Source: Thermogemmata fonticola (GTDB lineage Bacteria > Planctomycetota > Planctomycetia > Gemmatales > Gemmataceae). Taken from it: a stretch of DNA of 64,000 nt. The translations under genes and the position numbers were made by a program. The first letter of the stretch is position 1. The number at the start of each line of letters is the position of its first letter. Positions 1 to 64,000 of this stretch are shown here, piece by piece. The stretch is from NCBI RefSeq assembly GCF_013694095.1, contig NZ_JACEFB010000001.1, forward strand, positions 310,001 through 374,000, given 5' to 3'. The notes under the pieces were generated by a model. The model did no database searches, was not told the DNA's origin, and saw only the letters and a list, made by a program, of their open reading frames with translations.

Positions 1-724
1 CGAGGGCATACACAGGGATGCCGAGGTTCGCCGCCAATTGGGCTGCTTGCCGGGGACGCAAATTGTCCTCGGTGATGTGGGTATGCTCGCCGTCGCTGAG
101 CAGAATCAGCACCTTCCTCAGATGGGGTGCCGCTTGCAGTCGGATCAGTCCCTCAGCCAGTGCATCCCCGACGTTGGTCCCGGCATCGATTCCCGCCTTC
201 GGTTCCAGACGTTCCACTTGCTGCCGCAGGACAGAGGCGTGATTGAATGTCAGCGGGCAGACAGTACGCGGCACAGCGGCGAAAGTTACCAGTCCGATCG
301 CATCCGAAGGACGGCCGGGAAACTCCTCTCCCTCCGGCGTCGTTCCCCCGAAAACGAAGAGCAGGAAGGCCCGCCGGGCGGCCTCCAGGCGGCTGATCTC
401 CGGCGCATCGCCCCACCAACGCACAGGTTCATTCATACTGCCGCTGATGTCCAACACCATCATGATGGCAATGCCTTCTGCAGGCAGCCGAGTCCGCTCG
501 TCAGGAATGCGCGGCCCCGCACAGGCGAACACCAGAAGACTTCCCACAACGAGTCGGCCCAATAACCCCCCCCACCGGGAGAACCGGGCGCGTCGGCCAG
601 ACAACCCTCCGAACAGCCGCACGTCACTGTAACACACCGCGGCACGACGCCGACGGAACCACCACCACGCCGCCACGACTACGACGGGAAGCAACCACCA
701 CGCTTGCGGATAAGCAAACTGCAT
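1..724 (-). CDS. BatA-like von Willebrand factor A membrane protein, partial (C-terminus outside window)
   Basis: Reading the minus strand from the ATG at 724 gives an uninterrupted frame of 241 codons that runs off position 1. The N-terminus is hydrophobic and tryptophan-rich ([20 protein letters not shown]), followed by a basic stretch and a second hydrophobic helix. This is the usual start of BatA/BatB-type aerotolerance proteins. A von Willebrand A domain follows, with a clear MIDAS motif ([12 protein letters not shown], near residue 85), the later threonine region ([10 protein letters not shown]) and the strand ending LLSDGEHTH. Such proteins bind a divalent metal through the MIDAS and usually belong to MoxR/Bat operons that act at the envelope; the neighbours that would confirm this lie outside the window. 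The start is 133 bp from the divergent P-type ATPase. Family membership is solid; the exact Bat subtype is inferred. Confidence 0.85.
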
Positions 725-856
725 ACCCACCGCCCGGCACAAGTCGTCCTACAATCCATGTCAGCGCTATCCTACGAGGAATTGTACACTAACTCTACGC
801 CCGCTCGCCGCCGAGGAAGGGAACCTCCATGCCGAAGAAGTAGCGAGGACCACCCT

Positions 857-3244
857 ATGACCCAGCCCGAACCTGCTCCGCGCCCGACCAGCTTTTCCCT
901 CAACCTGGCGGATGACACCTTGTCGGTACCATTGCACCTCGACCCGGTTTGTGGCATGCGCGTCAATCCGAACCAGGCGGCTGCCCAAGTGCAATACCAC
1001 CAGCAAACCTTTTACTTTTGCTCCAAACACTGCGCCCAAAAGTTCCAAGCGCAACCGGAACGCTATCTCCAAGCACCCGCGGCGGAAAGCTGCTGTGCCC
1101 TAGGAGCCGCCCCCTCAACAGTCCTGCCCGGCGCCCCTTACACCTGCCCGATGCATCCTGAGATCGTGCAGGACCACCCCGGCACCTGCCCTCTCTGCGG
1201 TATGGCTTTGGAAGCGACGCTGCCGGCAACCGATACCCTGCATGAGGAAGCGGAAACCCGACACCTCCGGTTCCTGACCCTTTGGGCCAGCGTGCTCTCC
1301 TTGCCTGTCCTGCTCTTGGCGATGGGACCGATGCTCATCGGCTATCACGGCCCCGACGGCTTCCATCTAATCAGCGCCATCGTGCAAGGGATTTTGAGCA
1401 CGGCGGTGGTATTTGGGTGCGGCCGGCTCATTTTTACCCGCGCTTGGGAAGCAGCCAGGCATCGCACGACCAACATGTTCACCCTCATCGCCATCGGAGT
1501 CCTGGCCGCCTGGGCTTACAGCACCCTCGCATTGCTTTTTCCGCAAATGTTCCCCGTGACCTTACGGAGTGAACAGGGAGAATTGCCCCTCTACTTTGAA
1601 GCGGCGGCGGTGATCGTTACTCTGGTGCTGCTTGGCCAATGGCTGGAAGCCCGCGGCCGGCACAAAACGGGGGAAGCCTTGCGCAGTCTACTCCGGCTCT
1701 CCCCGGAAACCGCTCTCCGCATCGAGGTGGATGGAGCGGAACGCGAAGTGCCCGTAGCTCTCATTCAGGTCGGTGATCGCTTGCGCATCCGGCCGGGGGA
1801 TCGCATTCCCGTCGATGGCTTGGTGCGCGAAGGTCACAGTGCGGTCGATGAATCCCTGCTGACCGGAGAAGCCATGCCTGTGGAGAAAAAGCCTGGTGAT
1901 CCGGTCATCGGCGGGACGCTCAACACGGAGGGCGTACTCATCATGGAGGCGACGCGGGTCGGCTCTGACACCATGCTCGCCCGCATCATTCAACTGGTCG
2001 CCCAGGCGCAGCGCAGTCGCGCTCCGGTCCAGCAACTGGCCGATCGCGTCGCGGCTCATTTCGTCCCGGCTGTTCTCCTCATCGCCCTGCTGACAGGCAT
2101 CGCGTGGTGGGCTTTTGGTCCGCCCCCCGCTTTCAATGCAGCCTTGCTTCACGCCGTTGCCGTGCTGATTATTGCCTGTCCCTGTGCATTGGGACTCGCT
2201 ACTCCCTTAGCAGTCACGGTCGGGGTGGGTCGAGCAGCCACGTTGGGCATCCTGATTCGTTCCGCACAGGCCCTGGAACAATTGGCTCAGGTGGACATTC
2301 TGGTACTCGACAAAACAGGGACCCTTACGGAAGGGCGCCCCCGCCTAACCGATGTGGTGGTGAACCCGCCGCATACTCCCGCCGAGGTCCTCCGCTGGGC
2401 GGCAGCCCTGGAAAACAACAGCACGCACCCCTTGGCGCGGACCATCACGGAGGCGGCACGCGAACGTGGACTTTCCTGGCCTCTGGTCGAGGAGTTCATG
2501 TCTGCTCCAGGGCGCGGCTTGCGCGGGCAAGTCGAAGGGAAAACGGTAGTTCTGGGCACGGCGCGGTGGGTTCAGGAACATGCTTCCCTTTCCTCCTCTT
2601 GGCTGGAACAAGCGGAGAGCCTCCGTCAGCAGGGAGCCACAGTTATGTTCTGTGCTGTGGAAGGGGAATGCGTAGCGCTCTTGGCAGCGCGCGATCCTGT
2701 ACGTTCGGATGCGGCCCAAGTCGTGCAACAGCTTCGTGCGGAGGGACTGCACCTGGTGATGGCCACAGGAGATGAAGCACGTACAGCTCAAGCAGTAGCT
2801 CAAGCCGTCCAGATCGTGGAGGTCCATGCCGGCGTGCTGCCGGAGGATAAGGTCGCGCTCATCCGCCGCTACCAGCAGCAGGGACATAAGGTGGCTATGG
2901 CCGGCGACGGCATCAATGATGCACCCGCCCTCAGCGCCGCCGATGTGGGAATCGCTTTAGGACACGGGGCCGATGTCGCCCTGGAAGCGGCCCCCGTCGT
3001 GCTCGTCAAAGGCGACCTCCCCGGCCTCCTCCGCGCCCGCCGACTCAGTTGCGCCACCGTCCGGATTATCCGCCAAAATCTGGTCTTCGCCTTCGCTTAC
3101 AACATCCTTGGCATTCCTCTAGCGGCGGGTCTGTTCGTTCCCGTGCTAGGAATTTCGCTCCATCCGATGTTCGCCGCCTTGGCCATGAGCCTGAGTTCCG
3201 TCTCAGTGGTCGCCAACGCCCTGCGGTTGCGCTATGCCCCGTGA
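857..3244 (+). CDS. P1B-type heavy-metal (probably copper/silver) translocating ATPase with YHS and metal-binding N-terminal domains
   Basis: A 795-residue ATP-driven metal exporter of the inner membrane. The N-terminus carries a YHS domain (DPVCGM at about residue 29, with a later FCSKHC) and then a heavy-metal-binding domain ([15 protein letters not shown], about residues 95-118). There is no classical HMA domain. The catalytic core is complete: TGEAMP near 336, the transmembrane metal site C441-P-C443, the phosphorylation motif DKTGTLT starting at D485, and GDGINDAP at 683-690. The CPC motif points to Cu(I)/Ag(I); the exact ion cannot be read from sequence. The frame is open upstream to 704, but that would overlap the divergent Bat-like start. 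The ATG at 857 has GAGGA seven bases upstream and begins directly before the YHS domain, so I chose it. No metal-responsive regulator sits beside it. Confidence 0.93.
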
Positions 3245-3451
3245 TCGCGCCGGCTTGTGGAAGCAGCCATTCTCCAGACCAGCGGATGCGTAACATGGTC
3301 GGACGCCTTCGGCATTCCTCCTGTTCGCTCAACCCCCAAGCGCTTTCTCGCACCGGTATCGAGCGTATCAAGGCTCGCTCTCGTACCTCCGCTCCATACA
3401 ATAGCCTCGCCTGTTTTCGGCCCAGCTTCCTGCCTCTCTGGAGGATCGCTC

Positions 3452-4009
3452 ATGGCTCTGACCGAATCGACCATGGCCCCCCTCGGAATGCCTGCCCCGG
3501 ATTTCCGACTCCCGGATACCGACGGCAAAATGATCTCGTTATCGGACTTCGCCCAGGCCCCCGCTCTCCTCGTGGCTTTCATTTGCAACCATTGCCCGTA
3601 CGTCAAGCACATCCAAAAAGCCTTCGCCGAACTGGCCAAGGAGTATCAAGCCAAAGGCGTAGCTATCGTGGCCATCAACAGCAACGATCCTGTGGCTTAC
3701 CCTGAGGACTCCCCGGCGAAAATGAAAGAGGAGAAAGAGCGGCTTGGCTATACCTTCCCTTACCTCTTCGACGAAACCCAAGAGGTGGCGCGCGCCTATC
3801 GGGCCGCCTGTACACCGGACTTTTTTGTTTTCGACAAAGAGCGCAAGCTGGTCTATCGCGGCCAGATGGATGATAGCCGTCCGGGAAACGGCAAGCCGAA
3901 CGATGGCCGGGACCTGCGGGCCGCTCTGGATGCTGTACTCGCGGGCCATAAACCTTCAGTGGATCAGAAACCGAGCATCGGTTGCAACATCAAATGGCGG
4001 AATCGATGA
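3452..4009 (+). CDS. Thioredoxin-fold (AhpC/TSA-redoxin type) protein
   Basis: A 185-residue cytoplasmic redoxin. It begins with the typical peroxiredoxin/redoxin opening (GMPAPDFRLPDTDGK) and has a CNHCPYVKH active-site segment around residues 47-55, giving a CxxC pair. The later strand AINSNDP, the cis-proline-like segment CTPDFFVFD and the GQMDDSRPGN segment fit the widespread thioredoxin-family proteins annotated as AhpC/TSA or thiol-disulfide isomerases. An open frame extends back to 3257, but the ATG at 3452 is preceded by GGAGG at 3440-3444 with a 7-base spacer and starts just before the conserved fold. It lies about 200 bp after the metal ATPase on the same strand and may be co-transcribed with it. 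Its substrate is unknown. Confidence 0.87.
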   Translation: MALTESTMAPLGMPAPDFRLPDTDGKMISLSDFAQAPALLVAFICNHCPYVKHIQKAFAELAKEYQAKGVAIVAINSNDPVAYPEDSPAKMKEEKERLGYTFPYLFDETQEVARAYRAACTPDFFVFDKERKLVYRGQMDDSRPGNGKPNDGRDLRAALDAVLAGHKPSVDQKPSIGCNIKWRNR

Positions 4010-4228
4010 ATGATATAGAGGAGTCGGCGTGGTGGCAGCCGCTTCCTAACCTCACGTGACTTGTTGGCCGCTTGGATCAAGACACCATAATTGACTTGTG
4101 ACCACAATCTTACTGTGTTAGGCTGCTAAGATAAGAGTTAGAGCCGCCACGAGGATTTTCCTGGCCCCTGTTATGCTCTCACGGACCCAGAACGATTAAC
4201 CACCCCCTGCTGCCTTGGAGAAACAATC

Positions 4229-5185
4229 ATGTTCCGATCCCTGCTTGCGAGTCTGCTGTTTTTCAACCTCGCTTGGGCTTCGACCCAGGAGAAGCCGGTT
4301 CGCCTTGGCCTCAACCTAGAAACGTCCAGCCCACAAGATCCGCCCCAGAAGGAGGGCACTTACTCCCTCAAGTGGAAATTCCGCACAGGTGAGACCTTTT
4401 ATGCCGTTCAGGAAACCAAGATGCAGCAATCGATGTCCTTCATGGGTCAAGACATCGACATGAAAATCAAAGCTGAAACGGTCATCCGTTACCGGATTAA
4501 GGAGGCCAAAAAGGATGCCACCGTGGTGGAGATGACATTCCTGCGGCAAAAGATGGAAATGGACGGCCCGGTGGCATTTCCGGGTATGGATGTCGGCGAA
4601 AAGCTGAAAAACATCACCTTCACCTTCACCGTGGATGACAAGTGGAACGTCGTGAAATTCGAGGGTTATGACAAATTCCTCCAGGCGCTTGCCGGAGAAG
4701 ACCCCATGATCGCCACCCTTCTTCGCTCGGTCCTCTCTGAATCAGTCATTCGTCGATCCTTTGGAGAAACGTTCTCACTTGCCCCGGACAAGCCTTTGGC
4801 AGTTGGGGAAAGCTGGCAGCGCAAAGACAAAATGCCTCTCGGACCCCTCGGAAACGTGGAGGTCAACACCCGCTACAAATTGGAAGATGTTCGTGGCTCT
4901 CTCGCCCGGCTGTCCATCGGGGGAGAGATGAAATGGACGAGCGGCGATGATGGTATGGCCCCGAAACTCCCCTTCAAAATCTCCGACGCCGACATCAAGA
5001 CCGATAAGTTCGACGGCACCGCCACGTTCGATCTCAACAAGGGACGCCTCGAAAGCGCCCAACTGAACATGAGCCTCAAAGGGAGCCTGACCGTTGCCGT
5101 TGCGGATCAAAAACTGACTATGGACTTGAAACAGCAAACACAAACGGTGACGAAGATCGTGGATAAGAATCCTGTGACTGATTAG
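4229..5185 (+). CDS. Secreted protein resembling DUF6263
   Basis: A 318-residue protein with a cleavable signal peptide (MFRSLLASLLFFNLAWA). The mature part begins with a lysine-rich, beta-strand-rich region (YSLKWKFRTGETFYAVQET) and goes on with alternating strands that often start K-x-E/D. This layout resembles the DUF6263 proteins of planctomycetes and Bacteroidetes, which are predicted periplasmic beta proteins of unknown function. No catalytic motif is visible. The start is set by GGAG with a 7-base spacer before the ATG. The upstream 219 bp separates it from the redoxin gene, and a stem-loop with a T-run about 80 bp after the stop probably ends the transcript. Confidence 0.75.
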   Translation: MFRSLLASLLFFNLAWASTQEKPVRLGLNLETSSPQDPPQKEGTYSLKWKFRTGETFYAVQETKMQQSMSFMGQDIDMKIKAETVIRYRIKEAKKDATVVEMTFLRQKMEMDGPVAFPGMDVGEKLKNITFTFTVDDKWNVVKFEGYDKFLQALAGEDPMIATLLRSVLSESVIRRSFGETFSLAPDKPLAVGESWQRKDKMPLGPLGNVEVNTRYKLEDVRGSLARLSIGGEMKWTSGDDGMAPKLPFKISDADIKTDKFDGTATFDLNKGRLESAQLNMSLKGSLTVAVADQKLTMDLKQQTQTVTKIVDKNPVTD

Positions 5186-5532
5186 GGAACTCCAGGCATG
5201 GAGACTTAAGCCTGCACGCTTGTCCTCGTCCGCTCTATCTCTCGCCATACCCTTGGATCACCGCTAGGGTCGGTAACCGAGCCGTTACCGGCCCTCGCAC
5301 TTATTTTTTTGCCAAGCCCAAGGTATACAGCACACCGCCCACGATATAAAGCACACCCTTTCAGCCCGTTCGTCATGGTGTGATACCCGGCCCTTAGGCC
5401 CTTGGCTCAGACGAGCCAATCGGCGCCTATTTGGTCCTTCATTCTGGCTTTCAACCTCATCAAAACCCTGGATAGGAGGCGGACCCCATAGGAGCCGCTT
5501 AGGCAGCCGCGAAAGAGACCGGTGCTATTGCC
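5186..5532. other. Intergenic region between convergent genes
   Basis: About 350 bases between the convergent DUF6263-like gene and the proline-rich protein. It contains one stem-loop/T-run element near 5267-5310. I see no other gene or RNA in it. Confidence 0.6.
5267..5310 (+). terminator. Probable rho-independent terminator after the DUF6263-like gene
   Basis: GGGTCGGTAAC (5267-5277) pairs with GTTACCGGCCC (5284-5294) over 11 positions with one G-U pair and a 6-base loop. Seven T follow at 5304-5310. The T-run begins nine bases after the stem, which is longer than ideal. Confidence 0.5.
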
Positions 5533-6048
5533 TCAATCTCGCGGCCAAAGCCTTTGGCGCTGCGCTTCCCGATTGCGGCGGAAGATACCTGGAGTCACAT
5601 TCGGCGGAGGTGCCACGGTCGGCGTGGAGAGTCCGAAAGCCCTCTTGATCTTATCCAGGAATCGGTCAAAAAACGTCTGATCGCCGTACCCCTGCACAGG
5701 GGTGACGAGGTGTTTGGGGTCCAAGCCAGCGGAGACGAGGGGATCGATGGGCCGCCGAGGATCATAGGGTACTATCAGAGAGTTGGCTGGCAATCCTACA
5801 GGGGCACCCACGCGCGGTAAGGTTTGGGGTTGAGGCAAGGGTGGTGAAAACTGATAACTGGTGGCAATCACTTGTCCTGGCAAACCCGCGGTCGGTATCC
5901 CCACGCCCGGCGAGGGGGGCAGAGGAGTCGCCGGGGAAATCAGTGGACCAGTGCCCGAAGGGATGGGTGGGACGCCGCTGGTCTGCCCCCAAGCGCTCAT
6001 AGTCGCTCCCATTATGCCCGCCACTGCCCAAAGCCATCGCCGCACCAT
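5533..6048 (-). CDS. Secreted proline-rich hypothetical protein
   Basis: A 171-residue protein with a signal peptide (about residues 1-21, ending AWG). A long proline/glycine-rich segment follows (roughly residues 25-90, many PP and PxxP steps), then a short more ordered C-terminal part with DRFLDKIKRAFGL and a very basic tail (RRNREAQRQRLWPRD). I do not recognise a family. The low-complexity middle suggests an extended linker and the basic tail could bind nucleic acid or phospholipid headgroups, but this is only composition. GAGGGGGA lies eight bases before the ATG, supporting this start. It stands alone on the minus strand downstream of the Gld-like operon, about 240 bp after the last gene of that operon. 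Confidence 0.65.
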   Translation of the reverse strand: MVRRWLWAVAGIMGATMSAWGQTSGVPPIPSGTGPLISPATPLPPSPGVGIPTAGLPGQVIATSYQFSPPLPQPQTLPRVGAPVGLPANSLIVPYDPRRPIDPLVSAGLDPKHLVTPVQGYGDQTFFDRFLDKIKRAFGLSTPTVAPPPNVTPGIFRRNREAQRQRLWPRD

Positions 6049-6286
6049 TCGGAATCCCCCTCAAAATCCTCGGAACGCCCGGACATGAACCGCCCTCCTC
6101 CGCTGTCAGCTTCTTCCTTTCACTCTGAGAATCAGGGCGAAAGCTTCCCTCGCCTTCGGGTGCTGTTCGGCTCTTGGACCGGGTACTGTCCAGGTCTTAG
6201 ATACACATTTCCCCACGAGAAGCGGCTATGCCAAGACAGCCAGTAACTGTCAAGAGCAATTGTCAGTCATGCTTTGACATGAGGTC

Positions 6287-8806
6287 TCAGCGGGCCAAAG
6301 AGCCGGGGGAATCCTTGTAAGGTTTAAACGGCGAAGCGTCGAGAGTCAGGAACTGTCCGCCGCCCAGAGAGGTCCAAGCATAGAGCGCGGCACCCCCATC
6401 GGCGGCAGCGCCCAGTTTCAGGACGCGTTCTGTTCCATCGGTGAACTTGAGGGTGATAATGAGATATTCCTTGTCATTCTCCAAGCCATATTCCGGCTTG
6501 CTGGTTCCATCCAGGAAGGCTTTGACCTTCGTTTTGCTAAGCAGATCTAGGAAGGCCTGCAACTTCGACGGATCGAGCATGTATCCGGCGGGGGTGGGCG
6601 GTGTTTGCGCGGCCCAAGCACCGTCTTTGTTTTTTGTGAAGTGCAATTCGGTAAGGAAACCGGCCTTGCCCCAGCCTTTGAGTTGGACGCTCACCACCTG
6701 AGTCGCATCAAACTGCAAGAGGGATTTGTCCCGCAGGTCCGAGGTCAGGAAGCGATCCATCACTAGTTTGGGGAGGGTGAAAACGATGGCCTTCCCCGCC
6801 TGGCGAGCAAAGACATAACCGGGATCGGCCGTGGCTTTACCGAATTCGTAGGTGCGCTCCTTATCCTCGCCGCTCTGAAGATGCACGACCACCTTCAACT
6901 GCGGATTCGGTGCCAAGCCATATTCCTTAAGTTGCTCTTCCGTTGGCGTCTCGTTGATGTAGCGGGAGACGGATTGGGTAGTGCCGAGCAAGCGGAGCAT
7001 CTCTTCGACTGTCTCGGAGTCTGCAGATTGCCCCTTGCGATTATCCGGAGCAGCAAATGTCCAGCGATACTTATTGGTTCCGCTGTCGGGCTTTTCGGAG
7101 CGGGTCAGTTCATATTGCACGCTGCCGCTGACAGTGAGTTTGACGACGGCGTCTGACCCGAAGGTCTTCAAATTGGGGTCGAGCAGGTCGAGTCGGGTTT
7201 TCTGGAGGGTGGCCACCAGGTCCACGAGTGTGTCGCCGGCGGCAGCCAGCTTGACCTTTTCGGGAAGGAGGTAATCCGCACTGCTGCCATCCGGTAGGAT
7301 GCGGCGGACATAGACGGCATCCCCTTCCTTTTTGCCGATTTTGAGAATAATCGGTTTGGCATTGTCTTTGAGTTTGGGTTCGGCCTTAGCATCCGAGGTG
7401 GAGGTAAAAGCATCGGCCCAAACTTTGATTTCCAACTGCAAAGCCGGCCCTGCAAAATGAGCGTCATTGGGCGAAGGGAAGGAGCGAATAATGCGCCGCT
7501 CGCCCAGCAGATCAAGCATGCGTTGCACCGCGGTGGTGTTGACCGCTTGGGGTTCCATCGGCGTCGGCGGCCCGAATAATTTCCATTCCGGCGGCGTTCC
7601 TACCCGGCGCAGTATCACGCCTGTGGACAAATCCAACCCATCGATCCGGGCACGATCCACAGTAAGCAGATTGCGATCGCGCAAGGGGTCAGGGTTCTGA
7701 ATCAACGGAATCAGACCCTTCAGGTTGGCACCACCCACTCGGATGATGCCGGGTTGACCTTCGACGCGAACCCAGCGCTTCTCATCACCTGTAGGCAGGG
7801 GGACCTCTTTCTTATCCCCCTTTGGCTCTGGAGTATCGGGCTTGCCGATAAACACAGTTGCCGTTTCCTTGTCCTTGGTCGTGAGTCGCACCTGGATCAG
7901 CTCCGGATCATCGTTTTGCAGGCCATACTGTTTGAGTTGCTCGGCGGTGGGCAGCTCGACGAAATCACTTTTGGAGCTGGCACGCAAACTGGTTAAGGCG
8001 TTGAGCAGCGGGCGGACGCCGGTGAAAGTCCCTGGTGCGCTCTGCGGATCGCCCTGCACATCGGCCATTCCCCAGTCCTTGGGAAGCTGGAACTGCCAGC
8101 CCCCGCTTGTCTTTTCGAGGACAAACGACTTCTGTTGATTGACTAAGGACAATTCGAGTTTCTGGCTTTCCTCTTCGGCGCGGAATGATTCGACCGGGAA
8201 GATGTTCTTGTTGCGGAAATCCCCCTCGCTTTTCGCCAAGTCTGCCGCTTTTCCGCTCTTCTGAGTGTTGGATAGCAGAGGATCAATTACGCTCCGATTG
8301 ATTGCCAAAGGGTGCTTCTTGTCCGGAATCATCACGAAAGCAACGGCACGTCCCCCGCTTGTGACATCTCCAATGTCGATGCGGGCTGAGGTATCGCCGC
8401 TGCGCAAAGTGACGGTCAGTCCTGCGGGCTGCAACCCATGCAAGGCGGGATTGCTGGTCAGTTCCGGGTGCTGAATGGGTTTAGCTCGGAGCAACTCGCG
8501 GACAATATCGTTGACCGCCAGGGCATCCGCGGCGGCTTTCAGAGGAACCTTTTGACCCGAAGCATCTCTGGCTTCCCATTCCATGATCCAACGTTGAGGT
8601 CCCGTCCGCCGAAAAATGATCGGACTTTGATTTTCCCGTTCGATTTCCACCGTATCGATGTCTTCCGGTTTTACCCCGGCCAATTGGGGAAACAAACTTC
8701 CCTCAGACGATGGGGAGTCTTCTGGAGAGAAGAAGGTCAGAAGCAACAAAGTGGCGACGAGCACCAATCCCACGATGCCAAGCGCGGCGGTCAGTCGGAA
8801 GTTCAT
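6287..8806 (-). CDS. DUF4340 domain protein, last gene of a Gld-like ABC operon
   Basis: An 839-residue protein with one N-terminal transmembrane helix (LGIVGLVLVATLLLLTF) and a large extracytoplasmic part. A motif built around a YGL or HGL turn followed by a strand pair and a glycine occurs four times: HGLQPAGLTV (about residue 120), YGLQNDDPEL (about 305), YGLAPNPQLK (about 640) and YGLENDKEYL (about 790). This is the pattern of DUF4340 repeats. DUF4340 proteins commonly follow GldG-like genes, as here. Function is not established; an accessory role to the ABC exporter is inferred from the order. A GTG start four codons upstream overlaps the GAGGAG ribosome-binding site, so the ATG at 8806 is preferred. 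Confidence 0.85.
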   Translation of the reverse strand: MNFRLTAALGIVGLVLVATLLLLTFFSPEDSPSSEGSLFPQLAGVKPEDIDTVEIERENQSPIIFRRTGPQRWIMEWEARDASGQKVPLKAAADALAVNDIVRELLRAKPIQHPELTSNPALHGLQPAGLTVTLRSGDTSARIDIGDVTSGGRAVAFVMIPDKKHPLAINRSVIDPLLSNTQKSGKAADLAKSEGDFRNKNIFPVESFRAEEESQKLELSLVNQQKSFVLEKTSGGWQFQLPKDWGMADVQGDPQSAPGTFTGVRPLLNALTSLRASSKSDFVELPTAEQLKQYGLQNDDPELIQVRLTTKDKETATVFIGKPDTPEPKGDKKEVPLPTGDEKRWVRVEGQPGIIRVGGANLKGLIPLIQNPDPLRDRNLLTVDRARIDGLDLSTGVILRRVGTPPEWKLFGPPTPMEPQAVNTTAVQRMLDLLGERRIIRSFPSPNDAHFAGPALQLEIKVWADAFTSTSDAKAEPKLKDNAKPIILKIGKKEGDAVYVRRILPDGSSADYLLPEKVKLAAAGDTLVDLVATLQKTRLDLLDPNLKTFGSDAVVKLTVSGSVQYELTRSEKPDSGTNKYRWTFAAPDNRKGQSADSETVEEMLRLLGTTQSVSRYINETPTEEQLKEYGLAPNPQLKVVVHLQSGEDKERTYEFGKATADPGYVFARQAGKAIVFTLPKLVMDRFLTSDLRDKSLLQFDATQVVSVQLKGWGKAGFLTELHFTKNKDGAWAAQTPPTPAGYMLDPSKLQAFLDLLSKTKVKAFLDGTSKPEYGLENDKEYLIITLKFTDGTERVLKLGAAADGGAALYAWTSLGGGQFLTLDASPFKPYKDSPGSLAR

Positions 8807-8968
8807 GATCGCACCCACTCCTCAGTCCATGATTCCGGATGGGTAAGGTGGCGCAGGGAGGCTCAGGCTCTGCTGACCAGGCAAGCAGCCAAGGGGACGG
8901 GCACCTCTTACTTTTCCCATGTGGCAATCTGTTTCTGTCCCCATTCAGCGCTTGCCCTGACCGTTTTT

Positions 8969-11119
8969 TCACCGGCGCCGGACCACCCACACTCCCGCCC
9001 CCATTCCCATGACGGTCAGTAACCCCAAGCCCAAAGGCAGCCAGAGCAGCCGGCTGAAATTGAGGCTGTTCGGAGGCGGGATGCGATATTCCGTGTATTT
9101 CTTGGCTTCGATATTCACAGCGGCCAAAGAGGTTTGCCGTTCCCGAAGCCAATCCACGCTCACCCCCAACAGATCGAAGGTCACCGGATTGGAGGTGCGC
9201 TGTTGTTGAGCTATCCGATCGCTAAACACCAGACTGCTGCCGAAGGCGACTAAGCGCGGCGTAGTCCCCTCGCTCACCGTCACCGCCACGGAACGAGGAG
9301 ACCGGCTCAGGCGTACCTGTTCCTGCACCCGTTCATTGCCCAAGATTTCCTCAAACCGGGCGACCAAGTCTGCGGGCCGCGTGGTTTCCAGCCAAGTGAT
9401 CCCTACGGTCAAGAGCAAGTCACTTGCTTGAAACGACGGATGGGTGTTCTGAGGGGATATTTCCCGCGGATAGAGGAATTGCAAGCGGGTCGTAATCCGG
9501 GCTATCGTTTGGAGGATTGGATTCTTGACCGCCGAGGCGCTGAAGACCACGAGAGGCGCCCGATAGTCCACACCGGCACCGGTCGGCAATGTGTACAGAT
9601 ACTCCATACCCACGCGGACGTTGTACTCTGCGAGCAAGTCTTCAATACCCGTTCGCAAAACTTGGCCGTCGGGTCCGGGCGTTGCCCCGGAGAAGTAAAT
9701 TAGTTTCCCCTTCTTCTCCTTGCGATTCATGTAATCCCTGAGAGCTTTCAGAGCTTCAGGAGAGAAGGGGTTTTGTGGATCGGCAATCACAACCACCGTG
9801 GCGTCATCCGGTATCTTCGGATTGGGCTGGTTCAGATGCACCGTCCGCACATCGAGATAATTCTTTTCCAAATACTGGCGGAGACGGCTAACCGATCGTT
9901 CCGGCGGGGCTTCAGGGTTGTTGGTGGCATCCATTTCACCGTGGCCTTGTGTGAAATAGACGACCGGCTTGTTCTGACTATCCGCAAGGAAGGCGATCTC
10001 CTGGTAGAGTTTCTTTTCCCCTTCAAAATTGCGGCGGCTGAAGTCGAACATGTCAGTGTCGGACACCACGGCGTGGCGTTTTTCGTCGGCGGATGAGGTC
10101 AGCAAAATGGCAACCTGCGTGGTGCGCTGATCCATGACCATCTCGAATTGCGGGTACTTTTCTCGCAGGGAGGCCAATTCGGTGCGGTCGGCGGATTGAC
10201 TCAAAAAGCGGACCACAAAGCGGCCGCCGCTTGCATCTTGCATCGCTAAGAGCAACTGGCGGATGTCGTTGATGTCCCGATCGGGAACATTGGGAATCAC
10301 CGCGTAGGCGCGGACAGGCGGATCGAGATTTTGCAGCAATTGCCGCGTGGGTTCGGACAGGGTGTAAAAGCCGGTCGCTGTGGTATCGAGTTGATTGGGA
10401 ATCTCACGAGCAATGACGACGTTCACCACGATCAGGACCACGAGCAGCAGCAGAGTGGTTAGGCCGAAATTCGAGCCGTAAACCAGGCGGCGGATCAGGG
10501 CGTCGTGCCTCTCTTCTCTCCGAGCCGGAATCACCGACAGGAAGACCACCAGCACACCGCAGAGAATCATGAGCAGGGGCAAAAGCACCCAACGTGCCTC
10601 GCGGAAGTTCCGCTGATCCAGCCAGCGCGTCAAACTTTCGCTCCAGACGTACAGGAAAATGATCCCCGCGACGATTAGCAACAATCCCAGCAGACTGCCC
10701 CCAATCAGCAGGAACAAGCGGATTTCCGTGCGCTGTTGCGCGATTTCTTTCGCCGGGGTTCGGAGAAGTAAAAACCAGGACATGCTCAGCAGAATGACGG
10801 CAGCGGCAAAAACCGTCACGCCGCCGACGATGTATTCACCCCGGCGTAGGTTTGCCAGCTCGGTCCCGCCGTCGTCTTTGGCGCTTCCCGACTCAGAGTC
10901 TTTGCCGGACTCTGCTTTTTTTTCCGTAGGGGTGGGGGATGAAAGTTTCCACAAGCCGCCGCGATATGTCCAATAGGCAAAGAGCACCAGGCATACCGCC
11001 GCCAAACCGACTAGCACTCCTCCCACCACTGGGCGATGCTGGCAAACCCAGTCCACAAAGCGATCGCTTGTGCTCACAGGGGCATTATCTGCCGGAGTCC
11101 GATCCGCTGTCTCCACCAT
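8969..11119 (-). CDS. GldG-like ABC transporter auxiliary protein
   Basis: A 716-residue membrane protein. About five hydrophobic helices fill the first 270 residues. A large soluble region then starts DTTATGFYTLSEPT and contains VVYFTQGHGE, VVVIADPQNP and LIYFSGATPG, which are hallmarks of the GldG/ABC-type uncharacterised domain. A final helix (LPLGLGLLTVMGMGAGVWVV) ends in RRR. In Bacteroidetes GldG works with GldA and GldF in gliding; homologues in non-gliding bacteria are widespread and of unclear role. The open frame reaches 11188 with a TTG start, but the ATG at 11119 has GGAAG six bases upstream and fits the family better. It lies between the permease and the DUF4340 gene, about 270 and 160 bp from them. 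Confidence 0.85.
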   Translation of the reverse strand: MVETADRTPADNAPVSTSDRFVDWVCQHRPVVGGVLVGLAAVCLVLFAYWTYRGGLWKLSSPTPTEKKAESGKDSESGSAKDDGGTELANLRRGEYIVGGVTVFAAAVILLSMSWFLLLRTPAKEIAQQRTEIRLFLLIGGSLLGLLLIVAGIIFLYVWSESLTRWLDQRNFREARWVLLPLLMILCGVLVVFLSVIPARREERHDALIRRLVYGSNFGLTTLLLLVVLIVVNVVIAREIPNQLDTTATGFYTLSEPTRQLLQNLDPPVRAYAVIPNVPDRDINDIRQLLLAMQDASGGRFVVRFLSQSADRTELASLREKYPQFEMVMDQRTTQVAILLTSSADEKRHAVVSDTDMFDFSRRNFEGEKKLYQEIAFLADSQNKPVVYFTQGHGEMDATNNPEAPPERSVSRLRQYLEKNYLDVRTVHLNQPNPKIPDDATVVVIADPQNPFSPEALKALRDYMNRKEKKGKLIYFSGATPGPDGQVLRTGIEDLLAEYNVRVGMEYLYTLPTGAGVDYRAPLVVFSASAVKNPILQTIARITTRLQFLYPREISPQNTHPSFQASDLLLTVGITWLETTRPADLVARFEEILGNERVQEQVRLSRSPRSVAVTVSEGTTPRLVAFGSSLVFSDRIAQQQRTSNPVTFDLLGVSVDWLRERQTSLAAVNIEAKKYTEYRIPPPNSLNFSRLLWLPLGLGLLTVMGMGAGVWVVRRR

Positions 11120-11392
11120 AGTTCGCTTCCCGATACGCTCGTGGGATACTGTTCGCGATGTTCCCTCAGCCCATGTATCCTGAGTCAATCTCCGCGAATG
11201 TCGCGTGTTAGTGTTATTTCAGTCACGGCCCCGTCCTTTGTTCGCTCCATGCTGGTTTGCCCAATCAGGCAACGATCACGGCAATGTCACCTTGGCCGTT
11301 TTTGTATGCATCCCTCGCAGTTCTCCCATGCAGTGGTGGCTGGAAGCAATTCCCCCTTGGATACACTTTTCCCTCAGTCTGGCCTAGGGACC

Positions 11393-13192
11393 TTAGAGCC
11401 ACTTGCGTGCTTCGAGGACCTTGACGGTGAGAAAGAGCCAAAACACTCCCAAGGAGACAAACATCAGGGCATCCCGCATTGGCAGACGGCCGGCCAACGA
11501 CTCCTCCCACATGTGGTAGAAGGACAAGCGCCCCAAAGCCATTTGCAATATCTGCGGCAAGATCGAGCCGCTTTGTTGCAGCCGGATGATATAGCACAAC
11601 AGAAAGAACATCATGCCCACGAAGGTGAAGACCGCAGCGATGATCTGATTGCGGGTGAGCGAGGAGAAGAACAGCCCCATTCCGACGAAGGCCACCCCCT
11701 GCGCCATCAGGCTGGCGTAAAAGCTCAACAAGGGGCGATAGTCGAAGGGGGATTCCACTTCCATCCGTAGGGCAATCAGATACAATCCCGACGGTAGCCA
11801 ACTGATCAGGAAAAAGAGCCAAGTGGCCAAGAATTTGCTCAGCACGACCGGCCATTCGTTGACCGGGGCGGTGAGTAGCACCTCTAGGGTGCCCGTGCGG
11901 CGCTCCTCGGCCAGCAATCGCATCGTAAGGGCTGGCACCTGGACCATCACGGCAAAAACCATGAGCAGGTTGTAATAATCGCTGACGATTGGCTCAGGCA
12001 AGGCTTCACCAAACTGGCCCGCACGCACCAATTGGAAAATGAACAGGTAATAACCGATCCATTGCAACATCACCATCCCCCCCAAGACCAGATAGCCGAT
12101 GGGGGAGAGAAAATAGGCCGACAGCTCGCGCCGGGCCAACGCTACAAATTGACTGTCAGATATATAGCTGAGGGAAAAGAGCAGGTGAATGACCCCTAAC
12201 CCCATCAGGATCAAACCGTTGGGGACCAAGAATGGCGTCGGAGGGGAGTGAATTGGGCGTGAGAAAAGTGAGAGGATCACCGCCACGACGCCAATGCCGC
12301 TGAAGAGCGAGGCTAGCACTCTCCACCAGAGGGCAGAGCGGTTGAGCCAAGCGATCCCCGCGGGCAGGGCAAACACCACCGCGGTCAACAGCCGCCACAG
12401 CACGGCTTTGAAAGACAGTTCTCCCGTGGCAAGCCGCAGGGAAGTCGGGCCGTCGTAAAGCAATGCATGGACGGACGGCCAGAGGATGCCATACCCCAGC
12501 AGGAGGCCGCCAATGGTCCCCATAGCCACCGCCACCGTATAGCCCAAACCTTGAGTGGTATCCACTTGGGAGAGAAACAGCCAAAGGAAGCCCAAACCCA
12601 GTAATGCCAGAGCTAAACCGGGACCGACCAGGAACGTGGGAAACAGCAGACCCGCCGCTATACTCCCCACTGTCAGCAATGCCCCGATTCCCAACACGCC
12701 GAAGAGGGCCGTTCGCCGATAGGCTTCTTCCGTCTCGTGCCGCAAAAAGGGGAAGAAGAAGAGCAAAGCCACGCCGGCACTGCCCACTCCCCAGGGTAGG
12801 AGATTATGCCCAATGTGTTTGTCCGGTACTCCGGAGGCGAACACCGGGCCGGGAATCAAGGACACGGCCAAGGCGTAGAACAGGATCAGCAGGGCAAACC
12901 CGCCGTAGAGCCGGCGGATTTCGATATTACTGTCTGTGATGGCGTGATAGAACATCAGGGACAAGCCAACCGCGATGGCAAAAAAGCCCATACTCTCCGA
13001 GATGAGTCGAGGGGTCTCGGTGGCACGGTTAGCCACCACAGCCACGGTGCCCAAAATGAAGAGGAACAGACCTGTAAAACCTATCAACCGTGGCAGGCTT
13101 GGCCCTTCTTCCAGGATCGGCGAGGGAGGGGTCTCGCCCACCGCAATGGAATTCTCCGTCTTATCCGAAGACTTCACAGGTGTTTCGATCAT
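11393..13192 (-). CDS. ABC-2 type permease with long membrane N-terminal extension (GldF-like)
   Basis: A 599-residue integral membrane protein. The C-terminal half (from about residue 345, ARRELSAYFLSPIGYLVLGG) is a normal ABC-2/NosY/GldF-type permease, including the segment LLAEERRTGTLEVLLTAPV and a C-terminal helix. The first 340 residues add about nine further hydrophobic helices. Simple GldF proteins have about 240-260 residues, so this is a fusion or expansion. It lies 60 bp after the ATPase gene and is almost certainly co-transcribed and complexed with it. The start ATG has AGAAGGAA upstream. The transported substrate is unknown. Confidence 0.85.
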   Translation of the reverse strand: MIETPVKSSDKTENSIAVGETPPSPILEEGPSLPRLIGFTGLFLFILGTVAVVANRATETPRLISESMGFFAIAVGLSLMFYHAITDSNIEIRRLYGGFALLILFYALAVSLIPGPVFASGVPDKHIGHNLLPWGVGSAGVALLFFFPFLRHETEEAYRRTALFGVLGIGALLTVGSIAAGLLFPTFLVGPGLALALLGLGFLWLFLSQVDTTQGLGYTVAVAMGTIGGLLLGYGILWPSVHALLYDGPTSLRLATGELSFKAVLWRLLTAVVFALPAGIAWLNRSALWWRVLASLFSGIGVVAVILSLFSRPIHSPPTPFLVPNGLILMGLGVIHLLFSLSYISDSQFVALARRELSAYFLSPIGYLVLGGMVMLQWIGYYLFIFQLVRAGQFGEALPEPIVSDYYNLLMVFAVMVQVPALTMRLLAEERRTGTLEVLLTAPVNEWPVVLSKFLATWLFFLISWLPSGLYLIALRMEVESPFDYRPLLSFYASLMAQGVAFVGMGLFFSSLTRNQIIAAVFTFVGMMFFLLCYIIRLQQSGSILPQILQMALGRLSFYHMWEESLAGRLPMRDALMFVSLGVFWLFLTVKVLEARKWL

Positions 13193-13251
13193 GGGAATCG
13201 GATTCCTTCTGAAGCCTCGCTGGGGGATGCGGCAGTGTTAGCTTGGTTGGC

Positions 13252-14244
13252 TCATGAGGCGTGAGTTTGCGAAGACGCTTCAGCCGGGGCCGGACTCCCG
13301 GAATGGTTGTTCTCCCGCAAAACCACCTCCGCGAACAACGCCTCCAAGCTGACCCGTTGGACGTCGAGCCGCCGCAGATTCCAGCCGCGTTCGATGATCT
13401 GCCGGGCCAGCGTTTCCCGCGGGTCCTTGCCATCCCGGCTTTGTAGCTCAAAGGCCGTCAAATCCGATTCGATCCCGCGCTCGGACAGGACGATCAAATC
13501 ATTCCGTTCCCGCAAGACGGCACTGGCCGCTTCCCGCGGTCCCCGCACCTCGACGATATAAGTGGGTTTACGCTCGGAGATGCGCCGGAGCGATTCATCC
13601 AGCTTGATCCGACCTTTATCGATGATGATGACGCGTTCGCAGACTTTCTCCACCTCGCTGAGGATGTGTGTGGAGAGTAAGACCGTGTGTTTCCCGCCGA
13701 GTTGCTTGATGGTGGAGAGGGTCTCTGCGATCTGGACTGGGTCTAGGCCGCTGGTAGGTTCATCCAAGATCAGAATCGGAGGATCAGCCAATAAGGCATC
13801 TGCCAGGCCCACGCGCTGGCGATACCCTTTGGATAGGGTGCCCAAAAGGCGGTTCCTCACTTCCCGGATATGGCAGCGTTCCATGCAGTAGTCGATGCGG
13901 ATATTCCGCTGGCTGCGCTCCACGCCTTTGACACGTGCCCGATATTGCAGATACTCGCGGACCCGCATTTCAGGGTACAAGGGAATACTCTCCGGCAGGT
14001 AGCCGATACGCCGCCGGACTTCCAGGGATTCATACATGACATCGAAGCCGGCCAGGCGGGCATAGCCGCTGGAGGCGGGCAGCCACGTTGTGAGAATGCG
14101 CATGCAAGTGGATTTGCCAGCTCCGTTTGGTCCGAGGAAGCCGACTAACTCCCCCGGCTGCACCGTGAAACTGACTCGGTCCACGGCGAGCACAGGACCG
14201 TAATTCTTCGTCAGATTTTCCACTTGGATGGCGGGGGCGCCCAT
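13252..14244 (-). CDS. ABC transporter ATP-binding protein (GldA-like)
   Basis: A 330-residue ATPase of the ABC-2 exporter class. Walker A is GPNGAGKST at residues 38-46. The family-typical YLPE segment is followed by a signature LSKGYRQR (in place of LSGGQ), Walker B ILILDEPTSGLDP and the H-loop LLSTHIL. The C-terminal domain (DLTAFELQ..DVQRVSLEALFAEV) is the usual one for GldA/CcmA-like subunits. A TTG start 15 codons upstream has little support, so the ATG at 14244 is used. It is the first gene of the four-gene minus-strand operon and lies back to back with the penicillin-acylase gene, so the operon promoter should fall within 14245-14542. Confidence 0.93.
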   Translation of the reverse strand: MGAPAIQVENLTKNYGPVLAVDRVSFTVQPGELVGFLGPNGAGKSTCMRILTTWLPASSGYARLAGFDVMYESLEVRRRIGYLPESIPLYPEMRVREYLQYRARVKGVERSQRNIRIDYCMERCHIREVRNRLLGTLSKGYRQRVGLADALLADPPILILDEPTSGLDPVQIAETLSTIKQLGGKHTVLLSTHILSEVEKVCERVIIIDKGRIKLDESLRRISERKPTYIVEVRGPREAASAVLRERNDLIVLSERGIESDLTAFELQSRDGKDPRETLARQIIERGWNLRRLDVQRVSLEALFAEVVLRENNHSGSPAPAEASSQTHAS

Positions 14245-14542
14245 GAGCGTTTCCCGGTGGTCACCCTGGATGCGAAATCCAGCCCCCAACTTTGGGGGAC
14301 TCTACTCGAAACTCAAGGAACTTGTTGCGGTGAATATCTTAGGCCACCGACTAGGGGAGACAAGGCTATCGCAGGGGATACTCCTTGCATGACAGGGGGC
14401 GTTGAGTTGTGAAGACTGCATCGCGCTGAGAGATCGCATTCAAGGTGATGACATCATCGTGTTCGTAAGAGAAGGTGAGAAGCGGACAGAGACCCACGGA
14501 AACCAATTGCCATCGGCTGACGAGTCTTGACCAGTTCATATC

Positions 14543-16915
14543 ATGGATGGGATGAATCTCTATCGCCTTTTACTCCGGTTGATTCTGGGACGCCGCCTGC
14601 CTCGGTGGGAAGGCGAGTTGCGCCTTGCGGGTCCGTGCGCTCCGATCACAATCCGCCGGGATTCGTGGGGCGTTCCGCACATCGATGCCGCCTCTGACAC
14701 CGATGCCCTGTTTGCTCTAGGTTTTTGTCAGGGTCAAGATCGCGCGGGGCAGTTGGAAGTCCTGTGGCGTTTGAGCCGAGGGCGGCTCGCTGAGTGGGTC
14801 GGGATTGCAGGTTTGGGGTTGGATCGCCTGAGCCGCCGCATCGGGTTCCGCCGCGCTGCCTTAGCCCAATTGGAGGTTCAGTTCGGCTGGGTGCGGGAGT
14901 GGCTGGCCGCCTTCACCGCTGGAGTCAATGCAGGTCTGTCAGCAGGCCTCCCCCGCAAACCGCATGAATTCGCCATCTTGGGGGGACAGCCTTCGAGGTG
15001 GGACGAGGCCGACTTGCTTGCCGTCTTGAAACTCCAGTCCTTCCTGCTCCCCTCGAATTGGGACATGGAACTGCTGCGCTTTCGAATTCTGCTCCAGGAC
15101 GGTCCCGACGCCGTAGCAGCTCTCGACCCATCGGCGGTTGCCGCGCCAGTCTCGCATTCCGGAGCAACGGGTCTCGAGGCGGGTTTGAACCAATTGCAGA
15201 GCGAGATCGCCTCTTTGCGTGCGTTTCTGGGACTTGGAGGAGGCTCCAATAACTGGGTGATGGCTGGGCAACGCACCGCCAGTGGCAAGCCTTTGCTGGC
15301 GAATGACCCGCATTTATCACCCACCGTGCCGCCGCCGTGGTATCTGGCCCATGTCCGCACGCCGGAGTGGGAGGCCGCTGGGGCCATGCTGGCAGGTTCG
15401 CTAGGTTTTGGCGTCGGCCACAATGGCTTCTGCGCATGGGGTGTCACAGCCGCCCTGAGCGACAACACCGATCTGTTCGTGGAAACCCTGCATTCCGATG
15501 GTTCAAGTGTCCGCGAGCCGGACGGGAGTTGGACACCCTGCGAGCGAGTGCGGGAAGTTATCCATGTTCGTCGGGGTGAGGATCACGTGGAAGAGGTGCT
15601 GATCACCCCGCGCGGCCCGATCGTCACCCCAGCTTTGGCGGATGTGCCCTATGCCTTGTCTTTGCGGGCGGTTTGGCTTGATCCCTTGCCAATTGACGGC
15701 TTCCTCAGCGCTCCGCGGGCACGTTCCTTCGCTCAATTCCGGCAAGCCTTCGCCCATTGGCCCCTTTTACCGCTCAACGTCGTCTATGCGGACAGTGCGG
15801 GCACCATCGGCTGGCAGATGACCGGCCAGATACCGCGGCGCAAAGGCGGCACGGGACTGTTACCTACGGGAGCTGCCCAACCTGGCGCCGGCTGGGATAC
15901 GGAACTGATTCCCTTTGCGCAGATGCCATACGTGGAAAATCCACCTCAAGGATACTGGGTGACGGCTAACCAGAACCCGCGTCTCGATTTGCCGGACCTG
16001 GCAATTCACCTGGGATCAGATTATTGCGATCCTTACCGCTATCGGGCCATCCAAGAGGCTTTGGCCAACCGCAGCCAAGGCTGGACGGCAGAGGACTGCT
16101 TAAAGCTACAATGCAGCACCCGCTCCGTTCCCTGGGAGGATATCCGGGACATTGTATTGTCACTTTCCGTGCAGGATCGCGATGCCGTCGAGGCTTTGAA
16201 GCTTCTGAAAAACTGGAACGGAGAAGTGTCGGCGGACTCTCCCGCAGCAGCAGTGTTTGAAGTGTTCGTAACGGGCATGATCGTGGAATTGACAAAACTG
16301 CGAGCACCACACACCTGGCAGTTGGCATTACAAAGTGGGGACTCCAATCTCTTTGCTGACCGGCGCGTCGGACATCTGATCCACCTGCTCCGAACCCAAC
16401 CGGCTGGATGGGTTGCTTCCTGGTCTCAATTTATGGAGCAAGCTTTGGGCCAAGCGGTCCGCAGATTACGGCAGCACGCGGGTCCTGGCCATGCCTATTG
16501 GTCCTGGGGTCACGTGCGTATGCTCCGTCTCAAGCACCTGGTCTTCGGTACGGTTCGCGGACTGTCGGCTTGTTTCAATTTGGGTCCAGTCCCCTGCCCC
16601 GGTGATGCTAACACTATTTCCCAAGCGGCAGTTTCCCTCCTCAATCCCTTCGCAGATACGCACAACATGGCTAATCTGCGAGCGGTCTTCGATTTGGCTC
16701 AGCTCGGAGAGAGCCGTTTTATCCTTTGCGGCGGGCAGAGCGGCAATCCCTGTTCTCCTCACTATGACGATCAATTGCCACTCTGGCAGCGTGGCGAGGC
16801 CATCACTCTGCCGTGGAGTCAGGCGGATGTTATCCGGGCCACGCGGCACACCTTGCGGCTATTGCCCGCTTCGACAATCTCAGATAGTCCTCTTTCTCCA
16901 GCATCAGCGGGATGA
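14543..16915 (+). CDS. Penicillin acylase (penicillin amidase) family hydrolase
   Basis: A 790-residue N-terminal-nucleophile hydrolase precursor. The alpha-chain part begins ITIRRDSWGVPHI and has the GFCQGQDRAGQLEVLWRLSRG block. The autoproteolytic site and nucleophile appear as GGGSNNWVMAG, with the catalytic serine at residue 235. Other family blocks are NDPHLSPTVPPPWYLAHV, GVGHNGFCAWGVTA and the C-terminal NPFADTHNMANLRAVFDL. Family members cleave amide bonds in beta-lactams, acyl-homoserine lactones or other N-acyl compounds; the substrate cannot be predicted here. No convincing signal peptide is present: the N-terminus is basic and only moderately hydrophobic (MNLYRLLLRLILG), although many relatives are periplasmic. 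A second ATG lies three codons in. Confidence 0.92.
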   Translation: MDGMNLYRLLLRLILGRRLPRWEGELRLAGPCAPITIRRDSWGVPHIDAASDTDALFALGFCQGQDRAGQLEVLWRLSRGRLAEWVGIAGLGLDRLSRRIGFRRAALAQLEVQFGWVREWLAAFTAGVNAGLSAGLPRKPHEFAILGGQPSRWDEADLLAVLKLQSFLLPSNWDMELLRFRILLQDGPDAVAALDPSAVAAPVSHSGATGLEAGLNQLQSEIASLRAFLGLGGGSNNWVMAGQRTASGKPLLANDPHLSPTVPPPWYLAHVRTPEWEAAGAMLAGSLGFGVGHNGFCAWGVTAALSDNTDLFVETLHSDGSSVREPDGSWTPCERVREVIHVRRGEDHVEEVLITPRGPIVTPALADVPYALSLRAVWLDPLPIDGFLSAPRARSFAQFRQAFAHWPLLPLNVVYADSAGTIGWQMTGQIPRRKGGTGLLPTGAAQPGAGWDTELIPFAQMPYVENPPQGYWVTANQNPRLDLPDLAIHLGSDYCDPYRYRAIQEALANRSQGWTAEDCLKLQCSTRSVPWEDIRDIVLSLSVQDRDAVEALKLLKNWNGEVSADSPAAAVFEVFVTGMIVELTKLRAPHTWQLALQSGDSNLFADRRVGHLIHLLRTQPAGWVASWSQFMEQALGQAVRRLRQHAGPGHAYWSWGHVRMLRLKHLVFGTVRGLSACFNLGPVPCPGDANTISQAAVSLLNPFADTHNMANLRAVFDLAQLGESRFILCGGQSGNPCSPHYDDQLPLWQRGEAITLPWSQADVIRATRHTLRLLPASTISDSPLSPASAG

Positions 16916-17044
16916 GCAAAGCCCTGTCTTTGGCTGAAGTACACGAGAAAATCCATGTCACGTCGCTGGTGCCTTGTCCAGATTCAGGCCGCCCAGACGT
17001 ATGCGATTTCTTCAACGGAGGAGACAGGGAGCTACGGGAGCACG

Positions 17045-18502
17045 TCAACCCCGCAAAGCCAGCGAGACATACTTGGTTTCCAGATAGGCTTCCAGTCCTT
17101 CGTGGGCCAACTCTCGTCCTAGGCCGGATTCTTTCATGCCTCCGAATGGACATTGCGGTGTCGCCGGCACAGGATCATTGATGCCGATGATACCGGCTTC
17201 CAGTCCTTCTGCCATGCGCCACATTACGGTAAGATCGTTGGTGAAGACATAGGCGGCCAAGCCGTAGCGGGTGTTATTAGCGGCGGCGATCACCTCGTCG
17301 AGCTTGGAGAAATCCAGAATGGGCATCACAGGTGCGAACGGCTCCTCACTGAGGATGCGGCTATCCGGGGACAAGTGAGTCAAGACTGTCGGCTCGAAGA
17401 AGTAGCCGCGAGGGAACTTGTCCGAGCGTTTCCCACCGGTGAGGATTTCTGCACCTTTACGCCGGGCGTCTTCGATGAGGGCCACGGTGCTTTCCAAGGC
17501 TTTTCGTTCGAACATTGGCCCCACCTGGACTCCCTCCTCCAGCCCATTGCCCAACTTGAGACTCTTGGCCTCGGCCACCGCCGCTTCCGTGAATTTCTTC
17601 TCAATGTCCTTGTGCACATAAAAGCGGCTGGGGCTGATGCAGACTTGGCCATTATTACGGAACTTGCCGATCACAGCCGCTTTGGCCACGACCTCCGGAT
17701 CCGCATCGGGAAAAACGATAAAGGGGGCATGGCCGCCTAACTCCAGACTGAGCCTCTTGAGTTGATCGGCCGCCCGCCGCATCAGTTGCTTGCCGACTTC
17801 GGTGGAACCGGTGAAGCTGATCTTGCGTACCGCCGGATGGGTGAGGAACTCGTCGGCGATCTCTTCCGCCGGCCCGATGACCATATTGGCCACCCCCTTG
17901 GGCAGGCCGGCTTCCACCAGACACTCGAACACGCCAATCAGGGACAGCGGCGTCTGCGTTGCGGGTTTGCAGACAATCGTGCAACCGGCGGCCAGGGCGG
18001 GTGCAATTTTGCGAGCCTGGAGTGTGATGGGGAAATTCCACGGTCCGATCGCCCCGACCACGCCTACGGGATGTTTGATGGTCAGATGCCGCTTCTGCGG
18101 ATTCGAGGGCGGGATGACTTGTCCGTAGGCCCGCTTCCCTTCCTCGGCGAACCACTCAAAGGTGTCGGCGGAGTGCAGCACTTCCGCCTTGGCCTCGGAC
18201 ACCGGCTTGCCTTGTTCCAGGGTCATCGTCCGTGCCAGGTCATCCGCCCGGCTGCGCATCAACTCCGCGGTTCGCTTGAGCACCTTGGCCCGATCGTAGG
18301 GGGTCAGTTTCATCCAGCTTTTCATCGCCTCCGCAGCCGCCTCGATGGCCCGGCGGCAATCCTCACGGCCTCCGTAGCTGACCTCGGCGATGATCTCCTC
18401 GGTCGCCGGGTTTTCCACTCCCACCCGCCGCCCAGATAGGGAGTCCACCCATTCCCCGTTGATGAACAGTTGGCGATGTTGCACCGGGATGCTCTGGGTC
18501 AT
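17045..18502 (-). CDS. NAD(P)-dependent aldehyde dehydrogenase, succinate-semialdehyde dehydrogenase-like
   Basis: A 485-residue cytoplasmic aldehyde dehydrogenase of normal length. It shows the PWNFPI nucleotide-binding region, FTGSTEVGK, the general base E254 in LELGGHAP, the catalytic cysteine C288 in GQVCISPSR, and the C-terminal EEPFAPVMP and PFGGMKESGLGRE blocks. The overall pattern (INGEWVD opening, GLEAGIIGIND, GLGREL) resembles GabD-type succinate-semialdehyde dehydrogenases, but substrate assignment from sequence is uncertain. A TTG start five codons upstream is rejected because GAGGG lies seven bases before the ATG at 18502. It converges on the penicillin-acylase gene with about 130 bp between the stops, and no GABA pathway gene is near. 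Confidence 0.92.
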   Translation of the reverse strand: MTQSIPVQHRQLFINGEWVDSLSGRRVGVENPATEEIIAEVSYGGREDCRRAIEAAAEAMKSWMKLTPYDRAKVLKRTAELMRSRADDLARTMTLEQGKPVSEAKAEVLHSADTFEWFAEEGKRAYGQVIPPSNPQKRHLTIKHPVGVVGAIGPWNFPITLQARKIAPALAAGCTIVCKPATQTPLSLIGVFECLVEAGLPKGVANMVIGPAEEIADEFLTHPAVRKISFTGSTEVGKQLMRRAADQLKRLSLELGGHAPFIVFPDADPEVVAKAAVIGKFRNNGQVCISPSRFYVHKDIEKKFTEAAVAEAKSLKLGNGLEEGVQVGPMFERKALESTVALIEDARRKGAEILTGGKRSDKFPRGYFFEPTVLTHLSPDSRILSEEPFAPVMPILDFSKLDEVIAAANNTRYGLAAYVFTNDLTVMWRMAEGLEAGIIGINDPVPATPQCPFGGMKESGLGRELAHEGLEAYLETKYVSLALRG

Positions 18503-18784
18503 GGTCCGCCCTCGCAACGCTCTTTGGCCAGGTTCACATTTGCTCTCGATGAAGCCGCAGCTCCAAGCCCCACAGCGGCCTTCCCTCCACTGACTGTTGT
18601 AGCAGTCCCCCCATGCGCTGGCTCGGACCCAATCCTGAACTGCTCCGTAGAACCGCGGGCTACGTCTCCGCCTTTCATCCGAATGACCCTAGCAAGCAGT
18701 TGCCGGATGCCTACAATCCCCCCTGCATGGACTAAACGGTTCCCTTGACTACCCGTTCCTCACTCAACCCGCGGAGGTCGTTCC

Positions 18785-19735
18785 ATGAGGCTCTGGAGTC
18801 GTCGTGAGTTTCTGGGGTACACGGCTGTGGCCAGCACGGGGGTGGCGTTTCTCCCCGCCGTCTCTGCCCAAGCGCCACCAACGCCGCTCTTCCGGATTTC
18901 CCTGGCCCAGTGGTCCCACCACCGCGCCTTCTTTGGCCGAGCCGGGGAGAAGAAGGACCCTTTACGCTTTGCGGAAATCGCTAGCAAAGACTACGGCATC
19001 GACGCCATCGAATACGTGAACCAGTTCTACCGGGATAAGAAAAACGATGACAACTATCTCAAGGACCTCAAGAAGGTGGCGGATGACAACAAAGTGGTCA
19101 GTGTTCTAATCATGTGCGACGGCGAGGGGAGTCTGGGAGACCCGGACGAAAAGCGGCGGCGGCAGGCGGTCGATAACCACAAGCGCTGGGCGGAATGGGC
19201 GAAATTCCTGGGTTGCCACTCCATCCGCGTCAATGCTGCCAGCGATTGGAAGCTCGGTTTTGCGGAAACACAAAAGCTGGCCGCTGATGGCTTACGCCGC
19301 CTCACCGAGTTCACCGCCACCCTGGGCATCAACACGATCGTCGAGAATCACGGCGGTCTCTCCAGCCATGGAGCTTGGCTGGCTGGCGTCATGAAACTCG
19401 TCGATCATCCCCGCTGCGGCACTCTCCCCGACTTCGGCAATTTCAACCTTGGGAAAATCCCTGGCATCAGCGAAACCACTTACGACCGCTACAAGGGAGT
19501 CGATGAACTCATGCCGTTCGCCAAAGGGGTTTCCGCCAAAAGCCATGACTTCGACGACAAAGGCAATGAAATTTTTACCGATTACCGCAAGATGTTGGAT
19601 ATTGTCGTGCGCAAGCACAAATATCACGGCTACATTGGCATTGAATACGAAGGGAGCAAGCGAAGCGAAGCGGAGGGCATTCGCCTGACGAAAAAGCTCC
19701 TGGAAACGGTACGAGAAGAACTGAGCCGCGGTTAA
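18785..19735 (+). CDS. Exported sugar-phosphate isomerase/epimerase-like TIM-barrel protein (AP endonuclease 2 family)
   Basis: A 316-residue protein with a twin-arginine signal (SRREFLGYTAVASTGVAFLP, cleavage after VSAQA). The mature part is a xylose-isomerase-like TIM barrel: GIDAIEYVNQFY on an early strand, NTIVENHGG carrying a metal-ligand-type Glu/His, TLPDFGNFN, and YHGYIGIEYEG near the end. These positions match the divalent-metal site of this superfamily. Planctomycetes encode many such exported proteins whose substrates are mostly unknown, presumably in periplasmic carbohydrate conversion. GGAGG precedes the ATG by seven bases. It is transcribed alone; the divergent neighbour is the aldehyde dehydrogenase. 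Confidence 0.85.
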   Translation: MRLWSRREFLGYTAVASTGVAFLPAVSAQAPPTPLFRISLAQWSHHRAFFGRAGEKKDPLRFAEIASKDYGIDAIEYVNQFYRDKKNDDNYLKDLKKVADDNKVVSVLIMCDGEGSLGDPDEKRRRQAVDNHKRWAEWAKFLGCHSIRVNAASDWKLGFAETQKLAADGLRRLTEFTATLGINTIVENHGGLSSHGAWLAGVMKLVDHPRCGTLPDFGNFNLGKIPGISETTYDRYKGVDELMPFAKGVSAKSHDFDDKGNEIFTDYRKMLDIVVRKHKYHGYIGIEYEGSKRSEAEGIRLTKKLLETVREELSRG

Positions 19736-19919
19736 ACCGCTTGTAAACTCAGGAGTCAAATTCTCTTTCTACCCCAGATCGCGGCCCTCCAGGGGGGCAT
19801 GGGGTGCTGCTGAATTGCGCGTCCAGCACCACCACTCGCCCACCCTGTATGGAAAGATTGGACACCTTATACTTCAAGGATAACCCATCCTGCACTAGAG
19901 GATCGCGCATCGATCGCTG

Positions 19920-19925
19920 TATAAT
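19920..19925 (+). promoter_or_regulatory. Possible -10 element (TATAAT) ahead of the FmdB-like gene
   Basis: A perfect TATAAT lies 68 bases before the chosen ATG of the small gene at 19994. The 17-base-upstream position does not resemble TTGACA, so the call rests on the -10 alone. Confidence 0.3.
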
Positions 19926-19993
19926 GACGGTGACTTCGAGGGAATTCTGGGTTTTCAGATTCACCGTTGTTGAATGCGATGGGGGACCATGCC

Positions 19994-20293
19994 ATGCCGC
20001 TGTATGTATATGAAGTGATCCGTCCTGACGGCAGCGGCGGTGAGCAATTCGAGGTCTTCCAGAAGATGAGCGATCCGCCGTTGACCCAACACCCGGAAAC
20101 CGGAGAGCCGGTCCGTCGGGTTTTTGCTGAGCCGAATGCACCCAGAGTGTGGACAGATTTGCATGCCCGCTCTGCGGTCTCCGATAAGAACCTTGCTGCC
20201 AAAGGGTTCACCAAATACGTCAAAACCGATCAAGGGACCTACGAAAAAGTTGTGGGGGATGGCCCCAAACAGCTCAAACGTAGCAATTCCTGA
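19994..20293 (+). CDS. Small FmdB/CxxC-ribbon-like protein lacking the zinc cysteines
   Basis: A 99-residue protein. Its N-terminal 45 residues align by eye with the FmdB-type putative regulatory zinc ribbon: the opening PLYVYE, then FEVFQKMSDPPL, then a proline-x-x turn and GEPVRRVF. In typical members the two turns carry Cys-x-x-Cys pairs; here they read VIRPDGSG and HPETGE, with no cysteine anywhere in the protein. The rest (SDKNLAAKGFTKYVKTDQGTYEK) resembles the C-terminal part of FmdB-like proteins, where a KGF-containing segment is common. GGGGGA at 19981-19986 supports the ATG at 19994 over the earlier ATGs. Function unknown; it cannot bind zinc in the usual way. Confidence 0.7.
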   Translation: MPLYVYEVIRPDGSGGEQFEVFQKMSDPPLTQHPETGEPVRRVFAEPNAPRVWTDLHARSAVSDKNLAAKGFTKYVKTDQGTYEKVVGDGPKQLKRSNS

Positions 20294-20487
20294 GGACAAA
20301 TGTACTTTACCCTGTGTGGACTTTTCCTCCCTATTGTGTTGGTAGCTGGCCCGAAGGCGGCTGACCCGCAGGTAAGGCGGGATCGTCTTTCGGCTTCCCT
20401 CGACCCTCCGTTTCATCCGACTGTAACGCTACGGTTGCCAAAAGAGTAGGTGCCAGGGGAATCCGCGCCTCCAACACGAGGATGCCG

Positions 20488-21291
20488 TCAAGAGATCCGC
20501 CGTTGGAGGAAGGACAGCACAGCGGCGTTGAACGCTTCCGGATTTTCCAGATTGCTCAAGTGTCCAGCTTGGGGGATGTGTACCAGCTCGGCAGAGTCGA
20601 TTAATCCGGCCAGGCGGGCAGCGTACAGCGGAGGAGTGATGGTGTCATATTCTCCGACAATCACCAGAGTCGGAACGCGAATGTTCGGAAGATAGGGGGC
20701 GGCATCAGGCCGGTCACGCAAAGCGATGAGGGCGTCGATCAACCCTTGAGTCGTCTGCCGTAGCGTCAGGGTGCGAATCGTTTCCAAGACGTGGGGCCGA
20801 CTCTGTCGTGTCGCATCGCTGATCAATTTCGGCACCAGGGTCTCCAGGAGCGCCGCCGGTCCTTTTTGGCGGATCGCTTCGATCGTTTCCTGTCGCCGCG
20901 CACGAGCGGCAGCATCGTCGGAACCCGCACGGGTATCAGCGAGGATCAAGCCAGACAGAGAGTGCGGATGGCGCCGAGCCAACGCCAAGGCCACATACCC
21001 TCCCATCGATTCACCGCCCACCACCGCTGCGGGAACTTGTAGGACCTCCAGCAACTCAGCCAATGCGTCGGCTGCAGAATCGATGGTCCACCCAGCTTGC
21101 ACGGGCGACTCGCCAAAACCGGGCAAATCGACGGTGATGACGCGATACCCCGCCGCCAGCAGCGGTTGGAGCTGCGGTTCCCACATCCCCCGATCCAAGG
21201 GGAAAGCATGCAGCCACACTACCGGACGGCCTTGCCCCCGATCCTCAAGCGCGAGTGTGATATTCTGCCGCGGCAAAGTTACAGTGCTCAC
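20488..21291 (-). CDS. Alpha/beta hydrolase
   Basis: A 267-residue single-domain alpha/beta-hydrolase of normal length. It has the oxyanion HAFPLDRGMW segment, the strand/turn DLPGFGES, the nucleophile elbow GGESMGGY with Ser95, an acid in VIVGEYDTITPP, and the catalytic His in IPQAGHLSNLE near the C-terminus. The whole resembles the 3-oxoadipate enol-lactonase/esterase group, but substrate cannot be assigned. Translation starts at a GTG (21291) with GGAGGAAC upstream at proper spacing. It follows the peptidase-MA gene's orientation but lies upstream of no other minus-strand gene within 190 bp, so it is probably transcribed alone. Confidence 0.9.
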   Translation of the reverse strand: MSTVTLPRQNITLALEDRGQGRPVVWLHAFPLDRGMWEPQLQPLLAAGYRVITVDLPGFGESPVQAGWTIDSAADALAELLEVLQVPAAVVGGESMGGYVALALARRHPHSLSGLILADTRAGSDDAAARARRQETIEAIRQKGPAALLETLVPKLISDATRQSRPHVLETIRTLTLRQTTQGLIDALIALRDRPDAAPYLPNIRVPTLVIVGEYDTITPPLYAARLAGLIDSAELVHIPQAGHLSNLENPEAFNAAVLSFLQRRIS

Positions 21292-21408
21292 ATGGAGTTC
21301 CTCCGAGGCCCTTGTGAGGACGACTCCTTACCTCTGCCATGCCCATTATACGAATCGTAACTCTTCTCGAAGCGGCGAGGCTGGATCGAAACTCCGGAAA
21401 AGAATTCA

Positions 21409-24129
21409 CTACTGGTAACGGGCAGTGAGCCGCTGGATTTCCGCCTTCTGTCCCAAGGCTTTCAGAGCGTCGAGTAATAGCTCCTTGGCTTCCCCATCCC
21501 CGACGTCGATCCACAAGGCGGCTTCCGCCCACTGGACCGTTTGCTTCCAATCGCGCAAACCGTGACAGAGGCGTGCCAGTTGCTTGTGCACCGCGAGATC
21601 ATCAGGACGAACTTGAGCCAATTCTGTCAGCACCGCGATCTGCTCGTGCGGGCGTTTGAGCTGCTCATACAGCCCTGCTAGGGTTTCCAGTGCTTCCTCA
21701 TCCGCCAGGCGTAGTTTGCGGAGTTGCTCCAGGACCTCGATCGCTTTCTCCTGGCGCTGCTCTTGAAGTAATAGTCGGGACAAAGCCCGGAGCAACCGGC
21801 TATCCTGCGGGTGCTCCTTCAAGGCATCTTCGAGAATGGCGATGGCTCCTACCCGATCTTTCTCGCGTTGTTTGAGGCGAGCTAAGACTAGAGCAGCGCC
21901 GGGATGCCCCCTTTGCAATTGCCAGGCTTTCCCGGCCCAAGAGCGCGCCTGATCCCAGCGCTGCTGCCGCAAATACTCCCCCGCCAAACGGGCACACACA
22001 TCGGCGTTGTCGGGCTGTTGGCGCACGGCAGCTTCCAATTCTGCCAGGCTGAGTTGCGGTTCTTGACGGGGCAGATGCCGGAGATAATCCCGCAGGTAAT
22101 CACGATACCCCTGCTCCACCGCGACTTGTTCCATCCCGCAGACCCGACGTAAAGCATCCGATGTCGTCAGTCCCTGACGGTAAGCTGCCAGCAATTGAGG
22201 GATGGTTTCCTCGCCAAACCGACTTGCCAAGTATTCGACATAGAGCCAGCCTTGGAAATAAGCCAGGATCACCTCCTCCGGCTGAGCGAAGTTGTGATAG
22301 CCGCGCGCGATGGTGTTGAGGTCGTACAAAGTGCCAGCGAGGTAACGTGCTTGAAGCAACTCTCGATGTGCGGCGAAGCGGTGGTTTTCCTCCGCACGAA
22401 CCGCCAGGCCTTCCGTCAACCAGATGGGAACGCGGTAATCGCTCTGCTGGAGATTGAAGACGTGGGTCAGCTCATGCCGGACCACACTCGCCCAGTTGTA
22501 CACCTGCATTTTGCCATCGGCTCGCGGAGAAGGAATCACTAGCAGAGGGCCTGTACTTGCTCCTTGCGCTGCGCCTGGCAAGCCGGGAAGAGCCAGCACA
22601 CGCCCGCTGAACATCTCCCGGCTGGCGATGATCTCGACCAGGACCTTGCTACTGGGAGCATAACCATATTTCTGCCGATACTCGGCGAACCATTTTTCCA
22701 GGTAATCAGCCAGCCATGCGGCTAGTACTTTGTCGGTTTCGCTGTACTTGATTACGAAATGTTCTGTTTCCCGCGTCGTGTATTTGGCCAGGTGTTCCAG
22801 TACCTTCAAGGCATTGGCAACGCGGATGTGAAAGGGGTCAGCACGAAAGGCTTCCCGCAGGACAGTTTGTGCCTCTGCTTCGCGCCCCAACTGCCAGTAG
22901 AGCAAGCCCAAGCCCGCTTGGGCGGCGGCCAGGTCCGGCCTATGGCGCATGGCCTCACGGTAGTGCCGTTCCGCAGCGGCGTACTGCTTGAGCTGAACCA
23001 GCAATTCGGCAATTTCCTGGTGCCAAACGCCCGGCGTCCGGCAGAATCCGGTCACTTCTGTCTCAACGGCCTGCATACCTGCCGGGGAACCACGGAGGTA
23101 TTCCAGCACCCAGCGCCGGGCTTGAATCGCCTCGGAGCGCGGTTGCACCGCTTGGGCGGCTAGCACGTATTGGCGGGCCCCCGCTACGTCCCCTGTAAGC
23201 AAACGGATGTCGGCCAGCAGCCGGAGGGCTTCTGCATGCTTGGGATTGGTCTTCAAAGCACGTTCTGCATACCGGAGCGCTTCGTCGGCCCGCCCTTGAT
23301 TCCAGGCCACGTACCCTTTCGCCGTCAAAACATCCGCGGAGCGGGGATTGATCGCCATGGCCTTGTCTAAGGCTGCTTCCCCTTCCGCGCGGTTGTGCTT
23401 TTCCAGCAGGAGGAGGGCTGCCTGATACTCAGCCTGCCAGCAATCGGGATCATCCTTAATTGCGTCCCTGTAGACTTCATTCAAAATGAAGGCGAATTGC
23501 TGGTGCCGCCGATGCCTCCGGGCGTTTTCTGCTCCCGCTAACCCGATAATCAACAAGCTCTGGGCATCGCGTATCTCTTGGTCGGTTCCGCTGGCTTCCG
23601 TGTAGGCGCGCACCAAGGTGCGCACTTCCTGATCGGCCGCCGTTAGCTCCCCTTGATCCCGCAACAGGCAAGCTTTGACCCAACGTGCTCGGAGGTTGCC
23701 CGGATTGACTTTCAAAGCAGCTTCCACATCTTGGCGTGCCTCCTCCCAGCGGCCCAAAAGGTAGAGCAACTCGCCCCGTTCCGCCAGCAGGTCGGCGTTT
23801 CCCCGATGATGCTTTATGGCTTTATCAAGTGTCGCACAGGCGTCACTGTATCGCCCCACTTCCCGTTGGACTCGCGCCAAACCGATGTAAGCCGCTACCG
23901 ACCCATCCCGCTGGACTGCTTGGGTGTAACCTTCTTCCGCCTCGTTGTAATTGCCACGCTGCAAGAGTTGCCGCAAGCGAGAGTAGTCTATCTGGGGTGG
24001 GAGTTTCTTCTGAGGGGGTCCCTTTTCTTCCCTTTCCTCCGCAGGGCGGCTTTGGCCTTCTGGCCCATACACTAGTAGTCCGGCGGTGGCTCCCATCCAG
24101 ATGCCCAGCAGTAGGACCGGTCTTCTCAT
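21409..24129 (-). CDS. TPR-repeat protein with peptidase-MA-like zinc metallopeptidase domain
   Basis: A 906-residue exported protein. After an N-terminal signal/anchor (VLLLGIWMGATAGLLVY) come about ten TPR units from residue 50 to about 450, including repeated W-x-x-A and NP-x-N-x-x-A-x-x-x-L blocks. A gluzincin-type domain follows with H552-E-L-T-H556 and the third ligand Glu573 in IWLTEGLA, as in peptidase MA proteins. More TPR units fill residues 690-900. The complete metal site suggests an active protease or peptidase of the envelope; substrates are unknown. AAGGAG lies eight bases before the ATG. It is one of two TPR/peptidase-MA-like genes in the window; the other, at 57741-59375, has lost a ligand. 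Confidence 0.85.
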   Translation of the reverse strand: MRRPVLLLGIWMGATAGLLVYGPEGQSRPAEEREEKGPPQKKLPPQIDYSRLRQLLQRGNYNEAEEGYTQAVQRDGSVAAYIGLARVQREVGRYSDACATLDKAIKHHRGNADLLAERGELLYLLGRWEEARQDVEAALKVNPGNLRARWVKACLLRDQGELTAADQEVRTLVRAYTEASGTDQEIRDAQSLLIIGLAGAENARRHRRHQQFAFILNEVYRDAIKDDPDCWQAEYQAALLLLEKHNRAEGEAALDKAMAINPRSADVLTAKGYVAWNQGRADEALRYAERALKTNPKHAEALRLLADIRLLTGDVAGARQYVLAAQAVQPRSEAIQARRWVLEYLRGSPAGMQAVETEVTGFCRTPGVWHQEIAELLVQLKQYAAAERHYREAMRHRPDLAAAQAGLGLLYWQLGREAEAQTVLREAFRADPFHIRVANALKVLEHLAKYTTRETEHFVIKYSETDKVLAAWLADYLEKWFAEYRQKYGYAPSSKVLVEIIASREMFSGRVLALPGLPGAAQGASTGPLLVIPSPRADGKMQVYNWASVVRHELTHVFNLQQSDYRVPIWLTEGLAVRAEENHRFAAHRELLQARYLAGTLYDLNTIARGYHNFAQPEEVILAYFQGWLYVEYLASRFGEETIPQLLAAYRQGLTTSDALRRVCGMEQVAVEQGYRDYLRDYLRHLPRQEPQLSLAELEAAVRQQPDNADVCARLAGEYLRQQRWDQARSWAGKAWQLQRGHPGAALVLARLKQREKDRVGAIAILEDALKEHPQDSRLLRALSRLLLQEQRQEKAIEVLEQLRKLRLADEEALETLAGLYEQLKRPHEQIAVLTELAQVRPDDLAVHKQLARLCHGLRDWKQTVQWAEAALWIDVGDGEAKELLLDALKALGQKAEIQRLTARYQ

Positions 24130-24520
24130 TCTCGGTACTCCTTCAACGTTCCGCCCAGGAATAGCAGAGCTAGGTTAACTCCTTAGCAGGCGCTTGGCCC
24201 GCCTTGCTCTCAGCCAGTAACAGATAAAGGATAACTTCATCATAAACGATGGCCCGGCTGGGGACCTGCCTCATCTTGCGTAAGTCCCACTCCTTCTCGC
24301 ACTAGCGTTGAGGCGAGTTTCCGGCCTCATTCAGCAGTTCGCTGCATGTTCCCGACGGCACTCTCTTTGCGGCTTGTCGGCTACTGGGTATTGAACAGTT
24401 GGAAAATCTTGGCCGATGCCGTTGAGACACGGTGTGAAATCTCCAGGGAATGCAGTATGATGAACGCAATACGTCGAAGTGAATAGTGAAGGCAACGAGA
24501 TCAGAGGTTGAAGGTAAAAC
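24130..24520. other. Intergenic region between divergent genes
   Basis: About 390 bases between the divergent TPR/peptidase and DUF1501 genes. It must hold both promoters, but I find no convincing -35/-10 pair, RNA or conserved small frame. Confidence 0.5.
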
Positions 24521-26002
24521 ATGGACCAGCGTAGCGAACGGAAGGGTCTTTGGAGTCGACGACAATGGTTGCAGTATGCGGCCCACGGTTTTGGCTGGAC
24601 AGCTCTGCTGCACCTGCTTGCGGAGGATGGACGTTTATCGGCAGGATCACCCACAGCGTCAGGAGCCACTCAGGAACCGAAGGCTCCGCCCTTTGCCCCG
24701 AAGCCCACGCATTTCCCAGCAAGCGCGCGGGCTGTCATCTTCCTCTACATGGATGGCGGTCCCTCCCAGGTGGATACTTTTGATCCCAAACCGCTGCTGG
24801 AAAAGTACCACGGCCGACCTTTCCCTGGTCCTGTGCGGCCCACCCAATTCAACAACGTTGGCATGACACTGGCCAGCCCGTGGAAATTCCGCCGATACGG
24901 CGACAGCGGCATTGCGGTGAGCGACTTATTCCCCCATGTGGGCCGTTGTGTCGATGATTTGTGCATCATTCGGTCAATGACCTCGAAGTTCTCTGAGCAT
25001 ACGAATGCCAACTACTTCCTCCACACGGGGCATGGTCAACTGGGTCGGCCTAGTATGGGGGCGTGGGCGGTGTACGGCTTGGGAACGATGAGTCGGGATT
25101 TACCTGGTTTTGTGGTCCTCAGCAGCGGCATGATTCCTCCCGGCGGGATCGACAATTTTGGCAATGGCTTCCTTCCTGCAGCTTATCAGGGTACTGTATT
25201 CGCTCCAGGTCCCAAGCCGATTGCAGACTTGCACGCACCGCATTCTCGACCGGAGAAGCAGCAAACTCGCAAACGAGAATTGCTCGAGATTCTGGATCGC
25301 TGCACCTCGGAGCGTTGGGCACATCCGGACCCGCTCGACGCCGCCATTGCCAATTACGAATTGGCCTTCCGGATGCAAACCGCCGTGCCGAAATTGTTGG
25401 ATTTGTCCCGCGAAACCGTGCTCACGCAGCGACTTTACGGGTTGGACGAACCGCGCACGGCGCTCTTCGGTCGGCAATGCCTTCTAGCCCGCCGACTGAT
25501 TGAGCAGGGCGTCCGTTTCGTTGAACTCCTTTGTCCCAATGTCGGGCACGATCGCTGGGATCAACACAGCAACCTCAAGAAAGGCCACGAGGACAACGCC
25601 GCCGCGGTGGATAAGCCGATCGCCGGTTTGTTAAGGGATCTCAAACAGCGGGGACTGCTCGACAGCACTCTGGTGCTTTGGGGTGGTGAATTTGGCCGTA
25701 CACCTATGGCCCAAGGACAAGACGGACGGGATCACAATCCTTACGGCTTTTCGATTTGGCTGGCCGGGGGAGGCGTTCGCGGCGGCATCACCTACGGCGC
25801 CACCGATGAGTTCGGCTATCACGCGGTCGAAAACAAAGTCGATGTCCACGACTTGCACGCGACAATCTTGCACCTTCTTGGCTTGGACCATACCCGCCTG
25901 ACATTCCGTTTCGGCGGCCGCGACATGCGACTGACAGATGTGTTCGGAAACGTCATCACAGACATCCTGTGCCACCCCAACCCCAAAAACTCCAAACCCT
26001 GA
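24521..26002 (+). CDS. DUF1501 family exported protein
   Basis: A 493-residue protein of the DUF1501 family, which is related to alkaline phosphatase/sulfatase folds and abundant in planctomycetes. It begins with a twin-arginine-type leader (SRRQWLQYAAHGFGW). Family blocks seen are FLYMDGGPSQVDTFDPKP, SDLFPHVGRCVDDLCIIRSM, HTNANYFLHTG and RPSMGAWAVYGLG. Later blocks are LVLWGGEFGRTP, GRDHNPYGFSIWLAGGGVRGG, and the C-terminal HDLHATILHLLGLDHTRLTFRFGGRD. Members are frequently paired with DUF1549/DUF1553 genes; none is next to this one. Biochemical role is unproven. AAGGT precedes the ATG at 24521. Confidence 0.93.
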   Translation: MDQRSERKGLWSRRQWLQYAAHGFGWTALLHLLAEDGRLSAGSPTASGATQEPKAPPFAPKPTHFPASARAVIFLYMDGGPSQVDTFDPKPLLEKYHGRPFPGPVRPTQFNNVGMTLASPWKFRRYGDSGIAVSDLFPHVGRCVDDLCIIRSMTSKFSEHTNANYFLHTGHGQLGRPSMGAWAVYGLGTMSRDLPGFVVLSSGMIPPGGIDNFGNGFLPAAYQGTVFAPGPKPIADLHAPHSRPEKQQTRKRELLEILDRCTSERWAHPDPLDAAIANYELAFRMQTAVPKLLDLSRETVLTQRLYGLDEPRTALFGRQCLLARRLIEQGVRFVELLCPNVGHDRWDQHSNLKKGHEDNAAAVDKPIAGLLRDLKQRGLLDSTLVLWGGEFGRTPMAQGQDGRDHNPYGFSIWLAGGGVRGGITYGATDEFGYHAVENKVDVHDLHATILHLLGLDHTRLTFRFGGRDMRLTDVFGNVITDILCHPNPKNSKP

Positions 26003-26235
26003 ACCAAGCCGGCGGCCCTTGCACCCTCTTCCGTCCATTCGGTATGTCCGGTGGATTTGCTGCCATCGTCAAGGGTACCAGAAAAGATACGTTCCACGAT
26101 GGGTGGCTCTTCCGCGGCAACATTTGTGTTGACATGTTCTTCAAGCCCTTTATGCTCACTAATAGAGCATGTGAATCGATCCGGCGGTGTGTATTCCATA
26201 AACCTGCGGTTCGCGTTCATTCAAGGTGAAGCACC

Positions 26236-27798
26236 ATGGCGAAGAAAAAATCCGGCGAGACGAACCTGCCGCTCATTATCGCGTTGGTCTTCTTTGTGCT
26301 GACCACTATCGCCTTTGGCGTATTGTGGTACATGCAGTATTCCGACCATCAAGCGAAAGAAGAGGCGATTAAGAAAGCGGCCTCCGAAAGGGCTGCGGCA
26401 CAGGGTCTGGCGGCCGAGGCGGAAATGAAAGCGAAGGTCTATCGCTGCTACCTCGGTATTGCTGACGAAAAGGATCGCACCGACATCGGCGCGGAGACCA
26501 AGGGAAAAGATAAGATCAGCGCCGAGTTACGCCGGATCAACGAGGAATTGGCGAAGGCAGGCGGTTATTTGGCTGGTCCTCCTCCTCCAGGCCTCATCAT
26601 TTGGAATCCAGACAATCCCACGGAACCCCCGGCACGAGGATTGATCCAATCCTACGCTGACGCCCGCCAGAAGCTCCAAGCCGCCGAGAAGACGAGCCGC
26701 GATGCGATCCAAGATTTCCGGGGCGCAGTCGCTGCGCTCAAGGCTGCCGCCGATGAATTGCAAAAGTATTCCCTCGACTTCAAAAAGCAGGCGGATGACT
26801 TCCCTAAACAACTGAATGCTAAGATTCAGGAGGTCATCAAGCGCTATGATGATCGCATCCGTATCTATGCTAGCGAGGAAGAAAAGGCCCGCAAAGAAAT
26901 CGACAGCCAAGCGGAGCAAATCGCCAAATTGGACCGGGAAAAGAAACTCATCGAGCAGAAAACCCAACGCTTGGAACAGGAAGTCGAGCTGCTGATGGAC
27001 AAGATGGCGCAAAAGCGTGACGTGTTTGAATACGACCAGCCGTTGGGGACGATCTTGCGGCGATTGCCGAATAATCTGGTCGAGATCAATCTGGGCTTTC
27101 GGGATTTGGTGCGTCCCGGCTTGACCTTTGTAGTCCTGCCTGACGACTTCCCGCAAAAGGGGCGTCAATCCCGCCTGCGCCGTATCCGCGTGCCCGATGA
27201 ACGAGGTATTTATCAGGATCAGGTCCGATTCGTCCCGCGAGGCAGTATCGAAGTCGTCGAGGTGCTCAGTCCTAGTTTGTCCCGAGCGCGGATCACCGAA
27301 GAACCGGAGCCAATCCGCGACGGCATCGCACCAGGTGACTTGCTCTACAATGCCGTTTGGCGCCGCGGGGCAGCCGATCATATCGCCCTAGTCGGTATCT
27401 TCGACATCAACGCGGATGGGCGCGATGACATCGAAACCATGGTCCGGGAACTCGCGAGCATGGGCATTCCTGTGGATGCCTATTACGACCTGCGGAAACG
27501 CCAATGGGTGGGAGAGCTGACAGCTCAGACCCGATATGTCGTCTTGGGAATGCTTCCCGTCCAAAACATCAACGACCCCTTACGCGACCGCAAGACGGAG
27601 CTGATAGGAATTATCAATAAAGCGGTGGAAGAAGCGAAGCGTCGCGGCATCCAGGAAGTCGGCTATCGCGATTTCTTTCCCCGGTTGGGTTACCGCGTTC
27701 AAATGGACGTGCCCCCCGCCAAAATCAACCAAGCCGCTATGCCCTTTATGGGTGGTGTCGTGACGGAGGATTCCGGACCCCCACCCACCGGAAACTGA
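26236..27798 (+). CDS. Membrane-anchored coiled-coil protein with possible BRCT-like C-terminal domain
   Basis: A 520-residue protein with a single N-terminal transmembrane helix (LPLIIALVFFVLTTIAFGVLWYM) after a lysine-rich start. Residues about 40-265 are charged and heptad-rich, broken by a proline-rich stretch near 115, and would form coiled coils. A beta-rich region follows (about 270-375, NLVEINLGFRDLVRPG..FVVLPDD). The last 110 residues (ALVGIFDINADG..MVRELASMGIPVD..TAQTRYVVLG) recall the BRCT pattern of hydrophobic strand, helix, glycine turn and QT-x-x-(L/V)V-x-G end. No enzyme motif is seen. This is probably a lineage-typical envelope protein; the BRCT similarity is my reading and weak. 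AAGGTG precedes the ATG. Confidence 0.7.
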   Translation: MAKKKSGETNLPLIIALVFFVLTTIAFGVLWYMQYSDHQAKEEAIKKAASERAAAQGLAAEAEMKAKVYRCYLGIADEKDRTDIGAETKGKDKISAELRRINEELAKAGGYLAGPPPPGLIIWNPDNPTEPPARGLIQSYADARQKLQAAEKTSRDAIQDFRGAVAALKAAADELQKYSLDFKKQADDFPKQLNAKIQEVIKRYDDRIRIYASEEEKARKEIDSQAEQIAKLDREKKLIEQKTQRLEQEVELLMDKMAQKRDVFEYDQPLGTILRRLPNNLVEINLGFRDLVRPGLTFVVLPDDFPQKGRQSRLRRIRVPDERGIYQDQVRFVPRGSIEVVEVLSPSLSRARITEEPEPIRDGIAPGDLLYNAVWRRGAADHIALVGIFDINADGRDDIETMVRELASMGIPVDAYYDLRKRQWVGELTAQTRYVVLGMLPVQNINDPLRDRKTELIGIINKAVEEAKRRGIQEVGYRDFFPRLGYRVQMDVPPAKINQAAMPFMGGVVTEDSGPPPTGN

Positions 27799-27892
27799 TC
27801 GGCTACAAAAGGTTCAGCCCTGTATTTTAGACATTGACCCTGCCTGTATCCCAAACATGGGGGAGCGGGGCCATTTTTATTTTCTCAACCCT

Positions 27893-28627
27893 TCAACCTA
27901 GAACCTTGACGGCAAGCGTCAGCCAATATTGAGCTTCTCTCTTCCAAGCTTGGATAAACCACGATCCCTGAAGTTCAGGACTGCTGCATGTCTCCACCTG
28001 AGCGGAAAGATCATCCTGTAAACTGAGGGAGAACTCCCCGATGGCAGCCAAGGAGCGGCCCACTGCCTTGACCACCGCTTCCTTGCCCGTCCACAAACGA
28101 AAAAAAACATCAGCACGGTCATCCATACAGCTCTTCTGCCAGAGGACACATTCGGAAGGAGAAAAGTAACGGTGCATCAACCCTTCCGCGTTCTCCACCG
28201 GGCGAATCCGTTCCACATCAATACCAACAGGATGCCGTGCAAACGCGATCAATCCCTTTCCCAAAGTATGGGCGACGTTGAAGTGTAAGAGGGTAGCCTC
28301 TCTCCCATCCCCTTCTCTGACTGCGGGGTGAAGGTGGGGTTTTCCATTGGCATTCGTCGTCAATGGGACATGGGCAGGACACACTCCCAAGCAGGCACCT
28401 AACCATCGCCGCAAGGCACTCCGGCAGAGCACGAACTGAGCTTGGGCTTGGGCCGAACGATATCGGAAGGCACGCTGTTGCTCGGAACCTGTCAAATCTT
28501 CCCACGCTGAAGTGTCCAACTCCGATAATTCTGCGGGCAAATCCAGCTCTAAAACATACACCTCCTGCTCCGAGGGCAGCCGCGGTGGCATCTTATCCCC
28601 TGGTCTGTACCAAATGATTTCCAGCAT
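27893..28627 (-). CDS. 4'-phosphopantetheinyl transferase superfamily protein
   Basis: A 244-residue Sfp/AcpT-type transferase that attaches phosphopantetheine from CoA to a serine of carrier proteins. The conserved motifs are present: NANGKPHL around 92-99, HFNVAHT near 115-121, the metal-binding GIDVE at 135-139, and WTGKEAVVKAVG at 179-190. Length fits the two-lobed Sfp type rather than AcpS. No polyketide or peptide synthetase gene is in the window, so its carrier protein lies elsewhere. A TTG start nine codons upstream overlaps the AGAGG that serves as ribosome-binding site, so the ATG at 28627 is used. It is convergent with the coiled-coil gene (94 bp between stops). Confidence 0.9.
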   Translation of the reverse strand: MLEIIWYRPGDKMPPRLPSEQEVYVLELDLPAELSELDTSAWEDLTGSEQQRAFRYRSAQAQAQFVLCRSALRRWLGACLGVCPAHVPLTTNANGKPHLHPAVREGDGREATLLHFNVAHTLGKGLIAFARHPVGIDVERIRPVENAEGLMHRYFSPSECVLWQKSCMDDRADVFFRLWTGKEAVVKAVGRSLAAIGEFSLSLQDDLSAQVETCSSPELQGSWFIQAWKREAQYWLTLAVKVLG

Positions 28628-28750
28628 AGCCGAGCGATAACCTCTCTGGCTCAAGCTTCCCCACGGTCAACGGGGGGAGGGTCTTTTCACCCTCGTTCTC
28701 GTAGTACTGACGCTCAGGATATTCGCCTTGACACTAGAAGCAACTTCGGT

Positions 28751-29776
28751 ATGCCCAGTGCTGCTATGAACGACGCGCTGTTATGTACATGCTCCTCTAT
28801 ACTCCTCCTGATATATTCCCCCTTCCTGTGTCACACACAGGACGGGAGTCACCTAATCTGTACCCAGCCAGTCGTCGATAAAGGTCGATGCAAGGCCGGC
28901 GTGGTGTTGTCCCACACGTTTGAATTGAAGAACGTCGGTCAAGAATTACTCGTGATCCGCCGAGTCGAGAGCGCCTGCGGGTGTATCAAGCTAGCCGTGG
29001 GTGCCCAAGAACTGCGCGGCGGAGAAATCACAGCGCTGACTGTCGAAATCGCCACTTTGACCCAACCGGACGGACTGCAACGCTGGCCCATCCGGCTTTA
29101 CTACCAGTCCCCATCCGACGAAAAAGCAGCGCGCGAACGCACCCTAGAGTTGGCGATCCAAGCCCGTATCGTCCGGGAAGTCGATATACAACCTTCACGA
29201 TTGGTCATCAGTACCCGTGGAGCAACAAAACATACAATAACCATCACAGATCATAGGCCGAGAACTTTTACGATTCGCCGGATTTCCTCAGTATCACCAT
29301 TTGTGACAGCTACAATTCTGAAGCACGCGGATTCACGGCATGAGATCATGGTGCAAGTCCAAGACCAACTGCCCGAGGGAGAGCATGATGGCAGCGTCAG
29401 CATTTGGACCGATGACGCCGAGTATCGAGAAATCCGCATTCCCGTGCTCATCCTCCGCCAGCCCAATAAGCAGGTGGTGTGGACGCCAGATGAGGTGATT
29501 TTCTACCTCCAATCGGGTCAGCCTTCCTCTCAGCTTGTCCAGATTCGTTCTCTGACTGCTGAGCCGGTCCGGATTGTGAACGCGGTGAGCGATCATCCCG
29601 CGGTGCAAGTGAAGTTTCCCCAAGAGTCCCGTCGAATGACTGCTGTGCGGATCAGTGTATCTCCGGCCACAGTTTCCACCTCTGGGACAGCACTGGTCCG
29701 CGTAGAATTGTCCAAACCGCGAGCTGAGACGTTATTGATTCCTATCCGTTGGGCCTTTAGTAACCCCAAACGTTAA
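28751..29776 (+). CDS. Secreted DUF1573 domain protein
   Basis: A 341-residue protein with a hydrophobic leader (ALLCTCSSILLLIYSPFLC) and a DUF1573 domain: FELKNVGQELLVIRRVESACGCIKL, with the typical CGC, followed by Ig-like beta strands. These ASPM/SPD-2/Hydin-like beta sandwiches are predicted extracytoplasmic and are very common in planctomycetes and Bacteroidetes. Two more strand-rich repeats follow (RIVREVDIQPSRLVIS and KQVVWTPDEVIFYLQSG), so the chain probably holds three sandwich domains. Function unknown. The ribosome-binding site is poor; an alternative ATG (28766) lies five codons in and would still leave a full leader. Confidence 0.8.
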   Translation: MPSAAMNDALLCTCSSILLLIYSPFLCHTQDGSHLICTQPVVDKGRCKAGVVLSHTFELKNVGQELLVIRRVESACGCIKLAVGAQELRGGEITALTVEIATLTQPDGLQRWPIRLYYQSPSDEKAARERTLELAIQARIVREVDIQPSRLVISTRGATKHTITITDHRPRTFTIRRISSVSPFVTATILKHADSRHEIMVQVQDQLPEGEHDGSVSIWTDDAEYREIRIPVLILRQPNKQVVWTPDEVIFYLQSGQPSSQLVQIRSLTAEPVRIVNAVSDHPAVQVKFPQESRRMTAVRISVSPATVSTSGTALVRVELSKPRAETLLIPIRWAFSNPKR

Positions 29777-29960
29777 CCATGCCCTCCAACGGTCAGGTCG
29801 CGTCAATTTAGCAACAGTTCTTTTGCTACCTTTTCTGCACTGAAAAGTCTCTGGGGAAACTATGCTATTATCATGTGGTAAAATAGGAGCGGATACCCAA
29901 CCCCGCCGACACGACTGCCGAACTATGTCAAGCAGACAAATGATCATTCCTAACTACCTG

Positions 29961-29966
29961 AGGAGG
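29961..29966 (+). promoter_or_regulatory. Ribosome-binding site of rex
   Basis: AGGAGG with an 8-base spacer before the ATG at 29975 fixes the rex start. Confidence 0.75.
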
Positions 29967-29974
29967 ACCCATCC

Positions 29975-30649
29975 ATGAGCGACCGAGGTGCCACCGCGGA
30001 AGGGCCACGTCTGTCACGGGCGGCTGCCCACCGTTTGAGTCTGTACCTTCGGTGTCTGACCGCCTGGCCCTCCGAAGCCGAAAAAATCTCCAGCAGCCAG
30101 ATCGCCGCTGCTGTGGGAGTCAGTGATGCTCAGGTTCGGCGGGACTTGGCTGCTTTGGGTCATCTCGGACAACGCGGCATCGGCTATGACCCGCGTGAGC
30201 TGGCGGCTGTGATCCGAGAAGCCTTGGGCATCCATCGTCCCTGGCGTGTCGTGTTGGTCGGTGTGGGAAACCTGGCACGTGCCTTGTTGCGCTACCAGGG
30301 GTTTCGCGCCCAGGGATTTGAAATCGTCGCCTTGTTTGACAACCATCCCAATAAAATCGGAGAATGCGTGGAGGGAATTCCCATTCGCCCGCTCAGCGAA
30401 CTTCAAACGACTATTCAGCAGGAGGGGGCGGAGCTGGCCATATTGACTGTCCCTAAAGAAGCAGCCCAAAGTGTGGCCGATTGCTTAGTCAAAGCGGGGA
30501 TTCGAGGGATTCTCAACTTCGCTCCTGTTGTCCTCCGGCTGCCCCCGCACGTGCAACTCGTCACAGTCGATTTGGCCATCCAGTTGGAGCAACTTACCTT
30601 CCTCGTACAGCATGCGGATGATGCCCTTCCCCCTTCCTTGGACGAATAA
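29975..30649 (+). CDS. rex: Redox-sensing transcriptional repressor Rex
   Basis: A 224-residue NAD(H)-sensing repressor. Residues about 13-75 form the winged helix (LSLYLRCLTAWP, SSSQIAAAVGVSDAQVRRDLAALG, QRGIGYD). The Rossmann domain follows with GVGNLARALLRYQGF at 96-110, ALFDNHPNKIG, and the C-terminal swapped helix (VDLAIQLEQLTFLVQ). In other bacteria Rex represses fermentative and respiratory genes until NADH rises. Length and motifs are complete. No Rex box (TTGTGAA-N4-TTCACAA type) is visible near the gene, so its targets are not in sight. It is transcribed alone between the DUF1573 gene and tRNA-Gln. Confidence 0.95.
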   Translation: MSDRGATAEGPRLSRAAAHRLSLYLRCLTAWPSEAEKISSSQIAAAVGVSDAQVRRDLAALGHLGQRGIGYDPRELAAVIREALGIHRPWRVVLVGVGNLARALLRYQGFRAQGFEIVALFDNHPNKIGECVEGIPIRPLSELQTTIQQEGAELAILTVPKEAAQSVADCLVKAGIRGILNFAPVVLRLPPHVQLVTVDLAIQLEQLTFLVQHADDALPPSLDE

Positions 30650-30851
30650 ATCCTCATCGCTCGTAACTGAGAATACGCCGCCCCTTCCTTTCACCCTCCG
30701 CCACGTCGGTGTTTGTTTCCTCAAGAGCAATTCCGTTTCTCGTCACTGTCATCAAGACCAAAGGATATAGCGTCCACGATCCGTGGGGACATTGGCAGGG
30801 AATGGTTCCAGCTTCTGCCGGAAGCCGCCAGCAAAACTTGGACATTCCCTC

Positions 30852-30880
30852 TTGAGTTTTTCCCACCTGTTTCCTATGAA
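30852..30880 (+). promoter_or_regulatory. Probable sigma-70-type promoter of tRNA-Gln
   Basis: TTGAGT (30852-30857) and TATGAA (30875-30880) are separated by exactly 17 bases. The predicted start near 30887 leaves a leader of about 20 bases before the tRNA. Each hexamer matches consensus at four of six positions. Confidence 0.5.
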
Positions 30881-30908
30881 TGACTATGACGCGATCCAAC
30901 GGTCCCTC

Positions 30909-30979
30909 TACCCGGTAGTGTAACGGTAGCACAAGAGATTTTGGTTCTCTTGGTCCAGGTTCGAATCCTGGCCGGGTAA
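30909..30979 (+). tRNA. tRNA-Gln (anticodon TTG)
   Basis: The sequence folds into a full cloverleaf. The 7-bp acceptor stem is TACCCGG/CCGGGTA and the D-stem is GTG/CAC. The anticodon stem AGAGA/TCTCT closes the loop TTTTGGT, whose anticodon TTG reads CAA. The T-arm is CCAGG-TTCGAAT-CCTGG, and A is the discriminator base at 30979. The U1-A72 pair is typical of bacterial tRNA-Gln. The CCA end is not encoded. A T-rich stretch follows directly at 30980-30986. Confidence 0.95.
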
Positions 30980-31283
30980 TTTTTTTACCTGGAATTCTGG
31001 GACATAGTGCATATCAGTGTTGAATATCGAAGCTTCAGCACCTTAAAGCATGCTCCTTAGATAATCTTCCCCTCTCACACCATCTATACACATATCGCTG
31101 GACTGCTTTTTGCCCCGCCCCCGTCGCATAGGGCAAAGTCAGCATCATTTAGGGAAGGGTGTTCAGCTCAGGCATTATCGTGTCACAGATGACCGCCTCA
31201 TAACCTTCCGACACATCTTTCCACGCACACGGTTACCACGCCATCATTGGGGGTATCATATGCCGCCTTTCCAAGTGATAAAC
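30980..31283. other. Gene-poor, AT-richer stretch after tRNA-Gln
   Basis: About 300 bases with lower GC than the rest and no frame with coding character. A 62-codon frame at 31110-31298 matches nothing I know. It may be decayed sequence together with the adjoining RHS remnant. Confidence 0.5.
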
Positions 31284-31652
31284 TCACTTCTTCCTTAAGA
31301 TGGGGGTCCGCCACTCAGAGATCGAGCAGAATTTGCTGCCTCGATCGACAGGCTTTGGTTCCAGAAGTTCTTGCAGACCTGATGGCTCGCATGGGCTGGT
31401 GGTGTTATTACGGATGGGGCGGTAGAGGTTCCCATCTCCGGCGGCGTAGGAGAGGGGATTAAGGCTCGTCCACCGGCCGAGCGTCGGCGAGTAGTCGCGT
31501 AAACGGAAGTAATACAGGCCGCTGGTGACATCGTACCGTCCACCCTGATGCAGGTAGACCCAGGCGAAGGCGCTGGGTCCCAGAACGTTCCAGTTGGCAT
31601 CCAGCACCGTCGCCTGACCGAAGAGGCTAACGTTACAAAATTGACAATCCAT
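31284..31652 (-). pseudogene. RHS repeat-associated core fragment (3' remnant)
   Basis: A 122-codon frame whose middle (about residues 10-94) is the C-terminal end of an RHS core. It reads YDVTSGLYYFRLRDYSPTLGRW, then LNPLSYAAGDGNLYR, then NNTTSPCEPSGL, matching the usual Y-D-x-x-(T/S)-G-L-Y-Y-x-R-x-R-D-Y...N-x-P-x-x-x-x-D-P-S-G-L ending. Intact RHS proteins have over a thousand residues with many YD repeats. Here nothing of the repeats is found upstream, key positions have drifted (CEPSGL for DPSGL, NNTT for NNxP), and no ribosome-binding site precedes the first ATG. It is therefore a leftover of an RHS gene and probably not functional. The 29 residues after PSGL would be the variable tip or read-through. 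Confidence 0.75.
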
Positions 31653-31941
31653 CCTGATTTGTTCAAAATATCAAAAATATGAACTTGTCACCCCATATTG
31701 AATCTCGTCCTATATGGTATGCTTTTGCATGTAGCCCACGCCATCCACCAACGCCGTCACGTTGAAGTTGCATCCTGCACCATCCACAAAAGCTCCCTTC
31801 AGTCCACATAAGCTCCTTCAGTGTGCCCCATCACCGTTACTGCCCTCCCTGATCCCGTAATGCTACAGCGTCGACATAGGATGGAGCGTATTAGTATTGC
31901 ACTCATCACTGGAAAGCGATTAGAGCACCATGAGTCATGTC
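31653..31941. other. Non-coding stretch between RHS remnant and terminator
   Basis: About 290 bases with no recognisable gene on either strand. It includes short C-rich tracts only. Confidence 0.5.
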
Positions 31942-31973
31942 CAAAATAAAAGAGCGCACATCCCTGTGCGCTC
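31942..31973 (-). terminator. Rho-independent terminator of the paralogue pair
   Basis: On the minus strand GAGCGCACA pairs with TGTGCGCTC (31952-31973), a perfect 9-bp stem with a 4-base loop, followed by CTTTTATTTTGG. It lies about 40 bases after the stop of the minus-strand gene ending at 32014. Confidence 0.85.
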
Positions 31974-32013
31974 GGTGTTAGAGATGATGCCTTGGATTAC
32001 TTCCATCAATTCA

Positions 32014-33639
32014 TCAAGGACCAGCAGAAGCCAACGCCGCTAGGAAGCGAATTCCTCCACCTTGGACGGAGAGGCGTAGGGTCAGGTTCTGGCCCCCTGC
32101 CACTTCGAGACGGAGCATGTCTCTGCCTACCGGTCCCACCCTACCAAAAATTTGAGTTGCTATGGCGTTGACTTGTTGCGGTGTGGCGTTCTGATTGGCC
32201 AACCGTGCCAAGCCGACAAGGGAAACGTCCAAGGAAAGAGCTGGCGACTTGGTAGGTCCGTTGCTCAACGCATTACGCAACACAGAGGCATCAGGGCCGA
32301 CACTGAAGACTAGCAAGTCTTCCGAAGTGGCTAACCACAAGGAGCGAGTACCAAGATAGGGTTCAGCATCCGCTGGCAAAATGCGGTCTATTTGGTGGAG
32401 AGTGAAATTGCCGACTTTAGCGAAGTTCAATTTTGCAGCCTGTGTATCTCCGGTGTCACGCTCGTACAACTTGACCAATTCTCGAATTGCGTCCTCCAGC
32501 TTTTTCCCTTCCTTGACGCTGACCGCACCCAGCACCGTGTAATGTCCTCTAGCATTCGGTGCTGTCATGGTGATTGCAGCATCAGCAACGGCTGCTTTGA
32601 GAGTTGGGAGAATGCCCTGAAGGATTTTCTCGATAGCGGCCTTGTTCTGCGGAGGAACCTCATTGAGGGCCTGGGTCATTATGCTATTGATCAAGTCATC
32701 CCACATCTTGCGCGTATCATCCGTCAGGGCGAAATTGACATTCCCGCGTAACACCGCACCTCTGACGTTGGTCAAGCCGTAGGCCAGACTGGTCCTCTGT
32801 CCCAAAGAGGCGAAGTTTTTGGCCACCGGACTATTCGGTTGGGGCACGACAGTTAAATCGAGGGAAATGTAATCCCTCTTTTCATCCACAAAGAGTTTCA
32901 GGTGCAACTCTTTGACATCTTCGATGAGGGTCCGTGACAAATTGATGACGGATTTGCCGCCGAGAATGAAACCAGCTCGTTCAGCAGGATTATCTTTCGT
33001 GAGGGCCTCCCGTTGAAGCTCTTGCAAAGTTTCATCCAATTTCGCCAGCAACTCTCGGCGCATTACCACGGGAATGCGATCGGGGCGAATGACCACCGAA
33101 GCGACCGCCCCGTCATCCTGGGCGAAGAAGTTTTTCGCGGGGATCAGCTTTTTGGCATCGAGATGGGACTCATGATTCGCGACATAAAGGTAACCATCGA
33201 TAAAACGGGCGTAAAGAGCCTCCACAGGTCCGCCTGGCGGCAAAGGGATGGACATGATTCCGTTGCCCTTCCGCTCGATCTGCAATCCCGCCTGGGCCTG
33301 CAAAAAGCCCATCAAGGTTTCCAAATTGGCAACGGGCACCAAAAAGACCCCGGCACCTTGCTCGACATCGAGCGAAATATCGCCATAGAGGCCGATCGGA
33401 CGCCGCGTGTCCAGACCGAACAGTCCTTGTTGAGGATCGATCGGGATTTGTTGGACGAAGCCGCGGAACAGTTGCTGCTGGCCAATCAGCCCCGCGATGT
33501 AATCGGCTTTGCTGAGCAGGTCGTTGATAGAACGGAGGCGAACTTCCACCGGCGCGGTGGTGGCGCGTGGCGCTTGGGCGTAGGCGGACGATCCCATTAG
33601 GAGGGTAGCCGCCAAGGGAATCCATAAACGGGTAACCAT
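32014..33639 (-). CDS. Secreted hypothetical protein, paralogue of the adjacent upstream gene
   Basis: A 541-residue exported protein with a signal peptide (LWIPLAATLLMGSSAYA, cleavage near AQA). It shares many blocks with the next gene (33811-35490): LRS-x-x-(E/D)LL-x-KA-(E/D)Y-x-AGL, RP-(I/F)GLY, YLYV followed by LIPAK, a late ILPTLKAA block, and SLWLA or TLWLA near the end. The layout is alpha/beta without a catalytic motif, and I do not recognise a named family. GAGGAG eight bases upstream fixes the ATG at 33639; the frame is open 57 codons further upstream without coding character. It is the second gene of a tandem pair, 171 bp after the first, and ends at a strong terminator. Confidence 0.75.
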   Translation of the reverse strand: MVTRLWIPLAATLLMGSSAYAQAPRATTAPVEVRLRSINDLLSKADYIAGLIGQQQLFRGFVQQIPIDPQQGLFGLDTRRPIGLYGDISLDVEQGAGVFLVPVANLETLMGFLQAQAGLQIERKGNGIMSIPLPPGGPVEALYARFIDGYLYVANHESHLDAKKLIPAKNFFAQDDGAVASVVIRPDRIPVVMRRELLAKLDETLQELQREALTKDNPAERAGFILGGKSVINLSRTLIEDVKELHLKLFVDEKRDYISLDLTVVPQPNSPVAKNFASLGQRTSLAYGLTNVRGAVLRGNVNFALTDDTRKMWDDLINSIMTQALNEVPPQNKAAIEKILQGILPTLKAAVADAAITMTAPNARGHYTVLGAVSVKEGKKLEDAIRELVKLYERDTGDTQAAKLNFAKVGNFTLHQIDRILPADAEPYLGTRSLWLATSEDLLVFSVGPDASVLRNALSNGPTKSPALSLDVSLVGLARLANQNATPQQVNAIATQIFGRVGPVGRDMLRLEVAGGQNLTLRLSVQGGGIRFLAALASAGP

Positions 33640-33810
33640 GGCATTCTCCTCACCGTTTAGAGTTACAGATACGCAGAACCCCACTTCTGCCTTTTCACTA
33701 ACTGCGGACTCATCAGTCTTAGCTCGATTGATTTGTACTTCGCTGGAAGCCTCCGATTCTTTCTCCGTAATGCGGAAAGAAGCGATTGGTGGCAGAGTTC
33801 TTCTGGTCAC

Positions 33811-35490
33811 TCAAGGGCGGAGGACGTCTGCGGTGTGCAGCAAACGAATCGCTGGTCCTTGCGCCTCCACTTTGAGAGTAAATTGATCGCCCGCGGTGAT
33901 GCGGAGGCGAATCCGATCTTGGTTCCTGCCGTCTTTGTCCCCAAACACCTCGCGTTGGATGGCTTTGATTTCATCGGGGTGCAATTGGGGTGCGAGCACA
34001 GGTAGAAGGGCTGCTGCTGACACTTCGACATCGACAAGGGGGACCGACACTCCTTGGGCCTTTTTGAGGGCAGAGCGCAGGAGTTCCCCATTTTCTTCGA
34101 TGCTCCAAGCCAGACAGCGGTCCGACACCGCTAGCCAAAGGGTTGTCGTTCCGAAAAGCTGATCGGCACGTTCGGGCCATCCGTTGACGATCACTTTGTG
34201 AATGCGGAAATCGCCCAGGGTTTCCCGATCAAAGGAAAAGTCGGCCAATTCGACCGTTGTCAAAATCGGGGCTATGCTTTTGAGGAACTTTTCGATCTCC
34301 TTTCCTTGATGGACGCCGAGGGCGCCGAGCAGTTTGTGATGCCCTTGCCGATCTGCTGGGAGCAGGACAGCAGCGGCATCCAGTTCTGCTGCTTTGAGGG
34401 TGGGGAGGACAGCTTGGAACAATCCTTGGACGAACTCGCGTTCATCGGGTGTCGCCTTTTTGATGGCCTCCGCGGCGATGTCCTGAACGAGGTGGGCGAA
34501 TTCCCGGCGTGCCAAGGGGGTTAGGCCGACGTGCACTCCACCCCGCATCGCGGCCTGTGGGGCAGATTGCACGATCCCTGCCGGCAAACTCTTGCGTTCG
34601 GCAAATGCCCGAAGGTTTTCCGCGAGCAAAGTTCCCCGCTTCGGCGTTAGGCGCAATTCACTGGCCAACTCACCCTTTTTCTCGTCGATATAAACGCGGA
34701 GGCTCACTTCCTCGGCGTCCAGCGACACCGTTTGGGCCAGATTCATGAAATGGTTTTTGAGCCAGGGGGCCAACCGCTTGCCGACATCGTCTTCCGGTGG
34801 ATTGTCCCGCATTCCCTGTTCGAGGAACATTTCGAGTTGGGCCAGGAGGAATTTTTTGACATCCACAGAAATCTGGTCCAAGCGTACTTGAAGGGACAGA
34901 ACAGTTCCATCATCGTCGGAGGCAAAATACGTCTTGGCCGGGATAAGGCGGGTGTCTTCCAGGTCTTCTGCAAAACGGCCGACGTAAAGATAATCTCGTT
35001 CGAAGCGCAAGTACAAATGGTCGATACCCACGGCCATCAAAGGGAACTCCGGCGGCAGCGCCAGCTTGTAGCGATTCTCCCGCTGATTCTCCACAGTGCA
35101 CCCCAATTGGCCCTTGAGCAAGTTCAGGAGACTATCCCGATCCGCGCAAGGAATCATGATCACAAAAGAACTAGTCACGAGATCGGGCTTGACATGGGCA
35201 TAAAGTCCGAAAGGTCTGTCGGGATGGATCCCCTCCACTCCTTTGCCTTGGAGTCGAGCCAGAAAGATCAGAGCTTTGACAGCTCGGAAGGTTTCGGCTT
35301 GGTCCACCAAACCCGCGGCGTATTCCGCCTTATTGAGCAACTCTGTCAAGGAACGGAGGCGGAGCTGAACGGTGGGGATCGATTCCGTGCGAGCAGCGGG
35401 AGGATTTTGTCCCCAAAGGCCAGACGGCAGGAGTAGGGCTACTACTAACACCCCAGTTTCCCGGAAATGTCGCTTGCAATACTTGAGCAT
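33811..35490 (-). CDS. Secreted hypothetical protein, first of a tandem paralogous pair
   Basis: A 559-residue exported protein with a leader (TGVLVVALLLPSGLWG, cleavage near WGQ). It is homologous along its whole length to the downstream gene, with matches such as LRLRSLTELLNKAEYAAGL and RLIPAKTYFASDDDG. Divergence is large enough to make the duplication old. GGGGGA precedes the ATG by five bases. Function is unknown; both look like periplasmic or surface proteins typical of Gemmata-type planctomycetes. The gene is divergent from argH, with about 260 bp between starts. Confidence 0.75.
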   Translation of the reverse strand: MLKYCKRHFRETGVLVVALLLPSGLWGQNPPAARTESIPTVQLRLRSLTELLNKAEYAAGLVDQAETFRAVKALIFLARLQGKGVEGIHPDRPFGLYAHVKPDLVTSSFVIMIPCADRDSLLNLLKGQLGCTVENQRENRYKLALPPEFPLMAVGIDHLYLRFERDYLYVGRFAEDLEDTRLIPAKTYFASDDDGTVLSLQVRLDQISVDVKKFLLAQLEMFLEQGMRDNPPEDDVGKRLAPWLKNHFMNLAQTVSLDAEEVSLRVYIDEKKGELASELRLTPKRGTLLAENLRAFAERKSLPAGIVQSAPQAAMRGGVHVGLTPLARREFAHLVQDIAAEAIKKATPDEREFVQGLFQAVLPTLKAAELDAAAVLLPADRQGHHKLLGALGVHQGKEIEKFLKSIAPILTTVELADFSFDRETLGDFRIHKVIVNGWPERADQLFGTTTLWLAVSDRCLAWSIEENGELLRSALKKAQGVSVPLVDVEVSAAALLPVLAPQLHPDEIKAIQREVFGDKDGRNQDRIRLRITAGDQFTLKVEAQGPAIRLLHTADVLRP

Positions 35491-35749
35491 ACTTTTCCCC
35501 CAAGATTTCCCCCAAGATACTTACTCGGCGGACTCCTACGAAGTTTTGAGAGGGCTTCCGATGACTCTGCCAATAATACCTCCTGCCAGGCCTGAAGGTG
35601 TCGAAGAATTACCAGAATTGTACAAACCCAATAAGGACAGCACTACCTCTGGGCTTTTTCAGAACTTTCTGGACTGGGAAACACCCTGCACTCCAGGGAT
35701 TGGCACGAAATGACGCAGCAACGCTCAACGGAGGACGTGGGGAGATAAT

Positions 35750-37138
35750 ATGGGTCAGAAAACGTGGGGAGGTCGGTTCTCGGGCCCGACAGATACACGT
35801 GTGGAAGCCTTTACCGAGTCGATCAGCATTGATCAACGGCTATATCGTCACGACATCCGGGCCAGCCAAGCCCATGCTCGGATGCTGGCTGCCGTGGGAC
35901 TGATCACTGCTGACGAGGCGGAACAGATTGTGCAGGCCCTGGCAGAGATCGAACGAGAAATCGCCTCCGGCCAAATGACATGGCGGACGGAATTGGAGGA
36001 TATTCATACGCACATCGAACATGCTCTCATCACACGATTGGGGGATGTTGGCCGGAAGCTACACACCGCCCGGAGCCGCAATGACCAGGTCGTCACGGAT
36101 GTCAAGCTCTGGGTGCGTGAGGCAATCGAAGGAATAGATGGCCAGGTGGCGGAATTGCAACGGTCGTTTGTGCGGTTGGCGGAACGTGAGCAGGGAGTGA
36201 TTTTGCCGGGCTACACTCATTTGCAGCGGGCACAACCGGTGTTGGCCGCCCATTACGCTTTGGCTTACGTAGAGAAATTCCAGCGAGATCGGGAACGCTT
36301 GGCCGAAGCGCGCCGTCGGGTCAACATCCTCCCCTTGGGTGCCGCTGCTCTGGCAGGCACGTCGCTGCCGATCGATCGCGAGCAGGTGCGACAACAACTC
36401 GGTTTCGACGCCTTGGCTAGTAACAGCTTGGACATTTCCAGTGATCGAGATTTCGTACTGGACTATGTTTATGCCTTGGCTGTTATCGCCTTGCATCTCA
36501 GTGGCTGGGCGGAGGAGTGGATCATCTGGAGTACCACGGAATTCTCATTCTTAGAGTTGCCCGACGCTTTCTGCACAGGTTCCAGCATTATGCCTCATAA
36601 GAAAAATCCCGACGTTTTGGAATTGATTCGAGGAAAAAGTGCACGCGTAATAGCTGCCCTGCAACAGCTCTTCATACTACTCAAAGGATTGCCTCTGGCC
36701 TACAATCGCGATTTGCAGGAAGACAAAGTGGCTTTGTTCCATGCACACGATACGGTGGAGGCTTGTTTGCAAGTGGCAGCCCCCTTGGTTGAAGGCAGTC
36801 GATTCCGCAGGGAAGGGATTGCGGCCCGGTTGGAAGACGGCTTCCTTGACGCGACCACACTCATGGAAGGTTTGGTGGAAGCTGGGATACCGCTGCGTGC
36901 GGCACACGAAATCGTGGGCAAATTGGTCCGAGACTGCGAGCAGCGACGCTGCCGTCTTGCGGACCTGCCCGATGAGATTTTGGCTTCGCTCCTCCCCCAC
37001 CGACCGGATGCCCTGGCTTTTCTCCGATCCCGCTTAGGCGTCACCCAGGCCTTAGCAGCTTTTCGCAGTCACGCTTCCACTGCACCGTCCGAGGTTCAAC
37101 AACAACTCCAGTCCTGGAAACAGCGCTTGAACATGTAA
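35750..37138 (+). CDS. argH: Argininosuccinate lyase
   Basis: A 462-residue enzyme of the fumarase/aspartase superfamily that splits argininosuccinate to arginine and fumarate, the last step of arginine synthesis. It begins with the family opening MGQKTWGGRFSGPTD. It has HTARSRNDQVVTD, GYTHLQRAQPV and the signature GSSIMPHKKNPD starting at G277, which contains the catalytic serine loop. Length is normal. GGGGAG stands before the ATG. lysA follows after 60 bp and is likely co-transcribed. Between them a 6-bp hairpin (37152-37168, loop of five A) has no T-run and is probably not a terminator. Confidence 0.97.
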   Translation: MGQKTWGGRFSGPTDTRVEAFTESISIDQRLYRHDIRASQAHARMLAAVGLITADEAEQIVQALAEIEREIASGQMTWRTELEDIHTHIEHALITRLGDVGRKLHTARSRNDQVVTDVKLWVREAIEGIDGQVAELQRSFVRLAEREQGVILPGYTHLQRAQPVLAAHYALAYVEKFQRDRERLAEARRRVNILPLGAAALAGTSLPIDREQVRQQLGFDALASNSLDISSDRDFVLDYVYALAVIALHLSGWAEEWIIWSTTEFSFLELPDAFCTGSSIMPHKKNPDVLELIRGKSARVIAALQQLFILLKGLPLAYNRDLQEDKVALFHAHDTVEACLQVAAPLVEGSRFRREGIAARLEDGFLDATTLMEGLVEAGIPLRAAHEIVGKLVRDCEQRRCRLADLPDEILASLLPHRPDALAFLRSRLGVTQALAAFRSHASTAPSEVQQQLQSWKQRLNM

Positions 37139-37185
37139 ACCCGGATACTATGCATGAAAAAATCATGCTAGTCTCCATAGATATG

Positions 37186-37194
37186 AAAGGAGAT
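37186..37194 (+). promoter_or_regulatory. Strong ribosome-binding site of lysA
   Basis: AAAGGAGAT is near-perfectly complementary to the 16S 3' end and sits four bases before the ATG at 37199. It is stronger than the sites of most other genes in the window. Confidence 0.75.
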
Positions 37195-37198
37195 ATTC

Positions 37199-38536
37199 AT
37201 GGATCATTTCCACTATCTTAACGGTCAGTTGTATTGTGAAAATGTCCCTATACAAGAATTGGCAAAACAGTATGGAACTCCTTTATTTGTTTACAGTCAA
37301 GCGACACTGTTACATCATTTGAGATCATTGAAAAAAGCCTTTGAAGAGGCTAAACCGATCATTTGTTATTCTATCAAGGCCAACGGCAATCTGTCGATCT
37401 GTCGACTGTTGGGGGAACATGGAGCTGGTTTCGACGTTACGAGTGGAGGAGAGCTGTACCGAGCTTTGAAAGCCGGGCCGAAAGGGGCACCCATTGTCTT
37501 TGCGGGTGTTGGGAAAACGGCAGCAGAAATTCGCATGGCCCTAGACGCCGGCGTGTTGCTGTTCGACGTGGAGTCCGAGGAGGAATTGTGGACAATTGGT
37601 CGAATCGCCCAAGAGTTGGGACGGCGAGCACCTGTGGCTTTGCGGGTCAATCCTGACCTACCCCCAAAAACTCATGTCAAGACGGACACCTCTGTAAAAG
37701 GGGTCAAATTCGGGCTGGATATCGAGACGGTGGTCGAAGTAGCGCGGGCGGCTTTGGGCCACCCTGGGCTAGAGCTTATGGGCATCCATATGCATTTGGG
37801 GTCGCCAATTCTTAAGACGGAACCCTACCGTCAAGGTGCAGAGAAGGCGATCCGCCTGATCGAACAGTTCCGCCAGCAAGGTCATAACATCCGTTATCTC
37901 AATATGGGTGGTGGTTTTGGCATTCATTACCGGCGGGATGAGGCTCCCCCTGCCGACGCTTACGCGCAAGCGATACTGCCAGCGATCCGAGCTACGGGAT
38001 GTCAATTAATCTTAGAGCCTGGCCGTTTCCTCGTGGGCAATGCCGGCATCCTGGTAAGCACGGTCCTGTACCGTAAATCCACCGGGGGGAAGCACTATCT
38101 CATTCAGGATGCGGCGATGAATGATCTGATCCGGCCTACGCTTTACGGTTCGATCCATCGTCTCTGGCCGGTCCGATTACCCCCTGGCGTGCCCGACCGG
38201 CCTCCACTCGACATGAACATCAACCCCGATCAGGGGAATCCGTTTTTAGACTTTGAAGGGTCACTGCGGCAGGATGTGGTCGGTCCCGTTTGCGAATCCG
38301 GCGACTTCCTCGCTAAGGACCGTCCCCTGCCGCGAATGGAGCCGGGGGATCTGCTCGCCATTTTCTCCGCCGGGGCGTATGGCATGTCGATGGCTTCCAA
38401 CTATAACAGCCGCCCACGGGCCGCCGAGGTCCTCGTTACAGACGCTACACATCGTCTGATCCGCCGCCGGGAAACCTATGATGACCTGATCGCGTGCGAA
38501 GAGTGTTGCTTGCTTCCCGCCGGGCGTTCACAATGA
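37199..38536 (+). CDS. lysA: Diaminopimelate decarboxylase
   Basis: A 445-residue PLP enzyme that decarboxylates meso-diaminopimelate to lysine. The PLP lysine is K60 in YSIKANGN. GGGFGIHY is the phosphate-binding loop and EPGRFLVGNAG the substrate strand. CESGDFLA at C365 supplies active-site residues from the partner subunit, and FSAGAYGMSMASNYN is the C-terminal block. Length fits the family. The first 150 bases are visibly richer in A/T than the rest of the gene, which may keep the translation start unstructured. It is downstream of argH in the same direction, so synthesis of arginine and lysine may be linked. Confidence 0.96.
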   Translation: MDHFHYLNGQLYCENVPIQELAKQYGTPLFVYSQATLLHHLRSLKKAFEEAKPIICYSIKANGNLSICRLLGEHGAGFDVTSGGELYRALKAGPKGAPIVFAGVGKTAAEIRMALDAGVLLFDVESEEELWTIGRIAQELGRRAPVALRVNPDLPPKTHVKTDTSVKGVKFGLDIETVVEVARAALGHPGLELMGIHMHLGSPILKTEPYRQGAEKAIRLIEQFRQQGHNIRYLNMGGGFGIHYRRDEAPPADAYAQAILPAIRATGCQLILEPGRFLVGNAGILVSTVLYRKSTGGKHYLIQDAAMNDLIRPTLYGSIHRLWPVRLPPGVPDRPPLDMNINPDQGNPFLDFEGSLRQDVVGPVCESGDFLAKDRPLPRMEPGDLLAIFSAGAYGMSMASNYNSRPRAAEVLVTDATHRLIRRRETYDDLIACEECCLLPAGRSQ

Positions 38537-38698
38537 CTAACAGGTGTTCTGAGGAGGGATGCACCGGGATGGAAAGGGTGTGTGAGGCTCCTCTCTTTAT
38601 TACCCAAGAGGGATGAAGTCTCACCCTTGCTTCCGTTTTCATAACGGCTTGAGAAGAACCGCCGCCTGACGGGGATTGGGGCGAGGGAGGGCTTTCCC

Positions 38699-41605
38699 GT
38701 GCGACACCGACACCTGAGCTGGATATTGCTGAGCGGTATAATCGCTGTTGCGACGATCGCCCGTGATTCCACCGTCGCTCAGCAAGTGCCGCCGCGGCAG
38801 CTTCCCAAATCTCAAGCGATTTACAAGCAATTGCGAACATTCATCTTGGAGGGGCAGTATTCCCTCGCGCTTCCGCTGTTGAAGGATTTCCTTGATAGCA
38901 AACCAGAACAGCAGGACTATATAGCCATCTACGACAAATATGGTCCAGGAGCCTTTACCTTGCTCTATCGTGTTCCGCGTTGGTCAGACAATCCGGCGGA
39001 ACAGAAAAAAGCCCGCGAATACGTAGAAACGATTGTCAACCAGGCCGAGGCAGCACTGGATCAGCATATTCGCCAGCCTCAGCGGATCGCCAAGTACATC
39101 GCTAATCTCGGAGCTAGTCCAGAGGAACGGGTGTTTGCCCAAGCCGAGCTGGTTCGCATCGGGGTAGCCGCCGTACCATTCATGATTCAGGAAATTCGCA
39201 ACGAAAAGGATAAAGCAATCGTTGAGGGAATTTATGGACTGATACCCCGGATGGATGCTGAGAGCATTGCCGCTTGGATTGCAGCGCTCGATGGCCTCAA
39301 TCCCACGCAGCAGTATGGAGTGTTGTCGGGTCTGGTTCGCCATGAGCAGTTCTTGAATCTACAAGAGGAGGTTCAGACAAGCATCATTCCCTATTTATGG
39401 AGCCTGATTTTGCCGAATCGTGAGACACTACCACCACTGCGGCAACTGGCTCAGGACACTCTGCGTAGCTACCTGCGGGGCAGCAACCCGATTTTGGAGA
39501 AGCGCTCTCCCGAACAGGAGTTGTTGCGCATCGCCCGGCGATTTTACGAAGAGAGTCCTCCGTATCGATTGGCTCGTAAACTGCCTGACACTTCCGAGCC
39601 GGTCGTCCGTTTGTGGCGTTGGAGTGCCGCTGAAGGGAAACTCGTATCGGTGCAAGTTCCGGTCTCTTGGGCCAACGAATATTATGGCTTGCGATATGCC
39701 CGCTGGGTCGCTGCTGGAGAGGGAACCCACGCGGTGGACGCCCAAGTCCTGATGCTTTCGATCGCTGGCCGTGCAGCAGCGTGGCGCAGCCAATATGGGG
39801 ACATTGCTCAGCATGAGCCGTTGGTGATGCAATTGCTAGCCACGGCTCCCGTCGCGATCCGGGAAGAGGCTTTCCGGCAGGCTTTGCGTCAGAAACAGAC
39901 GGCAACTCTGGTGGCTATCTTGCAAGCGGCTCAAATGAGTGCGGATAAAGAATTGGCAGCCATCGGTGGACGGCCTGGCGGAACCCCTGTATCCCTCCTG
40001 GAGTTGGCCTTGGATTATCCCGACCCACTTGTGCAATTCCTGGCAGCCGATACTTTGCTTCGCGGTCCCTTCCCCTTGTCAGCAGGTGTGCGGGTCAAGG
40101 TCGTGGATATTCTCCGCCGGCAGTTGCAGGATGCACACGTGCCCCCTCCGTCCGCGCCTGGCACAGCCTTGTATCTAGACCCCGATCCTCGCCGCCGGGA
40201 CTCGATGCTGCCAGTGCTGCTATCCGCGGGATTCCGTGTGGAGACATTTGCCACGGGACGCGATCTCTTGCAACGCCTGCGCCAAGGCACCGCAGAGGTC
40301 ATCATCATCGACCGTCATGCTGTCCACCCACCGCTGCGTGACCTGCTCAGCCAATTGCGGGTCGACCCGCGATGGTCCGGTATTCCAACGTTGGTGCTAG
40401 CGTCGCCGGATCAAGTCCCCTCCCCAACACTCGAACAACTCCTGCTCCGTTTGGCAGCCATGATGGCCACCACCGATCCGCAACTGCCGGATATTCCCGC
40501 CATCTACCAGCCCCACCCCAATGATCCCCCCGAAGTGCGACAGAACCAAATCTTGGAAAACCAAAAAGCACGCGACTCCGCCTTGGCCCAAGCGATGAAG
40601 GAGCGACGAACTCGGTTGTTACACGTCATCGACGCTTTGCCGCTCCATCTCAATGCCGAACAGCGCCGTCTTCTCGAATTGCGGGTCGATCTCATAACTA
40701 GCGCGGTGCTAGCCGCCCAAGTTCCCATCACGCCCTCGGTATCACCCCAAATTTCCGCTTACATCCACGACCTTCACCAACGCCACTCCCTTTTTCCCGC
40801 ACACACTCTCCCGGATACCCGCTTAGCGGTCGAAGAGCTGTTGCGGATCTTGCAGCGACTGGAGCAGGAGGTGGATCGTGTCCCGGCCGCGCGGGCGCGC
40901 TTCGAACAGCTTTATTCCCAGCTCGATGCCGAAAGCTTGGGGTTGCCAGTCACTCGCTATCGCGATCTTGAACTGGAAGCGCGATTGCGCCAACAGCTTC
41001 AATATTTCCCTGAAGTCTTTTTATTGCCGCTTCCCGCCTCCGCCGCGGAAATACGCGATAACTGGTTTGTGCTTTGGCGGAACAGTACTGTGGTGCGAAT
41101 GGCCGATGCGAATTACAAGCGCTCCGTCCGCGCTCGAGCAGTCGCAGCCCTGGCCCAGTTAGCGGCTTGCCCCGCTTCATCCCGCGATGTGATCCCAGCC
41201 ACATCGAACCTACTACTCGCCTTGAGTGACGACAGCTTAGCTCCGGACGCTATGGAAGCCCTAGTTCACCTTCCCGATCCGATGATCCAACCCACTTTGA
41301 TGGGGATCGTACGGAATCCGCAGCGCCCACTCCCCCTACGCCTCCAGGCAGCAGATACTGCTATCCGGCATGCCCAACGCTTCAGTCCTACACTACCTCC
41401 TGAGCAAGTTGAACCAACGCGGCAAGCCGCCAGTATGGAGAAAGACTTGAGCCTTCGGCTCCGAGTGCTCGCCTATCTGAATTTGTTGGCTCCTCAGCCG
41501 CAAAATTTCCGCCAAGATTTGCTCAACTATATTCCCCCGGAACCCGCGCAGGGTAAACCGGCCTCAAACCCTCCCTCTAAGGACGCCCCCACTGACAAAC
41601 AATAG
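38699..41605 (+). CDS. Large exported protein with HEAT-like helices and a receiver-like central domain
   Basis: A 968-residue protein with an N-terminal leader (WILLSGIIAVATIA). Residues about 40-480 are helical and include HEAT/armadillo-like units (AEELVRIGVAAVPFM-type blocks). Residues 490-590 look like a response-regulator receiver: LYLDPDP with D494 at the acidic-pocket position, GFRVETFATG, and IIIDRH with D538 at the phospho-acceptor position, then IPTLVLAS. The conserved lysine is not evident. More helical units follow to about 930, and a polar tail ends the chain. A receiver outside the cytoplasm could not be phosphorylated by ordinary histidine kinases, so this is probably a structural derivative. 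GTG start, with GGGAGGG seven bases upstream. No family name known to me. Confidence 0.75.
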   Translation: MRHRHLSWILLSGIIAVATIARDSTVAQQVPPRQLPKSQAIYKQLRTFILEGQYSLALPLLKDFLDSKPEQQDYIAIYDKYGPGAFTLLYRVPRWSDNPAEQKKAREYVETIVNQAEAALDQHIRQPQRIAKYIANLGASPEERVFAQAELVRIGVAAVPFMIQEIRNEKDKAIVEGIYGLIPRMDAESIAAWIAALDGLNPTQQYGVLSGLVRHEQFLNLQEEVQTSIIPYLWSLILPNRETLPPLRQLAQDTLRSYLRGSNPILEKRSPEQELLRIARRFYEESPPYRLARKLPDTSEPVVRLWRWSAAEGKLVSVQVPVSWANEYYGLRYARWVAAGEGTHAVDAQVLMLSIAGRAAAWRSQYGDIAQHEPLVMQLLATAPVAIREEAFRQALRQKQTATLVAILQAAQMSADKELAAIGGRPGGTPVSLLELALDYPDPLVQFLAADTLLRGPFPLSAGVRVKVVDILRRQLQDAHVPPPSAPGTALYLDPDPRRRDSMLPVLLSAGFRVETFATGRDLLQRLRQGTAEVIIIDRHAVHPPLRDLLSQLRVDPRWSGIPTLVLASPDQVPSPTLEQLLLRLAAMMATTDPQLPDIPAIYQPHPNDPPEVRQNQILENQKARDSALAQAMKERRTRLLHVIDALPLHLNAEQRRLLELRVDLITSAVLAAQVPITPSVSPQISAYIHDLHQRHSLFPAHTLPDTRLAVEELLRILQRLEQEVDRVPAARARFEQLYSQLDAESLGLPVTRYRDLELEARLRQQLQYFPEVFLLPLPASAAEIRDNWFVLWRNSTVVRMADANYKRSVRARAVAALAQLAACPASSRDVIPATSNLLLALSDDSLAPDAMEALVHLPDPMIQPTLMGIVRNPQRPLPLRLQAADTAIRHAQRFSPTLPPEQVEPTRQAASMEKDLSLRLRVLAYLNLLAPQPQNFRQDLLNYIPPEPAQGKPASNPPSKDAPTDKQ

Positions 41606-41618
41606 ACAGCATGAACGC

Positions 41619-41639
41619 TTCCCCCTCTACCTGGGGGAA
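41619..41639 (+). terminator. Possible stem-loop between convergent genes
   Basis: TTCCCCC pairs with GGGGGAA over 7 bp with a 7-base loop just after the stop at 41605. There is no T-run, so intrinsic termination is uncertain. Confidence 0.3.
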
Positions 41640-41712
41640 AGTCCATTCGTGCTTCCTCTGGCCCAAAAGACATGCTTGGGTCCAAGCGCACATATCTTAG
41701 GCTGATACTTGA

Positions 41713-43497
41713 CTAGGATGCCGGAATAGTGCTCCGGAGGGAATCTATCCCCACACGGGTGCAGAAATCACCAAACGATTCCCCGGCTTGTCGCTCGATT
41801 TGGTACCGGCGCAAGAGGGGAGTCAGTTTGGGTACTATCTGATCCACTGGGACCAGATCGGCCAATTCCCGATTGAGCCGGCGCCCGTAGCGGTCTCCCC
41901 CCACGTAGATGGTGTATCTGTTTCCGGAGCGTCCCACCAAGCCGATGTCGCTTTGGTAAGGCCGAGCACAGCCGTTGGGGCAACCGGTCATACGCACGCT
42001 AATTGGTTCTTCCTGCAAGCCCAACTCTTTCAACACGACTTCGAGCTGGTCAATGATGGCGGGCAAAGCCCGTTCACTTTCGGTAATAGCCAAACCGCAG
42101 GTGGGAATGGCCGGGCAGGCCATGCTCCAGCGTTGCACTTGGGACAAAGTATCCGGCTTGGGAATGCCATATTCTGCCAATAAGTTCTCCACCGCGGGTC
42201 GATCCGCCGTGTGAAAGCCGCAGAGCAGAATGTCCTGTTGCGGTGTCAGTCTTACGTCACAGCGGAAACGGGAGACGATGGCACGGATGCCGGAACGTAA
42301 ACGCAAGGAACCTTCGTCTTTGATCCGCCCGTTTTCCACGGACAGACCGAGGAACCAGCGGTCGCCGCCCATACCATGCCACCCGTGGTGTAGGTCCAGT
42401 CCTGTGATGGGTTGATCGATTGGAGGCCGGTAAGGAAAGGGAAAATACTCCCGATAAAAAACCTCGCGGAAGCGGTCCACTCCCCAATCATGGACTACAT
42501 ATTTCAGGCGTGCCCGCTTACGGTCGGCTCGGTTACCGTGATCCCGATACAACCGGGCGATGGCTTGGGCTGCAGGGATGACTTCGTCCGGCTCGATAAA
42601 ACCAATGGCCTGGGCCAAAAGTGGTGCCGTGTCAGGCCGGCTATTCGTTTGACCTTGGCCCCCTCCACAGTACAGGTTATAGCCGATGGGACGTCCTGTG
42701 GGTTGGCCATTATCGGTCATCACCAGAAAGCCCACGCATTGGGCCAACAGGTCCGTGCAATTGTCGTGGGGCAAGGCAAAGCCGATCTTGAATTTCCGCG
42801 GCAAATAGGTCTTGCCATAGAGGGGTTCCTCATCCAACTCCGGATGCGGCAAAGGTTGGCCGTTGAGCCAGATTTCGTGATATGCCCGCCGTCCCGCCTG
42901 TGGAGTGAGGGCTTGAGCCACCAATTGGCAGTGTTCGCGCATCATGGTCCGGGCCGCGTCCGGTAACGGGGCTGGACAGCAAATCACATTGCGCGTAATG
43001 TCCCCACATGCCCCCAAGGTGGTCAACAAGGCTTCATTGATCGCCTGCATTGTGGCTTTCAGATTTCCCTTCAGCACCCCGTGCAATTGGAAACTCTGGC
43101 GGGTGGTGATCCGCAAAGTCCCGTTGGCATAGCGCCCGCAAATGTCATCCATCACTAGATATTGCTCCGCTGTCAACTTGCCCCCTGGAAGTTTCAAGCG
43201 GATCATGAACATGTAGACCTTTCCCACCCCGGTCTTATCGCGATTTTTGCGGGCATCGCGGTCCTCTTGCTGATAACTCCCATGAAACTTCAGTAATCCC
43301 TTGTTCAATTCGTTGAAATGGTCTGAATTCGGATCAGCCAGTTCAGCGGCTAAAGTACCGCGCAGATAATTGCTGATGGCTTTCTGATGCTCCACAGGGG
43401 ATAGTTTTGGAGCTTCCGAATGTCTTGATTCTCCCTGTGCGACACCCGCCGCATAACCCTCTTCAGCGTTCATGTGCCTCATCGTTTCGCCGCTCAT
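41713..43497 (-). CDS. Siroheme [4Fe-4S] sulfite/nitrite reductase (NirA/CysI-like)
   Basis: A reductase of about 594 residues that reduces sulfite to sulfide or nitrite to ammonia with six electrons. The iron-sulfur/siroheme ligands are all present: C461 and C467 in ACPAIPTCG, and C506 and C510 in TGCPNGCARP. Two ferredoxin-like half domains are seen (VYMFMIRLKLPGG; YGLSV-type NGRIKDEG), with the siroheme-contacting arginines in TTRQSFQLHG. Sulfite reduction is slightly favoured by the overall CysI-like layout, but nitrite cannot be excluded. The open frame extends 69 codons upstream without coding character, and the ATG at 43497 is my choice; other nearby starts are possible. No siroheme or sulfate-activation gene is adjacent. 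Confidence 0.88.
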   Translation of the reverse strand: MSGETMRHMNAEEGYAAGVAQGESRHSEAPKLSPVEHQKAISNYLRGTLAAELADPNSDHFNELNKGLLKFHGSYQQEDRDARKNRDKTGVGKVYMFMIRLKLPGGKLTAEQYLVMDDICGRYANGTLRITTRQSFQLHGVLKGNLKATMQAINEALLTTLGACGDITRNVICCPAPLPDAARTMMREHCQLVAQALTPQAGRRAYHEIWLNGQPLPHPELDEEPLYGKTYLPRKFKIGFALPHDNCTDLLAQCVGFLVMTDNGQPTGRPIGYNLYCGGGQGQTNSRPDTAPLLAQAIGFIEPDEVIPAAQAIARLYRDHGNRADRKRARLKYVVHDWGVDRFREVFYREYFPFPYRPPIDQPITGLDLHHGWHGMGGDRWFLGLSVENGRIKDEGSLRLRSGIRAIVSRFRCDVRLTPQQDILLCGFHTADRPAVENLLAEYGIPKPDTLSQVQRWSMACPAIPTCGLAITESERALPAIIDQLEVVLKELGLQEEPISVRMTGCPNGCARPYQSDIGLVGRSGNRYTIYVGGDRYGRRLNRELADLVPVDQIVPKLTPLLRRYQIERQAGESFGDFCTRVGIDSLRSTIPAS

Positions 43498-43964
43498 GTA
43501 TGTTTCGTTCCGAGCTTCATCCGTTGCGGTTTTTTCGGCCGCTGCCGTTGTTGTACTACAAACATCGCAAAGCGGAAGGGGAATTTTACCTTGATGAGAG
43601 AAATAGTGATGTTTGCATGGTCGATAGCGCTCATTCCAACATGTCTTACCCAAGGCAAGCGCTCGAAACTGCATTCGGGATGAGACTTGTGTCAGGAGTT
43701 CCAATGGCTCAAGGTTTCACTCGGCGAGGCCCCAAACAGCAACTCTTATCGCGGGAGTATAGAGGAACAGTCGTAACATCCAATTCTAGGGGTGGGGTAA
43801 GATTTACCTTTTGCGTCAGCCAAGAGGCGGGGTGTCTAAAATGTGTCAAGGTGGCGGCAGGGAATGACTCTCAAGCGGTGGGGCTGTACAGTCGATGCAA
43901 GGTTGCGGTTCACGATCCGCCAGGCTCAAGATGCGGCAACCGCTAGGAAGGAGAAGGGAACATC
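43498..43964. other. Intergenic region between divergent genes
   Basis: About 470 bases between the sulfite reductase start and the plus-strand gene at 43965. It is large enough for regulatory DNA or a leader, but I recognise no riboswitch fold or promoter pair. Part may encode a longer N-terminus of the reductase. Confidence 0.45.
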
Positions 43965-44549
43965 GTGTCGGAACAACCTTTGGCCCTGGCCGCGCCCTTG
44001 GCTTCTGGTGCTGGTTCCCTAGATGCTCCACCCCTGACTTTAGGTTTCCTGACGATTCTACAGGATGTGACGGGCTGGATTGGCGGCTATCTGGTCACCA
44101 ATAGCTGGGGACGTCCGCTAGAGTTCCGCCTGACCACCGCCGTCCAACCCAACCGGGTCCAAAAGGCGCTGTATGGTCCGACCCTTCAGGAGTATGTCTT
44201 TGCGGACCTCATTGGTAAAACATTGGTGGAAAAGAGCAGCACGCCTGTGTCCCTAATAGTCACCGATCTGGTCCCCTTGTGGACGCTACGGAAGCGGATA
44301 CCGATCCCCTTAGTCATCGTTGCTTCCCATCCTATGACCAACTCATCCGCCACAGAGCTGTTGTACCTGGAGCATCCGCGCGCCCGCCAAGGAGTTTGGT
44401 TGCCAGTGTGGGCCAGTTCGGACGGTGAAAGTATCAAGGCATTACTCGACCAAATTGATCCTGCGGTGGAATTGAGCGAACCGTTCAGCCGTATCCGGGA
44501 GGCTGTGGCTGAAGCCCGGAAATTGGGAGCCAATCACCGTGCCGCCTGA
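43965..44549 (+). CDS. Hypothetical protein, translationally coupled to the SNF2 helicase
   Basis: A 194-residue soluble protein without signal peptide or transmembrane helix. It has blocks GFLTILQDVTGWIGGYLVTN, WGRPLEFRLTTAV, LIGKTLVEKSSTPVSLIVTD and a C-terminal helix (FSRIREAVAEARKLG). I do not recognise a family. It starts at GTG with AAGGAG upstream, and its end overlaps the next gene by 11 bases, which implies coupled translation. The pairing suggests it works with the helicase, for example as an adaptor, but nothing in the sequence proves that. Confidence 0.7.
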   Translation: MSEQPLALAAPLASGAGSLDAPPLTLGFLTILQDVTGWIGGYLVTNSWGRPLEFRLTTAVQPNRVQKALYGPTLQEYVFADLIGKTLVEKSSTPVSLIVTDLVPLWTLRKRIPIPLVIVASHPMTNSSATELLYLEHPRARQGVWLPVWASSDGESIKALLDQIDPAVELSEPFSRIREAVAEARKLGANHRAA

Positions 44550-46344
44550 AGGGACAGATGGGTGGAATGAATCCGCGGGAGGGCTTGCTGCTCCGTCCGA
44601 CGGCGGGGTCGAGGTCTATGATTTGCCCCTTTCCTTGCCGCTTCAGATGATCGATGGGAATGCCTGGGGAATCCTATCGATCCCGAAGCTTCGTGAAGTC
44701 CGGCTCCTGCACGATGCGCCGTGGGTGCGTTCCTTGGGCCGACTCGAACCCGCCATTGGAACAGAGGGCTGGAAATTCCCGGCTCCGCCGATTGCACTGT
44801 CACCTCCTTCTCCGTCTCCGAAAGAAGCGGAGGTTGCAGATCCGCCGCTGCCTGACACGGATGCGCACAGTCCCTTGGCCACACGGATTCGACTCCAACC
44901 GACAGCCGAAACGGTCCATGTCAAAGACCGCTTGCTGTTCCTTTTGCAACCGCCCCTCGATGGTCTATTCCAAGGACGGCAGCTTCAGGTCCCTTTTGCT
45001 CCTTTCCCCTATCAGTTGGAAGGAATCGCTTTCCTCGTACCTCGTTCGGCTGCCCTCCTGGCAGACGAAATGGGTTTGGGAAAAACCTGTCAGGCAATTC
45101 TCGCTTTACGCCTGCTCTTTTACCAGGGAGTGGTGCGGCGAGCTTTAGTCGTTTGTCCCAAATCCCTCGTGCATAATTGGGTGCGGGAATTGAAACTTTG
45201 GGCACCGGATGTTCCTCTGGAAGTGATCGAGGGGGAACCGGAGCAACGGCGTAGCACATGGCTGATCTCGAATTGCCCTTTGAAACTGGTCAATTACGAG
45301 ACTCTCACGCGAGACGTGGAGTGGGCCGCCGACAGCCGTGTGTTTTATGATGTTGTGATTCTGGACGAGGCCCAACGCATCAAGAACAAGGACTCCAAGA
45401 CTTCTCAGGCGGCGCGTGCCCTGCCTCGCGGTCGCAGTTGGGCCTTGACCGGCACGCCGATCGAAAATCATCCCGATGATCTGGTCCATCTCTTCGAGTT
45501 CCTCGATCCGGGCCGGATTCCGCCGGATACACCTCCGAAGCGCTTACCGCTTTACACGGCTGACAGCATCCTGCGGCGCACCAAGGAAACGGTCCAATCG
45601 GACATGCCGCCGAAAATATTCCGGGATGTACATGTCGATCTGACGCCGGCCCAACGCGATGCCTACCGCCGGGCCGAGGAAGAGGGTGTCGTGCATCTGA
45701 ACTCTCTGGGAGATACCATCACGGTCCAGCACGTTTTTCAACTGGTCATGCGGCTGAAGCAGATTTGCAACTTCGATCCTCTCACAGGCGAAAGCGCGAA
45801 GCTGGAACAGCTACGCACAGACATGGAGGAAGTAGCTGACAGTGGGCATAAAGCGATTATCTTTTCCCAATGGGTCGAACCTTTACAAATCCTCGCGCGG
45901 CACCTTGAACCCTTCGGACCGCTCCAGTACCACGGGAGGATTCCCCCTGCCGAGCGCTCTGCGATTCTGGAACGTTTCCGTCAAGACCCGCGCTGCCATG
46001 TGCTGCTTATGAGTTACGGCACGGGGAGCGTGGGATTAAACTTGCAGTGCGCCAACTATGTATTTCTGTTTGACCGCTGGTGGAATCCCGCCGTTGAGGA
46101 CCAAGCCATCAATCGCGCCCACCGTGTCGGACAACGGCATCCTGTCACGGTCACACGTTTTCTGGCTCAAGGCACTATCGAGCATCGCATTGCGGAAATC
46201 TTGGAATCGAAACGCAAAATTTTTCTCGATCTTTTGGCTCAAGCGGATAAACCCTCGCGGTTCGGCCTGACGGAAGAGGAAATCTTCAGCCTCTTCGACA
46301 TCAAGGCACGTCCCCGCCGCCATCCAGGCGCGACCCACCACTGA
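44539..46344 (+). CDS. SNF2-family DEAD/DEAH-like helicase
   Basis: A 601-residue Swi2/Snf2 ATPase with a poorly conserved N-terminal 150 residues. The helicase core shows motif I DEMGLGKT at 176-183, motif Ia VVCPKSLVHNW, motif II DEAQ at 276-279 and motif III LTGTPIEN. Then come motif IV IIFSQWVEPL, motif V GSVGLNLQCANYV and motif VI INRAHRVGQ. The DRWWNPAVEDQA block is characteristic of the family. Such proteins use ATP to move along DNA and remodel bound proteins such as RNA polymerase; the target here is unknown. Translation starts at GTG (GGGAG upstream), overlapping the preceding gene by 11 bases. Confidence 0.93.
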   Translation: MPPEGTDGWNESAGGLAAPSDGGVEVYDLPLSLPLQMIDGNAWGILSIPKLREVRLLHDAPWVRSLGRLEPAIGTEGWKFPAPPIALSPPSPSPKEAEVADPPLPDTDAHSPLATRIRLQPTAETVHVKDRLLFLLQPPLDGLFQGRQLQVPFAPFPYQLEGIAFLVPRSAALLADEMGLGKTCQAILALRLLFYQGVVRRALVVCPKSLVHNWVRELKLWAPDVPLEVIEGEPEQRRSTWLISNCPLKLVNYETLTRDVEWAADSRVFYDVVILDEAQRIKNKDSKTSQAARALPRGRSWALTGTPIENHPDDLVHLFEFLDPGRIPPDTPPKRLPLYTADSILRRTKETVQSDMPPKIFRDVHVDLTPAQRDAYRRAEEEGVVHLNSLGDTITVQHVFQLVMRLKQICNFDPLTGESAKLEQLRTDMEEVADSGHKAIIFSQWVEPLQILARHLEPFGPLQYHGRIPPAERSAILERFRQDPRCHVLLMSYGTGSVGLNLQCANYVFLFDRWWNPAVEDQAINRAHRVGQRHPVTVTRFLAQGTIEHRIAEILESKRKIFLDLLAQADKPSRFGLTEEEIFSLFDIKARPRRHPGATHH

Positions 46345-46554
46345 CGATGGATACGGCCGTTCATCATCGGCCTCGGCTGCTGGTCTGCGAACCTGTGGCT
46401 TCCTTGCCAAGTCAGGCCATAATGCGTAGAGATAACCAATCCAAAGCCATGTGGTTTGTCCTCAAGAGGCCTGGCCTAAAGCTGGTGCCTAGTCACTGTC
46501 CCGCGGCCGACCGATGGTCGGAACTCGTGAAGTAAAACTCCAGGACGATATGCC

Positions 46555-49500
46555 ATGAATCCGTCCGACCCCCGTCAGACCCCTGCATCCGAGACCAACA
46601 TTGCTGGCTTGTCCCCCTCTGAAACTCAATCCACTCCTGTGCAATCCTCCGCTCCCGCGATCGAGGTAGCCTCAGCCTCTTCTGCTTCCGCTTCCGAGTC
46701 ACCCCCAGAGACTGAGGTCGGCCCACTTCCCGACGAGTCTCCCCCTGCCGAGCCTACCACCTCCGGGACTTTGCCACGGATTCAGCATGATGCACCGCTT
46801 GCATCTGAACAGCAGGTCGCCTCTTCAGAAATGATGCGCAGCGAAGGCGAACTATCATCGAGAGCAGCCCCACCCCCTCAGGACGCAGAAAAACCGGAGA
46901 GGGAAAGTCCGCTGGGTTCGGGTTCTCACCAGATTGCGACAGCATCATCCGGGGTAGAGTCAGAACAGACGGCTTCATCGGTTTCGGGACTATCCGCTCC
47001 GATTGAGGCAGCAGCAGGCGATGCCCAAACGGAATCGGCGGTAGTCGGCACATCGACAGGGGACACCCCTAGCGCCGGAGAAACGGCTAGCTCTCCGCAG
47101 GAGACCACCCCGCCGGCGGCAGCGAAACCCTCGGCTCCCCCGCGGCCGCCGCAACCCATTCCGCCGGTTCCCGCCGCTCCCCAACCCCAAGACTTGGCCC
47201 GCATCGCACAGGACTTGCAAATCCGGAAGTCTCAGGTGGAGGCCGTGCTTCATCTGCTCGACGACCACTATGCCCCCCCCTTCATCGCACGTTACCGCAA
47301 GGATCAGACCGGGGGACTCAGCGAGGAGACGATCCGGCGCATTCAACAACGCGTGCGGCAACTCCGTGAGATCGCTGCCAGAAAACAAACGATCCTCCGC
47401 ACCCTTGCCTACCAGCATCGACTAACAGATGAACTCACGCAGGCCATCCTCCAGGCTGAGACGCTCAAGCGACTGGAGGACCTCTTTCTCCCCTTCCGTC
47501 ACAAGAAGAAGTCCCCTGCCAAGGAAGCGCGTGACAAGGGGTTGGGGCCAGTCGCTGAGGCTATTTGGAACCGGGATCCGGCCGTCACACAACTCGATGA
47601 AGTCCTAGCCGGTCTGGTAGACCCCGACAAATGGCTGCTCACCACGGAGGATGTGCTCAACGGTATCAAGGTCATCCTCAAGGAAATGATCGCAGAACAT
47701 GCGGATCTGCGGGGCGAAGTCCGCAAATTCCTGTGGGAGACCGGCGTGCTTGTCGCCCAACGGGTGGAGACACTCCCCGAAGGCAAAGGCAAAGAGTTTC
47801 AGCCCTATTTTGATTTCAAAGAAGCGGTTCGAGAAATACCTCCTCATCGCATTTTGGCCATCACACGGGGCGAGAGGCTCAATGTGCTCCGCGTCCGCAT
47901 TCAGGTCGATCGCGATCGTGTTGTCGAAATGGCGTTGCAGAAACTCTCTTGGGGCGATCATCCCCATCGGGAGTTACTTATGTCCCTAACGAGGACATCG
48001 GTCGAGGAAATATTGCTCCCTGCATTAGAGAAGGAAGTCCGTCGGGACCTCCTGCAACAAGCCCAAGAGCATGCCGTTCAAGTCTTTGCTCGAAACTTGC
48101 GCAGCCTGCTTCTGCAGCCCCCAGTTCGAGACAGGAAGGTCCTGGCGATCGATCCCAGCAATCGGAATATCACCACAGTGGTCGTGCTCAATGAAGACGG
48201 CGCTTATGTTGAAGATGCCGTGATCCATGTCAGCGGGCCGCATCGCAATCTCTTGGAGGCCAAACGGCGGCTGGAGCAACTCATCCGGCGACACCAACTC
48301 TCCCTGATTGCCATAGGAAACGGCGGGAATTACCGAGACGTTGAGGCTCTGGTATCTGAACTCATCGCCGACTTGGAACGCGGCGGTGGAAAAAGCCCCA
48401 TCCCCCCCACCCCAGCCGCTGCCCCTGCTCCGGTCAGCGCTCTGACCCAGCCTGCTGCCGTTCCTCCGCCAGTGGAAACTGTCTCGATCACTGAAGCCGG
48501 AACTCCCCTACCGGCACCGGAGGTGAGCCTCACTTCTGAGACGTTGGCTGTCCCTGCACCGTCTCCGCTTCCTTCTACGACTGCCATCCCTACTGTCGCT
48601 GTCCCTGCGAGGGAAACGACGTTCACCACCACGGTTACTGGTCTTGTGTCCACCGTCACCATGACGCCTTCCGAAACTGCTGGTGCTGCGAGCAGTGCAG
48701 AAGGACCCCCAGCTTCGGGGCCGTCTGCTGCGGTACAGCTCCCTTTGGAAGTGGCTCCCCTCCCAACGCCCTCTTCAGTGGCCATCGAATCTGTAGGACC
48801 CGCACCTGCAGAGGCAACAGTTACCACGACCACTACTATTTTGCCCATCAGCACTTCCGAAACGGCTTCAGCACCGGCGTCCCCGATCGATCTGGAAGGG
48901 CTGCCGCCGGCTCCCAAGGATTTGGCGTATGCCATTGTGATCGAAGCCGGTATTCGTGACTATGCTCATAGTCCGATTGCTCAGGAAGAATTTCCCACGC
49001 TGTCACCTTCTATTCGTGCTGCGATCAGTGTGGGCCGGCGCCTGCTCGATCCACTGGCAGAACTAGTGAAGATCGACCCGCATCACATCGGCGTCGGTCT
49101 CTACCAACATGACGTAAAACAGAAATACCTCAAGGAAGCATTGGAAGCCGTCGTGGTATCCAGCGTCAATGCTGTGGGAGTGGACCTCAATCGGGCAGAG
49201 TATCCCCTGCTGCGGTATGTCTGTGGTCTTAATCCCACTTTCGCTCGTGAAATCGTCACGCGCCGACGGCAGCACGGTCCCTTCCGGCATCGCCGTCAAC
49301 TGCTGGAAATCTCCGGCCTGACAGAAAAGCATTACATCCAAGCCGCAGGATTCGTCAAAATCTGTGATGGCGAGGAACCTCTGGATAGTTTGTGGATTCA
49401 TCCCGAGCAATACGATCTGGCCCGTGCGATTCTCGAAGCTTGCGGGTTGAGTCCCCTGGATTTACGCGATCCTCAGCGCGTATCGGAGTTAGCTTCGCGT

Positions 49501-50493
49501 CTGGCCAGCTTGTCCCCGGCGGACTTTGCCGCTCGCTTCCACGTGAGTGAAGGTACTGTCCGCGATGTCATGCATGCTCTGTCCCATCCCGGACGGGATC
49601 CACGGCTGGATCATCCCCCGCCCCTGTTCAAGCGAGGCATGCTCAAGTTCGAGGATATACGCCCCGGCATGGAATTGAGGGGTACTGTCTTGAATGTGGT
49701 GCCATTCGGGGCTTTCATCGACATTGGTTTGCGCGAGAGTGGCTTGGTCCACATCAGCCAGATGGCGAACCGTTACATCCACAGTCCTCATGAACTCGTT
49801 GCCGTGGGCGATGCTGTCACGGTTTGGGTGTTGGATGTCAAACCGGAAGTCCGCAAAATTTCGTTGACTATGATCCCGCCGGGGCAAGAGCGGCGCCCAC
49901 CCAGCCCGGCCGGGGAAAGGCAGTCCTCTGCGCGCGAACGGCGAGAAGGACCGGTTCTGCCTCCGCCGTCTCGCGGTGGCACACCCCGCGGGTCCCGCTC
50001 CGAGCGTAGCCGTCGAGGACAAGGCGCCCCGTCCGGCAGCCGATCTGCCTCCGCGGAAGGGGCCACTCGCCCAGGACGCGGCCCACGCCCCACGCCCTCT
50101 GCTTCCCAGCAACCGATCTCGTCTGAAGCCCCTCGAACGGGGGAATCTGCCGGAAGCGCTCCTCCTGCTCCTGCTGCCACGGCAGAATCCACTCCTGCAC
50201 GGGCTTCTCAAACTCCGAGCAGTGCGCCACCTCCGCCGCCAGCCCCTCGACGTACCCCCAGACCCCCCGCTAAACCCAAACCCCTCCCGATACTCCCGCC
50301 AGAAAAGCGATCCGGTAAGGCTGCCTTGAACACTTTTGCTGAGCTTGCAGCCTTCTTCAAACAACAGGAGGAAAGCGCGTCTGCTGGAGAAGAAAAGAGT
50401 TCTGATGTGGTAACAGCTAGCTCTCCGGCAGGAGAAGCGACAAGTCCGCCCGCATCAAGCCCGGCGGAACATCCGCCGCCGTACCCGACCTGA
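46555..50493 (+). CDS. tex: Tex family S1 RNA-binding protein with long low-complexity extensions
   Basis: A 1312-residue Tex protein; ordinary Tex proteins are about 720-780 residues. Residues 1-210 are a Ser/Pro/Glu/Thr/Ala-rich extension. The conserved body begins near 213 (IAQDLQIRKSQVEAVLHLLDD) with the YRKDQTGGLSEE signature, helical region and YqgF domain (DRKVLAIDPSNRN). About residues 612-784 are an Ala/Pro/Thr/Val-rich insert inside the YqgF domain, after SELIADLERGG. The domain resumes at AYAIVIEAGIRDYAHS. The helix-hairpin-helix region (about 870-950) and an S1 domain (about 1030-1105, ending near SLTM) follow, then a 200-residue Pro/Ser/Arg-rich tail. Tex proteins contribute to transcription and nucleic-acid binding. 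ftsH lies 133 bp downstream. Confidence 0.92.
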   Translation: MNPSDPRQTPASETNIAGLSPSETQSTPVQSSAPAIEVASASSASASESPPETEVGPLPDESPPAEPTTSGTLPRIQHDAPLASEQQVASSEMMRSEGELSSRAAPPPQDAEKPERESPLGSGSHQIATASSGVESEQTASSVSGLSAPIEAAAGDAQTESAVVGTSTGDTPSAGETASSPQETTPPAAAKPSAPPRPPQPIPPVPAAPQPQDLARIAQDLQIRKSQVEAVLHLLDDHYAPPFIARYRKDQTGGLSEETIRRIQQRVRQLREIAARKQTILRTLAYQHRLTDELTQAILQAETLKRLEDLFLPFRHKKKSPAKEARDKGLGPVAEAIWNRDPAVTQLDEVLAGLVDPDKWLLTTEDVLNGIKVILKEMIAEHADLRGEVRKFLWETGVLVAQRVETLPEGKGKEFQPYFDFKEAVREIPPHRILAITRGERLNVLRVRIQVDRDRVVEMALQKLSWGDHPHRELLMSLTRTSVEEILLPALEKEVRRDLLQQAQEHAVQVFARNLRSLLLQPPVRDRKVLAIDPSNRNITTVVVLNEDGAYVEDAVIHVSGPHRNLLEAKRRLEQLIRRHQLSLIAIGNGGNYRDVEALVSELIADLERGGGKSPIPPTPAAAPAPVSALTQPAAVPPPVETVSITEAGTPLPAPEVSLTSETLAVPAPSPLPSTTAIPTVAVPARETTFTTTVTGLVSTVTMTPSETAGAASSAEGPPASGPSAAVQLPLEVAPLPTPSSVAIESVGPAPAEATVTTTTTILPISTSETASAPASPIDLEGLPPAPKDLAYAIVIEAGIRDYAHSPIAQEEFPTLSPSIRAAISVGRRLLDPLAELVKIDPHHIGVGLYQHDVKQKYLKEALEAVVVSSVNAVGVDLNRAEYPLLRYVCGLNPTFAREIVTRRRQHGPFRHRRQLLEISGLTEKHYIQAAGFVKICDGEEPLDSLWIHPEQYDLARAILEACGLSPLDLRDPQRVSELASRLASLSPADFAARFHVSEGTVRDVMHALSHPGRDPRLDHPPPLFKRGMLKFEDIRPGMELRGTVLNVVPFGAFIDIGLRESGLVHISQMANRYIHSPHELVAVGDAVTVWVLDVKPEVRKISLTMIPPGQERRPPSPAGERQSSARERREGPVLPPPSRGGTPRGSRSERSRRGQGAPSGSRSASAEGATRPGRGPRPTPSASQQPISSEAPRTGESAGSAPPAPAATAESTPARASQTPSSAPPPPPAPRRTPRPPAKPKPLPILPPEKRSGKAALNTFAELAAFFKQQEESASAGEEKSSDVVTASSPAGEATSPPASSPAEHPPPYPT

Positions 50494-50626
50494 GCCGCTA
50501 GCCGCAGTATTACCCCCCATATGAGGTATCTGCATAAAATACTTGTGAAGGTCAGAAACGCTAGCAGGACTGTCCTGCACCTGCACGTACCTGAATGTCC
50601 TGGTATTTGTCTCAAGGTCTTCCCAT

Positions 50627-52723
50627 ATGACACCACCGGCGGGCAACTCTTCGCCTCGGCAATCCCCCTCCGCTTCCCCTCCGCCACAGGATAACCAAAC
50701 ACCCTCGCCCAAGCGTGCTCATCCCCTGCTGCCTAGCAGTTGGATTCTACTGGTCGTGCTGGGGGTGATCAGCATTGTCTATCTGACTGCGAGTGGAGGA
50801 CGTGAGATCACTTACAGCGATTTTCATAAACTCATTGCCGCTGGGGAAGTTCAACGAGTCACATTTATTGGTCAAGATTACTTGGAAGGGGAAGTCCGGG
50901 ATCCCCACTCCGCCCTAGCGAAACAACTACGCCTGCCCTCGTCGGGGCACTTCAGCGTCAACCTCCCGACGACTCTCGACCAAACGGCCCTTGTCCGTGA
51001 ATGGGAAGAAAAGGACCGCCAATATCGGGAGATGCTCCAGAAGACCGCCCCAGAACGCGTGCCCGAACCTTTGGTCATCAGTAAACGGGGGGATCTGTCT
51101 TGGCTCGGACCCTTCCTGCTGAATCTCCTGTTGATCGGTCTCGTGGTCGGCATATTCCTGTTCGTCTTCGTGCCGCGCTTGCGTGATCCGCTGAGCGGGG
51201 GTTTCCTTACGAGTTACACGCGCAGTCCCGCCAAGCGATATGAAAAGGGGAAGGATCGTGTCTCCTTCGACGATGTAGCCGGAATGGAAAATGCGAAACG
51301 TGAGCTTTGGGAAATCGTGGAATATTTGCGGGACCCAGGCAAATTCGCACGCTTAGGAGCACGTGTGCCTAAGGGGGTTCTGCTTTTCGGTCCGCCGGGT
51401 ACTGGGAAGACCCTGCTTGCTAAGGCCGTTGCGGGAGAGGCCAATGTGCCCTTCTTTTCCATTAGCGGGAGTGAATTCATTCAGATGTTTGTCGGCGTGG
51501 GAGCTAGCCGGGTCCGGGATATGTTCCGGGTCGCCAAGGAAAACGCCCCCTGTGTTGTCTTTATCGATGAGATCGACGCCGTGGGCCGCATGCGCGGCAC
51601 GGGTTACGGCGGAGGTTCCGATGAACGGGAACAAACTCTCAATCAAATCCTCTCAGAAATGGACGGGTTCCAGCCAAGTGAAACCGTCATTGTCATAGCA
51701 GCTACCAATCGCCCCGATGTCCTCGATCCCGCTTTACTACGGCCGGGGCGCTTCGATCGCCACATCACGGTCGATCGGCCCACGTGGAGGGGGCGGCTGG
51801 AAATACTCAAAGTCCACACCCGGAACAAACCACTTGCCGATGATGTAGACTTGGAGCGGATCGCGCGGAGCATGGTCGGCATGAGCGGAGCGGAATTGCA
51901 AAACCTTTGCAATGAAGCAGCCCTGCATGCGACCCGCCGCGGCAGCCAACGGATTGAACAGATCGATTTTGATCGAGCAGCCGACCGCGTCCGCTTGGGA
52001 GTTCCTCGGGACGAAGCCCTCAGCGAGCAGGAACGCCGCCGCACCGCCTATCACGAGGCCGGTCACGCCCTCTGCGCTCTGCTCCAGCCAAAAGCCGACA
52101 AAATCGACCGCGTGTCCATCATCCCGCGAGGCCAAGCAGGAGGAGTCACCCTGTTGCAACCCGACGAAGAAAAGATGGACCGCTCCGCCAGCGAATTGAT
52201 GGCCCGCTTGGTGGTCGCCCTGGGCGGCCGAGCCGCCGACAAGCTCATTTTCGGCGAACCTATGGCGGGCGCCGTCATGGACCTCAAACAGGCCACACGC
52301 CTAGCGCGGATCATGGTCACGCAATACGGCATGAGTGCTCGCCTCGGCCCCGTCTATTACCAAATCGGAGAAGAACACGTTTTTCTGGGTAAAGAAATCA
52401 TCGAGTCGCGCACCTTCAGTGAGGGCACCGCCCGACTCATTGATGAAGAAATCCAACGATTGCTCACCGAAGCCGAAGAGCAAGCCTCCGCCTTGCTCCG
52501 TGCCCATCGGGACGCCTTGGAGCGCATCGCCGAAGCTCTGCTCTTGCACGAGGAATTGGATGTCCAAGAAGTCGAACGCCTCGTGGCCGGTGCCTCTGCC
52601 CAAGACATTCGGCCTGATAAGACCGAACCTCAAGCGACAACCTCAACCAAACCGCTCTCCACCCCCGCGGAGGCCGTTCCTGTCCCCCCTCCTCCCCCAG
52701 GGCTGGCATTTGGAAGCGCCTAA
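50627..52723 (+). CDS. ftsH: ATP-dependent zinc metalloprotease FtsH
   Basis: A 698-residue membrane AAA protease that degrades misfolded membrane and regulatory proteins. Two N-terminal transmembrane helices ([35 protein letters not shown]) flank an extracytoplasmic domain of about 110 residues ([10 protein letters not shown]..). The AAA module has Walker A GPPGTGKT at 255-262, Walker [12 protein letters not shown], the GVGASRVRD pore region and RPGRFDR. The protease has H476-E-A-G-H480. The C-terminal tail is Pro-rich. A cytosolic N-terminal Pro/Ser-rich stretch of about 35 residues precedes the first helix. Length and motifs are complete. Confidence 0.97.
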
Positions 52724-52940
52724 TCAACAGCAACCCGCGCTGTTTACGCGGTCTCCTCCCTTCACTTTCTCACTCTCTGGTAGGCTTTTCTTCTGGCGGA
52801 TCGGCAAGAGAGTCGTAACTGCGGCTATCGGTGTGTTCCTGTCAGTCGTCCCCGCTGTGAGAAGATCTTTGCGGTGTCCGTAAAGGCAACCTGTCATTCA
52901 CGGCCAGCGGTTCTGAGACTGAGAATAGTTCCCCTCTTCC

Positions 52941-55900
52941 TCACTCCCACAAGGGTAGCCATTCGACAACATCGTAGCGGGAGTGGGGATTGGTCAGAAT
53001 ATGATGGCAGGCTTTTTGATAGATAGGAATGCAACTCAACAGGGAGGCTACCAGCTCTTCTAACCGCAGCCCCCCGTGTTCGCGGCAAAACAGGATGTCC
53101 GTTGCCGGGTAGGGAACCTCGAGGCACAGGCTTCCAGGTACAATTTGCTGGAGGTGAGCAGCCAATTCGCGACCAGCCTGACTGCTAGGAACCACGAGGT
53201 ACGTCTGCTCTTCGCCATCGCCAGCACCGAGGATGGGGGACGCCAACCGGTGATAGTCCTGGAGCCGTTGGGAGAGTGTCATGGCAGGCGAGGATTCCTG
53301 ACGAATGACCACCTCCGCAACATCCTGGGTGGGCAGAAGGTTCGCCAAAAAGGCGATCGTCTGATCGATGAGGGGCACAGCCAGAAGGCGGTACAGATCA
53401 GCATGAACGCGGCTGATCGAGAGCAGTCCGCCCCGCGGGGCTAAAACCAACTGGCCTAAGGCATGTTCCAAGCGATTCAATTCCGACTCGCTACAATGTG
53501 CCAATAAATGCTCAATCGCCTGTTCCCAATGCTTCTCACCTTCGGGGAGCAAAATACGTACCGTAGCTTTCTCGGCGATTGCCTCGGGATTAAAGGGGGT
53601 TTTTTCACTGTCGGATCCAGAGGGGACATTACGGGTCCAGCGGGACGCGAGCCGTCCAGGGGTATCCGCCGAGGCTTCCGAACGTGCCTCTCCTTGCAAT
53701 CGACGCACAATGTCTCGTAAACGCAGGCGGACGACATCGATATCCCGACGCTTCTCTTGCAAACGAACCTGAAGCAGGCGGAAGAAACGAGCCGTCGCCT
53801 CCCAAGCGCCTTCTCGGAGGCGTAAGTGGACATATTGCCGGTGTTGTTCCACGAAATGCCGTAGGGCACGGCTTCCACGTCCGCCCAGCAAGCTGAACGT
53901 CCCGTTACCCTCTTCACAAGCTTCGTAAGCATCTCGAAGATCGACGAAGGCTTGTCGCAATTGCCGCGACAGTTGATCAAGGTGTTGCTCGGCTAACAAG
54001 GCTTGTTTTTCACACCAAGACTCGATCTGGCGAAGCCCGCTTTCGACGGCGGCCAAGCGCCGCCCTGGACGTTCGGCCAGTGCTTCGACCACAGCGGAGA
54101 CTTCATTGGCCCAGGCTTCGGCTTGTCGACGGGCGGCATCCTCCAGAGTGCGATGCCAACGGTTACGTATAACAGCCGATTCCGGCAGGTGCGAAGAATG
54201 CCAACCTACCCATTCCCGTGTTTGTTCCCAGACTTGGCGTGCCCAAGCAGTTCCTTGCCCCGCTTTTGCCGCGGCAGACCATTGCTGGTCCAATTCCTGC
54301 AGCCACCGCTTCAGGGATTCGGCTATACCGGCTACTTCTGCCACGGGTGATCGCACTTCCCCCTTCTCTGGTTGTTCGTTTGTGCTCAGGGCTAACCGCT
54401 CATCGTTTGTGATCCGTGCCACGGTTTGGGCAATCGCTTCTTCACACTCCGGCTCAGCCTCTTCCACCCAGTGGTACACCAACTGAGCGCACAACCGTTG
54501 AGCCGCTGAGCGCAACAACAGTCCGCGGGGATACCAGAGACTATACACTCCGAAGGTCCGAAATGGGGTGCGTCCTGGGGCTGCCGGACGGCTGCGATGA
54601 GCGTCTAATGCCGGGCCAAGCAAGGTGGTCAGCTCATTGCTGACATAGGAAGCTAAACGTGACAAGCAGCGGCGAAAAGCTGCACCGCTCCGTTCTTCCA
54701 TCGCCAGCAGATAGGTGGCTGTGAAGGGTAAGCCACGGCCTTCCACCCGCGGTCCATCAGGCCCACCGTATTGGGCGCTGAAGACTACATCAGGATCGGC
54801 ATAATGATGGAGTTCGGTCAACCCAGCGACCACATTCGCCAACTCATGATCTGGGGAAGCGGGGTCGGAAGGAGCAGCCAAGTAAACGAAAGCTACGACA
54901 CGCGCTTGGGATCCTCCCACAACACGTTGCAAAACGCGTTGCACTGAGTATCCCACATCGAGGAGCATTCCGCCGCTTCCCCCGGCCAAGCTCGCAAAAA
55001 TCAGGACCTGAGGGACAGTATCCCGGACATTGAGACCCGTTTGTGCACTCGTTTGCGCTAGGGATTCCGGATGTGTTGCGATTTGGATTTCCCGCTTGAG
55101 TCGAGCCACAAATCGGAGGTAATGGTCGCAAAAAGCTAACCGTCCGAAGGCACGCACGCCCCCTGCTTGCAAGTTCCGTGGAATGCTGTAAAGCTTTTCC
55201 CGAGGCAACCAATCCAAAATTTGCTCCAACTGCCGCCGGCGATATTGGGTCACGGGTTGTAAGGGAGCTAACAGGATTTCGTCAGAGTGTAAAGCGGCCT
55301 CGGCAGGAGCAGACAAAGCCTTTTGGCTAGCCTCCGGATCACAGTCGAGATAGAGGAACCTTAGCGCCGGAAGCTGTGAGGCATCCCCTAAGCGATCAGT
55401 CAGTCGGCGGCGGATTTCCTGTAAAGCACGTCGGCCAAAACTGCCTATGCCGAGCATCAGGCTGGGACGCAGAACACCCGCCTCGACCTGTGGCTCGGTG
55501 GCTTCCAACAGACGCTCGTCGCTACGGATGAGACTCAGATGGCGAGCTGCACTGGCAGGGACTACCGACACGGCGGCGTCACTTCGACCTGTAGTACTTC
55601 CGATTGGCATTCCAGGGGTGGGAGTGCTGCTGTCCGGAAGTGAGAGCTGGGCAAAAGAGGGAACCGAAAAGTTGCCTAAACTGTAGCTATCCGACGAAGG
55701 CGTCGAATACTGCGCTCGTCCAAGGGTCGCCAAGGTCCGGATAAAAGCGGTGCAACTGGGGAAGCGCTGATCCGGGTCTTTGGCCAATGCACGCCCGACG
55801 ATGTCCCGCTCCGCTTCGGGCAGCATGGACAAATCGGGAGGAGCGGACATGTGTTGCAACGCTAACTGGCGGATATTCTTGCCATCAAACGGCCGACGCC

Positions 55901-56540
55901 CGGTCAATAACTCTACATACACGATCGCAAGGCTGTACTGGTCCGTGTGCTTGCTGATCTTGTTGGCGAAAGTCTCCGGAGCCGCGTAAAGGGGTGTAAC
56001 TCCGCCGAGTAACCCGGAGATACTGGATCGTTCGAGGGTTTTAACGAGGCCAAAGTCGGCTACTTTCACCCGGTCGGCCACGAGGAACAAATTGCGGGGT
56101 TTGACGTCGAGATGCTGTAAACCATGCTTTTCAATCAGATAGTCCAGCCCTACTGCGGCATCATCCAGATAGGCCAACAGTTTGTCCCGCGGGATACCAG
56201 GCAAACCGCGCTGTTGATACTCCAAGAAACACTCATGCAGGTTCTGGTCGGCCAACTCCATGACGATAATCAATTCGCCATCAATTTCCTGAATCTGCTC
56301 GATGGAGAGAAGAAAAGGATGGCGGACTTGTTTGACCCGCTCCAAGGCCTTGAGTTCCTGCCGAGCACGGCCATCCTCCACCTCCAAGTCGTTCAGGTTA
56401 CCGTACACGAACTTAATAGCCTTGAGTATTCCCCCAGGCGCCAAGCATTTCCAGACCTCGCCAAACCCCCCGTTGCCGATGGGTTCGAGGAGGCGATACC
56501 CCGGCAGAGGTTCGGTGTCGGGTTCGCGTAGCCAGTTCAT
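52941..56540 (-). CDS. Ser/Thr protein kinase fused to a tubulin-like (Tubulin_2-type) domain
   Basis: A 1199-residue soluble protein. Residues 12-275 are a Hanks-type kinase: glycine loop IGNGGFG 21-27, catalytic K43, HLDVKPRN 143-150 with D145, DFG 162-164 and APE 188-190. All catalytic residues are present. A Ser/Pro-rich linker (276-358) follows. From about 360 a tubulin-like domain begins: LMLGIGSFGRRALQEIRRRL at 361-380, the nucleotide-fold strand LRFLYLDCDPE, and the glycine loop FASLAGGSGGM at 515-525. The usual loop reads S-G-G-T-G-S-G, so this copy is one residue shorter. The remaining 650 residues are mostly helical and charged. No transmembrane segment. It is transcribed alone, convergent with ftsH. 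GTP binding and polymer formation are unproven. Confidence 0.85.
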   Translation of the reverse strand: MNWLREPDTEPLPGYRLLEPIGNGGFGEVWKCLAPGGILKAIKFVYGNLNDLEVEDGRARQELKALERVKQVRHPFLLSIEQIQEIDGELIIVMELADQNLHECFLEYQQRGLPGIPRDKLLAYLDDAAVGLDYLIEKHGLQHLDVKPRNLFLVADRVKVADFGLVKTLERSSISGLLGGVTPLYAAPETFANKISKHTDQYSLAIVYVELLTGRRPFDGKNIRQLALQHMSAPPDLSMLPEAERDIVGRALAKDPDQRFPSCTAFIRTLATLGRAQYSTPSSDSYSLGNFSVPSFAQLSLPDSSTPTPGMPIGSTTGRSDAAVSVVPASAARHLSLIRSDERLLEATEPQVEAGVLRPSLMLGIGSFGRRALQEIRRRLTDRLGDASQLPALRFLYLDCDPEASQKALSAPAEAALHSDEILLAPLQPVTQYRRRQLEQILDWLPREKLYSIPRNLQAGGVRAFGRLAFCDHYLRFVARLKREIQIATHPESLAQTSAQTGLNVRDTVPQVLIFASLAGGSGGMLLDVGYSVQRVLQRVVGGSQARVVAFVYLAAPSDPASPDHELANVVAGLTELHHYADPDVVFSAQYGGPDGPRVEGRGLPFTATYLLAMEERSGAAFRRCLSRLASYVSNELTTLLGPALDAHRSRPAAPGRTPFRTFGVYSLWYPRGLLLRSAAQRLCAQLVYHWVEEAEPECEEAIAQTVARITNDERLALSTNEQPEKGEVRSPVAEVAGIAESLKRWLQELDQQWSAAAKAGQGTAWARQVWEQTREWVGWHSSHLPESAVIRNRWHRTLEDAARRQAEAWANEVSAVVEALAERPGRRLAAVESGLRQIESWCEKQALLAEQHLDQLSRQLRQAFVDLRDAYEACEEGNGTFSLLGGRGSRALRHFVEQHRQYVHLRLREGAWEATARFFRLLQVRLQEKRRDIDVVRLRLRDIVRRLQGEARSEASADTPGRLASRWTRNVPSGSDSEKTPFNPEAIAEKATVRILLPEGEKHWEQAIEHLLAHCSESELNRLEHALGQLVLAPRGGLLSISRVHADLYRLLAVPLIDQTIAFLANLLPTQDVAEVVIRQESSPAMTLSQRLQDYHRLASPILGAGDGEEQTYLVVPSSQAGRELAAHLQQIVPGSLCLEVPYPATDILFCREHGGLRLEELVASLLSCIPIYQKACHHILTNPHSRYDVVEWLPLWE

Positions 56541-56840
56541 GTCAGATTAACCGCTGGGCGAGTCATAAGCCTCCTGCATGGCTGATCCTGAATGTGCTTA
56601 CTCAAACCTAATGCACAACAACAACAATGTCCAACTTGGCGCCCCCGCGTTTTTTCCAACTGCGGGAAAGTTCGACACCCTACACTTCTCTACAGCAGGA
56701 ATTCTTCGATTCAGACAAAGTGAGGAGACTTGGCCGCCTGCATTTCGTCCCCCGGCATGAATGATTGCCCCGCGGGAAAAAAGGGCGGACAGAGGCACCA
56801 CCCCTCCGTTGAATAAGAGAAAGGTGCGAAATCCACGACT
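56541..56840. other. Divergent intergenic region (kinase/tubulin-like gene and surE)
   Basis: About 300 bases that must contain both promoters. I see no clear promoter pair, RNA or small gene. Confidence 0.45.
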
Positions 56841-57611
56841 ATGAGAATCCTTCTGACCAACGATGACGGCATTTACGCCCCCGGCTTGCGTGTCTTGCGG
56901 CAGGAGTTGCTCAAATTGGGCACAGTCACTGTCGTCGCCCCCGCCACGGAGCAGAGCGCCGCGGGACATTCCGTCACTCTCCTGAATCCCCTTTTGATCA
57001 GCGAAGTTCTCGATGATGACGGCCACACATTCATCGGTTGGGCTGTCGAAGGCCGGCCCGCAGATTGTGTCAAATTGGCCTTGCTGGAACTCCTGCCTGA
57101 ACGGCCCGATGTGATCATCAGCGGCCTGAATGCGGGAAGTAATGCCGGGATCAATGTGCTCTATTCCGGCACGGTCGCCGCTGCAATCGAGGGAGCGTTC
57201 TATGGCCACACAGCTATTGCTGTGTCTCTGGAATACGACAAAAAAATATACGATTTCCCAACTGCAGCTCGATACGCACGGAAAGTGATCGAGCAAATCC
57301 TGGCCTGCAACCCCCCTCCAGGCTCGCTGTTCAACGTCAATATACCCGTTCTCGAACGCGGCCCGATCAAAGGGATCAAAGTGCTACCACAAAACATTTC
57401 CCCCTACACGGAGAAATTTGACCGCCGTGTCAACCCGCGAGGCCGGACGTACTTTTGGGCCAGTCCGGAGTTCCTTTGCCCCGACCCCCATCCCGGTACC
57501 GACGTGGAGGCTCTGGCTGAAGGATACATCACCATCACACCTCTGAAATTTGATTTGACCGATCATACACGCTTGGCGGAACTCCAACGCCGTGAGTGGC
57601 ACCTTGAGTAG
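56841..57611 (+). CDS. surE: 5'/3'-nucleotidase SurE
   Basis: A 256-residue metal-dependent nucleoside-monophosphate phosphatase of normal SurE length. The N-terminal ILLTNDDGIYAPGL supplies the metal ligands D8 and D9. TEQSAAGHSVTL gives the conserved serine, and SGLNAGSNAGINVLYSGTVAAAIEG carries the ligand asparagine and the catalytic loop. The late DGYITITPLK-type block is seen as EGYITITPLKFDLTD. Members dephosphorylate nucleotides under stress and in stationary phase. AAAGGTG lies somewhat far upstream (about 14 bases). The gene stands alone. Confidence 0.95.
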   Translation: MRILLTNDDGIYAPGLRVLRQELLKLGTVTVVAPATEQSAAGHSVTLLNPLLISEVLDDDGHTFIGWAVEGRPADCVKLALLELLPERPDVIISGLNAGSNAGINVLYSGTVAAAIEGAFYGHTAIAVSLEYDKKIYDFPTAARYARKVIEQILACNPPPGSLFNVNIPVLERGPIKGIKVLPQNISPYTEKFDRRVNPRGRTYFWASPEFLCPDPHPGTDVEALAEGYITITPLKFDLTDHTRLAELQRREWHLE

Positions 57612-57740
57612 ACCTTGGAACAGATTCGAATGTCCCGCCATTTGGTTCCCATACCTTCCTCATTGCGTCAGGTGATGCGCAATCCACGCCGTAATGACCC
57701 CACGACGATTTCCGGCGGGAGCTATTGAACTTATTTCCAG

Positions 57741-59375
57741 TCAGTTCCCCCTGAGCACCCACCGCCTCCAAGCGATCTCAAGAGCTGCTGGAGAAACGTA
57801 GCTATACTGCCGCCTTAGAGCTGCGGCGATACCGTAACGTTGGGAATCTCTCAGAAAGATGAGAAAATTCTTCTCCCCTCCCCCTGTTCGGATGAGGTAA
57901 TCCACTAGACTGGCACTTTGGCAACAGAAAACTGTGATCCGCTCAGCGGGATACTCTCGCAATTCAAGTAGTTCCAGCAGAGGCATCCAGTCTTGGGGCG
58001 GTATCTTGCTCTGAATCGTTCGTTGATACCGTTCCACCTCCTCTGGTCCTGAGGAGAAAACGACGATTCCCTCAACCGCCCAAGGAGGCGGCGGCGACTG
58101 CGGAAACAGATCCGCCAAGATCACATGCATCAATTCCCGTTTCAGCCGCGATCGACGCCATCCATCGCTGCCCAAATAGAGGTGAATGCGCCGTTCCACG
58201 ACGTGGCCTTCTGTCAGTTTGACTTGTGCTAGACTCTGGTGTTCAGGTGACAACCCTGTCGCCTGCGTGAATTGGTCTGCTTTGGTATAGACAAAAATCT
58301 CACATTTGGGTTGCCAAGGTCCTGCTGCCGGACCGCTCCAACGCTCGAACAATTCCTGCCGATACTGTTCGGCATCGTGCCCTATCTCTTCCAATTGACT
58401 TGGTCGGAGAGGACCAATGACACGAAAACATGCGGTTTCTGCAGGGCGAACTTCAGCACAAATAGGAGGACTTTGCTGTTGATTGGTCGACGCATTCACA
58501 TGTTGGGCCTTTTGTTGAGCCACACGCAGTGCCTGTTCAGCATAACGTCTCAATTCGGCATTCTCTGGGAGTAGATCGCGTGCCGCCTGCAAATCAGCGA
58601 CGGCAGCCTGAATCATAACGGGGTTGACGGCCTTCTGATGTAATCGGTCCAGCGCCCTGTGAATGCGGCAGTAAGCCCAGGCTGTCTTGTGCTCCGGAGA
58701 AAGATGCTCCACTTGCACTTGCGCGAATCGTTGGGCCGCTTCCGCGTATTTCTTTTGATGGAAGAGGAGAATCGCTTCGCTCAAGGCGGTTTCCTTTTGA
58801 CTCCTGCCTCCAGGAAGGTTTAGTCCCGTGGCTTCTGAGGTGGCTGAGGAGGAGGGTACATTCGGCACAGGCGGTACTTCCGACTTTCCCGCGCTGCTTC
58901 CCGCTTCGGCTGAGGGGGCGGCCCTTGGTGCTACGCCAGAACTCGTTTTCGGCGCTACGCTATTTTCTAGCTGTTGTAAGGATGGCGAATGCAGGGGAGA
59001 TTGTTGTAGCAGATCAATGTAACGCCTGAGCTGGTCTATACGGGGATCGGTTCCGCCTTTCTGTTCCCATAGTTTCAATTCCGCCTGATACGCTTGGCGC
59101 AACAATTCCAAATAGCCCGGCTGACCTTCGGCCAGTTGGAGTACGGACTCCAGTGCTTTGACGGCCTCCACCGGTTGTTGCTGTTCCAGGAAATGCCGAG
59201 CCACTGCCATCGCCCGTTGCACAGCGAAAGTCTGCTCCAATCCTGGGGATTGCGGGGAGGTTGCGGAAGGTATGGGCGGCAGTTGGGACGATACTTGGGC
59301 ATATACTCTCGCCGTAAGACCAACGGTGATGGATCCCCCGAACAAGCTAGTTATTAGAATCGCAGAGCGTAGCAT
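57741..59375 (-). CDS. Exported TPR protein with degenerate peptidase-MA-like domain
   Basis: A 544-residue exported protein with a leader (ILITSLFGGSITVGLTARVYA). TPR-like helices fill about 45-115 and 195-285, separated by a Ser/Pro/Ala-rich linker (about 130-190). The C-terminal 230 residues resemble peptidase-MA-type domains, including the EIFVYTKADQFTQATG strand block. The zinc motif is R413-E-L-M-H417 instead of HExxH, so the first histidine ligand is missing, while the expected downstream Glu is kept (E435 in WAVEGI). It is likely catalytically dead or altered. GAGGA precedes the ATG. Compare the intact relative at 21409-24129. Confidence 0.75.
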   Translation of the reverse strand: MLRSAILITSLFGGSITVGLTARVYAQVSSQLPPIPSATSPQSPGLEQTFAVQRAMAVARHFLEQQQPVEAVKALESVLQLAEGQPGYLELLRQAYQAELKLWEQKGGTDPRIDQLRRYIDLLQQSPLHSPSLQQLENSVAPKTSSGVAPRAAPSAEAGSSAGKSEVPPVPNVPSSSATSEATGLNLPGGRSQKETALSEAILLFHQKKYAEAAQRFAQVQVEHLSPEHKTAWAYCRIHRALDRLHQKAVNPVMIQAAVADLQAARDLLPENAELRRYAEQALRVAQQKAQHVNASTNQQQSPPICAEVRPAETACFRVIGPLRPSQLEEIGHDAEQYRQELFERWSGPAAGPWQPKCEIFVYTKADQFTQATGLSPEHQSLAQVKLTEGHVVERRIHLYLGSDGWRRSRLKRELMHVILADLFPQSPPPPWAVEGIVVFSSGPEEVERYQRTIQSKIPPQDWMPLLELLELREYPAERITVFCCQSASLVDYLIRTGGGEKNFLIFLRDSQRYGIAAALRRQYSYVSPAALEIAWRRWVLRGN

Positions 59376-59532
59376 GTGATGATTTCCTCACCGATAGGCA
59401 GGAATACTGTCTTGCGAGGTCCAGCCCTTCTCTGAGCCAGTCGAAAAGACCTAACGTCCCAGAGGGAAGCGAGCCACGGACCCAGTCAGTCTTGTATACT
59501 TTCCGCAGATGTTGCGCCGCAAGGCGAAGTGT

Positions 59533-60384
59533 TCAGGGAGTCACCGCACGTCGAAGCCATTCGTCTAGGGTGATGCGTAATTCTCGATTGTCCGTAACGT
59601 GAATCACCGCGGCCTCGGCTTTCCGACGGAGTTGCTCTTCAAAGTCCGGCTTCAGTCGGCGGACCACTTCCCGAATGCCATCACCGACGACTCGGGCAGC
59701 CTTGCCATCGAGTCCGAGGATGTGATCGACCACGATGTCACCATAATCGAGGCGAGCGTCGAGGATACGGACTTTGAGAACATACATCGGCAAAAAAGCC
59801 CCGATCGGTTGTTCGCGCCGACTGGTGACCTCCGCTCGAAGAGTCAAGCCGACTTTGCAATGAGCGCGGGTGTCACAGGCGTACAGGCGCAGGCCATTGT
59901 GCCATTGCTGCTGTTCTAATTGCACGTCCACCCGTTCCGCCACGGTCAGTACTACGCCGCGCAAGCATCCTCGGCGAGGAAAGTCGATATTCTGGATACC
60001 CACATGCAACTGGTCTTTTTGCGGGACCCGCAAAGTCAATCGTCGCCAGAGACCATCGTTTCGCATCTCCTGGTAGGGTTCGCTGATGATACGCCAATCG
60101 CGGATTCGCCGGCGGGTTCCGCTCACCTCACGCTGCTGTCCCCAATTCTCACTAGCTTGTGCTAAGGGGTCCGGCAAATGCCGACGCAATAGGTCAGTCA
60201 AGATGCGTGTCAAGGCGATCGCTTCTGACGCGTATGGCACAGGGGAAGCTGACAAACTCGGCGTCAGCGGCCAACACGCTAGCACCGCCGCCAGAGAGAA
60301 TCCCAATGCCACGCGTCCAAAGCGACTGAAACGGCTTGGCTTCATGGGAGTGTACCGCGAATTTGCGCCGCCCTGGGATTTCAT
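59533..60384 (-). CDS. Small exported hypothetical protein
   Basis: A protein of about 283 residues with a secretion signal (FGRVALGFSLAAVLACWPLTPSLSA) behind a basic stretch. The mature part has alternating strands and charged loops (VRILDARLDYGDIVVDHILGLDG) and a helical end (GDGIREVVRRLKPDFEEQLRRKAEAAV). I do not recognise a family and see no catalytic motif. Three ATGs are close together: 60390, 60384 (AAGGA five bases upstream, chosen) and 60345 (a more ordinary signal-peptide start). Divergent from the oxidoreductase gene at 60653. Confidence 0.65.
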   Translation of the reverse strand: MKSQGGANSRYTPMKPSRFSRFGRVALGFSLAAVLACWPLTPSLSASPVPYASEAIALTRILTDLLRRHLPDPLAQASENWGQQREVSGTRRRIRDWRIISEPYQEMRNDGLWRRLTLRVPQKDQLHVGIQNIDFPRRGCLRGVVLTVAERVDVQLEQQQWHNGLRLYACDTRAHCKVGLTLRAEVTSRREQPIGAFLPMYVLKVRILDARLDYGDIVVDHILGLDGKAARVVGDGIREVVRRLKPDFEEQLRRKAEAAVIHVTDNRELRITLDEWLRRAVTP

Positions 60385-60652
60385 CGTCATCCTTGTGGTA
60401 CGCCCCACCCCGTGGGATGCGGCTACCTCCGAGTTATTTATCTACCATTATACTTGGGGCAAAATCCTGTTACCATTTACTTCGCTTCGGGAGGGTATTC
60501 CTTTTATCGCGGGAGGCTTTTTATGGTCCAATTTTCAAAAAAAGCGTGACAAACCTGCCGCGATATGCCACAATGAAAGGTGCCCACCAAATGTAAGTTC
60601 GTGCGATTCATGTTTTCCGTGTTCCGTGACAGGGTTGAGAAGGGGACTTGAA

Positions 60653-61918
60653 ATGACAGAAACACCCAATCGCCGTGAGTTCCTCAATGTCGCAGTGGCT
60701 AGCGGGCTAGCTGTTTCCAGCATGCCCCACCTTTACGCTGCTGGAAGTGATACGCTCCGGGTTGGTTTGGTTGGCTGTGGCGGCCGGGGAACAGGCGCAG
60801 CCCGCGAGGCTCTGCGTGCGGACCCCAACGTCAAGCTTGTGGCTATGTGTGATGCCTTCATGGACCGCCTGCAAATCAGTCTCAATAACCTGCTCAAGGT
60901 ACCGGACATTGCCTCGAAGATCGATGTGCCACCCGAACGATGCTTTGACGGCTTCGATGGATACAAGAAACTACTTGAATGTGTGGATGTCGTTCTCTTG
61001 TGTACTCCTCCGGGATTCCGTCCTCTCCATCTGCGAGCCGCGATTGATGCTGGCAAACATGTCTTCTGCGAGAAACCGCTGGCGGTGGATGTACCGGGAG
61101 TCCGTTCCGTGATCGAGAGCGCTCAGTTGGCGAAAAAGAAGGGTTTGGCTCTCTGCTCCGGCTTCTGCTTCCGCTATGAACAAGCCAAGCGCGAGACCAT
61201 CAAACGGCTTCATGACGGTATGATCGGAGACATTCGGGCCTTGCATATTACCTACCTTACTGGCCCGCTCTGGTGGCGTGGTCAGGACCCGAAATGGACC
61301 GAGATGGAATACCAAATGCGAAATTGGTACTACTTCACGTGGCTTTCAGGGGATTTTATCGTCGAACAACACTGTCATAACTTTGACAAAGCTAATTGGG
61401 TGCTCCAAGGGGCCATCCCGATTTCGGCGATGGGAGTCGGGGGGCGGCAAGTCCGGACGGACCCGAAATATGGGAATATCTATGACCACTTTGCCGTGAC
61501 TTTGGAGTTTCCCAACGGCGTGAAAATCTTCTCCGCCTGCCGCCAAATGCCCAACTGCCCCTCCGATATCAATGACCACATCATCGGAACGCAAGGACAA
61601 TGCCATCTCATGCGGCATCGAATTGAACGCTACGATGGTAAGGTTTGGGAATTCAGTGGTGAGTCGAAGAACATGTATCAAGTGGAACACGACGAGTTGT
61701 TCGCCAGCATTCGTTCTGGCAAGCCTATTAACGATGGGGAAAGTGCCGCTCACAGCACAGCATTAGCCATCTTCGCCCGCGAAGCCGCCTATACCGGCCA
61801 ACGCCTGACTTGGAAACAATTCATGGCTTCGCAAACCTCACTCGCCCCGAAAGTGTACGCTTGGGGACCTAATCCGGTGCCGCCGGTTCCCATGCCTGGT
61901 GTCTATCGTTTGTCATGA
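60653..61918 (+). CDS. Exported Gfo/Idh/MocA family oxidoreductase
   Basis: A 421-residue protein. A twin-arginine leader (NRREFLNVAVASGLAVSSMPH) is followed by a Rossmann domain with GLVGCGGRGTGAAREAL and VLLCTPPGFRPLH. The family signature HVFCEKPLAVD carries the E-K-P active-site strand. The C-terminal substrate domain contains FIVEQHCHNFDKANW, with the conserved Asp/His pair. Such enzymes use tightly bound NAD(P) to oxidise or epimerise sugars or inositols; exported forms are common in planctomycetes. The open frame extends to 60086 but overlaps the divergent gene. AAGGGGA precedes the ATG at 60653. The isomerase at 62095 follows in the same direction and may act on the same substrate. 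Confidence 0.92.
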   Translation: MTETPNRREFLNVAVASGLAVSSMPHLYAAGSDTLRVGLVGCGGRGTGAAREALRADPNVKLVAMCDAFMDRLQISLNNLLKVPDIASKIDVPPERCFDGFDGYKKLLECVDVVLLCTPPGFRPLHLRAAIDAGKHVFCEKPLAVDVPGVRSVIESAQLAKKKGLALCSGFCFRYEQAKRETIKRLHDGMIGDIRALHITYLTGPLWWRGQDPKWTEMEYQMRNWYYFTWLSGDFIVEQHCHNFDKANWVLQGAIPISAMGVGGRQVRTDPKYGNIYDHFAVTLEFPNGVKIFSACRQMPNCPSDINDHIIGTQGQCHLMRHRIERYDGKVWEFSGESKNMYQVEHDELFASIRSGKPINDGESAAHSTALAIFAREAAYTGQRLTWKQFMASQTSLAPKVYAWGPNPVPPVPMPGVYRLS

Positions 61919-62094
61919 TCGCCTCCGTAACGGGGCAATTCCCAAGACCATCCAACGTTTGCTTACCGACCCTGGGGTCGAGGGCCGGTAGTGTGGAAAC
62001 GGTTGGGAGACTCCAGGGGGGCTTTTCCGATAGATGCATGGGTTTATGGACCAGAGAAGTGGTAAGGGATTGTGCTTGCCGGGAGGTAGCTATC

Positions 62095-63006
62095 ATGGCT
62101 CAACCCATTGGCCGCCGGGATTTCTTGTGCCGGGGTGCGGGCATCACCGCGAGTTTCATGGCCCTGTGGAATCCCTGCACCGCTCCGGCTCAGCCACGCA
62201 AAGTCAAATTGAAGAAAGCCATCAAATACAGCATGATTCGTTGGCCCAATGCCACGCATCGCGACAAATTGGAATTGGCCAGAAAATGCGGCTTTCAGGG
62301 GGTAGAGATCGATAGCCCCGGCACACCTCAACTCGACGAACTCGTCCGGGCTAGCAAGGAAACGGGTATCGCCATCCACGGTGTCATCGACTCGGTACAT
62401 TGGCATCAACCGCTCTCTGATCCGGACGAGAAAGTCCGTGCCAAAGGCTTAGAAGCTCTACTGACTGCCATTCGGGATGCTCAGGCCGTGGGAGCGGAAA
62501 CAGTGCTACTCGTCCCCGGTGTCGTCAAGGAGGGAGTCACATACTCCCAATGTTGGGAGCGATCCCAAGCGGAAATCCGTAAAGCGATTCCGCTGGCCGA
62601 GAAGTGCGGTGTCAAAATCGCCATCGAAGTCGTCTGGAATAACTTCATCACCAAACCAGAACAACTCATTGAATATGTGGACAGTTTCAAAAGTCCCTGG
62701 GTGGGCGCCTACTTCGATTGTTCCAACATGATCCGTTACGGTGTCTCTTCTGCCGAGTGGATCCGCAAGTTGGGCAAGCGCATGCTCAAGTTCGACTTCA
62801 AAGGTTTTAGCCTCCAACGCTACAATGCTAAACTCAATCCTTGGGTAGAGATTGGGGAAGGCGATGAGAACTGGCCTGAGATCCTGAATGCTCTGGCCGA
62901 GATTGGCTATGAGGGATGGGCAACCGCGGAGGTTCAAGGCGGCGGCGAGGACACGCTCCGCAAAATATCCCGGCAGATGGATAAAGTCCTTGGACTCGCC
63001 GAGTAA
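62095..63006 (+). CDS. Exported TIM-barrel sugar isomerase/epimerase (hydroxypyruvate-isomerase-like)
   Basis: A 303-residue protein with a twin-arginine leader (GRRDFLCRGAGITASFMALW). The mature domain is a xylose-isomerase-like TIM barrel: CGFQGVEIDSPG, GIAIHGVIDSVHWHQPLS, ETVLLVPGVV, KIAIEVVWNNFI with a ligand-type Glu, GAYFDCSNMIRYG with a ligand Asp, and the late GYEGWATAEVQGGG. It resembles hydroxypyruvate isomerases and related epimerases; the substrate is not known. GGGAGG lies before the ATG at 62095, while the longer open frame to 61915 overlaps the preceding stop. It is probably co-transcribed with the oxidoreductase gene 176 bp upstream. Confidence 0.88.
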   Translation: MAQPIGRRDFLCRGAGITASFMALWNPCTAPAQPRKVKLKKAIKYSMIRWPNATHRDKLELARKCGFQGVEIDSPGTPQLDELVRASKETGIAIHGVIDSVHWHQPLSDPDEKVRAKGLEALLTAIRDAQAVGAETVLLVPGVVKEGVTYSQCWERSQAEIRKAIPLAEKCGVKIAIEVVWNNFITKPEQLIEYVDSFKSPWVGAYFDCSNMIRYGVSSAEWIRKLGKRMLKFDFKGFSLQRYNAKLNPWVEIGEGDENWPEILNALAEIGYEGWATAEVQGGGEDTLRKISRQMDKVLGLAE

Positions 63007-63120
63007 CTCCCTCCCCCTACCCCGGTGCGGGAAGCCGATTTTTCGCCACGTATTCCCCGTAAACAATTATGACGTAACATGACTGGGGAATGACGTAAAC
63101 AGGCTCAGAGTCCCTGGTCA

Positions 63121-64000
63121 ATGATCGATCCACTGGCAATGTACCCCCCCTTTCCAACATCTCGGCCCCGGCGATTGCGTGCTCATCCTTTGCTGCGTGA
63201 TTTGGTCCGAGAAACCGAGCTGAACGTTGCCGACCTGATCCTGCCGCTGTTCGTGCGTCCTGGCCGAGGCATCCGCCGGGAAATCTCCTCTATGCCAGGA
63301 AACTACCAGCTTAGCGTAGACACCCTGATCGAAGAGGTGGGCGCTGCTCTCTCTTTGGGGTTGCGGTATTTCATCCTCTTTGGCATCCCCGAATCCAAGG
63401 ACGAGACTGGTTCCAGTGCTCTGCGAGAAGATGGCATCATCCAACAAGCTTTGCGGGAGTTGCGCCACACCTTCGGTCAAGAGATTTTGCTCATGACCGA
63501 TGAGTGCTTTTGTGAATACACTTCTCATGGGCACTGCGGCATCCTCCACCAACGCCGCGGTAGCTGGGACGTTGACAATGACGCCACGTTAGCCATCTTA
63601 GTCGAACAATGTATCAGCCACGCACGTGCTGGTGCCGATATCGTTGCACCCAGCGGTATGATGGATGGAATGGTCGCCGCTATCCGACGGGGATTGGATG
63701 AAGCCGGTTTTGCCCATGTAGCCATCCTGAGTTACGCTGTTAAATATGCCAGCGCATTTTATGGACCCTTCCGTGAGGCCGCGGAGAGTCCGCCGCAGTT
63801 TGGCGATCGTAGCACCTATCAAATGGACCCTGCCAATCGGAACGAGGCTCTCAAAGAGGCTGCCTTGGACGTGAACGAGGGAGCCGATCTGCTTATGGTC
63901 AAACCGGCTTTAGCTTATCTGGACATTATCCGGCAGGTGAAAGACCGTTTTGGTTTACCGGTCGCTGCTTACAATGTGAGTGGTGAATATGCGATGGTCA
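63121..64000 (+). CDS. hemB: Delta-aminolevulinic acid dehydratase (porphobilinogen synthase), partial
   Basis: The first 293 codons of a gene that continues past the window. The enzyme condenses two aminolevulinates to porphobilinogen in haem, sirohaem and cobalamin synthesis. Visible blocks are [41 protein letters not shown] with the zinc-site cysteines, [13 protein letters not shown], the active-site lysines in SYAVKYAS and [14 protein letters not shown], and [18 protein letters not shown]. The ATG at 63121 is used; a second ATG six codons later is possible and no strong ribosome-binding site decides between them. Confidence 0.93.

Follow-up and report, generated by a model that had tools for sequence, protein, structure and literature searches.

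The window analyzed here is a stretch of 64,000 nucleotides, and all features described are on its minus strand. An operon of four genes extends from position 14244 to position 6287 in the order ATPase, permease, GldG-like protein, and DUF4340 protein. The first gene (positions 13252 to 14244) encodes a GldA-like ABC ATPase of 330 aa with a Pfam ABC_tran match of 103.7 bits, similarity to the GldA model TIGR03522, and the signature LSKGYRQR at residue 137. It is followed by the gene for an ABC-2 permease of 599 aa (11393 to 13192), in which an N-terminal helix array precedes a GldF-like core as indicated by Pfam, NCBIfam, and AlphaFold2, the gene for a GldG-like protein of up to 739 aa (8969 to 11188) with N-terminal helices, DUF7088 and ABC_transp_aux domains, and a C-terminal helix, and the gene for a DUF4340 protein of 843 aa (6287 to 8818) with one N-terminal helix and five tandem DUF4340 repeats.

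Pfam assigned ABC2_membrane_2 to the permease (52.5 bits, best stretch 404-539), ABC_transp_aux (65.1 bits) and DUF7088 (30.3 bits) to the GldG-like protein, and DUF4340 to the last protein (146.4 bits, 3 stretches). All domains were above the Pfam cut-offs in adjoining genes, so that the set qualifies as a Gld-like ABC operon in a broad sense, and the gene order given by a first-pass annotation of the sequence was confirmed by ORF calls and fitting Pfam domains for all four same-strand genes. The intergenic gaps are 59, 204, and 150 bases in operon order. None of them contained a minus-strand terminator-like site, and the number of promoter-like sites was 3 compared to 3.4 expected by chance. 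The genome of the window contains a single permease and a single DUF4340 gene of these kinds at the thresholds used.

Membership in the gliding transporter was evaluated with the NCBI curated models, and all three proteins remained below the cut-offs: 304.4 versus 402.6 bits for GldA (TIGR03522), 103.7 versus 288.5 bits for GldF (TIGR03518, permease residues 351-595), and 25.0 versus 389.85 bits for GldG (TIGR03521). The first-pass annotation had reported no gliding genes nearby, and indeed none was recognized among those 24 of the other ORFs of the window that were scanned with Pfam, of which 6 were without a match at E 0.001. Five matches to GldK in the genome were all below the cut-off; SprA_N did not match, and the control was likewise without a match anywhere.

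The GldG-like and DUF4340 proteins

The GldG-like reading frame starts with TTG and has an in-frame methionine at residue 24. Hydropathy predicted five helices before DUF7088 and one C-terminal helix. When 54 GldG proteins from the order (at most 760 aa) were aligned, 42 of them also had five such helices, whereas four Isosphaeraceae-type proteins have three or four, which indicates a mild expansion of the N-terminal part of GldG.

Relatives of the DUF4340 protein have their aligned start at residue 5. After a helix at residues 7-30, the protein continues with five repeats, each about 145-170 residues long, as derived from a repeat analysis and the positions of a short motif. This motif is HGL in repeat 1 (residues 45-213, positions 8180 to 8686) and YGL in repeats 2 (214-382, 7673 to 8179), 4 (545-699, 6722 to 7186), and 5 (700-842, 6293 to 6721); in repeat 3 (383-544, 7187 to 7672), it is degenerate and reads FAGP. 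Four YGL-type repeats had been counted before, which agrees with the four repeats carrying HGL or YGL but leaves out the degenerate one. The predicted model of the protein (pLDDT 90.8, pTM 0.70) found no usable match in the PDB, the best VIA Z being 3.5 over 57 residues. In a Foldseek search, the first 28 matches had a probability of at most 0.20, and the highest value among the 50 listed was 0.54, for a designed barrel. Sequence searches of the PDB with the permease, the GldG-like, and the DUF4340 protein gave nothing meaningful.

Core and extension of the permease

The permease core (residues 346-599, positions 11393 to 12157) has the NosFY-type ABC-2 fold. PDB structure searches were done with the whole permease model, and the matches fell on the core. 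VIA-align aligned the core to NosY (7o12_E) with a Z of 21.2 and an rmsd of 2.8 over 236 residues, and ABCA, ABCG, PmtCD, and a mycobacterial efflux pump followed below NosY with Z values of 15.5-18.0. Because these other proteins match too, the fold shared with NosY does not prove the same action.

Residues 1-345 (positions 12158 to 13192) form an extension found in the Gemmatales only. Since the GldF model covers only residues 351-595, about 345 N-terminal residues are additional, close to the 340 estimated on first pass, but the nine helices estimated at the same time have to be replaced by ten. The AlphaFold2 model (mean pLDDT 91.9, pTM 0.86, 68 aligned sequences) places them at residues 32-58, 66-86, 90-112, 131-152, 156-183, 185-209, 215-247, 261-283, 288-310, and 322-344, and hydropathy likewise gave ten helices before the core. 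In 74 extended permeases, including that of the window, hydropathy counted 6 to 10 pre-core helices, at least 7 in 71 of them. The extra hairpin of helices 8 and 9 (about residues 248-312, positions 12257 to 12451; alignment columns 501-600) is restricted to some members of the order, being found in the clade of the window and missing from the other extended permeases.

A profile-profile comparison of the extension with itself yielded a match at a shift of about 59 residues (97.9%, score 98.7) that covers residues 26-241, compared to scores of at most 22.7 for 40 local shuffles and 13.9 for the core against itself. This indicates that most of the array is composed of tandem two-helix modules. 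The helices are not an ordinary second ABC-2 permease copy, an outcome that according to the first-pass annotation would have refuted it: the probability of a match between the extension and core profiles was 0.2%, internal repeats were found instead, and the 25 Pfam families listed for 27 members of the extension included no ABC-2 family. Pfam matched no family to the extension of the window, and other members gave scattered weak matches. An origin from the membrane hairpin of GldG is also unsupported because the best score of 37.6 (54% probability, or 28% under different trimming) was exceeded by column-shuffled GldG profiles, which reached 39.2 in 40 trials.

The nearest relative of the window's genome in named records is the Gemmataceae draft SKYG125 (L102; 77% permease identity). 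Between the two permeases, the NG86 method gave a dN of 0.23 and a dS of 1.76 for the extension and a dN of 0.077 and a dS of 1.70 for the core, with dS near saturation. As judged by these rates, the sequence of the extension is constrained, though more loosely than that of the core.

Conservation and evolutionary history

Conservation was studied at 79 loci fetched by permease similarity, which are the best of 418 relatives; order and family names were inferred from named records of relatives. All four genes were present in the same order and on one strand at 66 of the 79 loci. Eleven loci were cut by contig ends, and the remaining two (L114 and L115) had no ATPase in place. The same gene order with a short permease occurred at L177, L178, L179, L238, and L241-L244. 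A survey of the operon across the planctomycetes had been proposed as a check in the first-pass annotation. The permease had a match in 189 of the 199 phylum genomes sampled and in all 114 of the 114 good-quality ones (at least 90% complete, at most 5% contaminated).

DUF4340 was matched in 87 of 99 phylum genomes, and four of the 12 without a match were among the 60 of good quality. Beside fused permease-GldG genes, DUF4340 seemed to be missing at 11 of 12 loci when the profile from the Gemmatales was used. Pfam, however, placed it 2.3-2.5 kb downstream of the permease core on the same strand in all four such genomes covered, which are of the class but outside the order (G024, G048, G069, and G087), so that the apparent absence is a limit of the Gemmatales profile in the genomes covered.

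Within the Gemmatales, 102 of 102 genomes had a permease match, 94 of them at E 2.2e-53 or better, a value unreached by the short permeases among the matches listed (strongest 1.9e-39, in G200). All eight order genomes below this value were drafts in many contigs. Fragments looking extended were present beside weaker permease matches in G200, G219, and G253, and five order genomes were without an extended permease among the matches listed, with other permeases only in G242, G247, and G283 and none in G202 and G215. An additional operon (L265-L276) occurred in other genomes of the order. Its permease is short, its DUF4340 protein reaches about 1,400 aa, and its GldG-like protein has about 810-900 aa in most cases. 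The helix-array expansion belongs to the whole order, beyond the genome of the window alone.

Outside the order, no convincing match to the extension was obtained. In a class sample of 98 genomes, 24 of the 25 from the order matched the extension part of the profile, and none of the matches listed for the 73 others began before model position 252 of 534. A search of 293 other phylum genomes, in which at most 8 candidates were scored per genome, likewise gave no convincing match; 13 of these genomes gave weak, short extension matches of at most 20.7 bits, which were treated as chance. The extension profile also stayed without a match in two sets of 20 loci, searched at E 1 and at E 0.001, respectively.

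In the tree built from 168 core sequences, the 75 extended permeases all fell into one clade (support 0.972), with the contig-truncated L134 inside. Its sister group was composed of the short Isosphaeraceae-type permeases of about 255 aa and L277 (support 0.991). This single clade with short permeases as its sister means that the extension was probably gained once. L277 possesses a two-helix hairpin before the core; the profile similarity of this hairpin to the extension was just 5.3 bits, so that a stepwise origin of the array via such a hairpin is suggestive only. The architecture differs across the class: in the Isosphaeraceae (L177, L178, and L180), the permease of about 255 aa is free-standing, and in most other families, a frame of about 880-1,120 aa has the core close to its beginning, with a weak GldG match later in the same frame at 7 of 12 such loci.

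Possible function of the complex

Gld-like ABC machines are widespread in bacteria and were first known from gliding bacteria. The operon is an order-wide variant of this common bacterial machine rather than a new kind of system. It may represent, in the Gemmatales, a GldA-GldF-GldG-DUF4340 complex that is conserved among planctomycetes and acts as a housekeeping envelope machine, in which ATP would drive periplasmic GldG and DUF4340 domains and to which the Gemmatales would have added an intramembrane scaffold; taken as a whole, this reading has an even chance of being correct. Two ATPases and two permeases would form the ABC engine. The GldG-like protein and the DUF4340 protein with its five repeats each have a predicted membrane anchor and would stand in the periplasm, and the energy of ATP hydrolysis would be passed through the permease to their large domains as in NosDFY. 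As an outcome, a component of the envelope, most likely a lipoprotein or a lipid, might be moved or matured. The ten-helix array would flank the engine in the membrane and could serve as a scaffold or lateral platform for docking of GldG or of a client.

That such a machine would maintain envelope proteins rather than motility is suggested by several published passages taken together. A section of a review states that GldJ and GldK both depend on GldA to be stable and that GldK also depends on GldF (PMC9127263). In Flavobacterium psychrophilum, a passage naming gldG reports less GldK, GldN, and SprT, and a secretion deficiency is spoken of for gldD or gldG mutants (PMC5682007). A passage on Verrucomicrobium spinosum reports a DUF4340 domain as essential, in a gene whose membership in a Gld-like operon would be an assumption (PMC12283558). 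The machine probably has its role in the cell envelope and not in movement. The first-pass annotation had suggested "perhaps export or envelope remodelling," and of these two candidate roles, the passages on GldA, GldF, and GldG and on V. spinosum favor the envelope one. The envelope-gene passages of an essentiality paper on Planctopirus limnophila name no such system, and its main text is without mention of a transporter or gliding. LolA had no match in the genome of the window, whereas the Escherichia coli control was matched. This absence does not prove a replacement of LolA by the Gld-like machine: with LolA matches in 32 of 99 phylum genomes, Gld-like machines do not simply take its place.

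Alternatively, the complex may be a true ABC-2 exporter. A lipid, a polysaccharide, or a lipoprotein would then cross the inner membrane through its core and be led through the periplasm by GldG and DUF4340, and the array would widen the entry site. The core fold common to the ABCA, ABCG, and PmtCD transporters is consistent with this, and five chained periplasmic repeats could bridge to the outer membrane, but no gene for glycan, lipid, or peptide biosynthesis was recognized among the neighbors scanned, the flanking gene clusters occurred in at most 10 of the 79 loci each, and the poor structural matches of DUF4340 mentioned above, albeit a weak test, included no convincing lipid-carrying fold. 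An exporter is a serious candidate but rather unlikely.

It is doubtful that the array is a separate carrier, channel, or sensor that was fused to an ordinary GldF and left the engine unchanged. In favor of a separate unit, the array has a dN about three times that of the core, tolerates a two-helix insertion, and in the window has no Pfam match; on the other hand, it was not found standing alone and had no convincing match in the 293 other phylum genomes, smaller hairpins precede the core in other lineages, and the whole-chain pTM suggests a fixed placement of the array against the core. A gliding motility transporter is highly improbable because, despite the same ATPase-permease-GldG trio and the LSKGYRQR signature given for Flavobacterium johnsoniae GldA in part of a review (PMC9127263), the three proteins and GldK miss their cut-offs, no gliding gene was recognized among the scanned neighbors, and the permease is nearly universal in the phylum sample. 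The findings on the three proteins, the neighbors, and the permease support the earlier suggestion of a role other than gliding.

Within the reading as an envelope machine, a bolder and quite improbable version is that the array, with about 16 helices per permease and perhaps 32 per dimer plus the GldG helices, was built by two-helix duplication into a lipid or lipoprotein chamber that feeds a periplasmic GldG-DUF4340 arm. If so, this chamber-type assembly would correspond, in planctomycetes, to a system for the delivery of lipoproteins or lipids. The main interest of the operon is this repeat-built helix array. Nearly all of the Planctomycetota sampled have a Gld-like permease, yet DUF4340 is named together with GldG in no paper of the open library searched, and by itself in only two.

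Comparison with known systems

The Flavobacterium GldA-GldF-GldG system shares with the operon of the window the three kinds of subunit, the LSKGYRQR signature, and the GldF and GldA similarities of 103.7 and 304.4 bits. The operon differs by the additional helices of its permease and GldG, the DUF4340 partner, scores under the NCBI cut-offs, and a neighborhood in which no gliding gene was recognized.

In NosDFY, an ABC machine drives a periplasmic partner. The core of the window permease shares its fold with NosFY, and in both systems, the ABC-2 engine is accompanied by a periplasmic accessory protein. In the window, however, the accessory proteins are GldG and DUF4340, ten extra helices are present in the permease, and no nos gene was recognized among the neighbors scanned.

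The Singulisphaera-type GldA-GldF-GldG-DUF4340 operons (L177 and L178) have the same gene order, and their permeases belong to the sister clade, but these permeases of about 255 aa are without the helix array, and their GldG has about 610 aa compared to up to 739 aa in the window. Short permeases in the Isosphaeraceae and arrays of differing helix number in the Gemmatales provide a natural comparison. With it, the role of the membrane part can be tested in culturable strains, which could contribute to an understanding of how planctomycetes build their envelope.

Genomic location and gene content of the operon

The same set of genes followed the DUF4340 gene in eight to nine of the 79 relative loci fetched by permease similarity, among them L177, L178, L131, L140, L147 and L155, and, judged by eye alone, these genes resemble those for peptide deformylase, methionyl-tRNA formyltransferase and MiaB. 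Because the set was present in loci of both Isosphaeraceae and Gemmatales, it suggests an ancestral location of the operon that is common to the two groups. This downstream arrangement was not retained in the window. A divergent gene of the penicillin amidase family (14543-16915) adjoins the operon, and a P-type metal ATPase carrying YHS and heavy-metal domains is encoded farther away (704-3244).

The genes for the permease, GldG and the DUF4340 protein were all in place in two Gemmata-labelled draft loci, L114 and L115. No open reading frame, whether upstream of positions 9872 (L114) and 9893 (L115) or elsewhere in the 21.7-kb locus, matched the profile for the GldA-like ATPase at an E value of 1e-8 in either case.

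Other genomes of Gemmatales possess a second Gld-like operon (L265-L276), in which the permease is short and the DUF4340 protein very long, at up to about 1,400 aa; this second operon was not found in the genome of the window. Fused permease or GldG proteins of other planctomycetes, encoded by ORFs in loci L235 (1113 aa) and L241 (1169 aa), contain further membrane-helix additions, so that enlargement of the membrane portion is a recurrent feature of this family.

Follow-up and report, generated by a model that had tools for sequence, protein, structure and literature searches.

A Hanks-type kinase fused to an FtsZl1-type tubulin domain in Gemmataceae, with a shortened glycine loop in one paralogue

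Introduction

The FtsZl1 family of tubulin-like proteins (PF13809) was treated in 2010 by Makarova and Koonin, who recognised a planctomycete clade, found the T6-H7 elements hard to identify and described a long C-terminal extension (PMC2875224). Planctomycete proteins combining a kinase with a tubulin-like domain are likewise already in print (PMC9871819, 2023; PMC11032199, 2024). In the passages that deal with them, these proteins have the same architecture as the one considered here, and kinases that are purely cytoplasmic are said to be joined to a tubulin-like domain more often than to any other (PMC11032199).

How FtsZ-less planctomycete cells are organised and how they divide is an open problem; ftsZ is said to have been lost from the Planctomycetota. 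We analysed a kinase-tubulin fusion gene of Thermogemmata fonticola within a 64,000-nucleotide stretch of contig NZ_JACEFB010000001.1 (the window), for which a preliminary description had been made from the letters of the DNA. Since the architecture is in print, its novelty is modest. What this analysis adds is a loss in the T4 glycine loop that is fixed in one paralogue, together with the scpA and c-di-GMP contexts of its relatives. Among open-licence papers, we found no earlier report of the fixed T4 loss or of the scpA neighbourhood.

Results

The gene (52941..56540, minus strand, as are all features below) is a single ATG-started frame of 1199 codons, here called paralogue A. Residues 15-260 (55761..56498) match PF00069 with E 4.2e-32 and have the features of a Hanks-type kinase, namely the catalytic lysine K43, D145 in an HLD motif, N150 and the DFG motif at 162-164, which starts with D162. 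After a Ser-rich, poorly conserved linker (residues 276-354, 55479..55715) comes the Tubulin_2 (FtsZl1) domain (residues 361-688, 54477..55460), which matches PF13809 over profile positions 1-355 of 356 with E 3.4e-38 and 132 bits against a cut-off of 27. Both matches widely exceed the curated cut-offs, and chance is rejected as their source. The intact kinase and tubulin-like domain in one frame thus lie where the preliminary description had put them. Its 650-residue helical tail is not one block: about 300 residues (roughly 689-985, 53586..54476) are mostly helical and fast-evolving, and lead into a C-terminal domain that is better conserved, spans about 200 residues (990-1199, 52944..53573) and has the sequence PHSRYDV at 1185-1191, part of a PHxRxDVxxW motif found family-wide. 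Identity to the nearest relative is highest in the kinase (92%), followed by the tubulin domain (79%), the C-terminal domain (60%) and the helical region (47%).

AlphaFold models were built from eight sequences; pLDDT is low for a number of loops and towards the C-terminal part. Modelled alone (361 aa, pTM 0.67, mean pLDDT 65), the tubulin domain gives tubulin-superfamily proteins for all 50 matches listed, by both Foldseek (E down to 2e-5) and VIA-align, with VIA Z-scores of 14-16 to tubulins, CetZ and FtsZ over about 200 residues, to be read with the modest confidence of the model. The predicted fold therefore agrees with the tubulin assignment first proposed. In a model of residues 345-1199 (mean pLDDT 58), the first 312 residues also match tubulins by VIA-align; the plain Foldseek result is weaker and mixes tubulins with coiled-coil and dynamin matches. 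Many of the aligned ranges stop near tubulin residue 263, others scattering further with higher rmsd, which indicates recognition of the GTPase half but no clear recognition of the intermediate domain. A sequence-profile search of PDB chains found no tubulin, so homology rests on the Pfam match and the fold. The identity of the fusion protein is secure; its mechanism we infer.

The source genome (Gemmataceae, 4.8 Mb in 61 contigs, 97% complete, 52 kinase-domain matches) encodes three Tubulin_2 proteins, each fused to a kinase: the window copy (A) and two others (B and C). In a tree of 45 tubulin domains, A forms a clade with support 100/99, and a sister group holds sets B and C within Gemmataceae; sequences from the class's other families make up a further set, P. 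In the kinase tree, all 39 fused kinases likewise fall into a single clade (99/95) that excludes 21 other kinases encoded by the source genome. Groups A, B and P appear again in this tree, whereas C does not form a clade, and the exact root is unsure owing to the long branches of the outgroup kinases. Because the two trees largely agree, the simplest history is a single fusion that preceded the duplications, after which three old paralogues were kept in Gemmataceae. The catalytic kinase residues are retained in the paralogues.

This long retention of each paralogue within one clade bears on a possible role in anti-phage defence or genetic conflict, for which the fusion might be considered because PADLOC kinase models (MAD6, PD-T4-6) match it. 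We regard such a role as highly improbable, given that the PADLOC matches centre mainly on the kinase domain and carry no curated cut-off, and that the NCBIfam MAD6 model scores 76.7 bits against a cut-off of 460. Viral contigs searched for relatives of the fusion yielded none.

The tubulin domain of the window protein has a T1-like loop, GIGSFG (residues 364-369, 55434..55451), corresponding to the GxGxxG kept in most of the domains compared, and a T4-like glycine loop, AGGSGGM (residues 519-525, 54966..54986). The latter had been noted as one residue short, and comparison of 78 Tubulin_2 domains (15 from paralogue A and 63 others) bears this out for the whole paralogue: the stretch ending in the loop is 14 residues long in each of the 15 A members, typically with GGSGGM, versus 15 residues in 62 of the 63 other domains, typically with GGTGSGM, the lone exception being one B copy. 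A loop of the usual length (GGTGSG), a common FtsZl1 feature that lies outside the profile-based definition of the family, is thus missing from paralogue A. A D-x-D after strand 2 and a GxRxxGRxA segment, which we take to be the counterparts of FtsZ loops T2 and T3, are conserved in all three paralogues. The short T4 reads as a single ancestral loss, fixed clade-wide in paralogue A across Gemmataceae, and nucleotide binding may be altered or lost in this paralogue.

The closest named relative is the Gemmataceae MAG SKYG125 (66% identity in the best segment), in line with the planctomycete origin suggested from the sequence. Tubulin_2 occurs in 50 of 61 Gemmataceae genomes (35 of 39 genera), mostly in two to four copies, and in only 24 of 294 genomes sampled across Planctomycetota. 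The recurrence of the same fusion in dozens of other genomes rules out an assembly error. In line with the lack of FtsZ that the preliminary description gave for most planctomycetes studied, a PF00091 search of the source genome gave no match; PF00091 is also missing from 60 of 61 Gemmataceae, where the lone, weak match sits inside a relative's fusion protein, and from 291 of the 294 sampled planctomycetes. The three remaining genomes, all of genus g118, encode a free-standing PF00091 protein (loci L024, L025 and L026); the one at L026:976-2295 has 439 aa and the motifs FGAGGGTGGGSA and IIIDNE, and is FtsZ/CetZ-like.

These distributions weaken the division role that had been suggested. A cytomotive filament serving division or budding, with the kinase as its regulator, would suit a genome without FtsZ and a predicted tubulin fold, and a list of proteins for division and the cytoskeleton in Gemmata massiliana includes FtsZl1 (PMC4672568). 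However, far fewer planctomycetes have Tubulin_2 than lack PF00091, and five Gemmataceae genomes that are at least 90% complete have neither, so the fusion is no general substitute for FtsZ. With the T4 loop shortened in the window copy as well, a division filament seems to us distinctly unlikely. The main text of an essentiality study of Planctopirus limnophila names neither tubulin nor kinase.

Paralogue A in the window is divergent from surE and convergent with ftsH, a neighbour that recurs in several genera; no conserved co-directional partner gene was seen among its neighbourhoods. The window also encodes, at 46555-50493, a Tex-like protein of 1312 aa that combines an S1 domain with a ComEA-like stretch and has long Pro/Ala/Ser-rich segments both internally and at either end.

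The surE and ftsH neighbours differ from the vWA operon that is typical of FtsZl1, though not universal, and the shared neighbour clusters scanned around fused genes comprise GGDEF, FHA-EAL, AAA-like, scpA and others, with no vWA among them. This matters for the possibility that the fusion is a component of the FtsZl1/vWA machinery that Makarova and Koonin proposed for membrane remodelling. The domain family is shared, and the three planctomycete Tubulin_2 genes without a fused kinase that we examined (L091, L096 and L103) do lie near vWA genes, in agreement with the first description of FtsZl1, but in view of the fused neighbourhoods and of a hydropathy scan of the window protein in which no membrane span was seen, we consider membership unlikely. 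Two of the unfused loci have further features. At L103 (G274:C65:51000-69000), the genes near Tubulin_2 include vWA and those for a replication initiator (RPA) and a coupling protein of the TrwB type, a setting that is plasmid-like or conjugative; at L096:8926-13209, a protein with NACHT and FGE-sulfatase domains and a reverse transcriptase gene lie near the Tubulin_2/vWA pair.

Paralogues B and C stand in tandem in several genera, with B then followed by scpA. When gene positions were compared in the 45 genomes with both genes, scpA lay near a Tubulin_2 gene in 11, each of a different genus, and in five of the six loci read (L070, L072, L076, L087 and L108) scpA comes directly after paralogue B, at a distance of 13-77 bp. 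The fusion might accordingly be a chromosome segregation or condensation kinase working with SMC-ScpAB, yet the adjacency concerns B rather than the window paralogue, may be inherited rather than functional, and is not found in the source genome, where scpA is on another contig; we think this reading rather unlikely.

In other families, the fusion stands in an operon-like row with AAA-like ATPase, FHA-EAL and GGDEF genes (for example, L094:3977-11001), FHA-EAL being present in seven of eight such loci and GGDEF in most. The AAA-like and fusion genes overlap by 4 bp in L094 and L095. The AAA-like protein has no Pfam match, and in the PDB it weakly matches AAA chains of the spastin type; as an exclusive partner it was rejected, its relatives occurring in 53 of 294 genomes, many without Tubulin_2. 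Phosphothreonine is the ligand of FHA domains, which suggests a link from the kinase to c-di-GMP through the FHA-EAL neighbours. A neighbour of this kind in Pirellula staleyi was pointed out by a reviewer of the 2010 paper (PMC2875224). In the source genome, a search for an FHA-EAL partner returned only matches of FHA-domain size.

Discussion

The explanation that we tentatively favour, at somewhat short of even confidence, is a soluble Hanks-type kinase controlled by oligomeric assembly of its FtsZl1-type tubulin domain and helical region, with paralogue A altered and with signalling or chromosome organisation as the output. GTP binding and nucleotide-dependent assembly would be properties of B, of C and of the copies that occur singly in other families, and assembly would bring the kinases together for trans-phosphorylation. 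Paralogue A would have lost normal GTP cycling; its part could be constitutive or regulatory, perhaps within assemblies shared with B and C. Among relatives, the FHA-EAL and GGDEF partners point to signalling as a likely output, and scpA beside B to chromosome organisation; a cytokinetic ring is not the likely output. A more elaborate version, in which two nucleotide-competent paralogues and one pseudo-GTPase form a three-part cytoskeletal scaffold that phosphorylates and thereby coordinates how the chromosome is organised in FtsZ-less Gemmataceae cells, appears very unlikely to us.

These fusions are family-wide and multi-copy, and put a kinase and a tubulin fold in one protein. The coexistence of full-length and shortened GTP loops is a natural contrast through which nucleotide dependence can be tested directly, and the neighbourhoods with scpA and with c-di-GMP genes offer concrete candidate pathways.

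Compared with known systems, the window protein resembles FtsZ, CetZ and tubulins in its predicted GTPase-domain fold, its GxGxxG T1 loop and its glycine-rich T4 loop, with about 10-17% identity in the structurally matched part; the T6 motif and intermediate domain of canonical FtsZ and tubulin are not evident in it. The relevant passages of the two papers on the kinase-tubulin architecture (PMC9871819, PMC11032199) say nothing of paralogues, of a shortened loop or of scpA and FHA-EAL as neighbours. With FtsZl1 (PMC2875224), the window protein shares its domain family and a long C-terminal extension; it differs in that its genes, when fused, stand without an identified vWA gene, that paralogue A has a shortened T4 loop, and that an N-terminal kinase is part of the same chain.
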